Source: Rhodocaloribacter litoris (GTDB taxonomy: Bacteria; Bacteroidota; Rhodothermia; Rhodothermales; ISCAR-4553). From it: a stretch of DNA of 64,000 nucleotides. Position numbers and translations under genes: made by a program. Shown piece by piece: positions 1 to 64,000 of this stretch (position 1 is the stretch's first letter; each line of letters opens with the position of its first letter). The notes below the pieces were generated by a model. The model was given only the letters and a program-made list of their open reading frames with translations. It was not told where the DNA came from and ran no database searches. Where the stretch lies: NCBI RefSeq assembly GCF_011682235.2, contig NZ_CP076718.1:337826-401825 (forward strand). The letters are read 5' to 3'.

Positions 1-1563
1 GCTTTCCAGATCCTTGCCGCCGGAGAGCCGTTCCTCCAGCATCGTCGCCATGACGTCGAGCGACTCGGCCACGATGGCGTTGAGCACGACGTTCGGGAAG
101 GAGATGCTCTGCGAGCTGCCGACGGCGCGGAACTCGAACTTGTTGCCGGTGAAGGCGAAGGGGGAAGTCCGGTTGCGGTCGCCGGCGTGGCGGGGCAGGT
201 GCGGGAGCACGGGCACGCCGAGGCCCAGGAGTCCCCCCTGCTTGCTCGAACGGGCCGGCCCCTTTTCGAGCTGGGCGAAGATGTCTTCGAGCTGCTCGCC
301 GAGGAAGACGCTCATGATGGCGGGCGGGGCCTCATTGGCCCCGAGGCGATGGTCGTTGCCGGCCGAGGCGACCGAAGCCCGCAGCAGGTCCTGGTGCTTG
401 TAGACGGCGCGGACGACGGCCGTGCAGAAGAAGAGGAACTGCATGTTGTCGTGCGGGTTGTCGCCCGGGTCCAGCAGGTTCATGCCGGTGTCGGTGGACA
501 TGGACCAGTTGTTGTGCTTGCCGGAGCCGTTGATGCCGGCAAAGGGCTTCTCGTGCAGCAGGCACACGAGGCCGTACTTGCGGGCCACCCGCTGCAACGT
601 GAGCATGATGAGCTGCTGGTGATCGGCCGCGATGTTGGCGTTCTCGAACAGCGGGGCGATCTCGTACTGGCTCGGGGCCACCTCGTTGTGCCGGGTCTTG
701 ACGGGCACCCCGATGCGGTAGAGCTCTTTTTCGACGTCGAGCATGCAGGAGAGCACCCGGTCCGGGATGGAGCCGAAGTAGTGGTCCTCCAGTTCCTGGC
801 CCTTGGGCGGCTTGGCCCCGAAGAGCGTCCGCCCGGTGCTGATCAGGTCGGGACGGCGGAAGAAGAACTCCTCATCGATCAGGAAATACTCCTGCTCGCT
901 GCCGACGGTCGAGTAGACCTTGTGGACGTCTTTGACGTCGAAGAGGGCCAGGACGCGGCGGGCCTGCACGTCGAGCGCCTGCATCGAGCGCAGCAGCGGC
1001 GTCTTGTGGTCGAGCGCCTCGCCGGTCCAGGAGGCGAAGGCCGTGGGGATGGCCAGGTAGGCGCCGTTGTCGTTTTCGACGATGAAAGCGGGCGAGGTGG
1101 GATCCCAGGCCGTGTAGCCGCGGGCCTCGAAGGTGGCCCGGAGGCCGCCGCTGGGGAAGCTGGAGGCGTCCGGCTCGCCCTGGATCAGGTCCTTGCCCGA
1201 GAACTGGGCGATGGCACCGCCCCCCTTGTTCGGCGTGATGAAGCTGTCGTGCTTCTCGGCGGTCAGGCCGGTCAGCGGCTGGAACCAGTGGGTGAAGTGC
1301 GTCGCGCCACGCTCGACGGCCCACTCCTTCATGGCCAGCGCCACCGTGTCGGCGATGCCGGGATCGAGCGGCTCGCCCTTCTCGATGGTGGCCAGGATGC
1401 TGTTGAAGACCGACTTCGGCAGGCGGCTCTTCATCTCTTCAAGCCCGAAGGCGTTCTCCCCGAAGATCTTCTCGATGTCCATCGGGAGGTACGTACGCCC
1501 GTTGCCGTTGTAGCGGTACTTGGTGGCGGCGACGACGTTGTAGTCCTGGGTTTTCTTGCTCAT
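1..1563 (-). CDS. glnN: Glutamine synthetase type III, 3' end beyond window
   Basis: ATP-dependent condensation of ammonium and glutamate to glutamine in the cytoplasm. About 521 codons are visible from the ATG at 1563. The family is usually about 700-730 residues, so roughly the last 200 lie outside the window. Type III hallmarks are GSGKHNNWS near residue 345 and [12 protein letters not shown] further on, with an EQEYF motif in the catalytic barrel. It lies 100 bp downstream of the Lrp-type regulator gene on the same strand, so co-transcription or direct control is likely but inferred. The sequence reads as one open frame to the window edge. Confidence 0.95.
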
Positions 1564-1663
1564 GGTTCTGTGTGATGGGCTTACGGAAGGCGGGTAGGGC
1601 GGGCGACGGAACCGGTCCGGCGTCGCGAGCCGCCGCTGGGGGTCCGGCGGAGGCCACGCCGGT

Positions 1664-2155
1664 CTATACGGTTTCGGCCTCGGGGTAAAAGAGCTCGGTG
1701 GGCTGGACGGCCAGCGCCCTCGTTTCCTTGAACGTGCTCAGCACGATGCTGGTGGAGGTGCCGTGCACGCCGGGCCACGACTGGATCGTCGAGAGCAGGC
1801 GCTCGAGCGTGGTGGTGTTCGGTGTGCGCACCTTGAGGATGTGCGACCCCTCCCCGGTGATCGAATGCACCTCCTGCACTTCGTCGAGCTCTCTGGCGCG
1901 CTCCACGAAGCCGGGGAAGTAGGACGACCCGTCGACGATCACCCGGATGAAGGCGGTGATGTCCACGTGCAGCCGCTTGGGGTCGACGACGGCGTGGTAG
2001 CCCGTGATGACGCCGCGCTCCTCCAGCTTGCGCATGCGCTCGCTCACCGACGGCACCGACAGCCCCACCTCCTCGGCGATCCGGTTGCGTTTCATCCGGC
2101 CGTGTGCCTGAAGCAGGGTCAGGATCTTCACATCGATCTCGTCAATACGGTCCAT
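1664..2155 (-). CDS. Lrp/AsnC family transcriptional regulator
   Basis: This 163-residue protein has the usual Lrp/AsnC size. An N-terminal winged helix-turn-helix (about residues 5-60, with [13 protein letters not shown] and [19 protein letters not shown]) is followed by a RAM ligand-binding domain (about 70-150). Family members respond to amino acids and often control nitrogen or amino-acid genes. The glutamine synthetase directly downstream is the obvious candidate target. A TTGACA/TTAAAT promoter and an AT-rich palindrome lie just upstream, which suggests autoregulation (inference). Confidence 0.93.
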
Positions 2156-2177
2156 GGGCTCCGGTTGTCTGCTGGTG

Positions 2178-2194
2178 ACTTAAATATTTTAGGT
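2178..2194. promoter_or_regulatory. Candidate Lrp-type operator
   Basis: A near-palindrome centred on AAATATTT lies just downstream of the -10 box, at the expected start site of the Lrp-type gene. Its AT-rich core with flanking CT/AG resembles Lrp-family sites. Binding is inferred. Confidence 0.35.
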
Positions 2195-2196
2195 CA

Positions 2197-2225
2197 ATTT
2201 AAAATCAAGCTCCCTCTATTGTCAA
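2197..2225 (-). promoter_or_regulatory. Sigma70-like promoter of the Lrp-type gene
   Basis: Read on the minus strand, TTGACA (2225-2220) is followed after 17 bases by TTAAAT (2202-2197). This places the transcription start about 35 bases before the ATG at 2155, in an unusually AT-rich stretch. Confidence 0.6.
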
Positions 2226-2310
2226 CATTTGCCCGACTCAATCTAACTATTTTAACAGAGCCTCCGCATTTCCGTATCCATCCGCGCCGCACCCGGTCGC
2301 CTTGCCCGCG

Positions 2311-2340
2311 TTGACATCGCGCCCGCGCCTGTTCTATCTT
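2311..2340 (+). promoter_or_regulatory. Promoter of the tRNA gene
   Basis: TTGACA (2311-2316), an 18-base spacer and TATCTT (2335-2340) lie 46 bases before the mature tRNA 5' end. Confidence 0.55.
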
Positions 2341-2385
2341 GCCGGCGTGGAACGACGCCGTTCTGCGCTGCGTAACGCCCCCGTC

Positions 2386-2458
2386 GCGCCCTTAGCTCAG
2401 CGGTTAGAGCTGCGGACTCATAATCCGTAGGTCGCAGGTTCGAATCCTGCAGGGCGCA
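2386..2458 (+). tRNA. tRNA with anticodon CAT, probably tRNA-Ile2
   Basis: A complete cloverleaf can be folded. The 7-bp acceptor stem pairs 2386-2392 with 2451-2457, the anticodon stem pairs 2412-2416 with 2424-2428, and the anticodon at 2419-2421 is CAT. The CCCTTAGCTCAG start and GCAGGTTCGAATCCTGC arm resemble tRNA-Ile2 (lysidine-modified) more than elongator tRNA-Met. CCA is not encoded in full: A-C-C is followed by T. Confidence 0.92.
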
Positions 2459-2465
2459 CCTCGCA

Positions 2466-2500
2466 CCCCTGCCGCCTCCGCACGCAGGGGTTTTTCTTTT
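2466..2500 (+). terminator. Rho-independent terminator after the tRNA
   Basis: Stem CCCCTGC/GCAGGGG (2466-2472 with 2484-2490) is followed by TTTTTCTTTT. Confidence 0.8.
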
Positions 2501-2575
2501 CCGGAAACCGGCCACCTCTCCCGGTCTGCCACCGGGATTGGAATCGTTTCCACGCCGCGGAGAGCCACCCGGCGT

Positions 2576-2605
2576 TTGACAGGGTGATCATGGTTTCTTT
2601 ATAAT
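2576..2605 (+). promoter_or_regulatory. Consensus sigma70 promoter before the lipoprotein gene
   Basis: TTGACA (2576-2581), 18 bases, then TATAAT (2600-2605): both hexamers match the consensus. With the GGAGG at 2676-2680 it drives the frame starting at 2685. No comparable signals precede the second copy of the same start at 3340. Confidence 0.75.
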
Positions 2606-2684
2606 CCCAGTCACCCGATCGGCATGCCTTCCCTCTCCCGCCCTTTCTCTCGATCCCCCTGTTCAACCGTTTCACGGAGGTCTT

Positions 2685-2716
2685 ATGCGCTCAGCTACCA
2701 CCCTGACCCTGCTCTT
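2685..2716 (+). repeat. Copy 1 of a 32-bp direct repeat (signal-peptide start)
   Basis: Identical to 3340-3371. Identity begins exactly at the ATG and ends after 32 bases; the flanking bases differ on both sides. Confidence 0.95.
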
Positions 2717-3209
2717 TCTCTGCCTAGTTTCTTCTGGTTGTATCATCGATGTTGAAGTAAACGACCCTCACGAAAGTCCCACTTTCAAAAGTTATACTAA
2801 CAAACATCAATTATATCCAAAAGCAGGCATATTAGGCTCTGGAGAATATTTTTTAAGCATTTTCGCCACTCCCTTAGACTACTATTCAAGCAAATCCAGA
2901 ACCGTTGACAGAACTAGTTTGATTATATGTGGTGGTGGTAGCACTTGCGAATTCCCGTTGAATATCACGGTTCAAGGAAATAGTTCAGAGGGAGGGTTAT
3001 ACCTTGTAGATCTTGAGATTAATGACAGGCTTGTATTTTCAGGTTCATATCCATCTAGAACATCTGGATCTTTTTACGAGGGAACTTACAAAGGAAAGTT
3101 AGGCGATACATTCAAACTAACCGCTTCATGGGTTTTGCCATTGACGCCCACAGGTTCGATACCCAGAAGTACTTCTCTAAGTAGTATAACCGCTAACTTA
3201 GCTTACTAA
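2685..3209 (+). CDS. Low-GC putative lipoprotein, unknown function
   Basis: 174 residues. An N-terminal hydrophobic signal ends in VSSGC, a lipobox-like site with Cys19 as the lipidated residue. No family is recognised for the rest. Two lines of sequence counted by hand in the body give 35-40% G+C, against about two thirds in neighbouring genes, so the body looks recently acquired. The first 32 bases are identical to those of the FG-GAP gene at 3340, so an existing signal peptide start appears joined to foreign sequence. GGAGG lies 4 bases before the ATG. Confidence 0.7.
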   Translation: MRSATTLTLLFLCLVSSGCIIDVEVNDPHESPTFKSYTNKHQLYPKAGILGSGEYFLSIFATPLDYYSSKSRTVDRTSLIICGGGSTCEFPLNITVQGNSSEGGLYLVDLEINDRLVFSGSYPSRTSGSFYEGTYKGKLGDTFKLTASWVLPLTPTGSIPRSTSLSSITANLAY

Positions 3210-3339
3210 GATACAGTGTTGCCTAGCTTGGCTCCTGAAACTCTCATTGAGTCGCGCCTTCATCGGCACAATATGATCATCCTGCATACTGACCTTGTCT
3301 TTAATCCTCGCACCCAACCAACCTGCCAGAGAACAACCC

Positions 3340-3371
3340 ATGCGCTCAGCTACCACCCTGACCCTGCTCTT
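3340..3371 (+). repeat. Copy 2 of the 32-bp direct repeat
   Basis: Identical to 2685-2716. The two copies bracket about 620 bases of largely low-GC sequence. Confidence 0.95.
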
Positions 3372-4567
3372 CCTGCTGATTGGTCTCACTCAGACCCAGG
3401 CTCAATCTCTCGAATATATCTTTTCACCTGAACGGACCGGCGAATTAACCGATCCCTTCGCCGTAGGGGCACAGAACGGTGCCCGTGGCCTTTCCGGACC
3501 CTGGGACCTCGACCGAGACGGAAAAATTGAGATTCTAGTTGCACAACATAATAGTGCCGGTGGCCGCATTCATGTTATAGAAAACAACGGTTTCGACACC
3601 TGGGAGCTGGTCTATTCCACAGCGATGATCGATTCATCCGCATCCAGTAGCAATGCACGCTATGCAACTGCCGCAGACCTTGATGGGGATGGAAACCTTG
3701 AGATCGTGTATGTGGCCGGTACGGACTACAGCGACGCCAACCCCAACTTACTGAACGGGGTCTACGTTTGGGAGCACGACGGCGTCGTCGGGTCCGACAA
3801 TTACGGCACGCTCCCGGCTACAATCGGAGCGTTCTTTGAACTCGATGGTCTCGACGACGGCTTCGTTCGAGCGCAAAATCTTGAAGCCACAGACATCGAC
3901 GGAGACGGCATCCAGGAACTACTTGTTCCTGCGGATGGCGACAGCAACCACGACATTTTCTATGTGCTCTCCGTCAACGGATCTTTTGAAACGAACGGTG
4001 TGGGAACCGGCTTCGAAACCTGGGTCATTGAAGCACGCCTAGGACCCCGCGAAAACGGAAATGCCTTTGGTGGTGGAAGCCCCTACGACTTGATCGCCGC
4101 CGATCTGAACGGAGACGGCCAGATGGATCTCTCGTTCCACTCCTGGAATTTCATGAATTTCTTCAACGCCACCGTACCGGGAGCGGATACCATCGTTCTC
4201 CCCGATCTTTCGGCCGACAAGCGTTTCCTACAGGCTTCTGCTCCGGATGACCACGTTGCCTTATTCGGAGGAATCGCTTACGATATCGACGCCGATGGTA
4301 ATAGTGAGCTCTTCTATCCCAACTGGTTTACCAAAAACATCACGGTGATAGACTACAACTCCGGAGATGACGTTTTACAGATCGATGCCAGTAAGGTGGC
4401 TTTCGATGTTATTCCCATCAACGGTGCAGGCGGCATTGCCGTAGGCGACATCGACGGCGATCAGAACATGGAACTGATTGTTGGAGGTAACGGCTATCAG
4501 GCTGATGACTGGAATGAAGGACGACCCTCACAATTCATCTCAATAGCCGAATACCTGGGAGGTGATC
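3340..4567 (+). pseudogene. 5' part of an FG-GAP/VCBS secreted protein, split by an IS
   Basis: The ATG at 3340 opens a signal peptide (MRSATTLTLLF, cleavage near TQAQS). Calcium-binding FG-GAP/VCBS-type repeats follow: DLDRDGKIE, DLDGDGNLE, DIDGDGIQE, DLNGDGQMD, DIDADGNSE and DIDGDQNME. They predict a beta-propeller exported to the cell surface. The frame enters the IS at 4568 and stops at 4576-4578. Joined to 5580-6268, with one target copy removed, it gives 639 codons (638 residues) with no frame change. No good ribosome binding site precedes 3340; an in-frame start at 3295 would precede the signal peptide and is less likely. Confidence 0.85.
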
Positions 4568-5574
4568 ATGCGAATTAAGGGTAGAACGCGAGGATCCACA
4601 TCGCCGCGGCTAGCCGCCCGAAGACGTGCACCAAGAGGCCCTCGAACGAACGCACCTTCGAGGCCACCTCGATGCCCGTCTTCTGCTCGATCCAATTGAA
4701 CAGCGACTCGATCGGCTGCCGGCGCTGACTGACCCGCCGCGAGTACACCTTCTCGGTCAGCAGCACATCGGTCTGCCCCTTGCGCTTCTTCACCGGCGTG
4801 CACAGGTGCAGGTTCTGCTCGGCTGCCAGGCGCTCGCCTAGCTCACGGTCGGCGTAGATCTTATCGGCAAAGAGACGCCCCTCGTGCAGGCGCGGTAGGA
4901 TCTGTCGGGCCACGGTCAGGTCATTGGCCGGGCCGGGAGCCAGTCCGATGTAGAGCGGCAGCGGCATCGTGCCGGGACGCCGCCGTGCGACGACATGTAC
5001 CTTGACGCCGTAGAAATACAGGTTCTTCGAGGCGCAGAAGCCTTTGCCGGCGATGTGCGGAGCGACCCTGGCCCAGGCCGAGCGCTTCTGCTGGGCCATC
5101 ACGACCGGAAAAGAGTCGATGATGTAATCGGTTGGTTCACCAGAGCGCTCTGCAGGTCGCTCACCAGAGGACTGGCGCGGACATGCCTCCAGGGCTGCTT
5201 CGACCAGCAGGGGGAAGGCATCGGCCAGCCGGTTGAGGCGCTGCACGAAGGCGACGTAGGAGGGCAGTTTGGGGAAGAAGGCCATCAGGTGGTCGCGGGT
5301 GTAGGCGTAGATGTCGGTCAGCGTGCGGCGCTGCTGCATGAGGCCGAAGAGGTAGACGGTGAGGACTTCTTCATCGGAGAAGGCCGGCGAGTGGTTGTTG
5401 CTCAGGCGCTGGGCAACGACGCAGAGGCGGCGCTGATACTGCTCACAGACGTGGAGGAACAGATGAATGAGCGTATATTGCCAGTCCATGGGGTCCTCGG
5501 GCGTTTGGTTGGAGGTGAGGGGTCATCTCCTTCTAAACGCTCAGGACACCATGGTGTCAACTCTTAATTCGCAT
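4568..5574. mobile_element. IS982-type insertion sequence, 1007 bp
   Basis: The ends are inverted repeats beginning ATGCGAATTAAG (12 bases identical, then partial match). The host sequence TGATC is duplicated at 4563-4567 and 5575-5579. One transposase gene fills the element on the minus strand. Length, single gene and the short terminal repeats fit IS982. The insertion is inside the FG-GAP gene, and both ends and the transposase frame are intact. Confidence 0.9.
4575..5489 (-). CDS. IS982 family transposase
   Basis: 304-residue DDE transposase, full length for IS982. Recognisable parts are the N-terminal helical region with FSDEEVLTVYLFG, the YIIDSFPVV motif with the first catalytic Asp, the KIYADREL motif with the second, and a C-terminal RRQPIESLFNWIEQKTGIE block with the catalytic Glu. 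It starts at the ATG at 5489 and stops 7 bases inside the left end of the element. Probably active, as no key residue is visibly lost. Confidence 0.9.
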   Translation of the reverse strand: MDWQYTLIHLFLHVCEQYQRRLCVVAQRLSNNHSPAFSDEEVLTVYLFGLMQQRRTLTDIYAYTRDHLMAFFPKLPSYVAFVQRLNRLADAFPLLVEAALEACPRQSSGERPAERSGEPTDYIIDSFPVVMAQQKRSAWARVAPHIAGKGFCASKNLYFYGVKVHVVARRRPGTMPLPLYIGLAPGPANDLTVARQILPRLHEGRLFADKIYADRELGERLAAEQNLHLCTPVKKRKGQTDVLLTEKVYSRRVSQRRQPIESLFNWIEQKTGIEVASKVRSFEGLLVHVFGRLAAAMWILAFYP

Positions 5575-6268
5575 TGATCCTAAAGACGGGGCAAACTATT
5601 TCGTGCAGACGCTCGATACCAGCACCCCTGCGGATACGGCTGGATTCAACATCGTCTATCGCGATTCCCTCGGAATAAAGAGCAGATTCTTCGAAACAGC
5701 CCAGTCAAAATCCGGCAGCACCACGAGTTCTACGGGTGATCCCCATTTTGTATCGGGCATTGCCTACCTAGGTGATGGAGATAACGACGGTGCTGCTGAG
5801 ATTGCCATTTCATTCCAGGGGGTCGATGACAGCCTCTACGTGTATGACGAGATCTGGAATGCGGACTCGTTGCGGTATGAGCGCACCGTCCGTGAAAGAA
5901 TGCCTGCCCCGGTACGCTCATTCCTCCGGATCTACTCCGTAGGTGACCTCGCCGTCAAGATCCAGGACGAGCGCATCGTGCTGCCTTCGGACTACCGGCT
6001 GGAGCAAAACTACCCCAACCCCTTCAACGGGACGACGGTGATCCGCTTCACGCTCCCCCTGGACAAGCGCGTCAGCGTAAAGGTCTACGACATGACGGGG
6101 CGCCTGGTGAAGACGATCGTCAACGACCAGCTCCTGCCCAAAGGCGCGCACGAGGTCAACTGGGACGGCACCAGCGACACCGGCATCCCGGTGGCCAGCG
6201 GTTCCTACCTCTACACGCTCGAATACGGCAACTTCCGCCAGAGCAAGACGATGGTGCTGTTGAAATGA
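5575..6268 (+). pseudogene. 3' part of the FG-GAP protein with T9SS sorting domain
   Basis: The continuation of the split gene starts at 5580, after the second TGATC. It carries one more FG-GAP-like unit (DGDNDGAAE) and a classic T9SS type-A C-terminal domain of about 90 residues (YRLEQNYPNPFNG, then VKVYDMTGRLV, then a terminal KTMVLLK). This domain directs passage through the type IX translocon and surface attachment. A GTG at 5603 could give a short product, but it would lack a signal peptide. Confidence 0.85.
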
Positions 6269-6288
6269 TGTGACCGACGGAAAACGAA

Positions 6289-6324
6289 GGGAGGGGTTCG
6301 GCACCCGGGCCCCTCCCTTTTTTT
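6289..6324 (+). terminator. Rho-independent terminator
   Basis: An 8-bp stem GGGAGGGG/CCCCTCCC (6289-6296 with 6310-6317) is followed by seven T. It closes the FG-GAP gene. The rest of the spacer to 6541 shows nothing clear. Confidence 0.8.
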
Positions 6325-6541
6325 GACCGGCCACCGCGTGCGCCCGCGCCCGTCGCGGTCGCCCTCCCTCCGGGCAGCCTCCGGGCGACGGTACCGGTGT
6401 GGCGGCGCGGCCTCCGCCGCCGGTCCGGTCTTTTTGCCTGGTATCAAGCCCTCGCTTCGAGATATTTTTTCGGGGGGCGATGGCGCGGCCGGTTCGCCCC
6501 TCCCGCACGGTCTTCGGTCTGCCCCCTTCATCCAGTTCGCG

Positions 6542-9328
6542 ATGTCCATGCCCCACAAACGTTCTCGTCGCCCGTTCGCGTTCCGCCCGGTAGCGTTCTG
6601 CCTGCTCTGGCTGCTCGCCCCGGCCGTCGCCTTTGGCCAGGGCAAGATCGCCGGGCGTGTCACGGACGCCGCCACGGGCGAGCCGCTCGTCGGCGTCAAC
6701 GTGCTGATCGACGGCACCACGCAGGGCACCGTCACGGATGCCGACGGAAACTATATCCTCCTCAACGTGCGGCCGGGCGAATACACGCTCGTCTTCTCGT
6801 ACATCGGCTTCCAGACGCACCGCGTCGAAGGCCTGCGCGTGGTGACGGGCCAGACGACGTCGTACGACGTGCAGTTGCGCGAGGAGGTGATCCAGGGGCA
6901 GGAGGTCGTCGTGACGGCCGAACGCCCTCTCATCCAGAAAGACCTGACGGCCTCGAAAAAGACCGTCGTCGCCGAAGAGATCGAGGCCCTGCCGGTGGAG
7001 GGCTTCTTCGGCGTGCTCGTCACGCAGGCCGGCGTCAACCAGGGGCCCGGCGGCGAGATCCACATCCGCGGCGGCCGCTCGAACGAGGTCGCCTACCTGG
7101 TCGATGGCCTCTCCGTGGGCAACCCGTTCGACACGAACGGGCTGGCGACCACGGTCGCCGCCGACGCCATCCAGGAGATGACCGTCATCTCGGGCGCCTT
7201 CAACGCCGAGTACGGCAAGGCCATGTCCGGCATCGTCAACCTGGTCACGAAGGAGGGCGGAGACCGCTACACCGGCTCGGTCAGCTTCTACGGCGGCGAC
7301 AACGTGACCGCGCACGGCGACCTCTTCTACACCCCGCCCGGCTACCGGCTCAACGTCTACACGTTCGAGGGCACCCTCAGCGGGCCCGTACCCTTCTACC
7401 GCCCCCTCCGCTTCTTCGTCTCCTACCGCCGCGACGTCGACGACGGCCACATCTACGGCTTCCGCGAACACCTGCCCTCGGACTCGGCCAACTTCAACGC
7501 AGGGCCCGGGCTGCTCGAAACGATCCGCCAGCATATCCCCGACTACGACGGCCCGGCCTGGTACTACGAGATCCGGGGCACGCCCTGGTACGAGCTGGAC
7601 GACCCCGCCGCCGCCCGGGGCGAGCGCGTGGCGATGAACCCCTCCTCCAGCGCCAACTTCATCGGCAAGCTGAGCCTGCGCCCCTTCGCCGGCGCCAAGA
7701 TCGAATATGCGTTCCTCCACGACCGCAGCCGGCGCAAGCCCTTCGACTTCGCCTACCGCTTCAACCCGGACGGCGTCGTCACCAACCGGGACTGGAGCTA
7801 CAACCACAGCCTGCACTGGACGCACACGCTCAACGACCGCACCTTCTACACGCTCCGCCTCTCCTACGCCACCAACACGTTCCGCCAGTACCTCTACGAA
7901 GACCCGCTCGACCCCCGGTACGTCTCCACCGGTAAGATCCAGGGCTTCCCGGGCAACAACTTCGTCTTCGGGGGCAACCAGAAAAGCCACGTCTACGAGG
8001 ACGCCCGTTCGTTCCGGGCCAAGCTCGACTTCACCCGCCAGTTCGGCACCATCCACGAAGCCAAGACGGGCATCGAGTTTCAGCGCCATAGCCTGGACCG
8101 CGAAAACTTCGTCATCCTCTTCGACGGCGACCGCTACCCCGAGCCGACCATCCCCCCGCTCGACTCGCCCTCGCACGACAAGTACGAGGGGCAGCAGGTG
8201 ACCGAGCTGAGCGCCTACGTGCAGGACAAGCTGGAGTTCGACGACTTCATCATCAACGCGGGCCTCCGCTACGAGTACTTCAACCCGCACGGCTACTACA
8301 TCCCCAACCTGCTCGATCCGAAAGGCAACGCGCAACCCCCGCAGCGGGCCGAGGTCAAGCACCTCTTCCTGCCCCGGCTGGGCGTCTCCTTCCCCATCAC
8401 CGACACGGGCATCATCCACTTCTCCTACGGCCACTTCGCCCAGATGCCGGCGCTGCGGCAGATGTACGTCAACCCCGAGTTCGAATTCCCCGTGGGCACC
8501 ACCCCCACCTTCGGCAACCCGAACATGCGGCCCGAGCGAACGGTGCAGTACGAACTCGGCCTGCAACAGCAGCTCACCGACGACGTCGCCTTCGACGTGA
8601 CGGGCTTCTTCAAGGACATCCGCGACTACCTGGCCCTGCAAACGATCCGCTACAGCACCATCGCCGGGGAGGACGTCTACAACATCTACCTCAACCGCGA
8701 CTACGCCAACATCAAAGGGATCACGTTCGCCCTGACGAAGCGGCGCGGGCGCGGCGGCCTCGTCGCGGCCACGCTCGACTACACCTTCCAGATCGCCGAA
8801 GGCAACCGCAACGACGCCAACGCCTTCTTCTTCAACTTCCTCTCCGGCCGCGAGACGGAACTGGAACTGATCCCGCTCGACTTCGACCAGCGCCACATCG
8901 TCTCGGGCACCGTAACGCTCACCCGCCCGCGTAACTGGGGCCTCTCGCTCATCGGGCAGTTCGCCACCGGCTACCCCTACACCCCCCTCCTGATCGACCA
9001 GAAGCTCGACCAGCTGCCCAACAGCGACCGCAAGCCGTCGCAGATCAAGCTGGACCTGCACGCCTACAAGGATTTCGCCCTGGGCGAGCGCTTCTCGTTC
9101 CGCATCTTCGCCAAGGTGTTCAACGTGCTCGACCGGATGAACGAACGCTTCGTCTTCGACGACACGGGCCGCGCCACGTACTCGCTCAACGGCGAGCGGG
9201 GCGTGCACGCCTCCTGGGAACCCGCCTACGGCCTGCCGGGCATCCACACGCTCGACGAGTACAACACCCGCCCCCACTACTTCTCCGCCCCCCGCGAAGT
9301 GCGCCTCGGGGCTACGTTGTCGTTCTGA
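6542..9328 (+). CDS. TonB-dependent outer-membrane receptor with CarboxypepD_reg domain
   Basis: 928 residues from the ATG at 6542. The signal peptide (about 1-31) ends at VAFGQ. A carboxypeptidase-regulatory-like beta domain follows (about 34-115, GRVTDAATGEPLVGVNV), then the plug (about 125-235, IHIRGGRSNEVAYLVDG and VISGAFNAEYGKAMSGIVN), then a long beta-barrel ending in Phe. It is energy-coupled import or surface binding; the substrate cannot be read from sequence. The frame is open further upstream, but those residues look non-coding and would bury the signal peptide. It heads a cluster with a secreted T9SS-like protein and a PorV-like protein. Confidence 0.93.
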   Translation: MSMPHKRSRRPFAFRPVAFCLLWLLAPAVAFGQGKIAGRVTDAATGEPLVGVNVLIDGTTQGTVTDADGNYILLNVRPGEYTLVFSYIGFQTHRVEGLRVVTGQTTSYDVQLREEVIQGQEVVVTAERPLIQKDLTASKKTVVAEEIEALPVEGFFGVLVTQAGVNQGPGGEIHIRGGRSNEVAYLVDGLSVGNPFDTNGLATTVAADAIQEMTVISGAFNAEYGKAMSGIVNLVTKEGGDRYTGSVSFYGGDNVTAHGDLFYTPPGYRLNVYTFEGTLSGPVPFYRPLRFFVSYRRDVDDGHIYGFREHLPSDSANFNAGPGLLETIRQHIPDYDGPAWYYEIRGTPWYELDDPAAARGERVAMNPSSSANFIGKLSLRPFAGAKIEYAFLHDRSRRKPFDFAYRFNPDGVVTNRDWSYNHSLHWTHTLNDRTFYTLRLSYATNTFRQYLYEDPLDPRYVSTGKIQGFPGNNFVFGGNQKSHVYEDARSFRAKLDFTRQFGTIHEAKTGIEFQRHSLDRENFVILFDGDRYPEPTIPPLDSPSHDKYEGQQVTELSAYVQDKLEFDDFIINAGLRYEYFNPHGYYIPNLLDPKGNAQPPQRAEVKHLFLPRLGVSFPITDTGIIHFSYGHFAQMPALRQMYVNPEFEFPVGTTPTFGNPNMRPERTVQYELGLQQQLTDDVAFDVTGFFKDIRDYLALQTIRYSTIAGEDVYNIYLNRDYANIKGITFALTKRRGRGGLVAATLDYTFQIAEGNRNDANAFFFNFLSGRETELELIPLDFDQRHIVSGTVTLTRPRNWGLSLIGQFATGYPYTPLLIDQKLDQLPNSDRKPSQIKLDLHAYKDFALGERFSFRIFAKVFNVLDRMNERFVFDDTGRATYSLNGERGVHASWEPAYGLPGIHTLDEYNTRPHYFSAPREVRLGATLSF

Positions 9329-9369
9329 TCGTTCAGCGTTGTCACGTTTAACGTCAAAAGTTCAAACAT
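9329..9369 (+). repeat. CGTT-periodic array A
   Basis: CGTT-like tetramers recur every 7-8 bases (CGTTCAG, CGTTGTCA, CGTTTAA, CGTCAAAA) and fill the spacer between the receptor stop and the four-helix-bundle start. Confidence 0.75.
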
Positions 9370-9370
9370 T

Positions 9371-9808
9371 ATGGCCACGGTAAAGCGGTTTGAAGAACTC
9401 GTTGCCTGGCAGACAGCACGTCATCTCGTCAATGAGATTTATGCACTGACCGGTGACGGAGCTTTTGCACGTGATTTCGGTCTACGTGATCAGATTCAAC
9501 GGGCCGCCGTGTCGGTGATGAGCAACATCGCCGAGGGGTTCGAGAGCCGCACCCAGCGCCTGTTCATCGAACACCTGGGGCGGGCACGGGCCTCTTGTGG
9601 CGAGGTTCGTTCCCAACTCTACGTAGCGCTCGACCTGGGCTATATCGACCCGCCCCAGTTCGATGCGCTGTATGAATGCACCGACAAAACATCGCGCCTG
9701 ATATACCGCTTAATGACGTATCTGACTTCCCTCGATGACACACCGCGCGTACGGGAGGATATCCTCCTATACGACCCCTCAGGACGTCTTTCCCAGGAGA
9801 CAGCCTGA
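9371..9808 (+). CDS. Four-helix-bundle protein (S23/bIVP family)
   Basis: 145 residues with the family pattern: FEELVAWQTARHLV, then LRDQIQRAAVSVMSNIAEGF, then FIEHLGRARASCGEVRSQL, each an amphipathic helix. The family was first noted as proteins encoded in 23S rRNA intervening sequences and is related to the Avd accessory protein of diversity-generating retroelements. Its usual role in genomes is unknown. No reverse transcriptase lies nearby. It sits inside an outer-membrane cluster and is flanked on both sides by CGTT arrays, which suggests it arrived as a unit (inference). Confidence 0.9.
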   Translation: MATVKRFEELVAWQTARHLVNEIYALTGDGAFARDFGLRDQIQRAAVSVMSNIAEGFESRTQRLFIEHLGRARASCGEVRSQLYVALDLGYIDPPQFDALYECTDKTSRLIYRLMTYLTSLDDTPRVREDILLYDPSGRLSQETA

Positions 9809-9827
9809 TTGCCTTCCCTCACTTTTT

Positions 9828-9856
9828 GACAACGTGCAACGTTCAACGTGCAACGT
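9828..9856 (+). repeat. CGTT-periodic array B
   Basis: Four ACGT cores spaced exactly 7 bases apart (ACGTGCA, ACGTTCA, ACGTGCA, ACGT) run up to the ATG of the next gene. The usual purine-rich ribosome binding site is absent from this position. Confidence 0.8.
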
Positions 9857-12800
9857 ATGAAACCCTTTCTTTTAACATTCACCCTCGCCCTCACCCTGGC
9901 CGTGCCGGCCCTGGCCCAGGACGCCGGGCGGCAGACCGGATGGACGTACGACGAGGTGCGCCGGTGGATCGACCGGCAGGCCGGCAAAGGCGGCCCCGCC
10001 ACGCCCCTCCAGCTCGACTGCGTGGACTTCACCAACCGCCGCGACGCCGTCATGAACGGCAACCGCATCACCACGCAGATCCTCAACTTCGGCTCCATCT
10101 CCGCCCCCGGCAACACCATCACGGACATCGTCTGGAACGGCCTGGGCTACGGGTACGAGTTTGGCCCCTTCGTGGCCGCCGAGGTCGTCGACGAGGGGCA
10201 CCGCGACCCCAAGAGCGTGCAGCTCCGCGACGAGAACGGCAACCTGGTCCTGGACGAGAACGGCGACCCCATCTGGGTGATGCACATCGTCTCGGACGGC
10301 ATCGTCTCCAACGGCGGCGAGGTCTCGCCGGACGGCTCCACGTTCTGGGGCTGGCAGCCCATCCCGTGCGCCCAGCCCGTGGGCAACTTCGCCGGCATCG
10401 AGGTGGTCAACCCGAACTCCCCGCTGATCCCCACCAGCGACGCCCCGGACAAAGACCTCGACGGCAAGCCGGACTCCTGGCCCGACTCCTGGTTCAACCC
10501 CAACCTGAAGGAGTACGTCTGGCCCGGCGCGCTCCAGCAGGGCGCCTCCAACGCCGACAAGGAGGCCCTCTACTTCATGAACGACTACAGCAACTGCGAA
10601 TTCGCCTACGACCCCTTCCCCTCCAACCCCGACCTCAACTGCGGCCTCGGCCTGGAGGTGGAGGTCCGCATCTACCAGTGGGCCAACCCGCTCGCCGAAG
10701 ACGCCATCTTCCTCATCTACAAGATCACCAACAAGAGCGAACGCGACCTCGAAAAAGTCATCTTCGGCATGTGGGGCGATCCCCACGTGGGCGGCCCCGG
10801 CGACTGGGCCGATGACCTGGCCTTCTTCGATAAAAACCTGGACATGGTCTTCGCCTGGGACGCCGACGGCCGCTCCGACATCCCCGGCCGCACGCCCGGC
10901 TACTTCGGCTACAAGTTCCTCGAGAGCCCGGGCGTGGGCAACGAGATCATCAACGGCCAGTTCTTCCCCGGCGACGGCATCGACAACGACGGCGACGGGA
11001 TGGTCGACGAGTCGTGGACGGACGGCATCGACAACGACAACGACTGGGACCCCGAACGCGACGACGTGGGCGTCGACGGCATCCCCGGCACCGGCGACGA
11101 GGGCGAGGGCGACGGCCGCCCCACCGCCGGCGACCCGTTCGACATCACCCGGCCCGGCGAACCCAACTTCGAGTTCACCGACATCGACGAGAGCGACATG
11201 ATCGGGCTGACCTCGTTCGCCTCGCCCCGTTTCGCCGGCAGCCGCATCTCGAACGACGAGCAGGTGTGGGAGTGGGTCACCCCCGGCCGCTTCGACAGCG
11301 TACCCGCCGAGCCGGGCGACTACGTCTTCCTCTACGGATCGGGCAGCTTCAAGCTCCGCGCCGGCGAGACGAAACGCTTCTCCATCGCCCTGATCGTCGG
11401 CGAGAACCTGGAAGACCTGCGCCTGAACGCGCAGACCGTCCAGCAGATCTTCAACGTCGGCTACCGCTTCGCCAAGCCGCCCGAGAAGCCCATCGTCCGC
11501 GCCGTGGCCGGCGACGGCAAGGTGACGCTCTACTGGGATGACCGCGCCGAGGCGAGTGTCGACCCCCTCTCCCGCGAGCAGGACTTCGAGGGCTACGTCA
11601 TCTACCGCTCGACCGACCACGAGTTCAGCGACCAGCAGACCATCACCGACATCAACGGATCCCGCTTCCTGTTCCGCCCGCTGACGAACAGCCTGGGCGT
11701 GGAAGCCAAGTTCGACCTCGAAAACGGGATCAAAGGCCCCTCGCCGATCCCCTTCCCGCAACGCGGCGTCTCGTACGACCTCGGCGACGACACCGGCCTG
11801 TTCCACACCTATGTGGACTCGAACAACGTCGTCAACGGGCAGACGTATTACTACGCCGTCGTCGCCTACGACCGGGGCTTCGCCGGCGAGAGCGGGGACG
11901 TCCTGGTCGGCATCCCGCCGAGTGAGACGAGCAAGACGATCACCTACAACCCCGTCACGGACGACTACATCTTCGACGTCAACACCGTCGCCGTGACGCC
12001 GGCGCCGCGCGTGGCCGGCTACGTCCCGCCCTCGATCGAGGCGGCCGGCGGCATCGAACATACCCGGGGCCACGCCACCGGCCAGATCACGATCAACATC
12101 GTCGATGAGATGGCCGTGCCGGACGGCGGGCACTATACGATCCGCTTCGAAGAAGTGGACGGCCAGATGGTCTACTCGGTCGTGGACGAGGTACCGCGCA
12201 CGGCCACCGTCCGGGCCATCGTGGGCAAGACGTCCTCGCTCGGCGTGCGGAACGTGATCCCGGAGACGTTCCGGCTCACGAACGCCGCCGGCACCGAACT
12301 CCAGCCGGGCGCCGACTACGAGCTCAACGCCACGGCCGGCTCGGTCCTGATCCTGGGCGGCGCCGAGGACGGCGAGGAGCTGCTGGCCACGTTCCGCTAC
12401 TACCCCCTCTACCGGAGCGACCGGCTCCAGTCCGAGGAGTCCAACATCGTGTTCGACGGCCTCCACCTGTTCGTGCAGGACGACGCGCTGGCGCTCGACC
12501 TGGAGCAGACCGGCTGGGTGCAGGGCGGCGACGGCATCCCCTACACGGTGCGTGTGGCCACCTCCGGCCCGGGCCGCAGGGGCCAGCCCTTCGACTACGA
12601 GATCACGTTCTCGGACAGCCCCGTCACCACCGGCTTCAGCAACAACCTGCCGCTGCCCTTCGAGATCGTCAACCTGACGCGGGCCAACCAGCCGATCCAG
12701 GCCTTCGTGCCGGACCTCAACCGCAACGGTGCCTGGGACGTCAACGAGCAGATCATCTTCCTCGAAGACATCGACGGCACGCTGACGGCCACCTGGGAAG

Positions 12801-13255
12801 TCAAGTTCGACAACACCGGTGCGAAACCCGGCAGCGGCGACGTCTTCTTCGTCCGCACCTTCAAGCCGTTCCGTTCCGACGACGTCTATACGTTCCGCAC
12901 CGTCGCCGCCACGACGGACGCCGCCCGCGTCAAGAACGAATTGCGCAACGTCTACGTGGTGCCCAACCCCTACGTGGTCACCAACGAGATCGAGCCGCGC
13001 AACCCGGTCTCGCGCTCCGAGCGCGGCGACCGCCGGCTCTACTTCGCCAACGTGCCGCAGCGGTGCACGATCCGCATCTACACCCTCGCCGGCGAACTCG
13101 TCGACGTGATCGAGCACGACAGCACCCTCGACGACGGCAAGGCCTTCTGGGACCTGCGCTCGAAGGACAACATGAACATCGCCTACGGCCTCTACCTCTT
13201 CCACGTGGAATCCGAGGAAGGATCGTACATCGGCAAGTTTGCGGTCATCAAATAG
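9857..13255 (+). CDS. Large secreted protein with T9SS-like C-terminal domain
   Basis: 1132 residues from the ATG at 9857, with a signal peptide (MKPFLLTFTLALTLAVPALAQ). The middle has acidic Asp-Gly-rich stretches (GIDNDGDGMVDE, GIDNDNDWDPE) typical of calcium-binding surface proteins and a fibronectin III-like segment (VTLYWDDRAE to YYYAVVAYD). The last 100 or so residues (NVYVVPNPYVV, then IRIYTLAGELVD, then IGKFAVIK) follow the T9SS sorting-domain pattern. The PorV-like gene follows directly. It is probably a cell-surface or secreted structural or enzymatic protein; no catalytic domain is recognised. Confidence 0.85.
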   Translation: MKPFLLTFTLALTLAVPALAQDAGRQTGWTYDEVRRWIDRQAGKGGPATPLQLDCVDFTNRRDAVMNGNRITTQILNFGSISAPGNTITDIVWNGLGYGYEFGPFVAAEVVDEGHRDPKSVQLRDENGNLVLDENGDPIWVMHIVSDGIVSNGGEVSPDGSTFWGWQPIPCAQPVGNFAGIEVVNPNSPLIPTSDAPDKDLDGKPDSWPDSWFNPNLKEYVWPGALQQGASNADKEALYFMNDYSNCEFAYDPFPSNPDLNCGLGLEVEVRIYQWANPLAEDAIFLIYKITNKSERDLEKVIFGMWGDPHVGGPGDWADDLAFFDKNLDMVFAWDADGRSDIPGRTPGYFGYKFLESPGVGNEIINGQFFPGDGIDNDGDGMVDESWTDGIDNDNDWDPERDDVGVDGIPGTGDEGEGDGRPTAGDPFDITRPGEPNFEFTDIDESDMIGLTSFASPRFAGSRISNDEQVWEWVTPGRFDSVPAEPGDYVFLYGSGSFKLRAGETKRFSIALIVGENLEDLRLNAQTVQQIFNVGYRFAKPPEKPIVRAVAGDGKVTLYWDDRAEASVDPLSREQDFEGYVIYRSTDHEFSDQQTITDINGSRFLFRPLTNSLGVEAKFDLENGIKGPSPIPFPQRGVSYDLGDDTGLFHTYVDSNNVVNGQTYYYAVVAYDRGFAGESGDVLVGIPPSETSKTITYNPVTDDYIFDVNTVAVTPAPRVAGYVPPSIEAAGGIEHTRGHATGQITINIVDEMAVPDGGHYTIRFEEVDGQMVYSVVDEVPRTATVRAIVGKTSSLGVRNVIPETFRLTNAAGTELQPGADYELNATAGSVLILGGAEDGEELLATFRYYPLYRSDRLQSEESNIVFDGLHLFVQDDALALDLEQTGWVQGGDGIPYTVRVATSGPGRRGQPFDYEITFSDSPVTTGFSNNLPLPFEIVNLTRANQPIQAFVPDLNRNGAWDVNEQIIFLEDIDGTLTATWEVKFDNTGAKPGSGDVFFVRTFKPFRSDDVYTFRTVAATTDAARVKNELRNVYVVPNPYVVTNEIEPRNPVSRSERGDRRLYFANVPQRCTIRIYTLAGELVDVIEHDSTLDDGKAFWDLRSKDNMNIAYGLYLFHVESEEGSYIGKFAVIK

Positions 13256-13351
13256 CGTTAAAACGTTAGCACGTCGACACGTTAGAACGTCAAGACCATG
13301 GGACCTTCTGGCGCCAACCTGCCAACGTTATAACGTTCAAACGTTTTAAGA
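13256..13351 (+). repeat. CGTT-periodic arrays C1 and C2
   Basis: C1 (13256-13295) is five units of 8 bases: CGTTAAAA, CGTTAGCA, CGTCGACA, CGTTAGAA, CGTCAAGA. C2 (about 13322-13351) has three AACGTT units, also 8 bases apart. About 26 bases without the motif lie between them. Confidence 0.8.
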
Positions 13352-13352
13352 A

Positions 13353-14393
13353 ATGAAAGGACGGATCTCCCTGTTGTTCATGCTGCTCCTGGCCGTGCCG
13401 GTGCGGGCGCAGACCCTCGGTGAGGCCGAGGAGCCGGAGACGATCACGAAGGTCGGCACGACGGCGGCGCAGTTCCTCAAGCTGGGCGTCGGTGCGCGGG
13501 CGGTGGCGCTGGGCGGCACGTTCGTGGCCGAGGCCAGCGACCTCTCGGCGCTCTACTGGAACCCGGCCGGGCTGGCCCGCCTCAACGGCAGCGCCGTCCA
13601 ACTGGCGCACACGCAGTACCTGGCCGACATCGACTACAGCTTCGCCGCCTTCGGCCTCAACCTGGGCAATGCGGGCACACTGGCCGCCTCCCTCCTCTTC
13701 CTCGACTCGGGCGAGATGGAGGTCCGCACCACCCGCGACCCCGAGGGCACCGGCGAGCGGTTCAAGGTGCAGGACTTCGCCCTGCAACTCTCCTACGCAC
13801 GCGCCCTGACCGACCGCTTCGCCATCGGCGGCACGGCCAAATACATCAACGAGCGCATCTGGCACAGCACGGCCTCGGCCTTCGCCTTCGACATCGGCGT
13901 GCTCTTCACCACGCCGTTCGAGCCGCTCCGTCTGGGGGCCAGCATCGCCAACTTCGGGCCGAAGATGCAGATGAACGGCCGGGACATCCTCTTCAGCACC
14001 GACCCCGACCCCGACCGGCAGGGCAACGTGGAGGTGGTCAACTCGGCCTACCTCACCGACAGCCACCCGCTGCCGCTGCTCTTCCGCGTCGGCCTGGCCT
14101 GGTACGCCCTCGCCACGGCCAGCCACCGCGTCGTCGTCCTCACCGACGCCGCCCACCCGAACGACAACAGCGAGTACATGAACGTCGGGATGGAGTACAG
14201 CTTCCGCAACCTGCTGGCGCTCCGGGGCGGGTTCCGTAACCTGTTCGAGCGCGACGGCGAGCAGGGCCTCACCTTCGGCGCCGGCCTCAACGTCCGCCTC
14301 GACCGTACCCTGCGCGTGCGCTTCGACTATGCCTACGCCGACTTCGGCCGCCTCGAACAGACCCACTGGTTCACCTTCGACCTGGCCTTCTGA
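13353..14393 (+). CDS. PorV/PorQ family outer-membrane barrel protein
   Basis: 346 residues with signal peptide (cleavage after VRAQ), the family motif AAQFLKLGVGARAVALGG near the N-terminus, then LYWNPAGLARL, and a barrel ending in FTFDLAF with a terminal Phe. PorV-type proteins shuttle sorting-domain cargo from the type IX translocon to the attachment machinery. Its place directly after a large protein with such a domain suggests a dedicated partner (inference). A similar FadL-like fold without shuttle function cannot be excluded. Confidence 0.88.
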   Translation: MKGRISLLFMLLLAVPVRAQTLGEAEEPETITKVGTTAAQFLKLGVGARAVALGGTFVAEASDLSALYWNPAGLARLNGSAVQLAHTQYLADIDYSFAAFGLNLGNAGTLAASLLFLDSGEMEVRTTRDPEGTGERFKVQDFALQLSYARALTDRFAIGGTAKYINERIWHSTASAFAFDIGVLFTTPFEPLRLGASIANFGPKMQMNGRDILFSTDPDPDRQGNVEVVNSAYLTDSHPLPLLFRVGLAWYALATASHRVVVLTDAAHPNDNSEYMNVGMEYSFRNLLALRGGFRNLFERDGEQGLTFGAGLNVRLDRTLRVRFDYAYADFGRLEQTHWFTFDLAF

Positions 14394-14410
14394 CATCCCT
14401 CCGGCTCCGG

Positions 14411-14440
14411 GCGTTACACGTTAAACGCTGCGCGTTGAAA
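14411..14440 (+). repeat. CGTT-periodic array D
   Basis: CGTTACA, CGTTAAA, CGCTGCG, CGTTGAA: four units of 7 bases in the spacer between the PorV-like gene and the amidase gene. Confidence 0.7.
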
Positions 14441-14479
14441 CCCGAGACGCATCCCCCTTATCCCCTCATCCAGCCATCC

Positions 14480-16123
14480 ATGTCGAAACGGCTTCTGCCT
14501 TCCTTCCTTCTCCTGCTGGCCTTCGCGACCGTCGCGGCGTCTCCGGCGACGGGACAGATCCTGCACGACCTGACCGAGCGCACGGTCCCGCTGTCCCCTG
14601 CCGATCCCGTGGTGGCCGGCAAGCGGGCCACGCTGACGACCGCGTCGCCGGCCGTGGAGGAGCCCTTCAACGGCGTCGTGGTGCAGGGCTATGCGAGCGA
14701 TCCGGACGTGCAGGGCTGGATCCGCTTCGAGGAGCGCGGCGGCTGGGGTGCCTGGCGGCCGATGCGCCTCATCCGGTCGGCCACGGACGGGACGTTCGCC
14801 GGCGGCTACCGGGATGAGGTCTACCGCAGCGGCCTCCGGTTCGAGTTGCGCTTCGCGTATGCGGCGGGCACGGCCTTCCACCTCGTCGGCGCCGGCGTCT
14901 TCGACAACCGCAACGACGAGGACCGGCAGGCGCCGGGCGGGGTCGTCCCGCACCACGGCAAGAAGGCGGGCCACATCATTCCCCCGCCGCTCATCACCCG
15001 GGCCGAGTGGGGCGCCGCGCCGTTCCGGGGCACCCCCTCACCGCTGGCGCCGAACGGCTACGAATACATGACCTTCCACCACGCCGCCGGCTACTCGGCC
15101 ACGACGAAAGAGGAAGGCATCCGGCAGGTGAAGGCCATCCAGGACCTGCACCAGAACGTCCGGGGCTGGAGCGACATCGGCTACCAGTTCCTCATCGACC
15201 GGGGCGGGCATCTGTATCAGGGACGCCCCTTCCTCGACGACGCCACCTCGCTGGAGGAGGTGCCGGCGCTGGCACTCGGCGCCCACGTGGGCGGCCACAA
15301 CACCGGCAACATCGGCGTCTCGCTCCTGGGCTGCTACCACCCGCCGGAAGGGTCGTTCTGCCAGGAGGTCATCACGCCGGAAGCCCTCGAAACGTACGTC
15401 GTCCTGTTCGCTTTTCTGAGCGAGCGCTACGGCGTGGCGCCCGAACTCATCCGGGGCCACCGCGACTTCTCGAGCACGGCCTGCCCCGGGGACAACAACT
15501 ATGTGCTCCTGCCCTCCCTGCGCGAAGACGTGGCCCACCTGCTCCTGACCGGCAACGAACCGCTCGGCCAGGCCGTCATGGCGGCGACGGTGGATGCGGA
15601 CGGGGTGGTCCGTCTCTCCTGGGAATTCATCGAGGCTCCGGGCATCGCGGGTTATCGCATCGAGCGCACCAGCGGCGGCATCACCACGGTGGTGACGGAA
15701 GGAGAAGGCGCGGCGCCGGGCCTGTATGCCGACGCCGGGGTGACGAAGCCGGGCCCGGTCCGGTATGAACTCTACGCCCGGAGCGCCACCGGACGCGAGC
15801 AGTTGCTGGCAACGACCGAGGTCACGGTGGAGGCCCCGGCGGCACTGTACGTACTCGCCCAGGGTTTTCCCAACCCGTTCCACCGGCGCACGACGATCCG
15901 CTATTACCTCGAACGGGACGGCATCGTCCGGCTCCACGTCTACGACGCCACCGGGCGCGAGGTCCGCACCCTCGTCGAGGCCTACCAGCGCAGCGGGCAA
16001 TGGTACACGGTCCCCTTCGACGCCGCCGGCCTGCCGGCCGGTACCTACTTCTACCGCCTGCGCGTCGAGGGTTTCTCCGGCCTCGACTTCGACCGGACCG
16101 GCACGCTTGTCCTGGTGCGCTGA
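14480..16123 (+). CDS. Secreted N-acetylmuramoyl-L-alanine amidase/PGRP with T9SS sorting domain
   Basis: 547 residues from the ATG at 14480, which opens a signal peptide (cleavage near SPATGQ). An Amidase_2/PGRP domain lies at about residues 170-345. Its likely zinc ligands and catalytic residues are the His of TFHHAAG near 198, the His of IRGHRDF and the Cys of STACPGD. A type-A sorting domain ends the protein (LAQGFPNPFHRRT, then LHVYDATGREV). It would cleave the peptide from muramic acid outside the cell, so scavenging or attack on other bacteria is as likely as self-wall turnover. Confidence 0.9.
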   Translation: MSKRLLPSFLLLLAFATVAASPATGQILHDLTERTVPLSPADPVVAGKRATLTTASPAVEEPFNGVVVQGYASDPDVQGWIRFEERGGWGAWRPMRLIRSATDGTFAGGYRDEVYRSGLRFELRFAYAAGTAFHLVGAGVFDNRNDEDRQAPGGVVPHHGKKAGHIIPPPLITRAEWGAAPFRGTPSPLAPNGYEYMTFHHAAGYSATTKEEGIRQVKAIQDLHQNVRGWSDIGYQFLIDRGGHLYQGRPFLDDATSLEEVPALALGAHVGGHNTGNIGVSLLGCYHPPEGSFCQEVITPEALETYVVLFAFLSERYGVAPELIRGHRDFSSTACPGDNNYVLLPSLREDVAHLLLTGNEPLGQAVMAATVDADGVVRLSWEFIEAPGIAGYRIERTSGGITTVVTEGEGAAPGLYADAGVTKPGPVRYELYARSATGREQLLATTEVTVEAPAALYVLAQGFPNPFHRRTTIRYYLERDGIVRLHVYDATGREVRTLVEAYQRSGQWYTVPFDAAGLPAGTYFYRLRVEGFSGLDFDRTGTLVLVR

Positions 16124-16132
16124 TCCGGGCCC

Positions 16133-16630
16133 TCAGCCACCCCCTTCGAGCATCACGTCCCCGTAGGTGACCAGCTCGCCGGTGGCATCGAAGACGAAGA
16201 GACGGTGCAGCCCGGTGACGCCGATCTGGATGGGCGAGAAGCGGAACTCGTGCCCGCCGGTCTCGGCCGCGTTGTTGACCTCGGCCAGCAACAGCAGCCG
16301 GCGCGGGTCGGCGGGGTCCCGCGTGCGAAGCACCATCCGGTTCGAGACGGCGTTGAACTCGAGCGTGACGAAGGGCAACGTCACCGGCTCGCCCCGGGTC
16401 GGGTTCGGATACGGGGGCCGAAAGCTGATCTTGCCGGCGAAGAACGGGGCGGTGCGCCAGTCGTCGGGATCGTCCTGGAGGATGTTGCCGGCGGCATCGG
16501 TGCGGGCAAAACCCTCCGGCGACCGCTCCGCCATCGCGACGAAGGCTTCCTGTTCGTCCCGCTGCGTGTCGCAGGCCGCAAGCCCTCCCCCCAAGAACAC
16601 GAGCACCAGCCCGCACGCGATCCGGTTCAT
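16133..16630 (-). CDS. Small putative lipoprotein, unknown function
   Basis: 165 residues from the ATG at 16630. The signal ends in GGGLAACD, a good lipobox. The body contains a YPNPTRGE segment and ends with a beta-strand-rich stretch (HRLFVFDATGELVTYGD) that resembles part of a T9SS sorting domain, although it lies on a lipid-anchored protein. Convergent with the amidase gene, 9 bases apart. No catalytic motif was seen. Confidence 0.7.
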   Translation of the reverse strand: MNRIACGLVLVFLGGGLAACDTQRDEQEAFVAMAERSPEGFARTDAAGNILQDDPDDWRTAPFFAGKISFRPPYPNPTRGEPVTLPFVTLEFNAVSNRMVLRTRDPADPRRLLLLAEVNNAAETGGHEFRFSPIQIGVTGLHRLFVFDATGELVTYGDVMLEGGG

Positions 16631-16852
16631 GGCTTCTCCGATTTCCCTGACGGTATCGAGGCGGGGAGAACCGACAGGCGCCCTCCCGCGTTCCCCCGGC
16701 GCCCGTGGCGTGTACAGGGGCACAGCGGAAAGGAAGAAACGGTTCCGGGTTTCAGGGAAGAAGCTCGAGACCGGAACCCCGAAATCCCGCGTGAAGAGCC
16801 ACCGGCCCCTCCACCCCTTACGTACTCCACACCTCCTACCGCGGACGCAACC

Positions 16853-17698
16853 ATGCCCGCCCTCGTTGCCGAAAACCTGAGCGTCGTCCTCGACGGGAAA
16901 CCCGTCCTCCGGGAGCTCGGCTTCACGGTCGAGGCGGGGACGTGGGTGGGGTTGCTCGGGCCGAACGGCAGCGGTAAAACGACGCTGCTCCGCGCCATCG
17001 GCGGGCTCTTGCCGTATGCGGGGACGCTCCGGGTGCTCGGCCGGGAGGTGCGGGCCTGGAAGCCACAGGCGCTGGCTCGCCATCTCGCCTTCGTCCGGCA
17101 GTCGGCGTCGCTCCTGTTCGACTTCACCGTGGAGGAGCTCGTCCTGCTGGGGCGGGCGCCGCACAAAGGCTGGCTGGAAACCGATACCCGGGCCGACCGG
17201 GAGCGCGTCCGCCGGGCGCTGGCCCGCGTCGACCTCGCCGGTTTCGAAAAACGTTCCATGCTCTCACTCAGCGGCGGTGAGCAGCAGCGCGTCTTTCTGG
17301 CGCAGGCGCTCGTGCAGGAGGCCGAGCTGCTCCTGCTCGACGAGCCCACCGCCCATCTGGACGTGCACCACCAGTTCGAGTTCATCGACCACGTGCGGGG
17401 CCTGGTCCGGGCCGGCTGCACCGTGATCGCCGCCTTCCACGACCTCGAGCTGGCCGCCCGCTTCGCCGACCGCATCCTGGTGCTGGACCGGGGCCGTCTG
17501 GCTGCCGCCGGTCCCCCCGCCCGGGTGCTCACGGCCGACCTCATCGCCGGGGTTTTCCGCATGGAAGCCCGGCTGTACCCTGCCGAAGACGGCAGCCTCC
17601 GCATCCACTACGTGGGTCCCCTCGCCGCGTGCACGCGCGCCGGGAACGGTACCGGCCGGCCCCACCCGGTCGCCCCTACGCCCCCGTCATCGCACTAA
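16853..17698 (+). CDS. ABC transporter ATPase, B12/iron-siderophore type
   Basis: 281 residues. Walker A GPNGSGKTT, a Q-loop (FVRQSAS), signature LSGGEQQR, Walker B LLLLDEP and the switch His in AAFHD are all present. It belongs to the FecE/BtuD class that energises periplasmic-binding-protein importers. The cobalamin adenosyltransferase gene starts 31 bases after its stop, so B12 uptake (BtuD) is the favoured role. No permease or binding-protein gene is in the window, and iron-siderophore transport remains possible. The frame is open well upstream, but homology begins at the ATG at 16853. Confidence 0.88.
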   Translation: MPALVAENLSVVLDGKPVLRELGFTVEAGTWVGLLGPNGSGKTTLLRAIGGLLPYAGTLRVLGREVRAWKPQALARHLAFVRQSASLLFDFTVEELVLLGRAPHKGWLETDTRADRERVRRALARVDLAGFEKRSMLSLSGGEQQRVFLAQALVQEAELLLLDEPTAHLDVHHQFEFIDHVRGLVRAGCTVIAAFHDLELAARFADRILVLDRGRLAAAGPPARVLTADLIAGVFRMEARLYPAEDGSLRIHYVGPLAACTRAGNGTGRPHPVAPTPPSSH

Positions 17699-17729
17699 CC
17701 GCCCTCGCATACCCGCACGTTTGCAGCCC

Positions 17730-18284
17730 ATGAAAATTTACACCCGCACCGGTGACGCCGGCGACACCGCCCTCTTCGGCGGCGGCCGGGTGCAGAAAAA
17801 CCACCCGCGCATCGAGGCCTATGGCACCGTAGACGAGACCAACAGCTTCATCGGGGCGGCGCGGGCACAGCTCACCGGCCGGCCCGGCCATGAACGGCTC
17901 GACCCCGTCCTGGCCCGCATCCAGGCCGAGCTGTTCGAACTCGGGGCCGACCTGGCCACACCCGGCGATGCCCGGCCCGTGGTCCCACGCATCCAGGCGA
18001 CCCACATCCGGCGCCTGGAAACCGCCATCGACGACTTCGACACCGAGCTGCCCCCGCTGAAGCACTTCATCCTGCCCGGAGGCACGCCCGCCGCGGCCGC
18101 CCTCCATGTGGCCCGGACCGTCTGCCGCCGGGCGGAGCGCCGGACCGTCGAACTGGCCGGTGCCGAGCCCACCAACCCGCACGCCGTCGTCTACCTCAAC
18201 CGCCTCTCCGACTTTCTCTTCGTGGCCGCCCGGTGGGTCAATCACCAGGCCGGCCTGTCCGAGGCCGTATGGAAGCCCGCCTGA
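17730..18284 (+). CDS. ATP:cob(I)alamin adenosyltransferase, PduO type
   Basis: 184 residues matching the PduO family: KIYTRTGDAGDTALFGG at the N-terminus, VDETNSFIG, and the C-terminal helix with CRRAERRTV and YLNRLSDFLFVAAR. It transfers the adenosyl group of ATP to cob(I)alamin to make coenzyme B12 in the cytoplasm. The upstream ABC ATPase suggests uptake and activation are encoded together. A TTG at 17721 is an alternative start; the ATG at 17730 matches the family N-terminus. Confidence 0.93.
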   Translation: MKIYTRTGDAGDTALFGGGRVQKNHPRIEAYGTVDETNSFIGAARAQLTGRPGHERLDPVLARIQAELFELGADLATPGDARPVVPRIQATHIRRLETAIDDFDTELPPLKHFILPGGTPAAAALHVARTVCRRAERRTVELAGAEPTNPHAVVYLNRLSDFLFVAARWVNHQAGLSEAVWKPA

Positions 18285-18300
18285 TGCCGCACGTTTGCCC

Positions 18301-20277
18301 ATGCCCGCCTCGTCCGAACCCCGCCTTTCCCCTGGCAAGCGCCACGCCTTCACGGCCCTGATGCTGGCGCTGCCGCTGCTCTTCTTCGGGCTGCTCGAAG
18401 GGACGCTCCGGCTCGCAGGCTACGGCAGCTCCTATCCCCTCTTCGTCCCGGTACCCGGCTACGAGGACTACCTGTATCAGAACCGCGAGGTGGCACGCCG
18501 CTACTTCGCCCGGGAAGCCTCCCTGCCCACCGGGATCAGCGACGCCTTCAAGGCACGGAAGGACAGCACGGCGTTCCGCATCTTCGTGCAGGGCGGTTCG
18601 AGCGCCGCCGGCTATCCCTATTACTACGGCGGCAGCTTCTCGCGCATGCTCCAGCAACGGCTGCAACAGACCTTCCCCGACCGCCCCATCGAGGTCGTCA
18701 ACACGGCGATGGCGGCGGTCAACTCCTACACCCTCCTCGACCTGGCCGGCGAGATCCTTGCCCGGCAGCCGGACGCCGTGCTCATCTATGCCGGGCACAA
18801 CGAATACTACGGCGCCCTCGGGGTCGGATCGGCGGAATCGCTGGGACGTATGCGGTGGCTGGTGAACACCTACCTGCGCCTCCAGCACCTGCGGGTGGTA
18901 CAGGCCCTGCGGGCCCTGCTGGCCAGGGCCGCGGGGCTGCTGAGCGGGCGCCGGGCCGGGTCGCCGCCCGGGGCCACCCTCATGGAACGCATGGTGCGCG
19001 AGCAGATCATCCCCTACGGCTCGGCGCTCTACCGGCAGGGGCTCGAGCAGTTCCGCGGCAACCTCCGGGACCTCCTGGCGACGTACCGGGCGCACGGTGT
19101 GCCCGTCTTCATCGGCACCGTGGCCAGCAACGAACGGGCGCACCGGCCGTTCTCGAGCGGCCTCGCCCCGAAGACCGACACCGCCGCCTGGCAGGCACAC
19201 TACCGGGAAGGGCAGGTCCACCTGCGGGCGGGCCGCTTCGAGGCCGCCCTCGCCGCCTTCGACGCCGCCCTCCGCCTGGACAGCCTCTCTGCCGACGCCT
19301 TCTTCGACCGGGCCCGCACCCTCGAGGCGATGGGACGCCACGCGGAGGCCCGCGCCGCCTACCTGGCCGCCAAGGACCGGGACCGGCTTCGTTTCCGGGC
19401 GCCCGAAGCAATCAACCAGATCATCCGGGAAGAAGCCGCCCGGGCCGGCGCCGTCGTCGTCGAAACGCAGGCGGCGCTGGCCCGGGCCGCCCGCAACGGC
19501 ATCATCGGGGACGACCTGATGCTCGAACACCTCCACCCCAACGTGGACGGCTACTTCCTCATCGCCGACGCCTTCTACGAAGCCCTGCACCAGGCCGGGC
19601 TGATCGGCCCCTGGCACCACACGATCCCGGCCCGGGTCGCCCGCGCCGAGGTCCTCCTGACCCCCGTCGACTCCCTCTACGGGGTCTACCGGGTGCGGCA
19701 ACTCACCGGCAGCTGGCCCTTCCGTCCCCCCGGCACCGTCGACCGGTCGCTGGACACCCTCCGCGCGACGAACCCGGTTGAGGCCATTGCGCTGGCTCTT
19801 TTCCGCAGGGAGATCAACTGGATGGAGGCCATGAACCGCCTCCAGGCGCACTACGTCGAACAGGGGAACCTCCACGGGGCCCTGCGCGCCGCACTCGCCG
19901 TCATCCAGCAGTACCCCTTCCTCCCGGAAGCGTATGCCACCGCCGGCGACCTCCTCGTCCGCCAGGGACGGTACGACGAGGCCCTCGCCTACTTCGAGGC
20001 GGCGCACGAGCGGCGGCCCTCGGCCGGGGTACACTACATGATCGGCACGCTCCGGCTGGTCCGGGGAGAACTCGACGCGGCCGTCGAGCACCTGGAGCGG
20101 GGCCGGGCTCTCGATCCGGATAACCCGCTGCTGCTGTACCAGCTCGCCCGGGCCTATGTGGCCCGGGGCCGGGTGCCGGCGGCCCGTGCGGTGCTCGAAC
20201 ACCTGCTGGCGCGCCACCCCGACCATGCCGCCGCACGGACCCTCCTCGACGGGCTCTCCGCCGCCGTGCCGCACTGA
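18301..20277 (+). CDS. Membrane-anchored SGNH hydrolase-like protein with TPR repeats
   Basis: 658 residues. One N-terminal membrane segment (about 19-38) is followed by an SGNH/GDSL-like domain: GGSSAAG near 100 with the candidate nucleophile Ser, AGHNEYYG near 165, and EHLHPNVDG near 410 with the candidate His. TPR-like helices lie inside the domain (about 298-360) and at the C-terminus (about 520-656). The fold suits hydrolysis or transfer of an acyl group on an extracytoplasmic glycan or lipid; the substrate is unknown. It starts 16 bases after the adenosyltransferase stop, so it may share its transcript. Confidence 0.8.
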   Translation: MPASSEPRLSPGKRHAFTALMLALPLLFFGLLEGTLRLAGYGSSYPLFVPVPGYEDYLYQNREVARRYFAREASLPTGISDAFKARKDSTAFRIFVQGGSSAAGYPYYYGGSFSRMLQQRLQQTFPDRPIEVVNTAMAAVNSYTLLDLAGEILARQPDAVLIYAGHNEYYGALGVGSAESLGRMRWLVNTYLRLQHLRVVQALRALLARAAGLLSGRRAGSPPGATLMERMVREQIIPYGSALYRQGLEQFRGNLRDLLATYRAHGVPVFIGTVASNERAHRPFSSGLAPKTDTAAWQAHYREGQVHLRAGRFEAALAAFDAALRLDSLSADAFFDRARTLEAMGRHAEARAAYLAAKDRDRLRFRAPEAINQIIREEAARAGAVVVETQAALARAARNGIIGDDLMLEHLHPNVDGYFLIADAFYEALHQAGLIGPWHHTIPARVARAEVLLTPVDSLYGVYRVRQLTGSWPFRPPGTVDRSLDTLRATNPVEAIALALFRREINWMEAMNRLQAHYVEQGNLHGALRAALAVIQQYPFLPEAYATAGDLLVRQGRYDEALAYFEAAHERRPSAGVHYMIGTLRLVRGELDAAVEHLERGRALDPDNPLLLYQLARAYVARGRVPAARAVLEHLLARHPDHAAARTLLDGLSAAVPH

Positions 20278-20290
20278 CCGCCCGCGGCGC

Positions 20291-20341
20291 CCGGATGGTT
20301 CCCGGCGGCACCTCCCGCACCATCCGGCCCGGCACCCTTTC
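20291..20341 (+). terminator. Weak candidate terminator
   Basis: A 9-bp stem CCGGATGGT/ACCATCCGG (20291-20299 with 20319-20327) is followed 10 bases later by a short TTTT. The delayed, short T tract makes it doubtful. Confidence 0.35.
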
Positions 20342-20440
20342 CCCGCGCCCCGCTCCCTCAACACAAAGCTCACGAACCCATCGGGGAAACCCCTACATCC
20401 TCCCCTCTCCTTCCCCGTTAGCTTGGCACCGGCTCTTTAT

Positions 20441-21867
20441 AGAGATTGGGGAGGTGTGGAGGGGTGGACAAAACCCCGCGCTTTCAAGCCGGGGATAAGG
20501 CGATGGTACATCGCCCCTGGAGCCCCTCCGCTTCCCGTGAGGGAGTTCTCCGCCGTCTGTAGACGGCGGCACGACCGAAGGGGAACCTTACGCACATAAT
20601 AGGGGTGCGTGTAACTATGCCCGAGGTGATACGAACATATCGTTACCGCGCCTACCCCAATGCCGAGCAAAGGGACAACCTTGCCCGAACGTTCGGCTGT
20701 GCCCGCTGGGTATACAACTGGGGGCTGGAGCGTAGAACCAACGCCTACCACGGCGAGGGCAAAAGCCTCACCTACAACAGCCTCGCCGTCGAACTGACGC
20801 AGATTAAGAAGCAGGAAGAAACACGGTGGCTCGGCGAGGTATCCAGCGTCGTACTTCAGCAATCGCTTCGCAACCTCGCGGCGTGTACGCGCCGCGAACG
20901 TGCCTTCACGAACTTCTTCGAGGGTCGGAGCGGCTACCCCTCCTTCAAGCGCAAACGTGGAACGCAGTCGGCGACCTACGCCAGCAGCGCCTTCCGCTTC
21001 GACCCCGAAGCGATGACGCTCACGCTGGCGAAGCAGAAGACGCCGCTCAAGATCCGATGGAGCCGGAAGCCGGAGGGCGAGGTCGTCAAGGTGACGGTGA
21101 CGCTCGATCCGTCTGGAAGATACCACGTCTGCCTGCACTGCCGTTGCGAGGTAGAGCCGCTGCCGTCCGCCGATCCGGGCGGAAAGACAGGCAAGAGCGT
21201 CGGCGTCGATCTCGGGCTCAATGACGTGGTTGTGACCTCTGACGGTTTCCGCAGCGGCAACCCCAGGCACCTCCGCAGAGCGTATCGCCGTCTGCGTCGG
21301 GCGCAGAAAGCTCTCAGCCGGAAGCAGAAAGGGAGCAACAACTGGGAAAAGCAGCGCCGAAAAGTGGCGAAGCTCCACACCCGCATTGCCGATCAGCGAA
21401 ACGACTTCATCCACAAGCTCACGACCGATCTCGTCAAGAACCACGACGTGATCGCTGTCGAGAGCCTTGCGGTGAAGAATATGCTGAAGAATCGCACCCT
21501 TGCTCGCTCCATATCGGGGGCGAGTTGGGGCGAGATCGTACGTCAGCTCGAATACAAGTGCGCGTGGTACGGGCGTACGCTCATCAAGGTAGATCGCTGG
21601 TTTCCAAGCAGTAAACGCTGTAGCGCGTGCGGGCACATCCGGGCCGAAATGCCGCTCGCCGTGCGCCGCTGGACCTGCGAGGAATGCAGTACCGAACACG
21701 ACCGCGACGAGAACGCGGCGAAGAACATTCTGGCGGTCGGAGCGACCGTGGCAGCCTGTGGAGATCTGAGTAAGACCAGAGCAGCAGGCGATGTATGATC
21801 GCCTATTCAGTTGCATGGCATCGGTCGATGAAGCAGGAATCTCCCGCTTTCAAGCGGGGGAGGCTCA
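20441..21867 (+). mobile_element. IS200/IS605-type element with tnpB only (IS1341-like)
   Basis: The element carries tnpB without tnpA. The left end has an imperfect hairpin around GCTTTCAAGC (20474-20494) and the right end a matching hairpin CCCGCTTTCAAGCGGG (21843-21858). No target duplication is seen, as expected for this class. The left boundary is placed after TTTAT at 20436-20440, taken as the target-adjacent motif. The right boundary is placed after GGCTCAA. Both may be off by a few bases. A perfect 9-bp hairpin (20550-20569) lies in the leader before tnpB. Confidence 0.8.
20617..21798 (+). CDS. tnpB: RNA-guided nuclease TnpB
   Basis: 393 residues from the ATG at 20617. The N-terminal helix-rich domain has YRYRAYPNAEQ and CARWVYNWGL. 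The RuvC-like core keeps all three acidic residues: Asp in GVDLGLND, Glu in IAVESLAV, and Asp in HDRDENAAKNI. A CxxC...CxxC zinc ribbon (CSACGH, CEECST) sits between the second and third. TnpB proteins of this kind cut DNA next to a short motif, guided by an RNA from the element's right end. This copy appears catalytically intact. A GTG at 20605 is an alternative start. Confidence 0.92.
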   Translation: MPEVIRTYRYRAYPNAEQRDNLARTFGCARWVYNWGLERRTNAYHGEGKSLTYNSLAVELTQIKKQEETRWLGEVSSVVLQQSLRNLAACTRRERAFTNFFEGRSGYPSFKRKRGTQSATYASSAFRFDPEAMTLTLAKQKTPLKIRWSRKPEGEVVKVTVTLDPSGRYHVCLHCRCEVEPLPSADPGGKTGKSVGVDLGLNDVVVTSDGFRSGNPRHLRRAYRRLRRAQKALSRKQKGSNNWEKQRRKVAKLHTRIADQRNDFIHKLTTDLVKNHDVIAVESLAVKNMLKNRTLARSISGASWGEIVRQLEYKCAWYGRTLIKVDRWFPSSKRCSACGHIRAEMPLAVRRWTCEECSTEHDRDENAAKNILAVGATVAACGDLSKTRAAGDV

Positions 21868-21887
21868 ACCATTCCGCAAGATCATCA
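21750..21887 (+). ncRNA. Candidate omega RNA (reRNA) with native guide
   Basis: In related elements the guide RNA scaffold spans the end of tnpB and the right-end hairpin, and the guide is read from flanking host DNA. Here the scaffold would end near 21867 and the guide would cover about 21868-21887, up to the start of the next gene. The 5' limit given is approximate. Confidence 0.45.
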
Positions 21888-23194
21888 TGAAAATCCTTTC
21901 CGCAGAGGAAGCCGTCTCCGTCGTCGCGTCGGGTCACCGGGTGTTCGTTCACACCGCGGCGGCCGCACCGCAACGGCTCGTAGCGGCGCTGGCGGAGCGG
22001 GCCCGCTCGCTCCGGGACGTGGAAGTGATCCACCTGCACACCGAAGGACCGGCGCCGTACGCCGCGCCTGCATACGCCGGCCGTGTCTTCACGAACGCCC
22101 TCTTCATCGGCGCCAACGTCCGGGCGGCCGTGGCCGAGGGCTGTGCCGACTACGTGCCCGTCTTCCTGAGCGAGGTGCCGGCCCTGTTCCGGCGCGGCAT
22201 CCTGCCGCTCGACGTGGCGCTGGTGCAGGTCTCCCCGCCGGATCGCCACGGTTTCTGCTCGCTGGGCGTCTCCGTCGACGCCTCCCGGGCAGCCGTGGAA
22301 ACGGCGCGGTTCGTCGTGGCCCAGGTCAACCCGAACATGCCGCGCACGCACGGGGACGGCATCGTACACGTGGACGACATCGACTTCGCCGTCGAAGTGG
22401 ACGACCCGCTGCCCGAGCACGCACCGGCGCCGCTGACCGAGATCGAGCGGGCCATCGGGCGGCACTGCGCGGCGCTCGTCGAAGACGGCGCGACGCTCCA
22501 GATGGGTATCGGCGCCATCCCGGATGCCGTCCTGGCCGCCCTCGGCAACCACCGGGACCTGGGGGTCCACACCGAGATGTTCTCGGACGGCGTCATCGAT
22601 CTCGTCGAAAAGGGGGTGATCACCAACGCCCGCAAGACCCGGCACCCGGGCAAGATCGTCAGCAGCTTCCTGATCGGCACGCGGCGCCTCTACGACTTCG
22701 TGGACGACAACCCGCAGGTGGCCATGCTCGACGTGGCCTACGTCAACGACACGGCCGTCATCCGCCGCAATCCGAAGGTGACGGCCATCAACAGCGCCAT
22801 CGAGGTGGACCTGACGGGCCAGGTCTGCGCCGACTCCATCGGCACGCGCCTCTACTCGGGAGTCGGCGGGCAGATGGACTTCATCCGGGGCGCCTCCCTC
22901 TCCGAAGGCGGCAAGCCCATCATTGCCCTGCCCTCCACGACGAAAAACGGCATCTCACGCATCGTGCCGTACCTGAAGCAGGGGGCCGGCGTCGTCACGA
23001 CACGGGCGCACGTGCACTACGTGGTGACGGAATACGGGGTGGCCAACCTGTACGGCAAGAACCTGCGGCAGCGGGCCCGTGCGCTCATCGAGATCGCCCA
23101 TCCGGACCACCGCGAGGCGCTCGAAAGGGAGGCCTTCCACCGCCTCAAGAACCTGCACTGGTGCGGGGAGCCCCCGCCGGCCCGGGACGCCTGA
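21887..23194 (+). CDS. Acetyl-CoA hydrolase/CoA transferase family protein
   Basis: 435 residues from the ATG at 21887. It has the two-domain CoA-transferase family I fold: an N-terminal part with VFVHTAAAAPQ and VSPPDRHGFCSLG, and a C-terminal part with LQMGIGAIPDAV, HTEMFSDGVIDL (Glu near 229, probably the residue forming the CoA thioester) and GVGGQMDFIRGA. It resembles 4-hydroxybutyrate/acetate CoA-transferases; the acyl substrate is not certain. The TnpB element ends only 19 bases before it, so its original promoter has probably been displaced. The frame extends upstream into the element, but those residues derive from the right end. Confidence 0.9.
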   Translation: MKILSAEEAVSVVASGHRVFVHTAAAAPQRLVAALAERARSLRDVEVIHLHTEGPAPYAAPAYAGRVFTNALFIGANVRAAVAEGCADYVPVFLSEVPALFRRGILPLDVALVQVSPPDRHGFCSLGVSVDASRAAVETARFVVAQVNPNMPRTHGDGIVHVDDIDFAVEVDDPLPEHAPAPLTEIERAIGRHCAALVEDGATLQMGIGAIPDAVLAALGNHRDLGVHTEMFSDGVIDLVEKGVITNARKTRHPGKIVSSFLIGTRRLYDFVDDNPQVAMLDVAYVNDTAVIRRNPKVTAINSAIEVDLTGQVCADSIGTRLYSGVGGQMDFIRGASLSEGGKPIIALPSTTKNGISRIVPYLKQGAGVVTTRAHVHYVVTEYGVANLYGKNLRQRARALIEIAHPDHREALEREAFHRLKNLHWCGEPPPARDA

Positions 23195-23315
23195 GCCCTG
23201 CTCTACGAAACGCCCGTGCATGGGATCGGTGGTCGGAGGCCTGGACCAGCCGTAGCGTGCACGTTGTATTCGCAGAAACGGTATGACACGATGCTTGCCC
23301 TGCGCCGGCGCCCCC

Positions 23316-24224
23316 TCACCGGGCCGGCAACAGCCCGCCGGCGCGGAACAGGCGGGCGGGGGTCAACAGGTAGGCCGTCTCGCCCCGGAAGGCCACGTCG
23401 ACGAGGGGCGCCCCGAGGTGCACGTCGATCACCCGTTCGAGCCGGCCGCTCGCGTCGTAGACGAGCAGGCGTTCGGGCAAGACGATCACGACCCGCTCCC
23501 CGGCGGTTGTGACGGCCCGCACGTCGCGGGCGCGGCCTTCGGCGAGCATCCGCACGAAGCCGCCGAACGGATCGTAGACGACCACCGCGGCCCGCGCGCG
23601 GTCGGCCACATACAGGCTGCGGGCGTCTGCGGCCAGGGCCACCGGTTCGAGGAGCAACCCCGGCTCCTGATCTCCGATGAGGCGGACGAAGCGGCGGTTG
23701 CGGTCCCATTGCACGACGACCTTGCGCCGTGCATCGACCGCAAAGAGTTCCTGCGCCTCCGAGGTGACGACGGCGACGGGCCGCCCGGCGGCCCGGTCGG
23801 TCACCTCGCTGTCGCGGGCCAGGAACGAGGACGAGGCGGTGCGGCCGGCGGTGCCCTCGTCGCCCACGGGAATGGATTCGAGCAGGAGAAAGTCGCGTGA
23901 GAAGCGCTGGAGGCGTCCGTTGCCGGCGTCGGCGACGACCAGGATGAGCCCGTTCGTCGGGTCGATGTCGGCGGGTTCGTCGAAGCGTCCTTCGCCGGTG
24001 CCGGGGCCGCCGAGTGCCGCCAGCAGGCGCCCGCCGGCGTCGAGCCGCAGCACCGCGCCCTGCCCGGCGTCGGCGACGTAGAGCAGCCCGGTGGGGTCGA
24101 TCGCCAGGGCCCGCGCGTCCTCGAAGCGGGCCAGCTCGACGGCCGCCGTGACGGTCGTGTCGGCCGGCTGGGCCCATCCGGAGGCGGGCCCCGCCAGCAG
24201 GACGAGCGCAAGGATGCGATACAT
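23316..24224 (-). CDS. Secreted NHL-type beta-propeller protein
   Basis: 302 residues with a signal peptide (cleavage after GWAQ). Repeated blades include ALAIDPTGLLYVADAG, PTNGLILVVADAGNGRL and LAADARSLYVADRA, as in six-bladed NHL propellers. It is probably a periplasmic binding or scaffold protein; no catalytic site was seen. It lies 11 bases after the MATE gene stop on the same strand, so the two are likely co-transcribed. Confidence 0.8.
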   Translation of the reverse strand: MYRILALVLLAGPASGWAQPADTTVTAAVELARFEDARALAIDPTGLLYVADAGQGAVLRLDAGGRLLAALGGPGTGEGRFDEPADIDPTNGLILVVADAGNGRLQRFSRDFLLLESIPVGDEGTAGRTASSSFLARDSEVTDRAAGRPVAVVTSEAQELFAVDARRKVVVQWDRNRRFVRLIGDQEPGLLLEPVALAADARSLYVADRARAAVVVYDPFGGFVRMLAEGRARDVRAVTTAGERVVIVLPERLLVYDASGRLERVIDVHLGAPLVDVAFRGETAYLLTPARLFRAGGLLPAR

Positions 24225-24235
24225 GGCGGCGAGGG

Positions 24236-25651
24236 TCAGTCAAGCTGAAGGGGAACGGGCTCGACGGCGGCTCCGGCGGGCACCCCGGCACCGAGGCGAC
24301 CGGGGCGGGACTGCCGGTGGAACCGCCACGAGAGCAGCGCCGCGGCGGCGGCCAGGCCGAGCACCAGCCCCCACCAGAGCCCGGCCGCACCGAAACCGGC
24401 CGGAAAACCGAGGACGTAGCTGCTCGTCACGCCGATCAGCCAGTAGGCGAGCATGCCGATGAGCAGGGGCACCCGGGTGTCCTTCAGCCCGCGCAGGGCC
24501 CCGATGGCCGACACCTGCACCCCGTCGAAGACCTGAAAGACCGCGGCGATACCCAGCAGGGAGACGGCCAGGCGTATCACCTCGGCGTTGGCCGGGTCGT
24601 CGAGATCCAGGTAGAGCGAGACGACGGCCCGGGGGGCCGTCCAGAAGACGAGCGCCGCGCCCAGCATGAAAAGCGCGGCCAGGCCGACGGCCACGACGCC
24701 GGCCCGGCGCACCCCGCCGGCATCGCCGCGCCCGGCCGCCTGTCCCACCCGGACCGACGCCGCCATGCCGATCCCCAGCGGCACCATGAACGTGAAGGCG
24801 GCACACTGGATCGCCACCTGGTGGGCCGCCAGCGCAGCCGGCGAGATCCAGCCCATCATCATCACCGCCATCATGAACAGGCTCATCTCGACGCCCATCG
24901 ACGCCCCGATGGGCCAGCCGATGCGAAAGAGCTCCCGAAAGTACTGCCCGTCCGGCCGGCCGATCCGTTCAAAGAGGCGAAACACCCGGAAGTCGTGCCG
25001 CCTCACGGTATAGCCCAGCAGGAGCAGGAACATCATCCAGTAGACGAAGGTGCTGGCCCATCCCGTCCCGACGAGCCCGAGGGCCGGGAAGCCGAGCTTG
25101 CCGAACATGAGCACGTAGTTGGCCGCCACGTTCAGCCCCACCCCGGCGAAGGCGATGACCGTCACCGGGCGGGGCCGGGAGACGCCCTCGATGAAGCTCC
25201 GGAGCACCACAAACCAGAGAAACGGCAGAAACCCCCAGGCGATAGCCCGCAGGTAGCGCTGCGCCCGTTCGGCCGTGGCGGCGTCCTGCCCGGCCAGGAG
25301 CAGCACCGGGCCGATGTGCCACAACAGCACGGTTGCCGGTACGGCCAGGACGAGTCCCAGCCACAGCCCCTGGCGTACGCTCCGGCCGATGGGCTCGTAC
25401 GTCCCGGCGCCGTAGGCCTGGGACACCATGGGCCCGACGGCCATCGTCACGCCCATGCAGACGATCAGAAACATGAAGAAGACGGCATTGCCCAGCGCCA
25501 CGCCGGCCAGCGCCGCCGGCCCCAGGCGCCCCACCATCACGGTGTCGATGAAGCCCATCGAGATCTGCGCCAGCTGCGTCAGGACCACCGGCAACGCCAG
25601 CGTCACGGTCTGTCGCACCTCGTCCCGGTAGTGCCGAGCCTGCAACGTCAT
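24236..25651 (-). CDS. MATE family multidrug/cation exporter
   Basis: 471 residues with about 12 membrane segments and MATE motifs: LALPVVLTQLAQISMGFIDTVMVGRLG in the first helices (given in parts as LALPVVLTQL and FIDTVMVGRLG), then MGVTMAVGPMVSQAYGAG, and the repeat in the second half (PLGIGMAASVRVGQAAGRGD). Such exporters use a sodium or proton gradient to expel cationic compounds. The frame continues upstream of 25651, but the ATG there begins a typical short cytoplasmic N-terminus. Confidence 0.92.
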   Translation of the reverse strand: MTLQARHYRDEVRQTVTLALPVVLTQLAQISMGFIDTVMVGRLGPAALAGVALGNAVFFMFLIVCMGVTMAVGPMVSQAYGAGTYEPIGRSVRQGLWLGLVLAVPATVLLWHIGPVLLLAGQDAATAERAQRYLRAIAWGFLPFLWFVVLRSFIEGVSRPRPVTVIAFAGVGLNVAANYVLMFGKLGFPALGLVGTGWASTFVYWMMFLLLLGYTVRRHDFRVFRLFERIGRPDGQYFRELFRIGWPIGASMGVEMSLFMMAVMMMGWISPAALAAHQVAIQCAAFTFMVPLGIGMAASVRVGQAAGRGDAGGVRRAGVVAVGLAALFMLGAALVFWTAPRAVVSLYLDLDDPANAEVIRLAVSLLGIAAVFQVFDGVQVSAIGALRGLKDTRVPLLIGMLAYWLIGVTSSYVLGFPAGFGAAGLWWGLVLGLAAAAALLSWRFHRQSRPGRLGAGVPAGAAVEPVPLQLD

Positions 25652-25831
25652 CCTGTAATCTCCTCCGAAAGGGAAAGACAGGGCCTGCGAGCAAAGAGAA
25701 AACGTATACGGAAGGCGGCTCGTTGCGTTCTGTCCCGGCCCGGTTTTCGCCGGATGTTGACAGGCCGTTCGGGCACCCCATTCCGGCCGGTTCGTTCTCC
25801 GGGAAAACCCGCGTCGATGCCCGGCGTTTTG

Positions 25832-25839
25832 TAAGTTTG
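25832..25839 (+). promoter_or_regulatory. Bacteroidota-type -7 box
   Basis: TAAGTTTG matches TAnnTTTG. It ends 5 bases before the ATG at 25845, which implies a leaderless or nearly leaderless transcript. No clear TTG -33 element is seen. Confidence 0.45.
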
Positions 25840-25844
25840 TGCGT

Positions 25845-27974
25845 ATGGCATCTTCCTCCCGCATAGCCCCCCGCCCCTCCGTCGCCGGTGCACCGGTGGA
25901 CCTGCTCGACCTCTCCGTCATCATCGTCAACTACAACGTACGGGAGTTCCTCGAACAGGCTCTCCGCTCGGTCATGCGGGCCGGCGCCGGCCTGCGGATG
26001 GAGGTCTTCGTGGTGGACAACAACTCGGTGGACGGCTCCGTGGAGATGGTCCGCCGGGCCTTCCCGGAGGTGCACCTGATCGCCAACGACGAGAACGTCG
26101 GCTTCGGGCGGGCGAACAACCAGGCCATCCGGATGGCCCGGGGGCGTTATCTGCTCATTCTGAATCCGGACACCATTGTGCAGGAGGACACGCTGGTGAC
26201 GCTCCTGCGTTTCATGGAAGCCCATCCGGAGGCCGGCGCCGTCGGTTGCCGCATCCTCAACCCCGACGGCACGTTCGCGCCGGAGAGCCGCCGCGCCTTT
26301 CCCACCCCGGCCGTGGCGTTCTACCGGATGACCGGCCTGAGCCGGCTCTTCCCGCGCAGCCGCCGCTTCGGGCGCTACAACATGACGTACCTGCCCGAAG
26401 ATCAGGTGGCCGAGGTGGACGCCCTCAGCGGCTCGTGCATGCTCGTACGCCACGCCGCCCTGTACTACGCCCGGCAAGCCCGGGAAGCCGCCGGAAGGGA
26501 CCGGATGCCGGCACCCCGCCCGGAGAACGGCAACCCGAAATGCGAGCACGGGGCCGGCCTTTTCGATGAGGACTTCTTCATGTACGGCGAAGACCTCGAC
26601 TGGTGCTTCCGGATCCAGCAGGCCGGATGGAAGATCTACTACACCCCGGAGACGCAGATCATCCATTACAAGGGAGAGTGCACGAAGCGGGGCGAACTGC
26701 GCTACGTGCGGCACTTCTACGGCGCGATGATCCTGTTCACCCGAAAACATTTTCAGGACCGGTATTCGCGCCTGTTTGCGGCCGTGCTGCAGGCCGGCAT
26801 CATGCTGCGCGCCGCGTTGACGGTGCTGGCCGATGGCGTGCGACGCCTGGCCGCCCCGCTGCTCGACTTTGCCCTGGTGTTCGCCCTGGTGACGCTGCTC
26901 GGCTACCTTCGCGCGGCCCAGCTCGGCACCGGCCTGGCCCCCCTGTTCTTCGCGTCGGTGGCGCCCGGCTATGCCCTTGGCACCGTGGCAGGCATAGCCC
27001 TGGCCGGCGGCTACCGCTGGCACCGGCGGCGGCGCCTGCGCCCGGTGCTGGCCGGTGCCACGCTGGGGCTGCTCCTGGTGTCGGCCGCCTCCTTCTTCGT
27101 CAAAGAGATCGCCTTCTCGCGCATGGTCGTCCTGGCCGGTTACCCGCTGGTGGTGGCCGTGCTGTCGGCCCGGCGGCTGCTGCGGCGGGACCGTCCGGGC
27201 CTGCGCCGTGCGGTGCTCGTGGGGCGGGCCACCGAGGCGAACCGGCTTCAGCGCATGCTGGCCGGCCATCCGAGCCCGCCGTTCGAGCTGGCCGGCTACG
27301 TGCCGCCCGACGACGCGGGGGACGACGCGCCGGCGGGCGCCCCGCCCCGCCTCGGCACCCTGCGCCAGCTGCGCGACCTGATCCGCCTCCGCCGCCTGGA
27401 CGACGTCGTCTTCGCCGAGGAGGGGCTCTCCCACCGCACCATCTTCACCCTGATGCAACAGCTGCGCGACCTGCCCGTGCAGTTCCGCATGCTCGCACCG
27501 GGCCGGGAGCACCTCATCGGCAAAGCCTCCATCGACGACCTCTCGACGCCGATCGTCGAGGCGGACCAGGTGCTGCGCATGCCCCGTACGCGGGCGGCCC
27601 GCCGGGCATTCGAGATTCCCGTCGCGCTGCTCGGGCTGCTCGTGCATCCGTTCCTCCGGCTGGCAGCCCGGCTCGCCGGGCCGGACTCGGCCCCCGCCCG
27701 CCTGGCCGGGCGCACCCGGCTACTGCCCGCCGTCCTCACCGGGCGCCGGGCACTCATCGGCTACCGCCCCGAAAACGGCTATCGCCCGCCCCGGGCCTGG
27801 GGCCTTTCCCCCGCCGTCTTCGACATCACCGAAACGCTCCGCACCCCCCGGCCGAGTCGCCGGGAACGGAACCACGCCTTCTGGTTTTACGTGAGCCATC
27901 AGTCCGCCTCCCTCGACTGGGACATCCTGCTGCGCACCCTCCGCCACCTGTGCCGCCCCCACCGCCACCCCTGA
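25845..27974 (+). CDS. GT2 glycosyltransferase fused to a degenerate sugar-phosphotransferase-like region
   Basis: 709 residues. Residues about 24-270 are a GT2 domain ([44 protein letters not shown]) close to rhamnosyltransferase-like enzymes. Several membrane helices follow (about 320-450), then a nucleotide-binding-like segment ([13 protein letters not shown]). The C-terminus recalls polyprenyl-phosphate sugar transferases ([33 protein letters not shown]), but the catalytic centre between these parts is missing. It probably acts in surface polysaccharide assembly at the inner membrane. The start could be the GTG at 25839. Confidence 0.82.
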
Positions 27975-28011
27975 ACGGTCACCGTCTTACCCACCGACCC
28001 TGCACGTTCCC

Positions 28012-29037
28012 ATGCCCAAGCCATCCTCCCAGTACCTGCTCGAGTTCGAGAAGCCGCTCTACGAGCTGGAAGAGAAGCTCAACGAGATGCGCGCCTTCAA
28101 CGCCGCCGAGGCCGACGTGGACCTCTCCGCCGAGATCGCGGAGCTGGAGGCCCGGGTAGCCGAACTCCGCACGTCGATCTACCGCAACCTGACGCGCTGG
28201 CAGCGGGTGCAGATCGCCCGGCACCCGTTGCGGCCCTACACGCTCGACTACATCGAAGCCCTCACCGACGGCTTCGTCGAACTGCACGGGGACCGGCTCT
28301 TCGGCGACGACCCGGCCATCGTCGGCGGCTTCGGCACCTTCCTCGGCAAGCGCTTCGGCTACCGGGACCGCACCGTCCTCGTCGTCGGCCACCAGAAAGG
28401 GCGCGATACGAAGAGCCGCAAGTACCGCCGCTTCGGCATGCCCAACCCCGAAGGGTACCGCAAGGCGCTCCGGCTGATGCGCCTGGCGGCCAAGTTCGGC
28501 AAGCCCATCGTGTGCCTGCTGGACACGCCCGGGGCTTTCCCCGGCATCGAAGCCGAAGAGCGCGGGCAGGCCGAAGCCATCGCCCGCAACCTCTTCGAGA
28601 TGGCCCGCCTGCCCGTCCCCATCGTCGTCGTCGTCATCGGCGAGGGCGCCTCGGGCGGAGCCCTCGGCATCGGCGTCGGGGACCGCATCCTGATGCTCGA
28701 GAACGCCTGGTACTCGGTCATCTCGCCCGAGAGCTGCTCCTCGATCCTGTGGCGCTCGTGGGACTACAAAGAGGAAGCCGCCCGCGCCCTCAAACTCACC
28801 GCCTCGGACCTCATGGCCGTCGGCCTCATCGACCAGATCGTGCCCGAACCCGTCGGAGGCGCCCATCACGATCCCGAGACCACCTTCCGAAACACCGGCG
28901 AAGCCATCGCCCGCGCCCTCGGCGAACTGGAGCCGATCCCTCCGGCCGACCTGCTCGACGCCCGCCTGGCCAAGTTCGACGCCATGGGCCGCTTCGAAGA
29001 AGCCCCGCCCCCCCAGATCCAGGCCGAGCCAACCTGA
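28012..29037 (+). CDS. accA: Acetyl-CoA carboxylase carboxyltransferase subunit alpha
   Basis: 341 residues, the normal AccA length. The N-terminal coiled segment ([16 protein letters not shown]) and carboxyltransferase motifs ([61 protein letters not shown]) are all present. With AccD it moves the carboxyl group from biotin to acetyl-CoA, the first step of fatty-acid synthesis. accD is not in the window. It begins 37 bases after the glycosyltransferase stop; the shared direction may not mean shared function. Confidence 0.96.
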
Positions 29038-29093
29038 ACCGGCCTTCCGGCACACGAAAAGCGAACGCAGCCCCATCCCGCTTCCTCGTCTCC

Positions 29094-29525
29094 ATGCTCG
29101 TCCACCGATACCGTCACCGGGTCCGCTACCGCGAGTGCGACCCGATGGGCCTCGTCTACCACACCCACTACCTCGACTACTTCGAAGCGGCACGGACGGA
29201 GGCGCTGCGCGAGATGGGACTCGCCTACCGCGAACTCGAAGCAGCCGGCATCGTCATGCCCGTGGTAGAACTGGCCGTGCAGTACCGGGCCCCGGCCCGC
29301 TACGACGACCTGCTGGAGATCACCTCGCGCTTTGCCGGCGGCGTGCCCCGCGTGCGCGTCCGCATCGACTATGAGGTGCGCCGGGCCGGCGAGCCGGACC
29401 TGCTCGTGACCGGTCACGTCACACTCTGTTTCTTCGATACCGCGCGGCAACGCCCCGTGCCGGCCCCGGCCGCCGTCACCGAAGTCTTCGCACGGGCCCT
29501 AGCCGCCACCGGAATCGCCCCCTGA
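29094..29525 (+). CDS. Acyl-CoA thioester hydrolase, YbgC/4HBT family
   Basis: 143 residues in a hot-dog fold. VRYRECDPMGLVYHTHYLDYFE (parts RECDPMGLV and HTHYLDYFE) contains the Asp typical of 4-hydroxybenzoyl-CoA-type thioesterases. It hydrolyses acyl-CoA, probably short or medium chain. The gene follows accA by 56 bases, so a link to fatty-acid metabolism is plausible. The frame is open upstream through accA, but the ATG at 29094 fits the family start. Confidence 0.88.
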   Translation: MLVHRYRHRVRYRECDPMGLVYHTHYLDYFEAARTEALREMGLAYRELEAAGIVMPVVELAVQYRAPARYDDLLEITSRFAGGVPRVRVRIDYEVRRAGEPDLLVTGHVTLCFFDTARQRPVPAPAAVTEVFARALAATGIAP

Positions 29526-29558
29526 CCCGCCCGCCGGCCTGAACCCCTGAAAACAGGC

Positions 29559-29598
29559 GGGGCCGCACACCACCGGATACCCGGCCGTATGCGGCCCC
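29559..29598. terminator. Hairpin between convergent genes
   Basis: A 9-bp perfect stem GGGGCCGCA/TGCGGCCCC (29559-29567 with 29590-29598). Read on the minus strand it is followed by GCCTGTTTTC. It may end the minus-strand lipoprotein transcript, or act in both directions. Confidence 0.45.
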
Positions 29599-29680
29599 CT
29601 CCGCTTCGAAGGGACTTCCCCCGGAAACGGTCCTCTATGTCAATGGGTGGAGCCTCTCAACCCCACCTCTTGGTTTCCGG

Positions 29681-30370
29681 TTACACCGCCCCCGGATCTT
29701 CTTCCATCCGGTGGACGGTCTCACGGAGTTTCCGGTCCAGGTCAGCCAGGTCTTCCGCCACTTCGTCGCGGAGCGTTTCGAACTCCTGGCGCGTTGCATG
29801 CGAGAGCCGGGCCACCTTTTCTTCCAGGTCAGCCTGCGCTTCCCGCAGGTCGGCCAGACGATCACGGTAGGCTTCGGAGGCGGCCTCCGCCTGGCCTTCG
29901 AGCCGGCTCTCCAGCCGCGCAATCCGCTGGTCCAGGTCGCGCACGTATTCCTCCGCGGCCTGCAGGAAGGCTTCCCGTTCCGTATGGGCCATCAGGCGAG
30001 CCCGCTCCAGCTCGGTTTCCAGCTCGATCAGCCGTCTTTCCATCGTGTCGCGCGTCGCCGCCAGCTCTTCGGCGGAGTGATCCGCGAGGGTATCCAGCTG
30101 GCGGGCCAGTTCCTCACGCTCTTCACGCAGGGACGCGACCGTCTCCCGGAGTTCTCCGGCTGCGGCCTCACCGGCCGCATCGACACGGGCCGAAAGCTCC
30201 TGAAGGTGCCGGTCCACTTCTTGCAGTTCACGCTCGAAGTCTTCCTGGAAGGCCGCCACCTCCTGTGCGACGTCGTTCCGGGTTTCAGCCATTTCGATCT
30301 CCTGTTGCTCCGTACACCCGACAAGCCCCAGGAACAGGCCTATCGAGCCTACGAGCAGCAAGGTTTTCAT
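29681..30370 (-). CDS. Coiled-coil lipoprotein, unknown function
   Basis: 229 residues from the ATG at 30370. The signal ends in LGLVGCTE (lipobox LVGC). Almost all of the rest is charged heptad-rich helix, with blocks such as LQELSARVDAAGEAA and LEEKVARLSHATR, predicting a long coiled coil tethered to a membrane. It could be an envelope spacer or scaffold. It is last in a minus-strand series of small envelope and stress-type genes. An in-frame ATG at 30382 is less likely, because MKTLLLVG is the natural signal start. Confidence 0.75.
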   Translation of the reverse strand: MKTLLLVGSIGLFLGLVGCTEQQEIEMAETRNDVAQEVAAFQEDFERELQEVDRHLQELSARVDAAGEAAAGELRETVASLREEREELARQLDTLADHSAEELAATRDTMERRLIELETELERARLMAHTEREAFLQAAEEYVRDLDQRIARLESRLEGQAEAASEAYRDRLADLREAQADLEEKVARLSHATRQEFETLRDEVAEDLADLDRKLRETVHRMEEDPGAV

Positions 30371-30417
30371 ATGCATAAACATGGCGGTTCATAAAGTTTG
30401 TTTTGGGAAAGGGTGGA

Positions 30418-30579
30418 TCAGACCACACGTCTCCTGAACAACAGCGAGACGACAAAAAGGATGAGGAAGATGAAAAAGAGAATCTTCGCGATACCGGCGG
30501 CTGCTCCGGCAATACCGCCGAATCCCAGGACGGCCGCCACCAGTGCGACGATGAGGAAAATGATTGCGAGACGTAACAT
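30418..30579 (-). CDS. DUF1328/YtjA family small membrane protein
   Basis: 53 residues, two membrane helices: [19 protein letters not shown] and the second around [16 protein letters not shown], with the Gly/Ala-rich [14 protein letters not shown] link between them, which is the DUF1328 signature. Function unknown; in other bacteria these proteins are often found with stress genes. Located between the coiled-coil lipoprotein and csbD-like genes. Confidence 0.88.
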
Positions 30580-30640
30580 GGCGCTGTCGGGGTTTTATGC
30601 GTGTCAAAGAGTCAAAAGGGCAGGTGCTGCGTCGCCTCGT

Positions 30641-30859
30641 TCAGACGCGACGCTTGAGTTCCTCCGCGATCTGGTCGATCCGGCGCCGGATCTCGCTTCG
30701 CTCCTCACCGGTTTTCTCCTGGATGTACCCCTCCAGCTGATCCATCCGCCCTTCGAAGCGGTCCAGATCATCATCGGTAAGGTCACCCCAGGTCTCTTTG
30801 ATCTTGCCCACGAACTGCTTCCAGTTACCTTTCAGGGCCTGCATTTTCGGGTTTTCCAT
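30641..30859 (-). CDS. CsbD family stress-response protein
   Basis: 72 residues, soluble and highly charged. MQALKGNWKQFVGKIKETWG and LTDDDLDRFEGRMDQLEG are the two CsbD halves, ending in an extra helix (EIRRRIDQIAEELKRR). CsbD proteins are induced by general stress in several phyla; their molecular role is unknown. A GGAGA ribosome binding site precedes the ATG at 30859. Confidence 0.9.
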   Translation of the reverse strand: MENPKMQALKGNWKQFVGKIKETWGDLTDDDLDRFEGRMDQLEGYIQEKTGEERSEIRRRIDQIAEELKRRV

Positions 30860-30912
30860 GGTTGTTCTCCGCTTGGTGTGTGTGTGTTGTGGTCAGGGAA
30901 CAGAGGGGTTCT

Positions 30913-31473
30913 CTATTCCGGGGTACCGGTGAAATCCGGCACGGGCCGGGCGCCGGCTTCGGCCGGGCTGGTGGCCACGCCGTGCGCACGGATATCTCGG
31001 ATCAGCCATTCCATCTCCTTGATCTCGCGTCGCTGCGCCCGGATGATCTCGTCAGCCAGCCGCCGGACCCGCGGGTCCTGAATGCGGGCTCGCTCGCTGG
31101 TAAGGATGGCGATCGAATGGTGGGGGATCATGCCTTCCATGAAGTCGACATCGTCCACGGTCGCCTGGCTCCGGACGAGCCCCAGCGCCGTGACGGCCAG
31201 CAGGAGGGCCCCGGCCACGAGGGCGATGTTGAGCCCCCGGTGCCTGTACATGGAAAGCATGAAGGCGAGCATGATCACCGTCATGGCCGAACCCATGATG
31301 AGCGTCATGAACAGGCGCGTTTCGCTGAACCAGAAGTGGTCCACGATCTGGTAGGAATTCAGATACATGAGGAAGTACATGGCCACCATGGCGGTTGCGA
31401 TCATGGCCAGGAACCGCCCATATGAACCACTTCCATGATCCGGCGGCAAATTCCTGTCGAAAGCATCAGGCAT
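30913..31473 (-). CDS. DUF305 domain membrane protein
   Basis: 186 residues. Three hydrophobic segments (about 21-40, 53-74, 82-100) precede a C-terminal DUF305 helical domain with VDFMEGMIPHHSIAILTSERA, including the conserved MIPHHS motif. DUF305 proteins are linked to metal handling, for example copper, through such His and Met residues. The gene overlaps the end of the upstream gene by 8 bases, so the two are probably translationally coupled. Confidence 0.87.
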   Translation of the reverse strand: MPDAFDRNLPPDHGSGSYGRFLAMIATAMVAMYFLMYLNSYQIVDHFWFSETRLFMTLIMGSAMTVIMLAFMLSMYRHRGLNIALVAGALLLAVTALGLVRSQATVDDVDFMEGMIPHHSIAILTSERARIQDPRVRRLADEIIRAQRREIKEMEWLIRDIRAHGVATSPAEAGARPVPDFTGTPE

Positions 31474-31924
31474 GTCTGGTCAGGGTTTGATTTCTATTTT
31501 CCGGGCTGGCGGCGGGTCCGGGCAACACGCCGGGCGCACGAGCGGTCACCCGGTCGGGGTGCCGGACGGGCTGCTCCCGCAGCCACGCGATCTTCTGCTC
31601 GAGCCGGTGCAGGTGCTCCAGCAGCCGGAGACGGGTGTGAACCTCGATGGCCGCCCGGCCGGCACCGGAGAGGCGTTGCCGGAGGGTGTCACAGTGCGCA
31701 TGCAGGCTCGCCAGCTGCGCCTGCAGCTCCGGGTCAACCGCCTGCCCGTGCGCCCGGGCGGCCACCAGGCGATCCACGAGGCGGTGGGCTGCGTCGAGAT
31801 GGGTCTCGATGCGTTGAGCCAGCGGAACCGGCTCCGAAGCAGGCCGGCCGTTGCGTCCCACGGTTCCTGCCAGGAACAGCAGGCCCAGGATGCCGGCGGA
31901 GGAAAGAATCGCGCGCATGAGCAT
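31466..31924 (-). CDS. Hypothetical exported helical protein
   Basis: 152 residues with an N-terminal signal or anchor (ILSSAGILGLLFLAGTV) and a helical body (RIETHLDAAHRLVDRLVAARA, split as IETHLDAAHRL and VDRLVAARA). Not recognised. Overlaps the DUF305 gene start by 8 bases. The ATG at 31918 is an alternative start, giving MRAILSSAG. Confidence 0.6.
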   Translation of the reverse strand: MLMRAILSSAGILGLLFLAGTVGRNGRPASEPVPLAQRIETHLDAAHRLVDRLVAARAHGQAVDPELQAQLASLHAHCDTLRQRLSGAGRAAIEVHTRLRLLEHLHRLEQKIAWLREQPVRHPDRVTARAPGVLPGPAASPENRNQTLTRHA

Positions 31925-31947
31925 GGATAAGAGCTTGTTTCTGAATC

Positions 31948-31955
31948 CAAACTAG
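31948..31955 (-). promoter_or_regulatory. Candidate -7 box
   Basis: TAGTTTGG on the minus strand, 24 bases before the ATG at 31924, resembles the Bacteroidota TAnnTTTG element. Confidence 0.35.
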
Positions 31956-32096
31956 CACAGTGGGAAGAACGAGCCTGTAAGCACACCGAGACGTATCCCG
32001 TAAGAGAAACCCAAGACTGAACGCAAGACAATTCTTACACAGCAACGCGGCAAGCCGTCCCCGGGGCACCCGACCTCAAAAGGGTTTGATACCGGG

Positions 32097-32133
32097 AAAA
32101 AAAGAGGCCCGGCCTGCTTCGTGGGGCCGGGCC
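32097..32133 (-). terminator. Rho-independent terminator
   Basis: On the minus strand a 9-bp stem GGCCCGGCC/GGCCGGGCC (32133-32125 with 32114-32106) is followed by TCTTTTTTT. It ends the barrel-protein gene at 32202-32711. Confidence 0.85.
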
Positions 32134-32201
32134 CGAAGGTGCGTGGAGTTGCCGGAACGGCCGGCCGCAACACGGCGGCCTGCAAGACGCGTTGCAACCC
32201 C

Positions 32202-32711
32202 TCAATCGAAAAAGAAACGGAAGCCCACCCCGCCCCCGATGTCTCCATCCGTGGCCGGGGTCACCGCCAGCCGCGGCGTGATTTGCCCGTAGATCTCGAA
32301 GCGATCGATCAGGAAACCCAGGCCGAGCCGGCCGCTCAACCCGGCGACCGTCTCGTCGTCCCGATCCCGTGGGCGGTCGCGAAAACCGATGAAGACACCG
32401 GGACCGTAGTAGAGATGAACCTGTTCACGGCGATCCAGATGATGCTCATAGAGCCCGTGAACATTGAAAAAGAAGAAATCGTCGAGATCCCACGCGGCGA
32501 GAAAGTCATAAGACATCGCGCGCGGGCGGTAGACCATGAGGGACACCCCGCTGGGTTCGCCGATCTGGGCCCCCAGTCCCACCGCACCGGCACGCCGCTG
32601 TCCCCGGGCATCCGCCGGCCACAACGCCAGCGCGGTCACGGTCAGGAAGAACAGGACGGCGAGCAACTGCCCGCGCGAGCGCAATGCGAGAAAAACACCT
32701 CGATATGTCAT
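32202..32711 (-). CDS. Small outer-membrane beta-barrel protein
   Basis: 169 residues. A long signal peptide (to ADARGQ) is followed by alternating strands (VHLYYGPGVFIGF, LGLGFLIDRFEIYGQ) ending in GGGVGFRFFFD, with aromatic residues as in barrel C-termini. Function not recognised; it resembles small opacity or OmpW-like proteins in layout only. It is monocistronic, having its own terminator. Confidence 0.7.
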   Translation of the reverse strand: MTYRGVFLALRSRGQLLAVLFFLTVTALALWPADARGQRRAGAVGLGAQIGEPSGVSLMVYRPRAMSYDFLAAWDLDDFFFFNVHGLYEHHLDRREQVHLYYGPGVFIGFRDRPRDRDDETVAGLSGRLGLGFLIDRFEIYGQITPRLAVTPATDGDIGGGVGFRFFFD

Positions 32712-33045
32712 GGTAATTCCCTGTTGATGGCTGATGAAAACGGACAGACATCACCTCCCCGCAGGTCGGTGCATCGTGCCCGAAAGGTAAAACCATGAAG
32801 CTCCTGATTTCCGTAGGCACAGATCGGATACGTCTTTCGGAATAGCGCGGCTCTGCACGTCGGGTAATGCCGGGCATCGTTGTAGGAAAAAGCCTACGCG
32901 AGGAGACGAGCGAGAGGCCCTGAATGCCCGACGTGCAGTATGGCAATGGGCCGGGCGACGGATGGAAGACCGGCCCGAACGAGAACCGGCACGCCCTTCC
33001 GGCACCACGGCCCTTTCTCATGCCGGCGGCCGGAACGCGGTGTCC
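32712..33045. other. 334-bp spacer with nested inverted repeats
   Basis: No gene is seen. It contains a 12-bp perfect inverted repeat (32853-32864 and 32927-32938) enclosing a smaller hairpin GTAGG/CCTAC (32882-32886 with 32893-32897). The upstream region of the barrel gene lies toward the left end. Confidence 0.6.
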
Positions 33046-33456
33046 CTACGTTTGAGAAGAGGACATCTGGCGGAGCACCTCGCTCACCCGTTCAAACTCG
33101 GTGGACTTGTCGAAAAAATAACTGGCTCCGGCTTTCATACAGGCCCTCTGATAGAAAGGGTTGGCATGATTGGTCAGCATGATGACCTGCGTCGCCGGCA
33201 GGGTGGCCTTGATGTCGCGGAGGGCCCGTATTCCGCTTCCGTCCGGCATGTGGATGTCGAGGATCACGACGTCGGGGCGAAGGGCCTGGATCGTATCGAT
33301 CGTCGAGGCCACGGTATCCGTCTCGGCCACGACGTCCACATGGTCCAGCTCCGCGAGGAGGTGAATCAGGCGCCTGCGCACGTGCTCCGAATCATCGCTG
33401 ACCACCACTTTGAGTTGCTGCTTCTCCACCAGATCCACGGGCGCTTCCATGTTCAA
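33046..33456 (-). CDS. Single-domain response regulator (receiver only)
   Basis: 136 residues, CheY-like: an acidic pair (VVVSDDSEH), phospho-acceptor Asp in VVILDIHMPDGSG, switch Thr in IMLTNHAN and conserved Lys in YFFDKSTEF. No output domain follows, so it acts by protein contact or as a phosphate relay. The nearest kinase is the multi-PAS protein at 37854, on the other strand. The ATG at 33450 is an alternative start. Confidence 0.9.
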   Translation of the reverse strand: MNMEAPVDLVEKQQLKVVVSDDSEHVRRRLIHLLAELDHVDVVAETDTVASTIDTIQALRPDVVILDIHMPDGSGIRALRDIKATLPATQVIMLTNHANPFYQRACMKAGASYFFDKSTEFERVSEVLRQMSSSQT

Positions 33457-33558
33457 AAAGGGCCTGTATGTAACACATGATACGAACGCAGGGGATAGTG
33501 ATTCCGTAGGAATACCGGACGTCCCTTTGCAGGAATCATCCTACACGGGCCCGGGCCC

Positions 33559-34236
33559 TCAATGTGCCGTCTCCATCACCTGCTGGCGATAGGCTTCGGA
33601 GGCAAAGAGGGCGACCTCGACGCGGCGGTTCTGCTGTCGCCCCTCCGCGGTCTCATTCGAGGCCACCGGCAACGTCTCGCCATGCCCGACCGTGGTGATG
33701 CGGTTCGGGTCGATGCCGCGGCCGATGAGGTAAGCGGCGGCGGCGCGGGCCCGGCGCTCGGAAAGATCGAGGTTGTAGTCTTCGGGTCCCGTGCTGTCCG
33801 TGTGGCCCGCAATCAGCACGTCCGTCTGAGGATACTTATGCAGGCTTTCGGCGAGCTCGTCCAGGTTGCGGCGTGCCTGCTCGGAAAGGACGGCCGAGTC
33901 CACGTCGAAAAGGATGGCTGCATCGAACGTGATCACGATCCCTTCACCGATGCGTTCCACGTTCGCGTTTTCGAGCTCTTTTTCCAGTTCTTCGGCCTGT
34001 TTGTCCATCTGCCGGCCGATGATGGCCCCGGCGACCCCTCCGACCGCCGCTCCGATGACGGCGCCCTCGGCCGTCTTGTCCTGGGTCTTGCCGATGACCC
34101 CGCCTACGACCGCCCCGGCTCCCGCGCCAATGGCGGCGCCTTTACCGGTGCTGGAGCATCCGGCCGTTCCCACGACCATCCACGACAAGAGCAGGGGAAG
34201 CAACAGGCTCGCGAAAAGAGAGACAAGCGTTTTCAT
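33559..34236 (-). CDS. OmpA family lipoprotein with glycine-zipper region
   Basis: 225 residues from the ATG at 34236. The signal ends in GTAGCSS (lipobox). A glycine-zipper stretch follows (AAIGAGAGAVVGGVIG, then GAVIGAAVGGVAGAIIG), then an OmpA C-terminal peptidoglycan-binding domain with GHTDSTGPEDYN and LSERRARAAAAYL, including the Asp and Arg that hold diaminopimelate. It resembles YiaD. It links the outer membrane to the cell wall. Confidence 0.9.
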   Translation of the reverse strand: MKTLVSLFASLLLPLLLSWMVVGTAGCSSTGKGAAIGAGAGAVVGGVIGKTQDKTAEGAVIGAAVGGVAGAIIGRQMDKQAEELEKELENANVERIGEGIVITFDAAILFDVDSAVLSEQARRNLDELAESLHKYPQTDVLIAGHTDSTGPEDYNLDLSERRARAAAAYLIGRGIDPNRITTVGHGETLPVASNETAEGRQQNRRVEVALFASEAYRQQVMETAH

Positions 34237-34292
34237 GGCGTATTTCCAGAGCATTCAGACTGTTTGTACGTACAGGTTTTCGTTGCATCCGG

Positions 34293-34949
34293 TCAACCGG
34301 ATCCCCCTCCGGGCCGGTGGGCCAGGCTTTCCCGGTCCGGCATCGCCGCACCGGCCACAAAGTGCTCCACCTGGGCCTGGATGAAGGGCAGGGCGGCGTT
34401 CAGGTGTCCATAGTGCCCGTTGGTGCGGGCGTCCAGCAGCAGGGGCGCTCCGGCGGCCGGGAGTACCAGCGCGAGCGTCCCCTGCACCGGTTCGCCGCCG
34501 GGCGACCGCCCGACGTAACGCACCCGATAGGCCAGGTACTCCGCCAGACGGGATACCGGGAGTCTCCGGAACGAGGATCGCCGGAGCGTTTCGTCCTGCT
34601 CCAGCCACCGGATCAGGCGGGCAAAGAGGGCATCGCGCCGGGCGACGGGGTCGGTGGCCCCGGGCACGTCCTCCTGCCACCGCCGGATCACCACCTCGAT
34701 GGTGGTGTGCCCTCCCGGCGCCGTCAGCACGTGACGCACCCCGTCCCGGGCAGGCAGCGCCTGCCGGCTCCATGCCGGCGCCACCGAAACGGGCGCTTCA
34801 GCCTCCGGCCTCGCGGTGGCCTCCAAGGGACGCCCCGGAAGCCAGACTTCCGCCACGACGATGGACACGCCCAGCAGCACCAGCAGCGCCACGAAAAGCA
34901 GGCGACGACGCCCGCGCAACACGACAAAGGACGACACGTGCATCTCCAT
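34293..34949 (-). CDS. Hypothetical membrane-anchored protein
   Basis: 218 residues with a basic N-terminus and one membrane helix (about 16-35, LLFVALLVLLGVSIVV), then an extracytoplasmic domain containing LIRWLEQDETLRRSSF and YRVRYVGRSPGG. Not recognised. It starts 5 bases after the stop of the small membrane protein gene upstream, and its stop is 56 bases before the OmpA gene, suggesting one operon. Confidence 0.65.
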   Translation of the reverse strand: MEMHVSSFVVLRGRRRLLFVALLVLLGVSIVVAEVWLPGRPLEATARPEAEAPVSVAPAWSRQALPARDGVRHVLTAPGGHTTIEVVIRRWQEDVPGATDPVARRDALFARLIRWLEQDETLRRSSFRRLPVSRLAEYLAYRVRYVGRSPGGEPVQGTLALVLPAAGAPLLLDARTNGHYGHLNAALPFIQAQVEHFVAGAAMPDRESLAHRPGGGSG

Positions 34950-34954
34950 GACGC

Positions 34955-35179
34955 TCAGGACTGTTTTCGAATACCATAGATGACGAAACCGGCCCCGCTC
35001 ACCAGGGCGATCACGCCCAGCACGGGATAAAACGGGATGGTTTCCCTTTGCTCGGCTTCGAGCTCGATGGGGCCTGCATCGACGACCGTCTCGTCTTTCA
35101 CATAGGTGATGCCTTTAAAGACAAGCATGATGCCCCCGAGCACGATGAGAATAATGCCGATCCACACGGTGCCTTTCAT
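34955..35179 (-). CDS. Small two-helix membrane protein (DUF3185-like)
   Basis: 74 residues from the ATG at 35179, preceded by tolerable spacing to AGAGG-like sequence. Helix one is IGIILIVLGGIMLVFKG and helix two VLGVIALVSGAGFVIYG, with the short YVKDETVVDAGPIELE link typical of DUF3185-type proteins. Function unknown; same strand and tight spacing as its neighbours. Confidence 0.75.
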   Translation of the reverse strand: MKGTVWIGIILIVLGGIMLVFKGITYVKDETVVDAGPIELEAEQRETIPFYPVLGVIALVSGAGFVIYGIRKQS

Positions 35180-35230
35180 GGTTCCAGAGGATTGGTGGTA
35201 CAACGGATGGAGGAAAGATGACGGCAGGCT

Positions 35231-35377
35231 TCAGACGACCGGCCGGCCCCGCACGAGATCCACGATCAACACGATCACGGCCACGACGAGCAGCAGGTGA
35301 AGCAGGGCGCCGAGATCAAACACGAAAAATCCCAGCAACCAGCCGACGATGAGGAGTACGAGAATCAGGCGAAGCAT
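35231..35377 (-). CDS. Lmo0937/DUF5670 family small membrane protein
   Basis: 48 residues, almost entirely two membrane helices separated by FDLGALLH (MLRLILVLLIVGWLLGFF and the second around LLVVAVIVLIVDLV), ending in RGRPVV. This is the pattern of the Lmo0937 family, whose function is unknown but which often accompanies general-stress genes. Too short for most gene finders. Confidence 0.82.
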   Translation of the reverse strand: MLRLILVLLIVGWLLGFFVFDLGALLHLLLVVAVIVLIVDLVRGRPVV

Positions 35378-35572
35378 CGGGTACCTCACGGATTCAGGTT
35401 AACGGAAACGGTCCGGGGCCTGAACAACGGCCCGTTGACGGAAGACAATCTAGCGGCGCTCCAACGCCCACGCTGTAGGCCGGCCCAGGTACCGCCTGTC
35501 GGAAAGACCGGGGATCAAACGTCGGACGAGGTACCGCGGTGATGCCGGATTTGTCCTACAGCTTGCACCGGC

Positions 35573-36757
35573 CTACCGGCCGAGGAAAGCCCCCACGGCC
35601 GAAAGCACCCGCACGTTGTCGCAGACGATCTTGATGGAGACGAGCAACGGGACGGCCAGGATGGCCCCGGCCACGCCCCAGATCCATCCCCAGAAGATGA
35701 TGGAAACCAGGATGGCCACCGGGTTGAGGCGCAGGCGCTGTCCCATGATGGCCGGTGTGATTGCGTACGCCTCGAGGGTGTTCAGGAGCAGATAGGCCAG
35801 CGGCGGTGCAAGGGCTTCCCCGAGCGTATCGAAGCTTATCAGGGCCACCAGCCCGATGACGAGGATGCCCACCAGCCCGCCGAGATACGGTACGTAGTTC
35901 AGAACACCGGCAAGCACGCCCCAGAGCACGGGGTGGGGCATGCCCAGCAGATACAGCGCCAGGGCCACCGCACCGCCGAGCCCCGCATTGATCAGCGTGA
36001 CGAGCAGGAAATACCGGGAGAGTTCGTGTTCGATGCGGCGGATGATGACCACGGCATTCCGCTTGTGCCGGAGCTGGGGAAGCGTCGCCACCAGGCGCCG
36101 CAGGAAACGGTCGCCCCCGGCCAGGAGGAAGTACGTCAGGAAGAAGAGGACAACCCCGCCGACGAGCCCCTGGAACGTCTGGCTCATGATCGTCTGGAGC
36201 AGCGGCGTGCCGGCTACCGGCACTTGTTCCGCGGACGCCCGGGCGCTGCCTCCCTGCGCCAGTTGCTCGACGCTCGCCGTTGCCTCCTCCAGCCGGGCCA
36301 TTGAGGCATGCAGGGCCCGGAGACGCTCTTCCGCACGCCGGAGTCGCTCCGGCGCTCGTTCGACCCATTCGGAAGCCGGGTCGGCCAGGTGATACACACC
36401 CGTGACCGTCAGGCCCAGCAGCAGCAGCATCATGACGGCCGCGCCGACCGGCTCGGGACATCCCAGGCGGCGCAGGGCCGCCACGGCCGGGCTCAACAGG
36501 AAGTTGAGCAGCAACGCAATGACCAGGGACATGAAAACCGGCTGTGCCGCATAGCACGCGTAGAAGAACGCCAGCGTGAACAGCCCCAGCGTACTCACGG
36601 CCACCACCCCTAGAGGGCCGTGCAGCCGGCGGGTGAGCAAGGTCAGGTCGGGCGGTTCGACCCGGCGTTCCTGCGTGTCTCCCCGCACCGGATCCGGGGA
36701 GCCGGCCGCTTCGACCGGCTCCCCGTCACGACGTCCCTGTGCGCTGTAGGAGAGCAT
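35573..36757 (-). CDS. AI-2E family transporter (PerM-like)
   Basis: 394 residues from the ATG at 36757. About eight membrane segments with the family layout: two N-terminal helices, a soluble helical insert (ERLRRAEERLRALHASMARL), then motifs YFLLAGGDRFL, NYVPYLGG and a C-terminal GVAGAILAVPLLVSIKI. Members export small molecules or ions in response to stress; autoinducer-2 transport is only one reported role. It lies 19 bases after the upstream small membrane protein gene. Confidence 0.9.
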   Translation of the reverse strand: MLSYSAQGRRDGEPVEAAGSPDPVRGDTQERRVEPPDLTLLTRRLHGPLGVVAVSTLGLFTLAFFYACYAAQPVFMSLVIALLLNFLLSPAVAALRRLGCPEPVGAAVMMLLLLGLTVTGVYHLADPASEWVERAPERLRRAEERLRALHASMARLEEATASVEQLAQGGSARASAEQVPVAGTPLLQTIMSQTFQGLVGGVVLFFLTYFLLAGGDRFLRRLVATLPQLRHKRNAVVIIRRIEHELSRYFLLVTLINAGLGGAVALALYLLGMPHPVLWGVLAGVLNYVPYLGGLVGILVIGLVALISFDTLGEALAPPLAYLLLNTLEAYAITPAIMGQRLRLNPVAILVSIIFWGWIWGVAGAILAVPLLVSIKIVCDNVRVLSAVGAFLGR

Positions 36758-36776
36758 GCCGGAAAAGGGAAAAGGG

Positions 36777-37133
36777 TCATTCACCTGCCGCCTGCTCCGC
36801 CTCGCCGACCGGCACCAGGTCCGGCCCGGGCTTCCTCCCGCCCTGTCGCCCGGGCCGGACCCGCAGGGACCCGTACGCCCCGCGCTCCGATCCCCCCGGA
36901 CGCGACAAACCGGAGCCGGACCACCACCCGAGCACGAGGGTGACCACCCCCACACCGGCCGCCAGCAGCATCAGCCAGACGGCGTGACCCCGAAACACGA
37001 AGTTCCGGGTCAGCAGGAAGAGCGCGCTGAGCGTAAGCATCGCGCCAGTCAGCCGCAGCATCCAGGACAGAACCCTGTCCGTGCCCGCCGGTGTATTCGA
37101 GGAGCCCATTGCGTTGCCGGGTGCAGGGTTCAC
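36777..37133 (-). CDS. Small hypothetical membrane protein
   Basis: 118 residues with two membrane helices (about 25-45 and 52-72) and a basic, disordered C-terminal tail. The GTG start at 37133 overlaps the TGA of the upstream gene (GTGA), which supports this start and translational coupling. An internal ATG at 37109 is the alternative. Not recognised. Confidence 0.6.
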   Translation of the reverse strand: MNPAPGNAMGSSNTPAGTDRVLSWMLRLTGAMLTLSALFLLTRNFVFRGHAVWLMLLAAGVGVVTLVLGWWSGSGLSRPGGSERGAYGSLRVRPGRQGGRKPGPDLVPVGEAEQAAGE

Positions 37134-37507
37134 GATGCCGCGCTCCGGCGCAGCGCCTCGACCAGCTCGGCCTTGGTCATCTGCGAACGGCCGGGAATGT
37201 CACGTTCCTGTGCCATTTCATACAACTCATCCCGCGTACGCATGGCATAAGGGCGCGTATCGGCCTCTTCGGCGCCGGACGTCGCCGGACCGGTTGCGTT
37301 CTCCCGCCGGCGAAGCTTATAATACCAGGTGCTGCCGGCAACCCCGATCAGGGCCAGGACACCGGTGGTGACCCCTACCAGCAGGCGCGTCCGCCCGTTT
37401 GCAGTGTGCGCCGGCATGATGGCCGCCAGCGAGCGAGGAATCTCCAGACGACCCAGCCGGGAGGAACGGTTCGCGAAAGGAAGGATCCGAGCCAACGTGT
37501 GATGCAT
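37130..37507 (-). CDS. Membrane protein with Rho_N domain
   Basis: 125 residues. One membrane helix (about 43-62, LLVGVTTGVLALIGVAGST) precedes a C-terminal Rho N-terminal-like helical domain (MRTRDELYEMAQERDIPGRS, then MTKAELVEALRR). Such Rho_N/SAP-like domains bind nucleic acid in some proteins and are also found in small stress proteins. First gene of a minus-strand operon leading through the AI-2E permease. Confidence 0.78.
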   Translation of the reverse strand: MHHTLARILPFANRSSRLGRLEIPRSLAAIMPAHTANGRTRLLVGVTTGVLALIGVAGSTWYYKLRRRENATGPATSGAEEADTRPYAMRTRDELYEMAQERDIPGRSQMTKAELVEALRRSAAS

Positions 37508-37853
37508 GATCAGAAACGGTTCTGTTGAACGGAAGGGTTTCGGGGTCCAAATTAGGCCTCGAAGAACCCCGGTGCCGTAGGCGGGCCGGACAATCTGGCG
37601 TCAGCCCAGCGACCGGGATGTCGTCAGATCCCTTCCTGCCTGCCTGTCAGCGTTTTCCTACACAGGCCTGCAGGCCGTTCTTACAGAAGAAACAGCTGGA
37701 AAAACGTAGTTTTCCCGGCCCATAATTCGCCAGACCACGCCGCTGCTGAAGAATCCCATCGGACCCCGGTGCCCCGAGCGGCGCCCGGACGGGTACGGGC
37801 CCCTTCTCCCCTTACCCCGCCGCTCCGTGGCGAGACAACCATGGTCCTGACAG
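37508..37853. other. 346-bp divergent regulatory spacer
   Basis: It separates the minus-strand stress operon from the plus-strand histidine kinase gene. It holds two TGTARGA motifs on the minus strand (37662-37656 and 37685-37679). A nine-codon frame (37841-37870) overlaps the kinase start in another frame. No stable gene is visible. Confidence 0.5.
37547..37554 (-). promoter_or_regulatory. Candidate -7 box
   Basis: TAATTTGG on the minus strand, 39 bases before the ATG at 37507, resembles TAnnTTTG. Confidence 0.35.
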
Positions 37854-40463
37854 ATGAAGATGTACGATAAGGAAAGTAGCCTGCACGTGGTTGTGGTGGC
37901 CCGCCCCCCCTGGCACGAATCGCTCAAGGGCTGGCTCGCAACGTACGATGCCCCCCTCGCCGTAACGTTCGCCTCCCCCGAAGCGCCCGGACTCCGGGAC
38001 GGAGACGAACGCACGCCGTTGCTGCTCCTGGATCCCGGCGTGCTGCCCGCTCCGGAGCCCCCCCTCCCCCCGCACCTGGAGGCCGGCCCCTTTGCAATCC
38101 TGCTCGACCGGGACGACCCCGACCGCGAAGCCGCCTGGCTGCGGGCCGGCGCCCTCGACGTGCTGGCCCGGCCCGCCCTCGACGCACGGGCCCTCCGGCG
38201 CCTGCTCGCCCGCATCCAGGGGCACCCCGCGCTCTGGAACCCGTCCCGGTTGCCCCACCGGCACCTGTTCGAACACCAGACCCAGCTGCTGGCCCTCCTC
38301 GACACCGGGGGGCGTATCCTCGACCTCAACGCCCAGGCCCGCCGGCTGCTCGGCTGGCCCGACGACCACGCCTGGCACGGCCGCCGCCTCTGGGAAAGCA
38401 GCCGGTGGACCGACCCGACCGGCACGCCGCCACAGATACGACGCGCCCTGCAGCGTGCCCGCACCGGCAAGGCGGCACACTTCGAGGCCACGCTGGATAC
38501 TCCGGAGGCCCCCCTGCCGGTGCGTTTCACCATCCAGGCACTCCCAGACGCCGAAACGAACCCGGGATTCCTCGTCGAAGGGCAGGTCATCGCCACGCAG
38601 AAGCGGGTGGAAGAAGCCCTCGAAGCCAGCCAGCGGATGATCCGGGACGCCTTTGAGCATGCCGCCATCGGCAAGGCCCTGGCAACCCCCGACGGCAACA
38701 TCCTGGAGGCCAACCAGGCGCTGGCACGGTTCCTCGGCCGCCCCATCGAACAGCTCATCGGCTGCAACCTGCACGACTTTTTCCCACCCGAAGACCGGGG
38801 TAAAGAGCAGGTGCTCCTGCAGGCCGTCCTCGACGGCGAGCGCGACACCTTCCAGATCGAGAAGCGGTTCCTCCACGCAGAGGATCGTCCCCAGTGGGGG
38901 CTCATGTCGGTGTCGGCCATCGAACAGGGCGCCTCCAGGCTGCTGGTCGTCCAGATCCAGGACATTACCGAGCGCAAACGCTATGAGGAAGCCCTGCGGG
39001 CCAGCCAGCTCCTCAACGCCGGGATCCTGTCCTCGCTGCACGATCTGATCGCCGTCCTGAACCCCAAGGGCGAAATCATCGCGATGAACCGGGCCTGGGA
39101 AGAGCAGGCCCGCCGGCGAAACGGCACGTTTGCGCGAACCGGCATCGGCGTCAACTACCTCGACATCTGCCGGCGCGCCTCGGACGAGGACGACTATGCC
39201 CGCCGGGCCCTCCACGGCATCGAGGCGGTGCTGCAGGGCAAGACGGCCTACTTCGAGATGGAGTATCCCTGTCCGGACGACCGGAAAGAAGTCTGGTACC
39301 TGATGACGGTGGTACCGTTCAAGGAACGGGGCGGGGTCGTCGTCTCGCATGCCGACATCACCCGGCGCCGGCAGGCCGAACACGAGCTGCGCATCAGCGA
39401 AGAACGGTACCGGATGCTCTTCGAGGCCGTCAAGGACGCGATCCTCCTCGTCGATGCCGAGACGCTGCGCATCCTCGACGCCAACCAGGCCGCACAGGCG
39501 CTCTACGGCTACTCGCTGGAGGAGCTACGCCGCATGCAGGCGACCGAGTTGTCGACGGATCCCGAGGGGACGCTCCGGGCCATCGAACGCGTGAAGCAAA
39601 AAGGCGACCATGACCTCTACATCAACGAACGGCAACACCGGCGCAAGGACGGCACCACGTTTCACGTCGAGATCTCTTCGGGCCCGATCACCATGGGCGG
39701 GCGACGCCTGATCAGCGCGGTCATCCGGGACGTGACGCGCCGCCACGAGGCCGAGGTCCTCCTGCGCCGGTCCCGTGAACAGCTGCGCCGGCTGGCGGCA
39801 CGCCTCCAGTCGATCCGGGAAGAAGAACGCACCCGCCTCTCCCGCGAGGTCCACGACGTCCTCGGGCAGGCCCTGACCGGGCTGCGGATGGACGTCAGCA
39901 TGCTCGAACGCCGGCTGGAGAACCCGTCGCCCGCCCTGCAGGAACGCCTGGCCCTCATGAAAGAGGCCCTCGACGATACGGTACAGGTGGTGCGCCGCAT
40001 CGCCGCCGACCTGCGCCCCGGCGTCCTCGACGACCTGGGCCTGGTGGCGGCCCTGGAATGGGAGGCCCAGAAATTCGAGCAACGTACCGGCATCGCCTGC
40101 ACCTTCGACGCCGAAACCGAGGCGCCGCCGCTCGACACCCAGCAGGCCACCGCGATCTTCCGCGTGGTGCAGGAACTGCTGACCAATGTGGCGCGGCACG
40201 CCGGTGCCACCGCCGTCCATCTCCGCATCCGCCAGACCTCCGACCGCCTGGAAGTCATCGTGCAGGATAACGGCTGCGGCATCCGGGAAGAGGACCTGTC
40301 CGAGGCCAAATCCCTCGGCATCCTGGGCATGCGCGAGCGTCTCCTCCCCTGGAACGGGCAACTCCACTTCGAAGGGCATCCCGGGCAGGGCACCACGGTT
40401 ACGGTCCAGGTGCCCCTCGAACCCGTTTCAACCCAACCGCTTGAACAAGCTCAACCCTCATGA
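37854..40463 (+). CDS. Multi-PAS sensor histidine kinase, NarX/HisKA_3 type
   Basis: 869 residues, no membrane segment, so a cytoplasmic sensor. The N-terminal 120 residues look like a worn receiver domain (VVVVARPP, LLLLDPG). About four PAS domains follow (roughly 135-250, 262-380, 385-500, 510-630; e.g. ITERKRYEEAL and GYSLEELRRM). The dimerisation and phospho-acceptor region has LSREVHDVLGQALTGLRMD (His near 667), and the ATPase domain has ELLTNVARHA and DNGCGI. Its TGA overlaps the ATG of the response regulator (ATGA), so the pair are translated together. Confidence 0.93.
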   Translation: MKMYDKESSLHVVVVARPPWHESLKGWLATYDAPLAVTFASPEAPGLRDGDERTPLLLLDPGVLPAPEPPLPPHLEAGPFAILLDRDDPDREAAWLRAGALDVLARPALDARALRRLLARIQGHPALWNPSRLPHRHLFEHQTQLLALLDTGGRILDLNAQARRLLGWPDDHAWHGRRLWESSRWTDPTGTPPQIRRALQRARTGKAAHFEATLDTPEAPLPVRFTIQALPDAETNPGFLVEGQVIATQKRVEEALEASQRMIRDAFEHAAIGKALATPDGNILEANQALARFLGRPIEQLIGCNLHDFFPPEDRGKEQVLLQAVLDGERDTFQIEKRFLHAEDRPQWGLMSVSAIEQGASRLLVVQIQDITERKRYEEALRASQLLNAGILSSLHDLIAVLNPKGEIIAMNRAWEEQARRRNGTFARTGIGVNYLDICRRASDEDDYARRALHGIEAVLQGKTAYFEMEYPCPDDRKEVWYLMTVVPFKERGGVVVSHADITRRRQAEHELRISEERYRMLFEAVKDAILLVDAETLRILDANQAAQALYGYSLEELRRMQATELSTDPEGTLRAIERVKQKGDHDLYINERQHRRKDGTTFHVEISSGPITMGGRRLISAVIRDVTRRHEAEVLLRRSREQLRRLAARLQSIREEERTRLSREVHDVLGQALTGLRMDVSMLERRLENPSPALQERLALMKEALDDTVQVVRRIAADLRPGVLDDLGLVAALEWEAQKFEQRTGIACTFDAETEAPPLDTQQATAIFRVVQELLTNVARHAGATAVHLRIRQTSDRLEVIVQDNGCGIREEDLSEAKSLGILGMRERLLPWNGQLHFEGHPGQGTTVTVQVPLEPVSTQPLEQAQPS

Positions 40464-41092
40464 CACGCATCCTGGTAGCGGACGACCACACCGTGGTGCG
40501 GCGTGGTCTGGTGCAGATCATCTCCGAAACGATGGACCTGAAGGTCACCGGCGAGGCCGCCACGGCCCGAGAGGTGCTCGACCTGGTCCGTCGCCAGCCG
40601 TTCGACGTCGTCGTGCTGGACCTGAACCTGCCGGACCAGAGCGGCCTGGACACCCTCAAGCAACTCAAGGCCGAGTTCCCGTCGTTGCCCGTGCTGGTGC
40701 TGAGCATGTACGGCGAGGAGCAGTACGGCCTTCGCGTGCTACGGGCCGGCGCGGCCGGCTATCTCACCAAAGAGAAAACGGCTGAAGAGCTCGTCCAGGC
40801 CATCCGCAAGGTGGCCGGCGGCGGGCGCTACGTCAGCGCGGCCATGGCCGACAGCCTCCTCGACCTGCTCGAGACCGACCCCGACCTGCCCCTGCACGCC
40901 ACGCTCTCCGACCGCGAGTTTCAGGTGATGCGCCTGCTGGCCGAGGGCAAGTCCGTCACGGAAATCGCCGACATGCTCTCGCTGAGCGTCAAGACAGTGA
41001 GCACCTACCGGGCGCGTGTCCTGGAAAAAATGAACATGAAAAGCAACGCGGAACTGGCCCGCTATGCCCTGGAGCACGCCCTGATCCACTGA
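40460..41092 (+). CDS. NarL/FixJ family response regulator
   Basis: 210 residues. Receiver domain with acidic pair (VADDHTVVRRG), phospho-acceptor Asp near 54 in VVLDLNLPDQSG and Lys in YLTKEKTAEEL. LuxR-type helix-turn-helix at about 145-205 (LSDREFQVMRLLAEGKSVTEIA and LSVKTVSTYRARVLEKM, given here as two separate parts). It binds DNA when phosphorylated by the overlapping kinase. Targets are unknown; the divergent stress-type operon is a candidate. Confidence 0.95.
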   Translation: MTRILVADDHTVVRRGLVQIISETMDLKVTGEAATAREVLDLVRRQPFDVVVLDLNLPDQSGLDTLKQLKAEFPSLPVLVLSMYGEEQYGLRVLRAGAAGYLTKEKTAEELVQAIRKVAGGGRYVSAAMADSLLDLLETDPDLPLHATLSDREFQVMRLLAEGKSVTEIADMLSLSVKTVSTYRARVLEKMNMKSNAELARYALEHALIH

Positions 41093-41197
41093 CACGGCCC
41101 GGTCCCCGGCGTATATTTACGGTTCACGAGGGGTTGATTGCCGCGGCCGAAGCCGGGCACTCCGGCAGGGAAACGAACGGGCCTGCGAGGCACGCGC

Positions 41198-43330
41198 ATG
41201 GTCGAAAACCGGAGCGAAAACTTTTCCCTGCTCGGCGAACGTGCCGATCGGGCACGTTACCGGCATTTCGTCGGGCGCCGTGCCGAACTGGAGCTCTTTG
41301 CGCAGGCGCTCCAGTCCGAGAGCGCACGCTTCTCCGTGCTGTACGTGTTCGGCCCCGGTGGGGTCGGCAAGACCGCCTTGCTCCGCGAATATGCCACGCT
41401 GGCGGCCGAACAGGGCCGTTCTGTTTACCGGCTGGACGGCCGTGACATGGAGCCCTCCCCGCAAGGTTTTCTCCTTGCCCTCTCGCAGGCCATTGACCCG
41501 GATGTGCCTCCCTTATCCCTGGACGCCCTGGCCGATCTGCCCCCCGCCGTGCTCCTCCTCGACACCTATGAGCGCCTGGCGGTCCTGGATGACTGGCTGC
41601 GCGAGGCGTTCTTGCCGGCGTTGCCTGCGCAGCTGCTGGTGGTCATGGCCGGCCGCCAGCCGCCCTCTGAACCCTGGTACACCGATCCCGCCTGGCGCGA
41701 GCTGGCGCGCGTGGTCTCCCTGCGCAACCTGCGCCCGGAAGAAAGCCGGCAGCTGCTGACCACGCTGCATGTGCCGGGAATGCTTCAAGAGGCAATTCTC
41801 GACGTCGCCTACGGGCATCCCCTGGCCCTGGTCTTGCTCGCCGACTGGCTGATGCTGGGCACAACCCGGGCGGAAGCCATCAGCCTCGAACACGCTCCAG
41901 ACGTGGTCCACCTGCTGATGCAACGTTTCCTGCAAGACGTGCCCACCCCCGAGCATCGTCAGGCCCTCGAAGCCTGTGCCCTGGCTCGCGTAACCACCGA
42001 AGCCTTGCTGGTCGACGTGCTGGGAGAGGAAGCCGCGCCCCCCCTCTTCGCCTGGCTGCGCGGACTCTCTTTCATCGAGACCGGCCCGGAGGGCGTCTTT
42101 CCCCACGACCTGGTGCGCGACGCCGTGGAAGCCGACCTGCGCTGGCGCAATCCCGAAGTCTGGCGGCGGCTCTACCGCCAGGTGCGCCACCACCTGACCC
42201 GTCGCTTCTGGCACAGTAGCGGTCTTGCCCGTCAACAGGCTTTCTTCGACCTGATCTACTTGCAACGCCACCACCCCCTGATGAAGCCCTTCTACGACTG
42301 GCGGGCCCTGGGGGGTGCCTATCACGAGCCGGCCACCCCGCAAGATCACGCCCACATCCTGGCCATGGTCGAGCAGCATGAAGGCCCGGAATCGGCCCGC
42401 ATTGCCGCCTACTGGCTGCAGCACCAGCCCCAGGCCTTCGTGATATTTCGAGGAGCTGATGCTCTCCCGGTAGGATTTACCGCGAACCTCTTGCTCGACA
42501 CCGTCACCCCCCGGGACGAGCAGGCCGACCCGGCGCTACAGGCTATCCGGGCCTATATGCGGCGCTACGGCCCCCTTCGCCCCGGCGAACGCATCCAGAT
42601 TGCTCGGTTCTGGATGGGTCGCGAGGTGTATCAGGCCCCCCTGACCCACAACATGATCACCCTGAACACCGTAGTCACCTGGCTGACCACCCCCAACCTG
42701 GCCTGGACGTTTTGCTGTATGGCCGATCCGGCTGCCTGGGAGGGCGTGTTTACTTACATCAATTTCTGCCGCGTTGCCGAGGCCGATTTCGAGGTGGGTG
42801 GCAGGCGTTACGGCGGCTTTGCCCACGACTGGCGTGTGGAGCCGTTGCCGGTCTGGAACGAAGTGATGGAGGAACGGGCCCTCAGCCTATCCGCCGACTG
42901 GCGGCCGGAGCCCGTCGGCCAGCCCGCTTCCCCGCCGCTGCTGGTGCTCTCCCAGCCGGAATTTGCCGAGGCGGTGCGCCGGGCGCTGCGTGATTTCGCC
43001 CGCCCGGATCGGCTCAGCGCCAACCCCCTGATGCGTTCCCGGCTGCTCAGGGATCGTTATGGACCGCAAGCGGATACCGAAGACCTGCAGGAGTTGATCG
43101 AAGAGGCGGCGAAAATGATGCAGGGTCATCCGAAAGACGATAAACTCTATCAGGCCCTGCGGCGCACCTACCTGCGCCCGGCCCCATCGCAGGAGAAAGC
43201 CGCCGAGCTGCTCGACCTGCCCTTCAGCACCTACCGTTATCATCTCCGCAAAGGCATCGAACGCGTCACCGAGTGGCTGTGGCGGCAGGAGCTGTACGGC
43301 GGGCCTGTGTCTGCGTACGAACGGGTATAA
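41198..43330 (+). CDS. P-loop (STAND-like) ATPase with C-terminal helix-turn-helix
   Basis: 710 residues from the ATG at 41198. An AAA/STAND-type NTPase domain comes first: Walker A GPGGVGKT at about 52-59, Walker B-like AVLLLDTYERL, then a helical region. The central part (about 410-560, QAFVIFRGADALPVGF onward) is unassigned and faintly recalls an acetyltransferase fold. The end has a sigma-region-4-like helix-turn-helix (QEKAAELLDLPFSTYRYHLR). It may be a signalling regulator. Composition is somewhat less GC-rich than its neighbours, and similar large ATPases are familiar from Chloroflexota, so transfer is suspected. A TTG at 41138 is an alternative start. Confidence 0.7.
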   Translation: MVENRSENFSLLGERADRARYRHFVGRRAELELFAQALQSESARFSVLYVFGPGGVGKTALLREYATLAAEQGRSVYRLDGRDMEPSPQGFLLALSQAIDPDVPPLSLDALADLPPAVLLLDTYERLAVLDDWLREAFLPALPAQLLVVMAGRQPPSEPWYTDPAWRELARVVSLRNLRPEESRQLLTTLHVPGMLQEAILDVAYGHPLALVLLADWLMLGTTRAEAISLEHAPDVVHLLMQRFLQDVPTPEHRQALEACALARVTTEALLVDVLGEEAAPPLFAWLRGLSFIETGPEGVFPHDLVRDAVEADLRWRNPEVWRRLYRQVRHHLTRRFWHSSGLARQQAFFDLIYLQRHHPLMKPFYDWRALGGAYHEPATPQDHAHILAMVEQHEGPESARIAAYWLQHQPQAFVIFRGADALPVGFTANLLLDTVTPRDEQADPALQAIRAYMRRYGPLRPGERIQIARFWMGREVYQAPLTHNMITLNTVVTWLTTPNLAWTFCCMADPAAWEGVFTYINFCRVAEADFEVGGRRYGGFAHDWRVEPLPVWNEVMEERALSLSADWRPEPVGQPASPPLLVLSQPEFAEAVRRALRDFARPDRLSANPLMRSRLLRDRYGPQADTEDLQELIEEAAKMMQGHPKDDKLYQALRRTYLRPAPSQEKAAELLDLPFSTYRYHLRKGIERVTEWLWRQELYGGPVSAYERV

Positions 43331-43333
43331 CTG

Positions 43334-43594
43334 ACTGATGTTACGCAGTAGGCGACGAAGCCGTCACGTTGCTTTCCTTTCGCTTCGTGGCGGGCCCCTC
43401 GACCAGGGAGAGGGCGACCCCCATCCCCCCTTCGGGGACCTTCCCCCTGCAGGGCCGCCGGGGGCGGCCAGGGGGAAGGGCTTGTATTGGCACGACGCGG
43501 TCTGAAAAGTCCCTCCCCATGCGAAGGGGAGGTGTCGCGAAGCGACGGAGGGGTAGTCCTGCTATCCCACAGGTTTCAACTGCGTAACATCAGT
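43334..43594. mobile_element. MITE-like element, 261 bp
   Basis: Perfect 16-bp terminal inverted repeats ACTGATGTTACGCAGT (43334-43349 and 43579-43594) are flanked by a direct duplication AACTG (43329-43333 and 43595-43599). The inside has no credible gene but strong hairpins, including an 11-bp perfect stem (43439-43449 with 43469-43479). The left duplication includes the last two bases of the ATPase stop codon, which is preserved. The parent transposon is not in the window. The rest of the spacer, 43600-43780, shows nothing clear. Confidence 0.82.
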
Positions 43595-43780
43595 AACTGA
43601 CACTCCTACCCCACTTCTTCTGCCTAATCCTGAAAGGGTTAGCAATATTTCGGCAGGTTTTCGCCTGGCACCCTGGCAAAAGCCGGCGCTATCGTCATCC
43701 CGGCAACAAGTAAACCGGCCAAACGCAGGTGGCGGGAGGCCGTAAAACGATCGTTCGTGAACGTTTGCAGAGGTGCCGTT

Positions 43781-44329
43781 ATGACCAGACTCCCCCTTTT
43801 TCTCATCGCGACTACCTTCTCAGCCCTCATTCCGGTAACCACATATGCCCAGAAGGAAGCCCCGCAGCCCGAAAGACCCCTTGTGTACGAGTGGCTCTTT
43901 GATGTCACCGTGGAGTTGGAGCCGTCCCTCGTCATCGGACCAACCGGTGCAGGACAGCGAGAGGTCTATCCCATTCGGAGTGGTTCGATCGAAGGACCGC
44001 ACCTCCAGGCTGAAATCCTTCCTGGAGGCAACGACTGGGTGCTCCGGCGGGAGGACGGCAGCCTGCTGCTGGATATTCGCTCCGTGGCCAGAACCCGTGA
44101 CGGGAACCTGATTAGCGCCGCCGGTCGCGGCTACTTCTCGTTGACTCCCCAGGGGATACAGCAGATGCAGGAAGGAAAACCGGTGCCCGCTTCTGAACAG
44201 TATTTCCGTGTGGCCTACACATTCGAGGCCGGCGCCGAGCCTTACGCCTGGCTCAATCGCACCCTCACGGTGGGGGTAGGTGAATTTCGCCCCGGTTGGG
44301 TGAAGGTGAGCGTCTACGCCATTCGTTGA
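43781..44329 (+). CDS. Exported DUF3237 family protein
   Basis: 182 residues from the ATG at 43781. Signal peptide to TTYAQ, then a DUF3237 beta-barrel domain: LVYEWLFDVTVELEP, IRSGSIEGPHLQAEILPGGNDW, with the tail RVAYTFEAGAEPYAWLNRTL. Each is given only as a marker. Family function is unknown; members often lie next to small-molecule metabolic enzymes. The gene is 14 bases before the alpha/beta hydrolase gene, suggesting an operon. Confidence 0.85.
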   Translation: MTRLPLFLIATTFSALIPVTTYAQKEAPQPERPLVYEWLFDVTVELEPSLVIGPTGAGQREVYPIRSGSIEGPHLQAEILPGGNDWVLRREDGSLLLDIRSVARTRDGNLISAAGRGYFSLTPQGIQQMQEGKPVPASEQYFRVAYTFEAGAEPYAWLNRTLTVGVGEFRPGWVKVSVYAIR

Positions 44330-44343
44330 AGCTGCAGGGAAGG

Positions 44344-45234
44344 ATGGCAATCGTCATGAGCATGAGAAGATCCACCACCACAACCACCAACTCGGCTGAG
44401 GTGAACCGAGGCCAGGTCATCCACCAGGGCATCCGCTCCCCCTATCTGGAGAGCGGCAACCGGCACAGCGATGAAGCCGTCGTCTTTGTCCACGGCAACC
44501 CTGGCTCGTCGGAGGACTGGCGCGACCTGGTGGGCCGGGTGGGCAGCTTCGCCCGGTCCGTGGCCCCGGATATGCCCGGCTTCGGCCAGGCGGACAAGCC
44601 CAAAGACTTCGACTACACCGTGGAAGGCTACGCCCGCCACCTGGAGGGCATCCTCAACCACCTGGGCGTGCAGCGGGCGCACCTGGTGCTGCACGACTTC
44701 GGCGGGGCGTGGGGCCTGGCCTGGGCGGCCCAGCATCCCGAGCGGCTCCTCAGCGTGACCCTGATCAACATCGGCCTCATGCCCGGCTACCGCTGGCACT
44801 ACCTGGCCCGCATCTGGCGCACGCCGCTTCTCGGCGAACTCTTCTTTGCCACCACCACCCGCACGGCCTTCGGCCTGTCGCTCCGGCACGGCAACCCCCG
44901 CGGCCTGCCCAAAGCCATGGTGGACCGGATGTACCGCGACCTGGACCGGGGCACCAAGCGGGCGGTGCTGCGCCTCTACCGGGCCACGAACAACCCCGGC
45001 CAGATGGCCGAAATGCTGGGGCCGCTCTTCCGGCAACTGGACGTGCCGGCCCTGGTCATCTGGGGCGCGGCCGACCCGTACGTGCCGGTGCGTTTCGCGG
45101 AGCGCCAGCGGGCGTTCTTTCCCCGTGCCCGGATCGTCATTCTGGAGCAGAGCGGCCACTGGCCCTTCGCCGACGACCCGGAATCGGTGGCCGGTGCGCT
45201 CATTCCGTTCTTGCAAAAGCAACCGGAGGCGTAA
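44344..45234 (+). CDS. Alpha/beta hydrolase, haloalkane dehalogenase/epoxide hydrolase-like
   Basis: 296 residues. The HGNPGSSEDWR oxyanion motif is followed by the nucleophile elbow LHDFGG, where Asp replaces the common Ser, as in haloalkane dehalogenases and epoxide hydrolases. DMPGFGQADKP, the acid-site region IWGAADPYVP and catalytic His in EQSGHWPFADDP complete the fold. The cap is helical. It lies 11 bases before the FAD monooxygenase gene, so the two may act on the same compound (inference). The ATG at 44344 has AGGGAAGG just upstream; later in-frame ATGs at 44356 and 44362 are possible. Confidence 0.88.
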   Translation: MAIVMSMRRSTTTTTNSAEVNRGQVIHQGIRSPYLESGNRHSDEAVVFVHGNPGSSEDWRDLVGRVGSFARSVAPDMPGFGQADKPKDFDYTVEGYARHLEGILNHLGVQRAHLVLHDFGGAWGLAWAAQHPERLLSVTLINIGLMPGYRWHYLARIWRTPLLGELFFATTTRTAFGLSLRHGNPRGLPKAMVDRMYRDLDRGTKRAVLRLYRATNNPGQMAEMLGPLFRQLDVPALVIWGAADPYVPVRFAERQRAFFPRARIVILEQSGHWPFADDPESVAGALIPFLQKQPEA

Positions 45235-45245
45235 AGGAGACAACC

Positions 45246-46577
45246 ATGTCAGGTCGAAACCATGCCGTCGTCATCGGCGCCAGCATGGGCGGGCTGCTGG
45301 CCGCCCGGGCGCTGGCCGACTTTTACCAGCAGGTGACCCTCATCGAGCGGGACGCCTTCCCGCCCATCGGCGAGAACCGCAAGGGGGTACCCCAGGGCTG
45401 GCATACCCACGTGCTGCTCTTGCGGGGCGGTGAGGTTCTGGAGGGCATGTTCCCCGGCCTGACCGCCGACCTGATGGCACGGGGCGCGCCATTCCTCGAC
45501 CGGCCCGAGAAGGAGCTGATCTGGTTCGACGGCGGCGGCTATCACGCCCGTTTCACCAATGAGGACGGCCGTCTCGGCGCGCTGTGCGTCAGCCGGCCCC
45601 TGCTGGAAGGGTATGTGCGGCAGCGGCTGCTGGCCCTGCCCCATGTGATGGCCATCGAACAGTGTGACGCGCTGGGGCTGGTGCCGTCGGAGCGCGGCGG
45701 GCGGGTGCGTGGGGTGCGCCTGCTGCGCCGGGCCGGCGGCAGCGCCGAAGAGGTGCTGGAGGCGGATCTGGTGGTGGACGCCACGGGGCGGGGGTCCCGG
45801 GCGCCGAAATGGCTGGAAGAGATGGGCTACGCCCCGCCGGAGGAGGAGCAGGTGACCATCCATGTGGGCTACAGCACCCGGCTTTACCGCCGCCCGTTGG
45901 AGCAGCAGAACGGCGTCAAAGCGATCCTGATTACGCCTTCACCTCACTTGAAGCGAGGCGGTGTGATGCTGCCCCAGGAAGGCGAACGCTGGATCGTTGG
46001 CTTGGTCGGGTATCGAGGCGATTATCCACCGTCGGATGAGGCGGGTTTTCTGGCCTTTGCCCGGAGCCTGGCTGCTCCCGATATTTACGACATGATAAAA
46101 GATGCGGAGCCGCTGTCAGACATCATCACCTACCGCTTCAAGGCCAGCCTGCGTCACCGTTACGAACGGCTGACTCGTTTCCCGGAAGGCTTTCTGGTAT
46201 TCGGGGACGCGCTGTGCAGCTTCAACCCGATTTATGGTCAGGGAATGTCGGTGGCGGCCATGGAGGCGCGCGACCTGCAGGATGAACTGCGGCGGGGAAA
46301 CGAAGCGTTGTGGCGGCGTTTCTTCCGCCGGGTGGCGCGGAGCATCGACATGCCCTGGCAGATCGTCGTGAGCGGCGACCTGCGCTTCCCGGAAGCGGAA
46401 GGGAAACGCACGCCGGCCATCCGCTTCATCAACGCCTACATGGCGCGGCTGCACCAGGCGGCACACCGGGACCCGGTGGTGGCCCGGGCCTTCAACGAGG
46501 TGGCCGGCCTGGTGGCGCCGCCCCAGAGCCTGATGCGGCCGGGCATCGTGTGGCGGGTGTGCAGTCACGCTTCTTAA
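45246..46577 (+). CDS. FAD-dependent monooxygenase
   Basis: 443 residues. N-terminal FAD-binding Rossmann motif VVIGASMGGLLAARAL, a second region LVVDATGRGSRAP, and the flavin-binding GD motif in FGDALCSFNPIYGQGM near residue 320. This is the class A aromatic hydroxylase and halogenase superfamily layout, without the halogenase Trp motif. It probably oxidises a small aromatic or polyketide-like molecule. An AAGGAG site precedes the ATG at 45246. Last gene of the probable three-gene operon. Confidence 0.88.
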   Translation: MSGRNHAVVIGASMGGLLAARALADFYQQVTLIERDAFPPIGENRKGVPQGWHTHVLLLRGGEVLEGMFPGLTADLMARGAPFLDRPEKELIWFDGGGYHARFTNEDGRLGALCVSRPLLEGYVRQRLLALPHVMAIEQCDALGLVPSERGGRVRGVRLLRRAGGSAEEVLEADLVVDATGRGSRAPKWLEEMGYAPPEEEQVTIHVGYSTRLYRRPLEQQNGVKAILITPSPHLKRGGVMLPQEGERWIVGLVGYRGDYPPSDEAGFLAFARSLAAPDIYDMIKDAEPLSDIITYRFKASLRHRYERLTRFPEGFLVFGDALCSFNPIYGQGMSVAAMEARDLQDELRRGNEALWRRFFRRVARSIDMPWQIVVSGDLRFPEAEGKRTPAIRFINAYMARLHQAAHRDPVVARAFNEVAGLVAPPQSLMRPGIVWRVCSHAS

Positions 46578-46678
46578 CCCTGTCGTCGCAGGGCAGCCCG
46601 GGCAACGGACCACCGGCAGGGTCCGTGCGAGCACGCATCACCGGTCCGGCGTCTCTCGTCACGTCCCACCGAGACATG

Positions 46679-46713
46679 AAAACGCCCCGAAAAGGTCCGG
46701 CCGATTCGGGGCG
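46679..46713 (-). terminator. Rho-independent terminator after tRNA-Gln
   Basis: On the minus strand a 9-bp stem CGCCCCGAA/TTCGGGGCG (46713-46705 with 46691-46683) is followed by TTTTC. Confidence 0.82.
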
Positions 46714-46723
46714 TCCTGCGAGG

Positions 46724-46796
46724 CTGCCCTGCCAGGATTCGAACCTGGAACCCCCTGATCCAGAGTCAGGTGCTCTGCCAATTGAGCTACAGGGCA
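46724..46796 (-). tRNA. tRNA-Gln (CTG)
   Basis: Complete cloverleaf on the minus strand. The acceptor stem TGCCCTG/CAGGGCA is at the two ends, the anticodon stem CCTGA/TCAGG holds loop CTCTGGA with anticodon CTG, and the T arm is CCAGGTTCGAATCCTGG. CCA is not encoded. The flanking 46578-46884 region otherwise shows only the terminator. Confidence 0.94.
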
Positions 46797-46884
46797 AAGA
46801 TAGCTTGCAAGCTACGGCGGTTTATCGCGATTCGCAAACGAACGGTTCCCCGCCGCCCCGGCTGTCACCGATCTTTATCGACTC

Positions 46885-47655
46885 TTAAACGTCCGTCACG
46901 GTTGCCAGGGCATCGACGGCTTCGACGGGCACCCCGCGCCAGGCGGCCACCTGCGCGACGATCTGCCCCCGAACCCGGTCCCGCAACGCGGCCGTGTCCC
47001 CGGAGCGAAGGCCGGCCGTCTCCACCGGCGGCAGCACCCTGAGCCGGATCGTCGAGGGTTCTCCGAAACGCCAGCTATCTTTCGGCAGGGCGTTGAAGCT
47101 GCCGTCGAGCACCAGCGGCAGCACCGGCACGCCGGCCTTGATCGCCAGGCGAAAAGCCCCGTCGTTGAATGCATAAACCCGTCCGTCGCGGGAGCGCGTG
47201 CCCTCCGGAAAGAACATCACCGAGCACCTGTTTTCGAGCACCCGTCGCGCCGCCACCAGCACCCGCGCCCGGCTCATCTGCTCGCCCCGTTCCACCGGGA
47301 TGTCGCCCGCCAGCCGCATCATCCACCCCACCACCGGTACCCTGAACAGCTCGGCCTTCGCCACCCACTTCATGTCCCAGGGCAACCGGCTGATGACGGG
47401 AATATCTACATTCGACTGGTGGTTGCATACCACCACATAGGGACGGCGCGGGTCCTCGATCCGCTCGCCGGAGACCTCCACCCGCCAGAACGGGTTGACC
47501 CGGGTCATGGCCGCCCCCAGGCGCCGGAACCACCGACCCGTGGTATAGCGGGCCGGATCCCGGTCGAACAGGCGGATGAGGGCCAGCAGTGGCAGCCAGA
47601 GCAGGATGAGGAGCACATTGGAAGACCAGACCCAGAGGGAGCGGAGGGTGGTCAT
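46885..47655 (-). CDS. plsC: 1-acyl-sn-glycerol-3-phosphate acyltransferase
   Basis: 256 residues. One or two N-terminal membrane helices (VLLILLWLPLLALIRLF) come before the acyltransferase motifs: NHQSNVD (HX4D catalytic), GDIPVERGEQ, and FFPEGTRSRDG. It adds the second fatty acid to lysophosphatidate in phospholipid synthesis at the inner membrane. It lies between tRNA-Gln and a sulfotransferase-like gene, both on the same strand. Confidence 0.93.
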   Translation of the reverse strand: MTTLRSLWVWSSNVLLILLWLPLLALIRLFDRDPARYTTGRWFRRLGAAMTRVNPFWRVEVSGERIEDPRRPYVVVCNHQSNVDIPVISRLPWDMKWVAKAELFRVPVVGWMMRLAGDIPVERGEQMSRARVLVAARRVLENRCSVMFFPEGTRSRDGRVYAFNDGAFRLAIKAGVPVLPLVLDGSFNALPKDSWRFGEPSTIRLRVLPPVETAGLRSGDTAALRDRVRGQIVAQVAAWRGVPVEAVDALATVTDV

Positions 47656-47760
47656 GACGGATCGTTCGGGTTGAGCGACACAGGGGAACCGGAAAGAAAC
47701 GTCCGGACGGCCACGGACGTTTCACCGGCCCGCGCGGTGCTGGCTCCCCCCGCGAATGCA

Positions 47761-48873
47761 TCAGGCCCCTCGACCCTGCGCGAGGTGCCCTGTGCGCCCA
47801 CCCCAGGCCGGCACCGGTGCGACCGTAGCGGCTCCCTCCGCCCCGGCAAACGACGCCCGGAGCACGGAGGCCACCCGCTGCAGGAACGGCTCCAGCATAC
47901 CCCGCCGCTGGGGTTCGGGCAGCCGCTCCCGCCAGAAGGCCGCCGTGCGACGCAACCGCCCGGCGACCTCGGCCAGCGCCACGGGAACGGGCGGTTCCGC
48001 GCACACCGGCTCCCGGAAAAGCACGCCGTCCCGGCGACCGAGGAAAACACGGGCCAGACGGGCGTTCGACGCGGCATGAGCGGCCACGAGGCGCTCGCGG
48101 GTGGCCGGATCGAACAATGAGAAGGGCCCATGCGGGCGGCGCTCTCCCGTCGCCTGCAACAGCTGGGCGAGCAGCTTCCGCTCGTTCCCGTCGAAGACGG
48201 CGTTGCACCGGCGCGCGATCTCCACGGCCACCCGGTCGTAGCCCACTCCCACCGGCGACGACGGCTCTCCTTCTTCCGGCCACGGCATCCCGGCGACGGT
48301 GAAAAAATCCAGCACGGTATCGCCCCCGGCAAGCTGAGCCCGCTCGTAGGGTCGCACGTGTACCCGCTCGCGGCCGAAGTAGGCGGCAAAGGCCTCGGCC
48401 AGCCGGTACCAGTCGTAGGTGACCGGGTCGAGGCCGGCCAAGAACGTGCGGGCGTCCCACGTCTTTCCGGCCCGGACGGCCTCGGCATAACGCGACTCGA
48501 GGAAGAGATCCTGGCGGCGTACATAGAGGAACACGTCCGTCTCGAAGGAACGGGTGACGTGCCGGAGGTTGTGCGCCAGGCGACCGGCGTCTGCATAGCC
48601 GTTACAGGCCCTGCCGGAAAAGCCTTCGCAGCTCCAGATGAGCGTCCCGGCGCGGACACGACGGGCCAGTGCCTCCACCCGATCACATTCCAGATCGAGT
48701 CTCACCTTGAAAGCCGGCTCGAGCGCGTGCAGGGTCCGGTGATACGCCGGGCTCGCCGGCCAGAACGCATAGCCCGCCCTTTGCAGGAGGTTGGTCTGCC
48801 CGGCGAGCACCCGCTGAAGCGCCCGTGCGCCCGTCCTGTGCGTACCGATGTGAAGGAGGAGCCGCCTGACCAT
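47761..48873 (-). CDS. Sulfotransferase-like protein
   Basis: 370 residues from the ATG at 48873. The start LLLHIGTHRTGARALQRVL resembles the 5'-phosphosulfate-binding loop of PAPS-dependent sulfotransferases, and FLYVRRQDLFLESRY fits the 3'-phosphate site with its Arg. The C-terminal third is unassigned. It could sulfate a surface glycan, but the acceptor is unknown. The frame extends upstream, but similarity begins here. Possibly functions with plsC only by neighbourhood. Confidence 0.65.
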   Translation of the reverse strand: MVRRLLLHIGTHRTGARALQRVLAGQTNLLQRAGYAFWPASPAYHRTLHALEPAFKVRLDLECDRVEALARRVRAGTLIWSCEGFSGRACNGYADAGRLAHNLRHVTRSFETDVFLYVRRQDLFLESRYAEAVRAGKTWDARTFLAGLDPVTYDWYRLAEAFAAYFGRERVHVRPYERAQLAGGDTVLDFFTVAGMPWPEEGEPSSPVGVGYDRVAVEIARRCNAVFDGNERKLLAQLLQATGERRPHGPFSLFDPATRERLVAAHAASNARLARVFLGRRDGVLFREPVCAEPPVPVALAEVAGRLRRTAAFWRERLPEPQRRGMLEPFLQRVASVLRASFAGAEGAATVAPVPAWGGRTGHLAQGRGA

Positions 48874-49054
48874 GTGAAGCCGCCCCGAAGCATCCGTGAA
48901 GATTTCGTGCGTCGTTCCCCGTGTTTCGACAACTTCCGTTCCACTTGCCCCACGCCGGTGGGGAAATCCCTTGCCGGAGTGAACCGTAATACCGAAGTTC
49001 GCGGAGCACGCTGATTCGTCATCATGCGCCGCGTGCACGCGCGGTCCACACGGC

Positions 49055-50194
49055 ATGCCCGAACACACGCACGAACGGTGGATGCGCCGGTGCCTGGAGC
49101 TGGCGGCGCGGGGGGCCGGGCATGTCAGCCCGAACCCGATGGTGGGCGCGGTGCTCGTCGGGCCGGACGGGCGACGGCTGGGAGAAGGCTGGCACCGGGT
49201 CTACGGCGGCCCGCACGCCGAGGTCTTCGCCATCGAGGAGGCCGAACGACGGCACGGCGCGGCAGCCCTGCACACGGCCACCCTCTACGTCAACCTGGAG
49301 CCGTGCAGCCACCACGGCAAGACGCCGCCGTGTGCCGACCTCATCGTGGCGAAGGGCATCCCCCGCGTGGTGGTGGGGATGGAGGACCCCTTTCCCGCCG
49401 TCTCGGGGCGCGGGCTGGCCCGCCTGCGCGCCCACGGGGTAGCCGTCACGACCGGCGTGCTGGAGGCGGCCTGCCGCCGGCTGAACGAGGCGTTCGTCCA
49501 CCACGTACGGACAGGCCGGCCGCTCGTCACGTTGAAGGTGGCCCAGACGCTCGACGGCCGCGTCGCCACCGCCACGGGTGATGCCCGGTGGATCTCGGGC
49601 GAGGCGGCCCGGCGGCTCGTACACCGCTGGCGGTCCGAGCTCGATGCCGTGCTCGTGGGCAGCGGCACGGCCCGCGCCGACGACCCGGCCCTGACGGTCC
49701 GCCACGTCGCGGGGCGCCAGCCGGCACGCCTCGTGCTCGACCGCACCGGCACGCTCCCCCCCACCCTCCGCCTGTTCACCGACGAGCATGCCGCCCGCAC
49801 CGTCGCCGTCGTCGGGCCGGAGGCTGCCCCGCCTTATGCCCGGGCTCTCCTCCGCGCCGGCGGCGCCCTCCTGCACCTCCCCACCGCCGGCGGTCACCTC
49901 GACCTCCCGGCCCTCCTCGACCGGCTCGGCCGGGACGGCGGGCGCGACGGCGGGCGTCCCCTCCAGTCCCTCCTCGTCGAAGCCGGCCCGGGCCTGGCCT
50001 CGGCCCTCTTCGCCCAGGACCTCGTGGACCGCTACTTCGTCTTCATCGCCCCCAGAGTCCTCGGCGGCGGGCTACCCGCGCTCTCCCTTCCCGGCCCCGA
50101 GCGCATGGCCGAAGCCCGCACCTTCGCCGAACACCGCTGGACCCGCACCGGCGACGACCTGCTCTTCCAGGGCTACCGCCATCCTGTTTCGTAA
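49055..50194 (+). CDS. ribD: Bifunctional pyrimidine deaminase/reductase of riboflavin synthesis
   Basis: 379 residues, full length. The deaminase domain (about 1-145) has zinc ligands in GGPHAEVFAIEEAE and EPCSHHGKTPPC, with SPNPMVGAVLV upstream. The reductase domain (about 150-375) has LKVAQTLDGRVATATGD and VLVGSGTARADDPALTVR. It carries out the second and third steps from GTP to riboflavin. Other rib genes are not in the window, so it is a lone copy here. Confidence 0.95.
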   Translation: MPEHTHERWMRRCLELAARGAGHVSPNPMVGAVLVGPDGRRLGEGWHRVYGGPHAEVFAIEEAERRHGAAALHTATLYVNLEPCSHHGKTPPCADLIVAKGIPRVVVGMEDPFPAVSGRGLARLRAHGVAVTTGVLEAACRRLNEAFVHHVRTGRPLVTLKVAQTLDGRVATATGDARWISGEAARRLVHRWRSELDAVLVGSGTARADDPALTVRHVAGRQPARLVLDRTGTLPPTLRLFTDEHAARTVAVVGPEAAPPYARALLRAGGALLHLPTAGGHLDLPALLDRLGRDGGRDGGRPLQSLLVEAGPGLASALFAQDLVDRYFVFIAPRVLGGGLPALSLPGPERMAEARTFAEHRWTRTGDDLLFQGYRHPVS

Positions 50195-50229
50195 ACGCAC
50201 CATGGCCCCACAACGCCCCGGCCATTTGC

Positions 50230-50922
50230 TCACTCCACACCCAGGGTGGCGGGGTCGACTTCGACGAGCTTGCTTTTGAGAAAGGCCAGCGTCCGGGACG
50301 GGAATTTTCGGACGAGGCGGTAGTCGTGTGTGGCCATGAGCACCGTCATCCCCTGGCGATGCAGGCCCAGGAGCAGCTTCTGGATCTCGTCGGCGACGGC
50401 GGGGTCGAGGTTGCCGGTCGGTTCGTCGGCCAGCAGGATCCACGGCTCGTTGACGATGGCCCGCGCAATGACCACGCGCTGCTGTTCACCGCCCGAGAGC
50501 TCGTGCGGATAGCGCTTGCGCTTGTGGCTCAGCCCCACCCGCGCCAGCACCTGCAGCACCCGGTTTTTCACCATCGCGCCCCGCTTCCCGGTGGCGTAGA
50601 GGGCGAAGGCCACGTTGTCGAAGACGTTCCGGTCCGGCAGGAGCTGGAAGTCCTGGAAGACGATCCCGAGCGAGCGCCGCAGGTAGGGGATTTCGCGGGG
50701 CTGGATGGTGTCGCTGCGGTAGTCCCCTACCCGGACCAGCCCGGCATCCGGCTTCAGGTCCATGTACATCAGGCGCAGCAGTGTCGTCTTGCCGCTGCCG
50801 GTGGGGCCGATGAGGTAGACCATCTCGCCCCGGTCGATGCGCAGCGAGAGGTCTTCGAAGACCGTGCGCCGGGAGCCGTCCGGGAGCGGATGGGAAACCG
50901 TGACGTTTCGTAGCTCGATCAC
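50230..50922 (-). CDS. ftsE: Cell-division ABC ATPase FtsE
   Basis: 230 residues, the usual FtsE size. Walker A GPTGSGKTT, Q-loop FQDFQLL, signature LSGGEQQR, Walker B WILLADEP and switch His MATHD are all present, and the family-specific LLRLMYMDLKPDAG is seen. FtsE works with the membrane protein FtsX to control peptidoglycan hydrolases at the septum. No ftsX gene follows: the next gene, 35 bases away, is the convergent ribD. It is last in the series that starts with nrnA. Confidence 0.9.
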   Translation of the reverse strand: MIELRNVTVSHPLPDGSRRTVFEDLSLRIDRGEMVYLIGPTGSGKTTLLRLMYMDLKPDAGLVRVGDYRSDTIQPREIPYLRRSLGIVFQDFQLLPDRNVFDNVAFALYATGKRGAMVKNRVLQVLARVGLSHKRKRYPHELSGGEQQRVVIARAIVNEPWILLADEPTGNLDPAVADEIQKLLLGLHRQGMTVLMATHDYRLVRKFPSRTLAFLKSKLVEVDPATLGVE

Positions 50923-50970
50923 GATGGTTCCGTAGGTGTCGAACGTTGCGAGAAGCGGTGCCTCGCCCGC

Positions 50971-51750
50971 TCAGGGACGGGCCGGCGGCCGTCGTGCGAC
51001 CCAGTGGATCCGCTCGGAATCCGCGTGGGCCGGCTCGTGCGTGAACCCGTCGTAGGCCGCCACGACCTCGAACCCGGCCGCCTCGACCGGCCCGCGGACT
51101 TCCTCCATCGTATAGGCGCGCTGCACATGCGCCTCGAAGAAGGATTGCCCGGCCACGGTGATCTCGAACGTCGTCGTATGCAGGCGGCGCCCGGGGTCGT
51201 AATGGCTCGTACGCCGGAACGCGAACGCATCCGCCCCGCCTTCGTCCTCGAAGAAGGCCTCGTTGTTGAGGGAGTTGGCGGGGGTGCTCTGGTCGAAGAC
51301 AAAGAGGCCGCCGGGCTTGAGGGCCCGGAAGGTGCACCGGAAAAGATCGTGCAGGCGGGCTTCTTCCAGAAGATAGTTCAGCCCGTCGTAGAGCAGCACG
51401 ACGGCGTCGACGGGCGTTTGCACGCGGTAGTTGGTGAAGTCGGCGACCTCGAACTGGATGGAGGGCCCCAGCAGCTCGGCCTTGGCCCGGGCCACGCGGA
51501 TCATCTGGGGCACGGCGTCGGTGCCGGCATAGCGATACGGCCCCAGCGGGGCCAGCTCGAAGGCAAGCGAACCCGTTCCGCACCCCAGTTCGAGGATCGT
51601 CTCCACGTCGCCGTGGTGGCGTTCGAGCAACTCGTGCACGTAGGCCGCCCAGAGCGCGTAATCGACGTGTTCCATCACCACGTCGTAGCCGGCGGCCAGC
51701 ACCGTGTAGGGCGGCACCTGACGAGGTTCTTTCGAAACGGGAGTCGGCAT
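50971..51750 (-). CDS. Class I SAM-dependent methyltransferase
   Basis: 259 residues from the ATG at 51750. Rossmann methyltransferase motifs: ILELGCGTGSLAFELA (motif I), YAGTDAVPQMIRVAR (motif II), AVVLLYDGLNYL (motif IV) and LKPGGLFVFD (motif V). The substrate cannot be told from sequence. It lies between pdxA and ftsE with gaps of about 50 bases. Confidence 0.87.
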   Translation of the reverse strand: MPTPVSKEPRQVPPYTVLAAGYDVVMEHVDYALWAAYVHELLERHHGDVETILELGCGTGSLAFELAPLGPYRYAGTDAVPQMIRVARAKAELLGPSIQFEVADFTNYRVQTPVDAVVLLYDGLNYLLEEARLHDLFRCTFRALKPGGLFVFDQSTPANSLNNEAFFEDEGGADAFAFRRTSHYDPGRRLHTTTFEITVAGQSFFEAHVQRAYTMEEVRGPVEAAGFEVVAAYDGFTHEPAHADSERIHWVARRPPARP

Positions 51751-51800
51751 GGTCGGGCGTCGGGGCTCGGGTTGTCTGCGGCCCGGCGGGCCGCGCCCGC

Positions 51801-52856
51801 TCAACCGGTCTTGCGGGGCCGGTGGGCGGCGCGGCGTCGGGCGATGTCGATGGCGAGAAAGATCGCGCTGCGCATGCTGCGGGGGGAGGCCTTGCCCTGC
51901 CCGGCGATGTCGAAGGCCGTGCCATGGTCCGGCGACGTGCGCACCAGGGGCAGCCCGGCCGTGAAGTTGACCCCGGCATCGAAGGCGAGGGTTTTGAAGG
52001 GGATGAGGCCCTGGTCGTGGTACATGGCCAGCACGGCATCGTATTGCCGGTAGGCACCCACGGCGAAGAACCCGTCGGCCGCCAGCGGGCCGAAGACCAG
52101 GTAGCCCCGGTTGCACGCCTCGTCGACGGCCGGGAGGATGACCTCGATCTCCTCGCGCCCCATGACCCCGCCGTCGCCGGCGTGCGGGTTCAGGCCGAGC
52201 ACGGCGATGCGCGGGCGTGCGATCCCGAAATCCTCGGACAGGCTCCGGCTGATGATGTCCACCTTGTCCAGGATGGCCTCTTTCGTCACCAGCTTCGGGA
52301 CATCCCAGATCGGCACGTGGCCGGTCACCAGGCCGACGCGCAGCCGGTCGGCCACCATCATCATGGTGTAGCGTTCGCAGCCGGCCCGCCGGGCGATGAA
52401 CTCGGTGTGGCCCGGCTCCCGGATGCCCGCCCGGTTGATGGCTTCCTTCGAGATCGGCGCCGTCACCATGGCGTCCACCCTGCCTTCCAGGCACAGGTCT
52501 GCGGCCCGGGCGACGGCCCGCATGGACAGGCGCCCGGCGACGGCGGAGACGCGCCCGAACTCTACCGGGCAGGACTCTCCCCCGGTCGCGTCGAGCACCG
52601 TGAGGACGTCCTCCGGCCAGTGGGCGGGCACGTCCCGCACCTCCTGCAGCTCGGGCAGGGACAGGCCCAGCACCCGGGCGTGCGTCCGCAGCACGTCGGC
52701 CGAACCGATGATGACCGGTTGCATGTACTTCATCAGGCGCGAATCCACCAGGCAGCGAAGCACCACCTCGGGGCCGATCCCGTTCGGATCGCCGAGGGTG
52801 ATGGCCAGGCGGGGCCGCCGGCCCGGTCCGTCCCGATATGCGGTCTCGTTTTCCAT
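51801..52856 (-). CDS. pdxA: 4-hydroxythreonine-4-phosphate dehydrogenase
   Basis: 351 residues. LAITLGDPNGIGPEV at the N-terminus, metal-binding His residues in GHTEFIARRAG, GLNPHAGDGG and AMYHDQGLIPFKTL, and TSPDHGTAFDIAGQG at the end are all PdxA marks. NAD-dependent oxidation in pyridoxal-phosphate synthesis. A GAGGAGG site lies 5 bases before the ATG at 52856. The ATG at 52859 is only 2 bases from it and less likely. Confidence 0.95.
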   Translation of the reverse strand: MENETAYRDGPGRRPRLAITLGDPNGIGPEVVLRCLVDSRLMKYMQPVIIGSADVLRTHARVLGLSLPELQEVRDVPAHWPEDVLTVLDATGGESCPVEFGRVSAVAGRLSMRAVARAADLCLEGRVDAMVTAPISKEAINRAGIREPGHTEFIARRAGCERYTMMMVADRLRVGLVTGHVPIWDVPKLVTKEAILDKVDIISRSLSEDFGIARPRIAVLGLNPHAGDGGVMGREEIEVILPAVDEACNRGYLVFGPLAADGFFAVGAYRQYDAVLAMYHDQGLIPFKTLAFDAGVNFTAGLPLVRTSPDHGTAFDIAGQGKASPRSMRSAIFLAIDIARRRAAHRPRKTG

Positions 52857-52901
52857 CATGGCCTCCTCACCCGGCACAGGCGCACCCCTTCGCCGCCGGC
52901 C

Positions 52902-54410
52902 TCAACGCTTGCGAGGACGGGCATAGTCGCGGAGAAACTCCACGAGCAGGCGTACCCCGAAGCCGGTCCCCCCCCGTGGCCGGTACGGCTTGGCCTCCTT
53001 GAGGAAGGAAGGCCCGGCGATATCCAGATGGATCCACGGGTACGCGACGAAGTGTTCGAGGAACTTGGCCGCCGTGATGGAGCCGGCCGCCCGGCCGCCG
53101 ATGTTCTTCAGGTCCGCCACGGGGCTTTCGAGCAGCCGGTCATAGTCCTCGAACATGGGGAGCGGGTGCACGCGCTCGCCGCTCCGCTCGCCGGCGGCCT
53201 GCATGCGGGCGAGTCGTTCGGAGGCGCCCTCGCCCTCGTTCGTCATCACCGCCGCGCACACGTCCCCGAGGGCCACCACGGCGGCCCCGGTCAGGGTGGC
53301 CAGGTCGATCACCAGCTCCGGCCGGTAGGTCCGGGCGTAAGAGAGGGCATCGGCCAGGATCATGCGCCCTTCGGCGTCCGTGTTGAGCACCTCGACGGTC
53401 TTGCCCGAATGCATGCGGACGACCTCGCCCGGCACATAGGCGTTCTCGCCGGGGCGGTTGTCCGTGGCCGGAATGAGGCCGACGACGTAGAGCGGCAATT
53501 CGAGCCGGGCCAGGGCTTCCATCACCCCGACGACGGCCGCCGCCCCCGCCATGTCCGACTTCATGAACTCCATCGAGCCCTCGGTCGGTTTCAGCGAGAG
53601 CCCGCCGGTGTCGAAGACGACGCCCTTGCCCACGAGCACCACGGGCCGGTCGTTGACGGCCTGCTCGGGCCGCCACGTCATGACGGTGAACGTCGGCGGC
53701 TCGGTGCTGCCCCGGTTGACGGCCAGCAGCCCGCCCATGCCTTCCTGCTCGATGAGGGCCTTGTCCCAGACGTCGGCCTCGTAGCCGTACTTTTTGGCCG
53801 AGCGTTCGATGGCGCGGGCCAGCAGGGTGGGCGTCTTCTCATGCGGCGAGAGGTTGACCAGATCGCGCGCCGTGTAGACACTCTCGGCCAGGATGCGGGC
53901 CCGCTCGGCGCCCCGGCGGCAGGCCTTATCCTCCCCGGCGCTGTGCACCACGAGCCGTTGCGGGCCCGCCCACGCGTTCTCCTCCGTCTTGTACCGTCGA
54001 AAACGATAGGCGGCCAGCATGAAGCCCTCCACCAGGGCCTGGCTCGCCACTTCGGCGTCGAGGCGGCCGGCGAGATCCGCCTCGGGTACGGCCAGGCCGA
54101 CGGTCTCGGCCTTCACCTTCTCGGCAAAGTCCACCCCCGCGGCCGATGCCCGGCGCAGGTGCTCGGCCGTGACGGCGGCGGCCGGCCCCATCCCGACGAG
54201 GGCCAGCCGGCGTGCCCGGGCCTGCTCGGGATAGAGCAACACCCCGCTCTCCAGCGCCCCGCTCACGTCGGCGGCACTCCGCGCCACCACCGGATCGAGG
54301 ACTTCCCGGAACGTCGCCAGCGCGGCCTCCACCCCGTCCTCCGGCACGAGGACGATCAACAGGTCGACGTCGAGCTCGCGCAGCGGGATGGTCGTAACGG
54401 AAATCTTCAT
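52902..54410 (-). CDS. pepA: Leucyl aminopeptidase, M17 family
   Basis: 502 residues, full length. Metal and catalytic motifs of M17: VGKGVVFDTGGLSLKP (Lys and Asp), MKSDMAGAAAVVG, and the signature NTDAEGRMILADAL with the catalytic Arg. The N-terminal 170 residues form the regulatory domain. A cytoplasmic hexamer that trims N-terminal residues from peptides. Its ATG at 54410 lies 3 bases after the nrnA stop, so the two are coupled. Confidence 0.95.
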   Translation of the reverse strand: MKISVTTIPLRELDVDLLIVLVPEDGVEAALATFREVLDPVVARSAADVSGALESGVLLYPEQARARRLALVGMGPAAAVTAEHLRRASAAGVDFAEKVKAETVGLAVPEADLAGRLDAEVASQALVEGFMLAAYRFRRYKTEENAWAGPQRLVVHSAGEDKACRRGAERARILAESVYTARDLVNLSPHEKTPTLLARAIERSAKKYGYEADVWDKALIEQEGMGGLLAVNRGSTEPPTFTVMTWRPEQAVNDRPVVLVGKGVVFDTGGLSLKPTEGSMEFMKSDMAGAAAVVGVMEALARLELPLYVVGLIPATDNRPGENAYVPGEVVRMHSGKTVEVLNTDAEGRMILADALSYARTYRPELVIDLATLTGAAVVALGDVCAAVMTNEGEGASERLARMQAAGERSGERVHPLPMFEDYDRLLESPVADLKNIGGRAAGSITAAKFLEHFVAYPWIHLDIAGPSFLKEAKPYRPRGGTGFGVRLLVEFLRDYARPRKR

Positions 54411-54413
54411 AGG

Positions 54414-55517
54414 TTAGGCGTTTCTGGACTTCAGATCGAGCAAAGACGCCAGGTAGGCCTCGTCTTCGGGCGAGAGCACCCCGTCGTCGGGTGCCCGGCC
54501 GGCTGCGCCGCAACCGGCGGTGGCCGTCTCCGGGCCGAAATCGATGAAGCGGGGCGCCGCATCGACCACCTCCCGGATGGTCTCCTCCAGCCCCTTGCGC
54601 ACGAACGCTCCAGAAGCGTTGCGATGCCCGCCGCCGCCGAAGTGCTGGGCCCACTCATGCACATACGCATCCCCTTTCGAGCGAAAGCTGACCTTGGTTC
54701 CCCGCTCCGTCTCGATGAAGAGCAGCGCCACCCGCACCCCCTCGATGGACAGCACGTAGTTGACGAAGCCCTCCGTCTCCTGCACGTCGGCACCGATCTC
54801 CCGGAGGGTGCGCTGGGGCACGACCAGGTAGCCGAGCTGCCCGCCGTACCGAAGCGAGAGGGTGTCCAGCGTCCGGCTGAGCAGGCGCAACCCTTCCACG
54901 CTGCGCGTGTCGAAGATGGCGGCGTGAATCGGCGCCGGCTCGATCCCGCCCCGCTCCAGCAGGTCGGCAACGATCCGGTGCACCTCGGCCGTCGTGGAGC
55001 TGTACCGGAACGAACCCGTATCGGTCATGATGGCCACGTAGAGGGCCGTCGCGAGCGCGGCATCGATCAGGCCGGGGTCATGCGCAACGATGAGTTCGTA
55101 GACCAGCTCCCCCGTGGACGAGGCCGACTCGCGCCGGTACTGGAGGTCGAACCAGGACTCGGGCGTGGGATGATGGTCGATGAGCACCTTCACGGCCGGG
55201 CTGCTGCGCACCGCCGCCCCCATCTTACCCAGGCGCTCCTCGGTGTTCGTGTCCAGCACGACGATCACCTCCGCCCCGGCCAGGATCTCCAGCTGGCGCA
55301 GCGCCCCGTCGAAAACTTCCACCGCGTCGGTCCCCGGCATCCAGCTCAGGTTGTACGGCGGGGCATCCGTGTTGATCAGGTGCACCTCCTTCCCCAGCTT
55401 CCGCAAAAAGTGACCGAGCGCCAGCTGCGAGCCCAGCGCGTCGCCGTCGGGTCGGGTGTGGGTGGTGACGACAAAGCGGTCATGATCGAGAAAAAGCGAT
55501 ACGAGCTGATGGATCAT
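54414..55517 (-). CDS. nrnA: DHH-family phosphoesterase, NrnA-like
   Basis: 367 residues. The DHH domain comes first: TTHTRPDGDALGSQLAL, VVLDTNTEERLG and the VLIDHHPTPE motif with the metal-binding Asp-His-His. The DHHA1 domain follows with FRSKGDAYVHEWAQHFGGGGHRNASG (key parts GGGGHRNASG). It degrades nanoRNA and dephosphorylates pAp, or cleaves cyclic dinucleotide products; which of these applies cannot be told. First gene of the nrnA-pepA-pdxA series. Confidence 0.92.
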   Translation of the reverse strand: MIHQLVSLFLDHDRFVVTTHTRPDGDALGSQLALGHFLRKLGKEVHLINTDAPPYNLSWMPGTDAVEVFDGALRQLEILAGAEVIVVLDTNTEERLGKMGAAVRSSPAVKVLIDHHPTPESWFDLQYRRESASSTGELVYELIVAHDPGLIDAALATALYVAIMTDTGSFRYSSTTAEVHRIVADLLERGGIEPAPIHAAIFDTRSVEGLRLLSRTLDTLSLRYGGQLGYLVVPQRTLREIGADVQETEGFVNYVLSIEGVRVALLFIETERGTKVSFRSKGDAYVHEWAQHFGGGGHRNASGAFVRKGLEETIREVVDAAPRFIDFGPETATAGCGAAGRAPDDGVLSPEDEAYLASLLDLKSRNA

Positions 55518-55658
55518 TCGAGGTCTCCTGCCTTCTTTTCGAGCCTAGACTAAACGCGGCCCTCCGGCAAAGGTTCGTCGGGCGGCCCGGACGCGAACCG
55601 GGAGGTTAGATTGCACGGGGCGAGGGTGTTTTAAGAAAAAATCCCTGCACAGCAAGCC

Positions 55659-57143
55659 ATGCCGAGCGAACCCGCTCCTCCCGCACCCGATCCCGCCACG
55701 CCGGCCGGCACGGGCCGCGAACCGGATGGCCCCCGCTATCCGTTCGACGAGTCCCGCGGGCCGGCCCTCCACGAACCGGCGGCCGCCCGCCGCGTCCCGG
55801 AAGCCTTCGTCCAGGACCTCTGGGCGACGCAGCGCTTCCCGCCCGGCACGCTGAAGACGACCGCCGGCGAGACGGTGGCCGTGCTCGATCCCGGGCAACC
55901 CAACCCGGACGGCGGGCCCGACTTCCTCGGGGCACGCCTGCGCCTGGGCGGCATGGCCTGGGCCGGCGACGTGGAGGTGCACGTGACCTCGGGCGGCTGG
56001 GTCGAGCACCGGCACGACCATGACCCGCACTACAACACCGTCATCCTCCACGTCGCCCTCTTTTCCGACCTCTGGACGGGCCGCCTGCACCGGGCCGACG
56101 GAACCCTCCTTCCCGAACTCATCCTCCTGCCCCACCTGACCGCCCCGCTCCGCACCCTGCTGCACCGGTTCCACACCCGCCCCCCCGACGCGCTGCCGTG
56201 CGCCGACGGCTGGCCCGGCGTGCCCGAAAAGATCAAGACGACCTGGATCCACCATCTGGCCCGCGAACGACTGGCGGGCCGCCGGCGCCGGCTCGAGGCG
56301 GCCTACCTCGTCCGGCCCGACCTCGAAGCGCTGCTGCACGAACGCCTCTTTGCCGCGCTGGGCTACGCCCCGAACGCCGAACCGATGCAGGCCCTGGCCC
56401 GCCGCCTCCCGCTGTCCCTGACGCGCCGGGTCCGCGACCCGCTCGACCTCGAAGCCCTGCACTTCGGCACGGCCGGGCTGCTCCCCGACCCGGCCCAGCT
56501 CCTGAAGGCCGACCGTGCAACGGCCGACTACGTGATGGACCTCCGGGAACGCTTCGACCGGCTGCGCCATACCCTCGCAACCGAGGTGGTTCCGATGGAT
56601 CGCACGCAGTGGCGGTTCTCCCGCCTGCGCCCGGCCAACTTCCCCACCCTGCGCATCGCCCAGGGCGTGGCCCTGCTCCGAACCCTCCTGCACCGGGATC
56701 CCCTCGGCATCCTGCCGGCAACCCTCCGCGAAGCCGACCCCGTCGCGGCTCTCCGGTCGCTGCTGTGCGTCCGCCCGGGACCGTTCTGGGAAACCCACGT
56801 CCGGCTCGACCGGCGCACCCGGCCCCGGAACCCCGCCCTGGGCCTGAGCCGGGCGGACGGGATGATCGTCAATGCCGTCGTGCCCGTACTGCTCCTGCTG
56901 GCGGAACAGACCGGGGCTCCCCCGCTCGAAGCGGCCCTCGTCGAACTGCTGGAACGGCTGCCCGCCGAGGACGACCGGGTCGTCCGGCGTTATGCCGGGC
57001 TCGGCACCCGCCCGCGCAACGCCCTGGAAACCCAGGGCCTGCAACAGCTCTACCGCACGCGCTGCCTGGCCGGGCATTGCCTCACCTGCCCCGTCGGCCG
57101 TACCCTGATCGAAGGGACCGGCGACCCGGCCCCGCCCGCGTGA
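55659..57143 (+). CDS. DUF2851 family protein
   Basis: 494 residues, one long soluble domain. Family marks are VQDLWATQRFPPGTLKTTAGE, NPDGGPDFLGARLRLGG, WAGDVEVHVTSGGWVEHRHD and YNTVILHVAL near the start, with four Cys-type ends (RCLAGHCLTCPVG) at the C-terminus that may bind metal. Found widely in Bacteroidota-like lineages; function unknown. It is divergent from nrnA across 141 bases. Confidence 0.85.
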   Translation: MPSEPAPPAPDPATPAGTGREPDGPRYPFDESRGPALHEPAAARRVPEAFVQDLWATQRFPPGTLKTTAGETVAVLDPGQPNPDGGPDFLGARLRLGGMAWAGDVEVHVTSGGWVEHRHDHDPHYNTVILHVALFSDLWTGRLHRADGTLLPELILLPHLTAPLRTLLHRFHTRPPDALPCADGWPGVPEKIKTTWIHHLARERLAGRRRRLEAAYLVRPDLEALLHERLFAALGYAPNAEPMQALARRLPLSLTRRVRDPLDLEALHFGTAGLLPDPAQLLKADRATADYVMDLRERFDRLRHTLATEVVPMDRTQWRFSRLRPANFPTLRIAQGVALLRTLLHRDPLGILPATLREADPVAALRSLLCVRPGPFWETHVRLDRRTRPRNPALGLSRADGMIVNAVVPVLLLLAEQTGAPPLEAALVELLERLPAEDDRVVRRYAGLGTRPRNALETQGLQQLYRTRCLAGHCLTCPVGRTLIEGTGDPAPPA

Positions 57144-57186
57144 AACGACCGGGAAAAGCCGGCCCGGCCCCCCTCACCGCTTGCGG

Positions 57187-57552
57187 ATGAACACCCGCTC
57201 CCGTTATTTCGAGGCCGGCTTTCCCGCACCCTCCTACGGTTTCATCGTCGTGCTCATTCGCCTCGTCCGCATGACCTTCCGGCCCGATCGCCTGGACGAC
57301 TTCCGGGCGCTCTTCGAGATGGCGGCCCCCCACATCCGGGCCTACCCGGGGTGCCTGCACCTCGAACTCTGGCAGGACGTACGCTTTTCCAACATCCTCA
57401 CGACCTGCAGCCACTGGGAAACCCCTGAAGCCCTCGAAGCCTACCGGAGAAGCCGGCTGTTCCGGGACACCTGGGCCCGGACGACTCCGCTTTTCGCCGC
57501 ACCACCCGTGGCCTACAGCCACCTTCCCACCCTGATCGTCCCGGCACCGTAG
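57187..57552 (+). CDS. Antibiotic-biosynthesis-monooxygenase-like (ABM) small protein
   Basis: 121 residues if it starts at the ATG at 57187. The ABM ferredoxin-like fold is in the last 95: IRLVRMTFRPDRLDDFRALF, YPGCLHLELWQDV, and THCSHWETP-like TTCSHWETPEALEAYRRS. Such proteins act as small oxygenases or binding proteins. The in-frame GTG at 57250 (giving VLIRLVRM) would match the usual family start more closely, as the first 21 residues are unusual. Confidence 0.75.
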   Translation: MNTRSRYFEAGFPAPSYGFIVVLIRLVRMTFRPDRLDDFRALFEMAAPHIRAYPGCLHLELWQDVRFSNILTTCSHWETPEALEAYRRSRLFRDTWARTTPLFAAPPVAYSHLPTLIVPAP

Positions 57553-57737
57553 GCTTACTTTCCCCGGCTTCCTGCCGATACCCCCGGAGAGGCCGCCGTT
57601 TTCCGGCCTCATCCACCCGCCCCCTCCCGTCCCGAATGCAGTGCGCACCACCGGCCCGTATATCCTCATGACCGTTTCCTCGATGCGACGCCTCCCCGTT
57701 ACCGCAACCGTCCCTCGAGGATAAAGTCCAGCGTGCC

Positions 57738-58640
57738 ATGGCTCTATCTCCTCCCAAAACGGCCACCATCAAAGTGGAACGACAGCCGGATCTGGAGGTG
57801 CGTTTCCCACCGCTGCCGCGCACGGTCACGGCCGTTTCCAACCTGCTGGCCCAGCGTGCCGAGGTACCCGACACCCCGGAACTGGTTCGCATCATCCACA
57901 ACGACCCGGTGATTGCCGCCGCGGTCCTGCGCCGTGTCAACTCGGCCTACTTCGGGGTGCGCCGGCACGTCAGCGACGTCAAGAAGGCGGTATACCTGCT
58001 CGGTTTCGTGGAAGTCTGCAACATCGTCCTGTCGGCGGCCATGATGAAGCTGCGGGACGTGGTGTCCACCGAGGGGCAGGTCCACATCTTCGACCAGATC
58101 ATGCAGTCGAGCGTCGGAGCGGCCTCCTACGCCCGGGAGATCGCCAGCTTTCTGCACCTGCCGGATGCCGAGACGGCCTTCACGGCGGGGCTGCTACACA
58201 ACGCCGGGCGCCTGGTTTTCCTCTACAACCGGCCCGATGCGTACGAACGGCTGTGGATGGGAAATGAAAACGGCCTTTTCCCGCCGCCCGAGGCGGAGCG
58301 CGCCCTCTTCGGCCTCGACCACATGCGGCTCGGCCATATCGCGGCGAACCACTGGGAGTTGCCCCACGAGGTCGGCGAGATCATCGGCGCCTACCTGACG
58401 CCGGGTCACATCCAGGATCCGGCCCGGCGCCTGCTGGCCCTCACCGTCGCCGTGGCGGCCTCCGCCACGGAGCAACTCTGCATGACCCCCGGCGACGGCC
58501 GGCTGCGCTTCGAAGCCAAGACGGCCCTGCGCATCCTGGCCCGCAGTGTCGGCCGGGACGCGACCGAACTGATCGAGCTGATCGAATCCAAGCGCGAGCC
58601 GGTAACAGCGTACATCGCCCTGATGACGCACGGTGCCTGA
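57738..58640 (+). CDS. HDOD domain signalling protein
   Basis: 300 residues. The HDOD domain fills about residues 20-230: LPRTVTAVSNLLA, IIHNDPVIAAAVLRRVNSAYFG, VKKAVYLLGFVEVCNIVLSA, and TAGLLHNAGRLVF where the HD-type motif is degenerate (HN instead of HD). HDOD proteins act in signalling or regulated proteolysis and lack phosphodiesterase activity. Monocistronic, convergent with the lipoprotein gene. Confidence 0.9.
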   Translation: MALSPPKTATIKVERQPDLEVRFPPLPRTVTAVSNLLAQRAEVPDTPELVRIIHNDPVIAAAVLRRVNSAYFGVRRHVSDVKKAVYLLGFVEVCNIVLSAAMMKLRDVVSTEGQVHIFDQIMQSSVGAASYAREIASFLHLPDAETAFTAGLLHNAGRLVFLYNRPDAYERLWMGNENGLFPPPEAERALFGLDHMRLGHIAANHWELPHEVGEIIGAYLTPGHIQDPARRLLALTVAVAASATEQLCMTPGDGRLRFEAKTALRILARSVGRDATELIELIESKREPVTAYIALMTHGA

Positions 58641-58678
58641 GGAAGGGGCGACACGACAGCGCCCGGCACGGGCCGCGT

Positions 58679-59215
58679 TCAGCCCGCAGCCCGCCCCCGG
58701 TACCGGGCAAGCAGGTCCTCGGCGCTCGGTACGATCAGCGTCGCCTCGATGCGGGCATAATAGGGCGGCACGGCCTGATAACCGCTCAACAGCCGCACGA
58801 CGTGCGGCATCGTATCCGGATAGGCCATCGCCACCAGCAGGTTCCGATATCGATCCCGGATCAGGCTCTGCTCCGAAACGACGGCGCCGAGGGCGCGGCT
58901 GAGCGTCCGGTAGGACGCGTCCTCCCCCAGGGCTTCGAGCCGGGCCCGGTGTTCTTCCAGCAACGCGGCGTGCCGCGTCACGGTCTGCTCGTAGGCGTCC
59001 ACATAGGCCGCCAGCGCCGGGGCCGCCGCCGCGACCTCCCGGAGCAGGCGGGCATCCGCACGGGCCCGTTCGAGCTCGTCGGCAAACCGCTCGACGGCGG
59101 TCCGAAGTTGTGTACGGGCCGCCTCCTCCGACCCGTAGCCGCCGTACGTCCGGCAGCCGGCCAGCAGCAGCACGGCAAGCAATCCTTGCAGCGGAAGCGA
59201 TACGGGAATCTTCAT
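58679..59215 (-). CDS. Helical lipoprotein, unknown function
   Basis: 178 residues from the ATG at 59215. The signal ends in LLLAGCRT, a good lipobox. The body is mainly alpha-helical (VERFADELERARADARLLRE, then HAALLEEHRARLEAL), with a short C-terminal strand segment. Not recognised. Confidence 0.75.
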   Translation of the reverse strand: MKIPVSLPLQGLLAVLLLAGCRTYGGYGSEEAARTQLRTAVERFADELERARADARLLREVAAAAPALAAYVDAYEQTVTRHAALLEEHRARLEALGEDASYRTLSRALGAVVSEQSLIRDRYRNLLVAMAYPDTMPHVVRLLSGYQAVPPYYARIEATLIVPSAEDLLARYRGRAAG

Positions 59216-59333
59216 TTCGTTTTTTTCAGGTTCGACAGGGCAGCGACACACGCTCGCACGGGAGAATATGCGGCAGGACGCCGTTCGATGCCGCGGACCC
59301 GGCACGAATTCGGCACTTTTTAACCGGAGTCGT

Positions 59334-60614
59334 TCAGATGATCGTATCGTCCGGGATCTCCACGTTCTTGGGGATGACCACGATGCCGTCGCGGATGTAG
59401 AAGTTGGGTCCCTCGCCTTCCTGCACGTTGTCCCGGTTCTTGATGATGCAGCGTTTCCCGATACTCACGTTCCGGTCGATGATGGCGCCTTCGATGTACG
59501 ACTCCTCGTCGACCCCCGGCCGCGCCGGTCCCTCGGCCGGATCCCGGAGCGAGACGTCGTGCCAGGGGAAATAGTCGGCCCCCATGAAGATGGTGTTTTT
59601 GATGGTGGTGTTGTGCCCGATGACCGAGCGCAGGCCGATGACCGAGTTCGAGATCTGGCTGTTGACGATGATGCTGGCCTCGGCGATGATCGAGTCCTGG
59701 ATGTAGGAACTCTGCACCTTGGCCGGCGGCAACATCCGCGCATTGGTGTAGAGGGGGCGTCTGGGGTTGTAGATGTCGAAATCGGGGTAGCGACGGGCCA
59801 GCATCAGGTTGGCCTCGTAGAAGGAGCGGATCGTCCCGATGTCGCTCCAGTAGCCGGTGAAGGGGAAACTGACCACCCGGTGGCTCTTGATGGAGCCCGG
59901 GATGATCTCCTTGCCGAAGTCGTGCGCCTTTTCATTGGCCTCCAGGAGCTCGCGCAGGACGCCCCGGCTGAAGACGTAGATCCCCATCGAGGCCAGGTAG
60001 ATGCGCCCCTGCTGCTGCATTTCCTCGCTGACCTCGCTCTCCTTGCCGGGCAACTCCTCCGGTGCCGGTTTTTCGTAGAACTCGGAAATGACGTTGTGCT
60101 CTTCCGTCTTGAGGATGCCGAAGCCGGGCGCCTCGTCGGCCGTCACCGGGATCGTGGCGATGGTAATATCCGCCTCATGCGCCTTATGATGCTCGACCAT
60201 TTCCCGATAGTCCATGGTATAGAGCTGGTCGCCGGAGAGGATCAGCACGTAATCGTACCGGTAGTTCGACACGTGGATCATGCTCTGGCGCACGGCATCG
60301 GCCGTTCCCTGAAACCAGTCCCGGGAATAAGGGGTTTGCTCGGCTGCCAGGATGGCGACGAACCCCTGCCGGAACTGGTCGAAGCGATAGGCCCGGGCGA
60401 TGTGCCGGTTCAGGCTGGCCGAGTTGAACTGGGTCAGCACGAAAATGCGGGAGATGTCCGAGTTGATGCAGTTCGAGATGGGTACGTCGATCAGGCGGTA
60501 CTTGCCGGCCAGCGGCACGGCGGGCTTGGCGCGGTGCTTCGTCAGGGGGAAGAGCCGCGTACCGGCGCCGCCCCCCAGGATAATCGCGATGATCTCGTCC
60601 ATGTAACCAGCCAT
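59334..60614 (-). CDS. glgC: Glucose-1-phosphate adenylyltransferase
   Basis: 426 residues from the ATG at 60614, with GGAGG 7 bases upstream. The nucleotidyltransferase domain has [31 protein letters not shown], the substrate Asp in [13 protein letters not shown] and [16 protein letters not shown]. The C-terminal left-handed beta-helix has [19 protein letters not shown]. It makes ADP-glucose, the committed step of glycogen synthesis. No other glg gene is in the window. The frame runs upstream, but the family start is here. Confidence 0.96.
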
Positions 60615-60951
60615 AGAACAACCTCCGTTTCGGTTGAGAAGAACGCCCGCCGCCGCGCCACACACGGCGCCTTTTCCACCGGTTTGGAGGGAACGTACTA
60701 AGCGCAACGTCCCGGTTCAAGAGCCTTCTCTCTTTGAGGCGGCTTTCCGGGCACATGGAATTGACCTTACCACGCCTTTCCTTGTCTCGACCCGTTTTTT
60801 ATTTTGGCGTTGAAACCTCGCCTCATCCATGCGCGCATTTCTTTCGGGCCCCGGGACCATCGTCTGGCTTCGTGCCTGTTCCTGCCCTGCCGCCCGCCGG
60901 CCTTTTCCAGGCGGACGCACCGGTTTTCCGTTCCCCCACGCCGAAAAGTTC
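60615..60951. other. 337-bp divergent spacer
   Basis: Upstream regions of glgC (minus) and the small membrane protein (plus). A TATTTTGG box at 60800-60807 resembles the -7 element. No gene was seen; an open frame from 60829 is the in-frame extension of the next gene. Confidence 0.5.
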
Positions 60952-61248
60952 ATGGCCGACGTGCTGAAGAAAAACCTCACGTATGTCATTTTCTGGAGCG
61001 TCGTGTCGATTTCCCTGCTGACCGCCGTCACGGTGCTCGTCTTGCGGGAGCATCTCTTCCTGCTTTTCCTCTCGGTCGGGATGAACCTCTGGAGCCTCGT
61101 TCAGAGCGAGCGCGGGGGGTTCGTCCAGGCCCGGGAGATGCGCCGGGCGTTCGAGCCGCCCCGGCATTTCAACGGCATTCAGACCCTGACGGTCATTTTC
61201 CTCATCCTGGTGCAGCTCGTCATCGCCGCCCTGTTGCTGCTGTCCTGA
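60952..61248 (+). CDS. Small two-helix membrane protein, unknown function
   Basis: 98 residues from the ATG at 60952. Two membrane helices near residues 11-30 and 31-48, a soluble loop (SERGGFVQAREMRRAFEPP), then a C-terminal helix (LTVIFLILVQLVIAALLLL). Not recognised. It lies 69 bases before the large DUF4175-like gene. An upstream in-frame ATG at 60829 would add a poorly coding 41 residues. Confidence 0.6.
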   Translation: MADVLKKNLTYVIFWSVVSISLLTAVTVLVLREHLFLLFLSVGMNLWSLVQSERGGFVQAREMRRAFEPPRHFNGIQTLTVIFLILVQLVIAALLLLS

Positions 61249-61317
61249 AACCCGCCCGCCGGCGACCGGGTACACGCTTCGTGCGGCCCCTCTCTCGAAC
61301 CGGTCCCGCCCCCTGAC

Positions 61318-64000
61318 ATGAGTGAACAGACCCGGCAACTCGTCCTTCGGCTCCGGCAACGCCTGCAGGCCGTCATCCGCCGTATCACCTTCGCCGAGAT
61401 GGCGTTCGGGCTGGTGCTGTTGCTGGGGGCGTGCTCGGCCTACTGGGTCGTTTCGGTGGCCCTGGAGGCCGGATTCTGGCTGGACGTAACCCCGCGTGCG
61501 ATCCTTTTCTGGGGCGGCGTGGTGCTGCTGGGCGGGCTTTTCGTGTATTTCCTGCTGCTGCCCCTGCTCCGGCTGACGGGCTTGCTGCCGGGCCTGTCCG
61601 AGGAGCAGGTAGCTCGCCGCATCGGCGCGCACTATCCGGAGGTATCGGACCGCCTGGTGAACGTCTTGCACCTGGCTTCGGGACGGCACAGCGACGCCCC
61701 CGCCCCGCTCATCGACGGGGCGGTGCGGATGCTCACCGAGCAGGTGCAGCACGTGCCGTTCGAGCAGGTGGAGCGTTTCGAACGGGCCCGCCGGGCCGCC
61801 CGCCTGGCGACCGCGCCGGTGTTGCTGCTGCTCGTGTTCCTGGTCGCCGCCCCGTCGACGTTCGTCGATGCCTCGAAGCGGCTGCTCTCACCGGGGGTGG
61901 CGTTTGAGAAACCGGCCCCCTTCTCGTTCGTCGTCGAGCCCGGGTCGGTCGAACTCGTGCGGGGGGCCTCGCTGGAGGTGGTGGTACACGTTCGGGGTTC
62001 GGCCCGGCCCGCACAGGTGCACCTCGTCCTGAACTACCCGGGCGAGGAGGCCGTGCAAGCCCTCCCGCTCACGCCGGATTCGACGGGGGCGTACCGGCAC
62101 ACGCTGGTGAACGTGCGGCGTACGTTGCGCTACCGGGTCGCCGCCGGGCACGTCGAGAGCCCCTGGCACACGGTTACGGTCGCCGAGCGCCCGCTGGTGC
62201 GTGGCCTGCAGGTCCAGCTGGACTTTCCGGCCTACACGCGCCTGCCCGCCCGGCGCCTCGAACCCAACGTGGGCGACGTGACGGCCCTGCCCGGCACCGA
62301 AGTCTCCGTGGAGGTCGGCACCGGCGGCGAGAACGTCACGGAGGCGTTCCTGCGCTTCGACGACGGCACGCTGGACACGCTGTCCCTCGACGGGGCCGTG
62401 GCCGCCGGCTCGTTCATCCTCCACCGCGAGGGCAGCTACCAGGTTCTCCTGCGCAACGCCCGGGGCGTCGAAAACGCCGACCCGATCGCCTACCAGCTCC
62501 GGCTCCTGCCCGACGCCGAGCCGACGGTCGTCCTGCTGGCCCCCCCGCCGCTGGCCGACCTCAACGAGCAACGCCAGGCCCTGCTGCGCCTGCGCATCGC
62601 GGACGACTTCGGCTTCACCCGCCTGCGCCTCTACTACCGCCTGGCCGAGAGCCGCTTCGGGCAAACCGGGGATGCCTTCCATGCCCTGGAGCTCCCGCGG
62701 CCCGGGCCGCATACCCTCGACCAGGAGATCGAATACCCGTGGGACCTCCGTGCCACGACCGGCCTCGACCTGGTCCCCGGCGACGTCGTCGAGTACTACG
62801 TGGCCGTTTGGGACAACGACACCGTCGCCGGCTACAAATCCGCCCGCACGCCGTCCCAGCGCCTGCGCTTCCCGTCCCTGGCCGAGCAGTACGAACGCCT
62901 GCACGAGCAGGAGAACGACATCGAGGAAACCATCGAAACGCTGCGGGAGGAAGCCGACCAGGTCCGGCGCCAGTTCGAAGAGCTCCGGGACGCGCTGCGC
63001 CGCAAGCCCGAGGCCGGATGGGAGGAGCAGCGCCAGCTCGAACAGCTCCAGGAACGCCAGCAACGGCTCGAACAGCGCGTCGAAGAACTCACCAGCGAAC
63101 TCGACGCCGCCACCCGGCAGATGGAGGAAAACAACCTCGTGAGCGAAGAGACGCTGGAGCTGTTCCAGGAGCTGCAGGAGGTCGCCGAAGAGATCCGCTC
63201 GCCCGAGCTGATGGAGGCCCTGCGCCAGCTCCAGGAGGCCATCCAGAACATGAACCTGCAACAGATGCAGCAGGCCCTGGAAAACTTCGACTTCAACGAA
63301 GTCCAGTACCGGCAGCGCCTCGAACGCACCCTCGAACTGTTCAAGCAGCTCCGCCTCCAACAGGGGCTCGAGGAAGTCGCCCGGCGCGCCGGCGAGCTGG
63401 CCCGGCAGGAGGAACGCCTCGCCGAGGAAACCGGCAAGCTGCTCGAGGCGAAGGAAGACCGTGAGGCGAAGGATAATCGCCAGGCGGACGAGGCCCGTGA
63501 GACGAACCGGCCCCAGGAAACGTCACGCGAGCCGCAGGAAACCGGGGCGGAACGCGACACGACCGGCAACGCACCCGAGAACCGGGATACGCGGCAGGAG
63601 GCGAAGGAAACCGGAGCGCCCCCCTCCCGGCAGGAACAGCTCGCCCGGGAACAGGAACGCGCCCGCGAGGAGATGGAGGCCCTGCAGGAACGGCTCAAGA
63701 CCCTCCAGGAGCAGATGCAGGAGGTGAAAAACGCCCCGAAGCAGGAGTTCCAACAACTCAACCAGCAACTGGAGCAACAGGACCTCCCCCGGCAGATGCA
63801 GCGCAACGCCGAGCAGTTGCGGCAAAATCAGCTCCAGCCCGCCCGTCAGGGACAGCAGCAGATGCAGCAGCAGCTCCAGCAGATGCAGCAGCAGCTCCAG
63901 CAGATGCAGCAAAACATGCAGGGGCAACAGCTGCAACTGAACCTCGCCGGCCTGCGCCGCGCCCTGAGCGACATCCTGACCCTCTCCCAGCAGCAGGAAA
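61318..64000 (+). CDS. Large DUF4175-like membrane and coiled-coil protein, 3' end beyond window
   Basis: At least 894 residues; the frame is open to the window end. Three membrane helices near residues 27-45, 60-85 and 160-180 (e.g. MAFGLVLLLGACSAYWV and APVLLLLVFLVAAPS). Two Ig-like beta domains (about 200-500, DFGFTRLRLYYRL) follow, then a long Gln/Glu-rich coiled coil from about 520 (REEADQVRRQFEELRDAL). This order matches DUF4175-type proteins of Bacteroidota and Rhodothermota, whose function is unknown; they are thought to be envelope-spanning. Confidence 0.85.
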   Translation, partial: MSEQTRQLVLRLRQRLQAVIRRITFAEMAFGLVLLLGACSAYWVVSVALEAGFWLDVTPRAILFWGGVVLLGGLFVYFLLLPLLRLTGLLPGLSEEQVARRIGAHYPEVSDRLVNVLHLASGRHSDAPAPLIDGAVRMLTEQVQHVPFEQVERFERARRAARLATAPVLLLLVFLVAAPSTFVDASKRLLSPGVAFEKPAPFSFVVEPGSVELVRGASLEVVVHVRGSARPAQVHLVLNYPGEEAVQALPLTPDSTGAYRHTLVNVRRTLRYRVAAGHVESPWHTVTVAERPLVRGLQVQLDFPAYTRLPARRLEPNVGDVTALPGTEVSVEVGTGGENVTEAFLRFDDGTLDTLSLDGAVAAGSFILHREGSYQVLLRNARGVENADPIAYQLRLLPDAEPTVVLLAPPPLADLNEQRQALLRLRIADDFGFTRLRLYYRLAESRFGQTGDAFHALELPRPGPHTLDQEIEYPWDLRATTGLDLVPGDVVEYYVAVWDNDTVAGYKSARTPSQRLRFPSLAEQYERLHEQENDIEETIETLREEADQVRRQFEELRDALRRKPEAGWEEQRQLEQLQERQQRLEQRVEELTSELDAATRQMEENNLVSEETLELFQELQEVAEEIRSPELMEALRQLQEAIQNMNLQQMQQALENFDFNEVQYRQRLERTLELFKQLRLQQGLEEVARRAGELARQEERLAEETGKLLEAKEDREAKDNRQADEARETNRPQETSREPQETGAERDTTGNAPENRDTRQEAKETGAPPSRQEQLAREQERAREEMEALQERLKTLQEQMQEVKNAPKQEFQQLNQQLEQQDLPRQMQRNAEQLRQNQLQPARQGQQQMQQQLQQMQQQLQQMQQNMQGQQLQLNLAGLRRALSDILTLSQQQE
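63859..63911 (+). repeat. 21-bp tandem repeat in coiled coil
   Basis: Two identical 21-bp units (63859-63879, 63880-63900) and half of a third, each encoding QMQQQLQ. It extends the Gln-rich coiled coil of the DUF4175-like protein and may vary in copy number between strains. Confidence 0.85.

Follow-up and report, generated by a model that had tools for sequence, protein, structure and literature searches.

A low-G+C insert bracketed by a duplicated gene start in Rhodocaloribacter litoris, and similar gene-end brackets elsewhere in its chromosome

The minimal mobile elements of Neisseria are recombinase-free gene cassettes that lie between conserved genes and are exchanged through recombination in the flanking genes. 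Elements that integrate at tRNA genes or at dusA carry a replacement gene end, and such elements are known to target 3′ as well as 5′ ends of genes. A further route, homology-facilitated illegitimate recombination, was reportedly described by de Vries and Wackernagel and by Prudhomme et al., both in 2002. Displacement by this route has been proposed for Vibrio effector modules and arrays, and one-sided illegitimate joining is orders of magnitude rarer than ordinary homologous recombination (PMC5361080). Restriction-modification systems of Helicobacter pylori provide an example of insertion with long target duplication (Nobusato et al. 2000), known here through later descriptions (PMC1643837, PMC3031569). 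As far as these descriptions go, that case and the inserts reported below have in common an addiction-type module, no obvious transposase, a long direct target duplication of variable length and the comparison of related genomes.

The locus considered here lies in a 64-kb stretch of DNA, analysed as a whole and termed the window, on the complete chromosome of R. litoris (G000; 4,502,320 bp, G+C about 67%). The start of a gene for an FG-GAP repeat protein is present there twice, each copy opening at an ATG (Table 1). The copies, at 2685 and 3340, agree at 32 of 32 positions (ATGCGCTCAGCTACCACCCTGACCCTGCTCTT) and at 34 of 35 on extension, which bears out the 32 shared bases named in a preliminary description of this DNA. 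With low-complexity sequence excluded, this is the longest exact direct repeat in the window; the longest repeat in 20 second-order Markov sequences of the same length did not exceed 19 bp, which rules out a chance origin. Its first 24 bases, with up to three mismatches allowed, occur at only two places in the whole genome, so that there is no third copy and a genome-dispersed repeat family is ruled out as well. G+C content is 39.5–40% over 2701–3200 and 60–70% in most of the surrounding DNA, close to the 35–40% first estimated between the copies; the figure for the whole insert, against about 65% in the local flanks, is raised by its last 130 bp (about 50%). Between the copies, an open reading frame (GC3 0.35) is followed by a 130-bp spacer. 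Neither mark of an insertion sequence or transposon was found in the insert: open reading frames and family searches gave no transposase gene in 2717–3339, and the terminal inverted match measures 6 bp, against a shuffle mean of 5.7.

Table 1. Features of the FG-GAP locus, in window positions
Feature	Position	Strand	Remarks
LacI-family-like palindromic operator TGGAATCGTTTCCA	2539-2552	+	Pattern match; TGGAATCGCTTCCA before the sister FG-GAP gene (L019:6412-6425)
Promoter TTGACA-18-TATAAT, ancestral to FG-GAP	2576-2605	+	12/12; aligns with sister TTGAC...TTTATA
GGAGG ribosome-binding site of copy 1, ancestral to FG-GAP	2676-2680	+	GGAGGTCTTATGCG vs sister GGAGGTATTATGCG
Copy 1 of FG-GAP start	2685-2716	+	32 bp exact; to 2719 with one mismatch
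Chimeric open reading frame, 174 aa	2685-3209	+	11 FG-GAP signal-peptide codons in frame with an orphan secreted protein
Inserted low-G+C segment	2717-3339		623 bp, 42% G+C; absent from sister
Copy 2 of FG-GAP start, joined to FG-GAP body	3340-3371	+	Begins exactly at ATG
5′ part of FG-GAP gene (FG-GAP repeats)	3340-4567	+	PF13517 E=5e-19; 81% identical to sister gene
IS982-family element splitting FG-GAP	4568-5574	-	Transposase 4575-5489; terminal inverted repeat I4
3′ part of split FG-GAP gene	5575-6268	+	Type IX secretion sorting domain, TIGR04183 E=5.3e-10; continues sister gene

The chimeric reading frame encodes a putative lipoprotein, MRSATTLTLLFLCLVSSGC, whose newcomer part matches no Pfam or NCBIfam family. 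Homologues (34–39% identity) were found in only two genomes, G014 and G048, which belong to another family of the same order, in a search of 114 genomes of the order and 245 of the class; 394 genomes drawn from the phylum yielded G014 only, and a pattern scan of genome contigs returned the same two. Viral contigs, phages and plasmids gave no match, and a plasmid or phage origin of the newcomer is thus unsupported. Since the homologues start differently, with MLKPSLLVLLLSLL (MLKPSLLVLLL), the first 11 codons of the window gene are foreign to the newcomer family. The join is in frame and falls within the hydrophobic core of the signal peptide. A lipobox-like VSSGC is seen by inspection at residues 15–19, and the homologues are without the cysteine; the switch to a lipoprotein signal put forward earlier rests on this one motif, from which lipidation is predicted. 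A predicted structure was mostly beta and of poor quality (pLDDT 45).

In the sister genus (G001, L019:6608), the FG-GAP gene has a single start and no insert. Its upstream block shares with the region before copy 1 a common operator (ATTGGAATCGYTTCCACG), the TTGAC...TTTATA promoter and GGAGGTNTTATGCG. In local alignment to this block, the region before copy 1 scores 44 against a shuffle maximum of 41, whereas the region before copy 2 scores 19, equal to the shuffle mean, with nothing detectable in common. Because the sister promoter block matches the copy 1 side only, the insert sits inside the ancestral FG-GAP gene, between promoter-plus-start and body. FG-GAP orthologues of relatives open with MRKATTL or MKTATTL and have related signal peptides (MRKATTLGVMLLFL, MKTATTLLIVLALIG), which makes the duplicated start native to FG-GAP. 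Two paralogous genes that share one start, the situation named in the preliminary description as fatal to an insertion, are ruled out by these orthologue starts together with those of the newcomer homologues. Its central proposal, that a foreign segment entered just after the FG-GAP start and duplicated it, is thereby supported by both the insert-free sister allele it had suggested looking for and the promoter block. The signals of expression also stand before copy 1 only, as it had held: copy 2 has no GGAGG, and 2460–3460 contains no second promoter-like site on the + strand. That the newcomer took over promoter and ribosome site agrees with the native origin of the region before copy 1, but FG-GAP has not necessarily lost its promoter and may be transcribed together with the newcomer, as no terminator was found between the two genes. 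The chimera would be expressed and exported. Among the loci compared, the TGGAATCGTTTCCA palindrome occurs only here and in the sister genus; its LacI-like form suggests sugar-responsive control of an FG-GAP/TonB receptor operon, and now possibly of the newcomer too.

The disrupted host gene is an ordinary member of the FG-GAP/type IX secretion cargo genes, with PF13517 repeats and a Por secretion tail, but, unlike typical members, it is split by an IS982 element and parted from its promoter by the insert. The element, which matches the IS982 model with E=3.5e-36 and 125 bits (below the cut-off of 130), occurs in the genome as six near-identical copies and one 93% copy. TGATC is duplicated around it (4563–4567 and 5575–5579), and it cuts the sorting domain off the first FG-GAP part. 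As the halves carry no other stop and their pN to the sister is 0.125, this damage looks recent. Over 3340–5930, the FG-GAP body has a GC3 of about 0.58 and its proteins are 79–81% identical to the sister. Synonymous sites between the two are saturated (pS 0.71, against 0.38 for the next gene). A check on whether the entire FG-GAP gene had been replaced from a distant source showed that amino-acid distances to an outgroup scale normally and that GC3 differs.

The newcomer homologues are also bracketed. In G014, the homologue and a Fic gene lie in a low-G+C region of about 2 kb (45% G+C) between two of the copies of a gene end. The duplicated unit, 95% identical, comprises the final 158 bp of a GHL10-type gene and some 22 bp past its stop. 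G048 has three GHL10 gene ends, and the homologue likewise resides in a low-G+C insert bracketed by the duplicated GHL10 3′ end; in G041 and G024, of the same genus, this end is single-copy. At L023:7328-8747, a newcomer homologue and a Fic/DOC gene are neighbours within a low-G+C insert that lies upstream of the FG-GAP gene. The GHL10 bracket of G014 and G048 lies just upstream of the same FG-GAP gene as in the window, with the homologue in the opposite orientation. That the newcomer is found in three genomes only, each time with a gene-end bracket beside the same FG-GAP gene, speaks against a foreign insertion at random and in favour of a variable junction at which cassettes are received.

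To speak of one foreign segment having entered understates what is seen, since the window insert is one of about a dozen gene-end-bracketed inserts. A similar bracket in the sister genus, near the FG-GAP locus, prompted a scan for direct-repeat brackets in 2.46 Mb of the R. litoris chromosome (55% of the genome). At L019:5388-6332 of the sister genus, an MNT-HEPN pair is inserted at a response-regulator gene end, 81 bp of which are duplicated (78/81 identical); the duplication terminates precisely with the stop codon. Apart from the window, R. litoris has brackets at 266465/267283, 648077/650103, 1012920/1016628, 1693384/1694117, 2043669/2045174, 2169293/2171229, 2251394/2252253 and 3192512/3193496. 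At 1196137/~1196945-1196951/1198837 (L071:16137-18917; G000 1196137-1198917), one gene end is present in three copies around two inserts, one carrying DUF433-DUF5615 and the second a PIN-like reading frame; this locus is a case of successive insertions at the same gene. The duplicated gene ends at these other sites measure 43–435 bp, and most copy pairs are 93–100% alike. When the flanks were joined and used as queries against the sister genus, 3192512 and 2169293 each matched without interruption across the site, while 266465 gave adjacent matches, so that the DNA past the displaced fragment is native and the insert starts at the end of the intact gene. A low-G+C bracket at 1409249 was excluded from the class, its repeat being non-coding and an IS982 copy lying inside. 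Elsewhere (L078; G000 1333983-1338507), there is a CRISPR-like array of 29-bp repeats (CCTATCCCCACGCCCGTGGGGGTGAACCG) at a spacing of about 61 bp.

On inspection of both edges, nearly all brackets have a start or stop codon no more than 2 nt from the repeat edge that faces the insert. The rule is not absolute: the edge at 2169293 is 8 nt short of the codon, and the G014 repeat overruns its stop as described above. At 266465, exact identity reaches as far as the stop codon, and 6 more bases match past one mismatch. In several brackets, for example 2251394 and 1693384, the copies end in different stop codons (TAG, TGA). An automated test, which relied for insert-facing ends on a crude gene caller together with inspection, placed the edge at a called gene end in seven of nine low-G+C inserts, compared with 2 of 43 other repeats (Fisher p=9e-6). 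These edges bear on whether the brackets are true long target-site duplications, in which staggered breaks 30–435 bp apart were filled in on either side of a foreign fragment, whether enzymatically or through end joining, in the manner of a transposition. Such an event would give exactly this topology, with the target doubled on both sides and an empty site in relatives, and would leave copies as alike as most of those observed. It is nonetheless unlikely, because the outer edge should then fall anywhere, with similarity running past the codon. No insert, moreover, has terminal inverted repeats above shuffled controls, and inspection of the internal bracket edges revealed no common motif or core. 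Long target-site duplication thus accounts for the topology, not for the codon edges.

The cargo comprises PIN, DUF433 with DUF5615, HicB with HicA, ParE with a RelB-like antitoxin, and XRE-M78 with PIN, in addition to weak matches to nucleotidyltransferase and PIN; some inserts carry only family-less proteins. Among strictly detected PIN or nucleotidyltransferase loci within the scanned part, only one of eight is bracketed, a count that weighs against the explanation favoured below. Codon edges would be explained if elements supplied gene ends that stop at the terminal codon, as in site-specific integration at gene ends by a tyrosine or serine recombinase, acting in trans or since lost, of an element bearing a replacement gene end. 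This explanation appears improbable, given that the host gene differs each time, that the internal edges have no common core, and that the insert families (toxin-antitoxin types, a nucleotidyltransferase and unknowns) include no recombinase; none of the insert proteins tested is a recombinase or integrase.

Compared with insertion with long target duplication, the present inserts agree in having a single target in insert-free relatives (the sister FG-GAP gene and three more empty sites) and in a variable duplication that exceeds transposon duplications in length. They differ in cargo, which is an orphan secreted protein here and toxin-antitoxin elsewhere rather than restriction-modification and, as far as the later descriptions of the H. 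pylori case reach, in their Rhodothermales host and the consistent edge at start or stop codons. Owing to this other cargo, other lineage and codon-edge rule, we file them as a variant of that class and not as strict members. The codon-edge rule may already be known in the older literature. Neisseria minimal mobile elements are exchanged cleanly, whereas a duplicated gene end remains here. The likeness to homology-facilitated illegitimate recombination would consist in one homologous anchor, one illegitimate join and displaced fragments behind the insert.

The codon edge would be expected if the copies were two alleles of a gene, alike in coding sequence but with different non-coding DNA next to it. 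This points to incoming DNA that carried the same host gene, with a homologous join on one side and an illegitimate join on the other. We consider it fairly probable that the brackets represent small foreign inserts, mostly toxin-antitoxin and with no recognised recombinase, each bracketed by a duplicated host gene end through one homologous and one illegitimate join; for this pair of joins as the mechanism, confidence is about even or slightly better. The incoming DNA would carry the host gene beside different non-coding DNA, and the incoming gene would pair with the resident one by homology on one side. The other side would be joined illegitimately inside the resident gene end, so that the stretch from this join to the terminal codon would be present twice. 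At FG-GAP, copy 2 and the segment upstream of it would represent the incoming side, and the illegitimate join would lie between FG-GAP codon 11 and the signal-peptide region of the newcomer. As a result, the native promoter, ribosome site and first 11 codons would drive the chimera, and copy 2 would restart FG-GAP. Codon-end edges suggest a homologous junction, but allele polarity reveals no donor alleles in the intact copy. It is the displaced fragment that usually departs more from the sister sequence; this accords with decay of the fragment and does not clearly mark the intact copy as the donor's. The sister genus's own case points the other way, and the 32-bp copies are too similar to polarise. 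Counting against one homologous plus one illegitimate join is the number of brackets, about eleven in 55% of one genome, common here whereas homology-facilitated illegitimate recombination is reported to be rare.

The identity of some copies, in the window and at 648077 (205/205), would also follow from replicative template switching at short microhomologies, in which the polymerase switches from the gene to foreign DNA and then resumes on the gene upstream of its exit point. Insert and duplication would then arise in one step from copies that start out identical. We regard this as very unlikely, since it does not explain why the polymerase should nearly always leave or re-enter at a start or stop codon, and a foreign template would be needed each time. 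The duplicated gene end might also act as an address tag: with two copies present, RecA could cut the module out as a circle that retains one of them, and this end would guide reintegration into the same gene in another cell. This reading is quite unlikely; if it were true, toxin-antitoxin modules and orphan genes would spread in Rhodothermales as recombinase-free, gene-addressed cassettes.

Taken as a class, the brackets look like a repeated route by which DNA is gained without a known transposase. A newcomer that in a single step takes over the promoter, ribosome site and signal peptide of a resident gene would exemplify a route to chimeric secreted proteins. The codon-edge rule is a simple signature that can be searched for in other genomes, and with about eleven clean examples, for several of which the sister genus has the empty site, the transposase-free entry of chromosomal toxin-antitoxin modules becomes a testable question.
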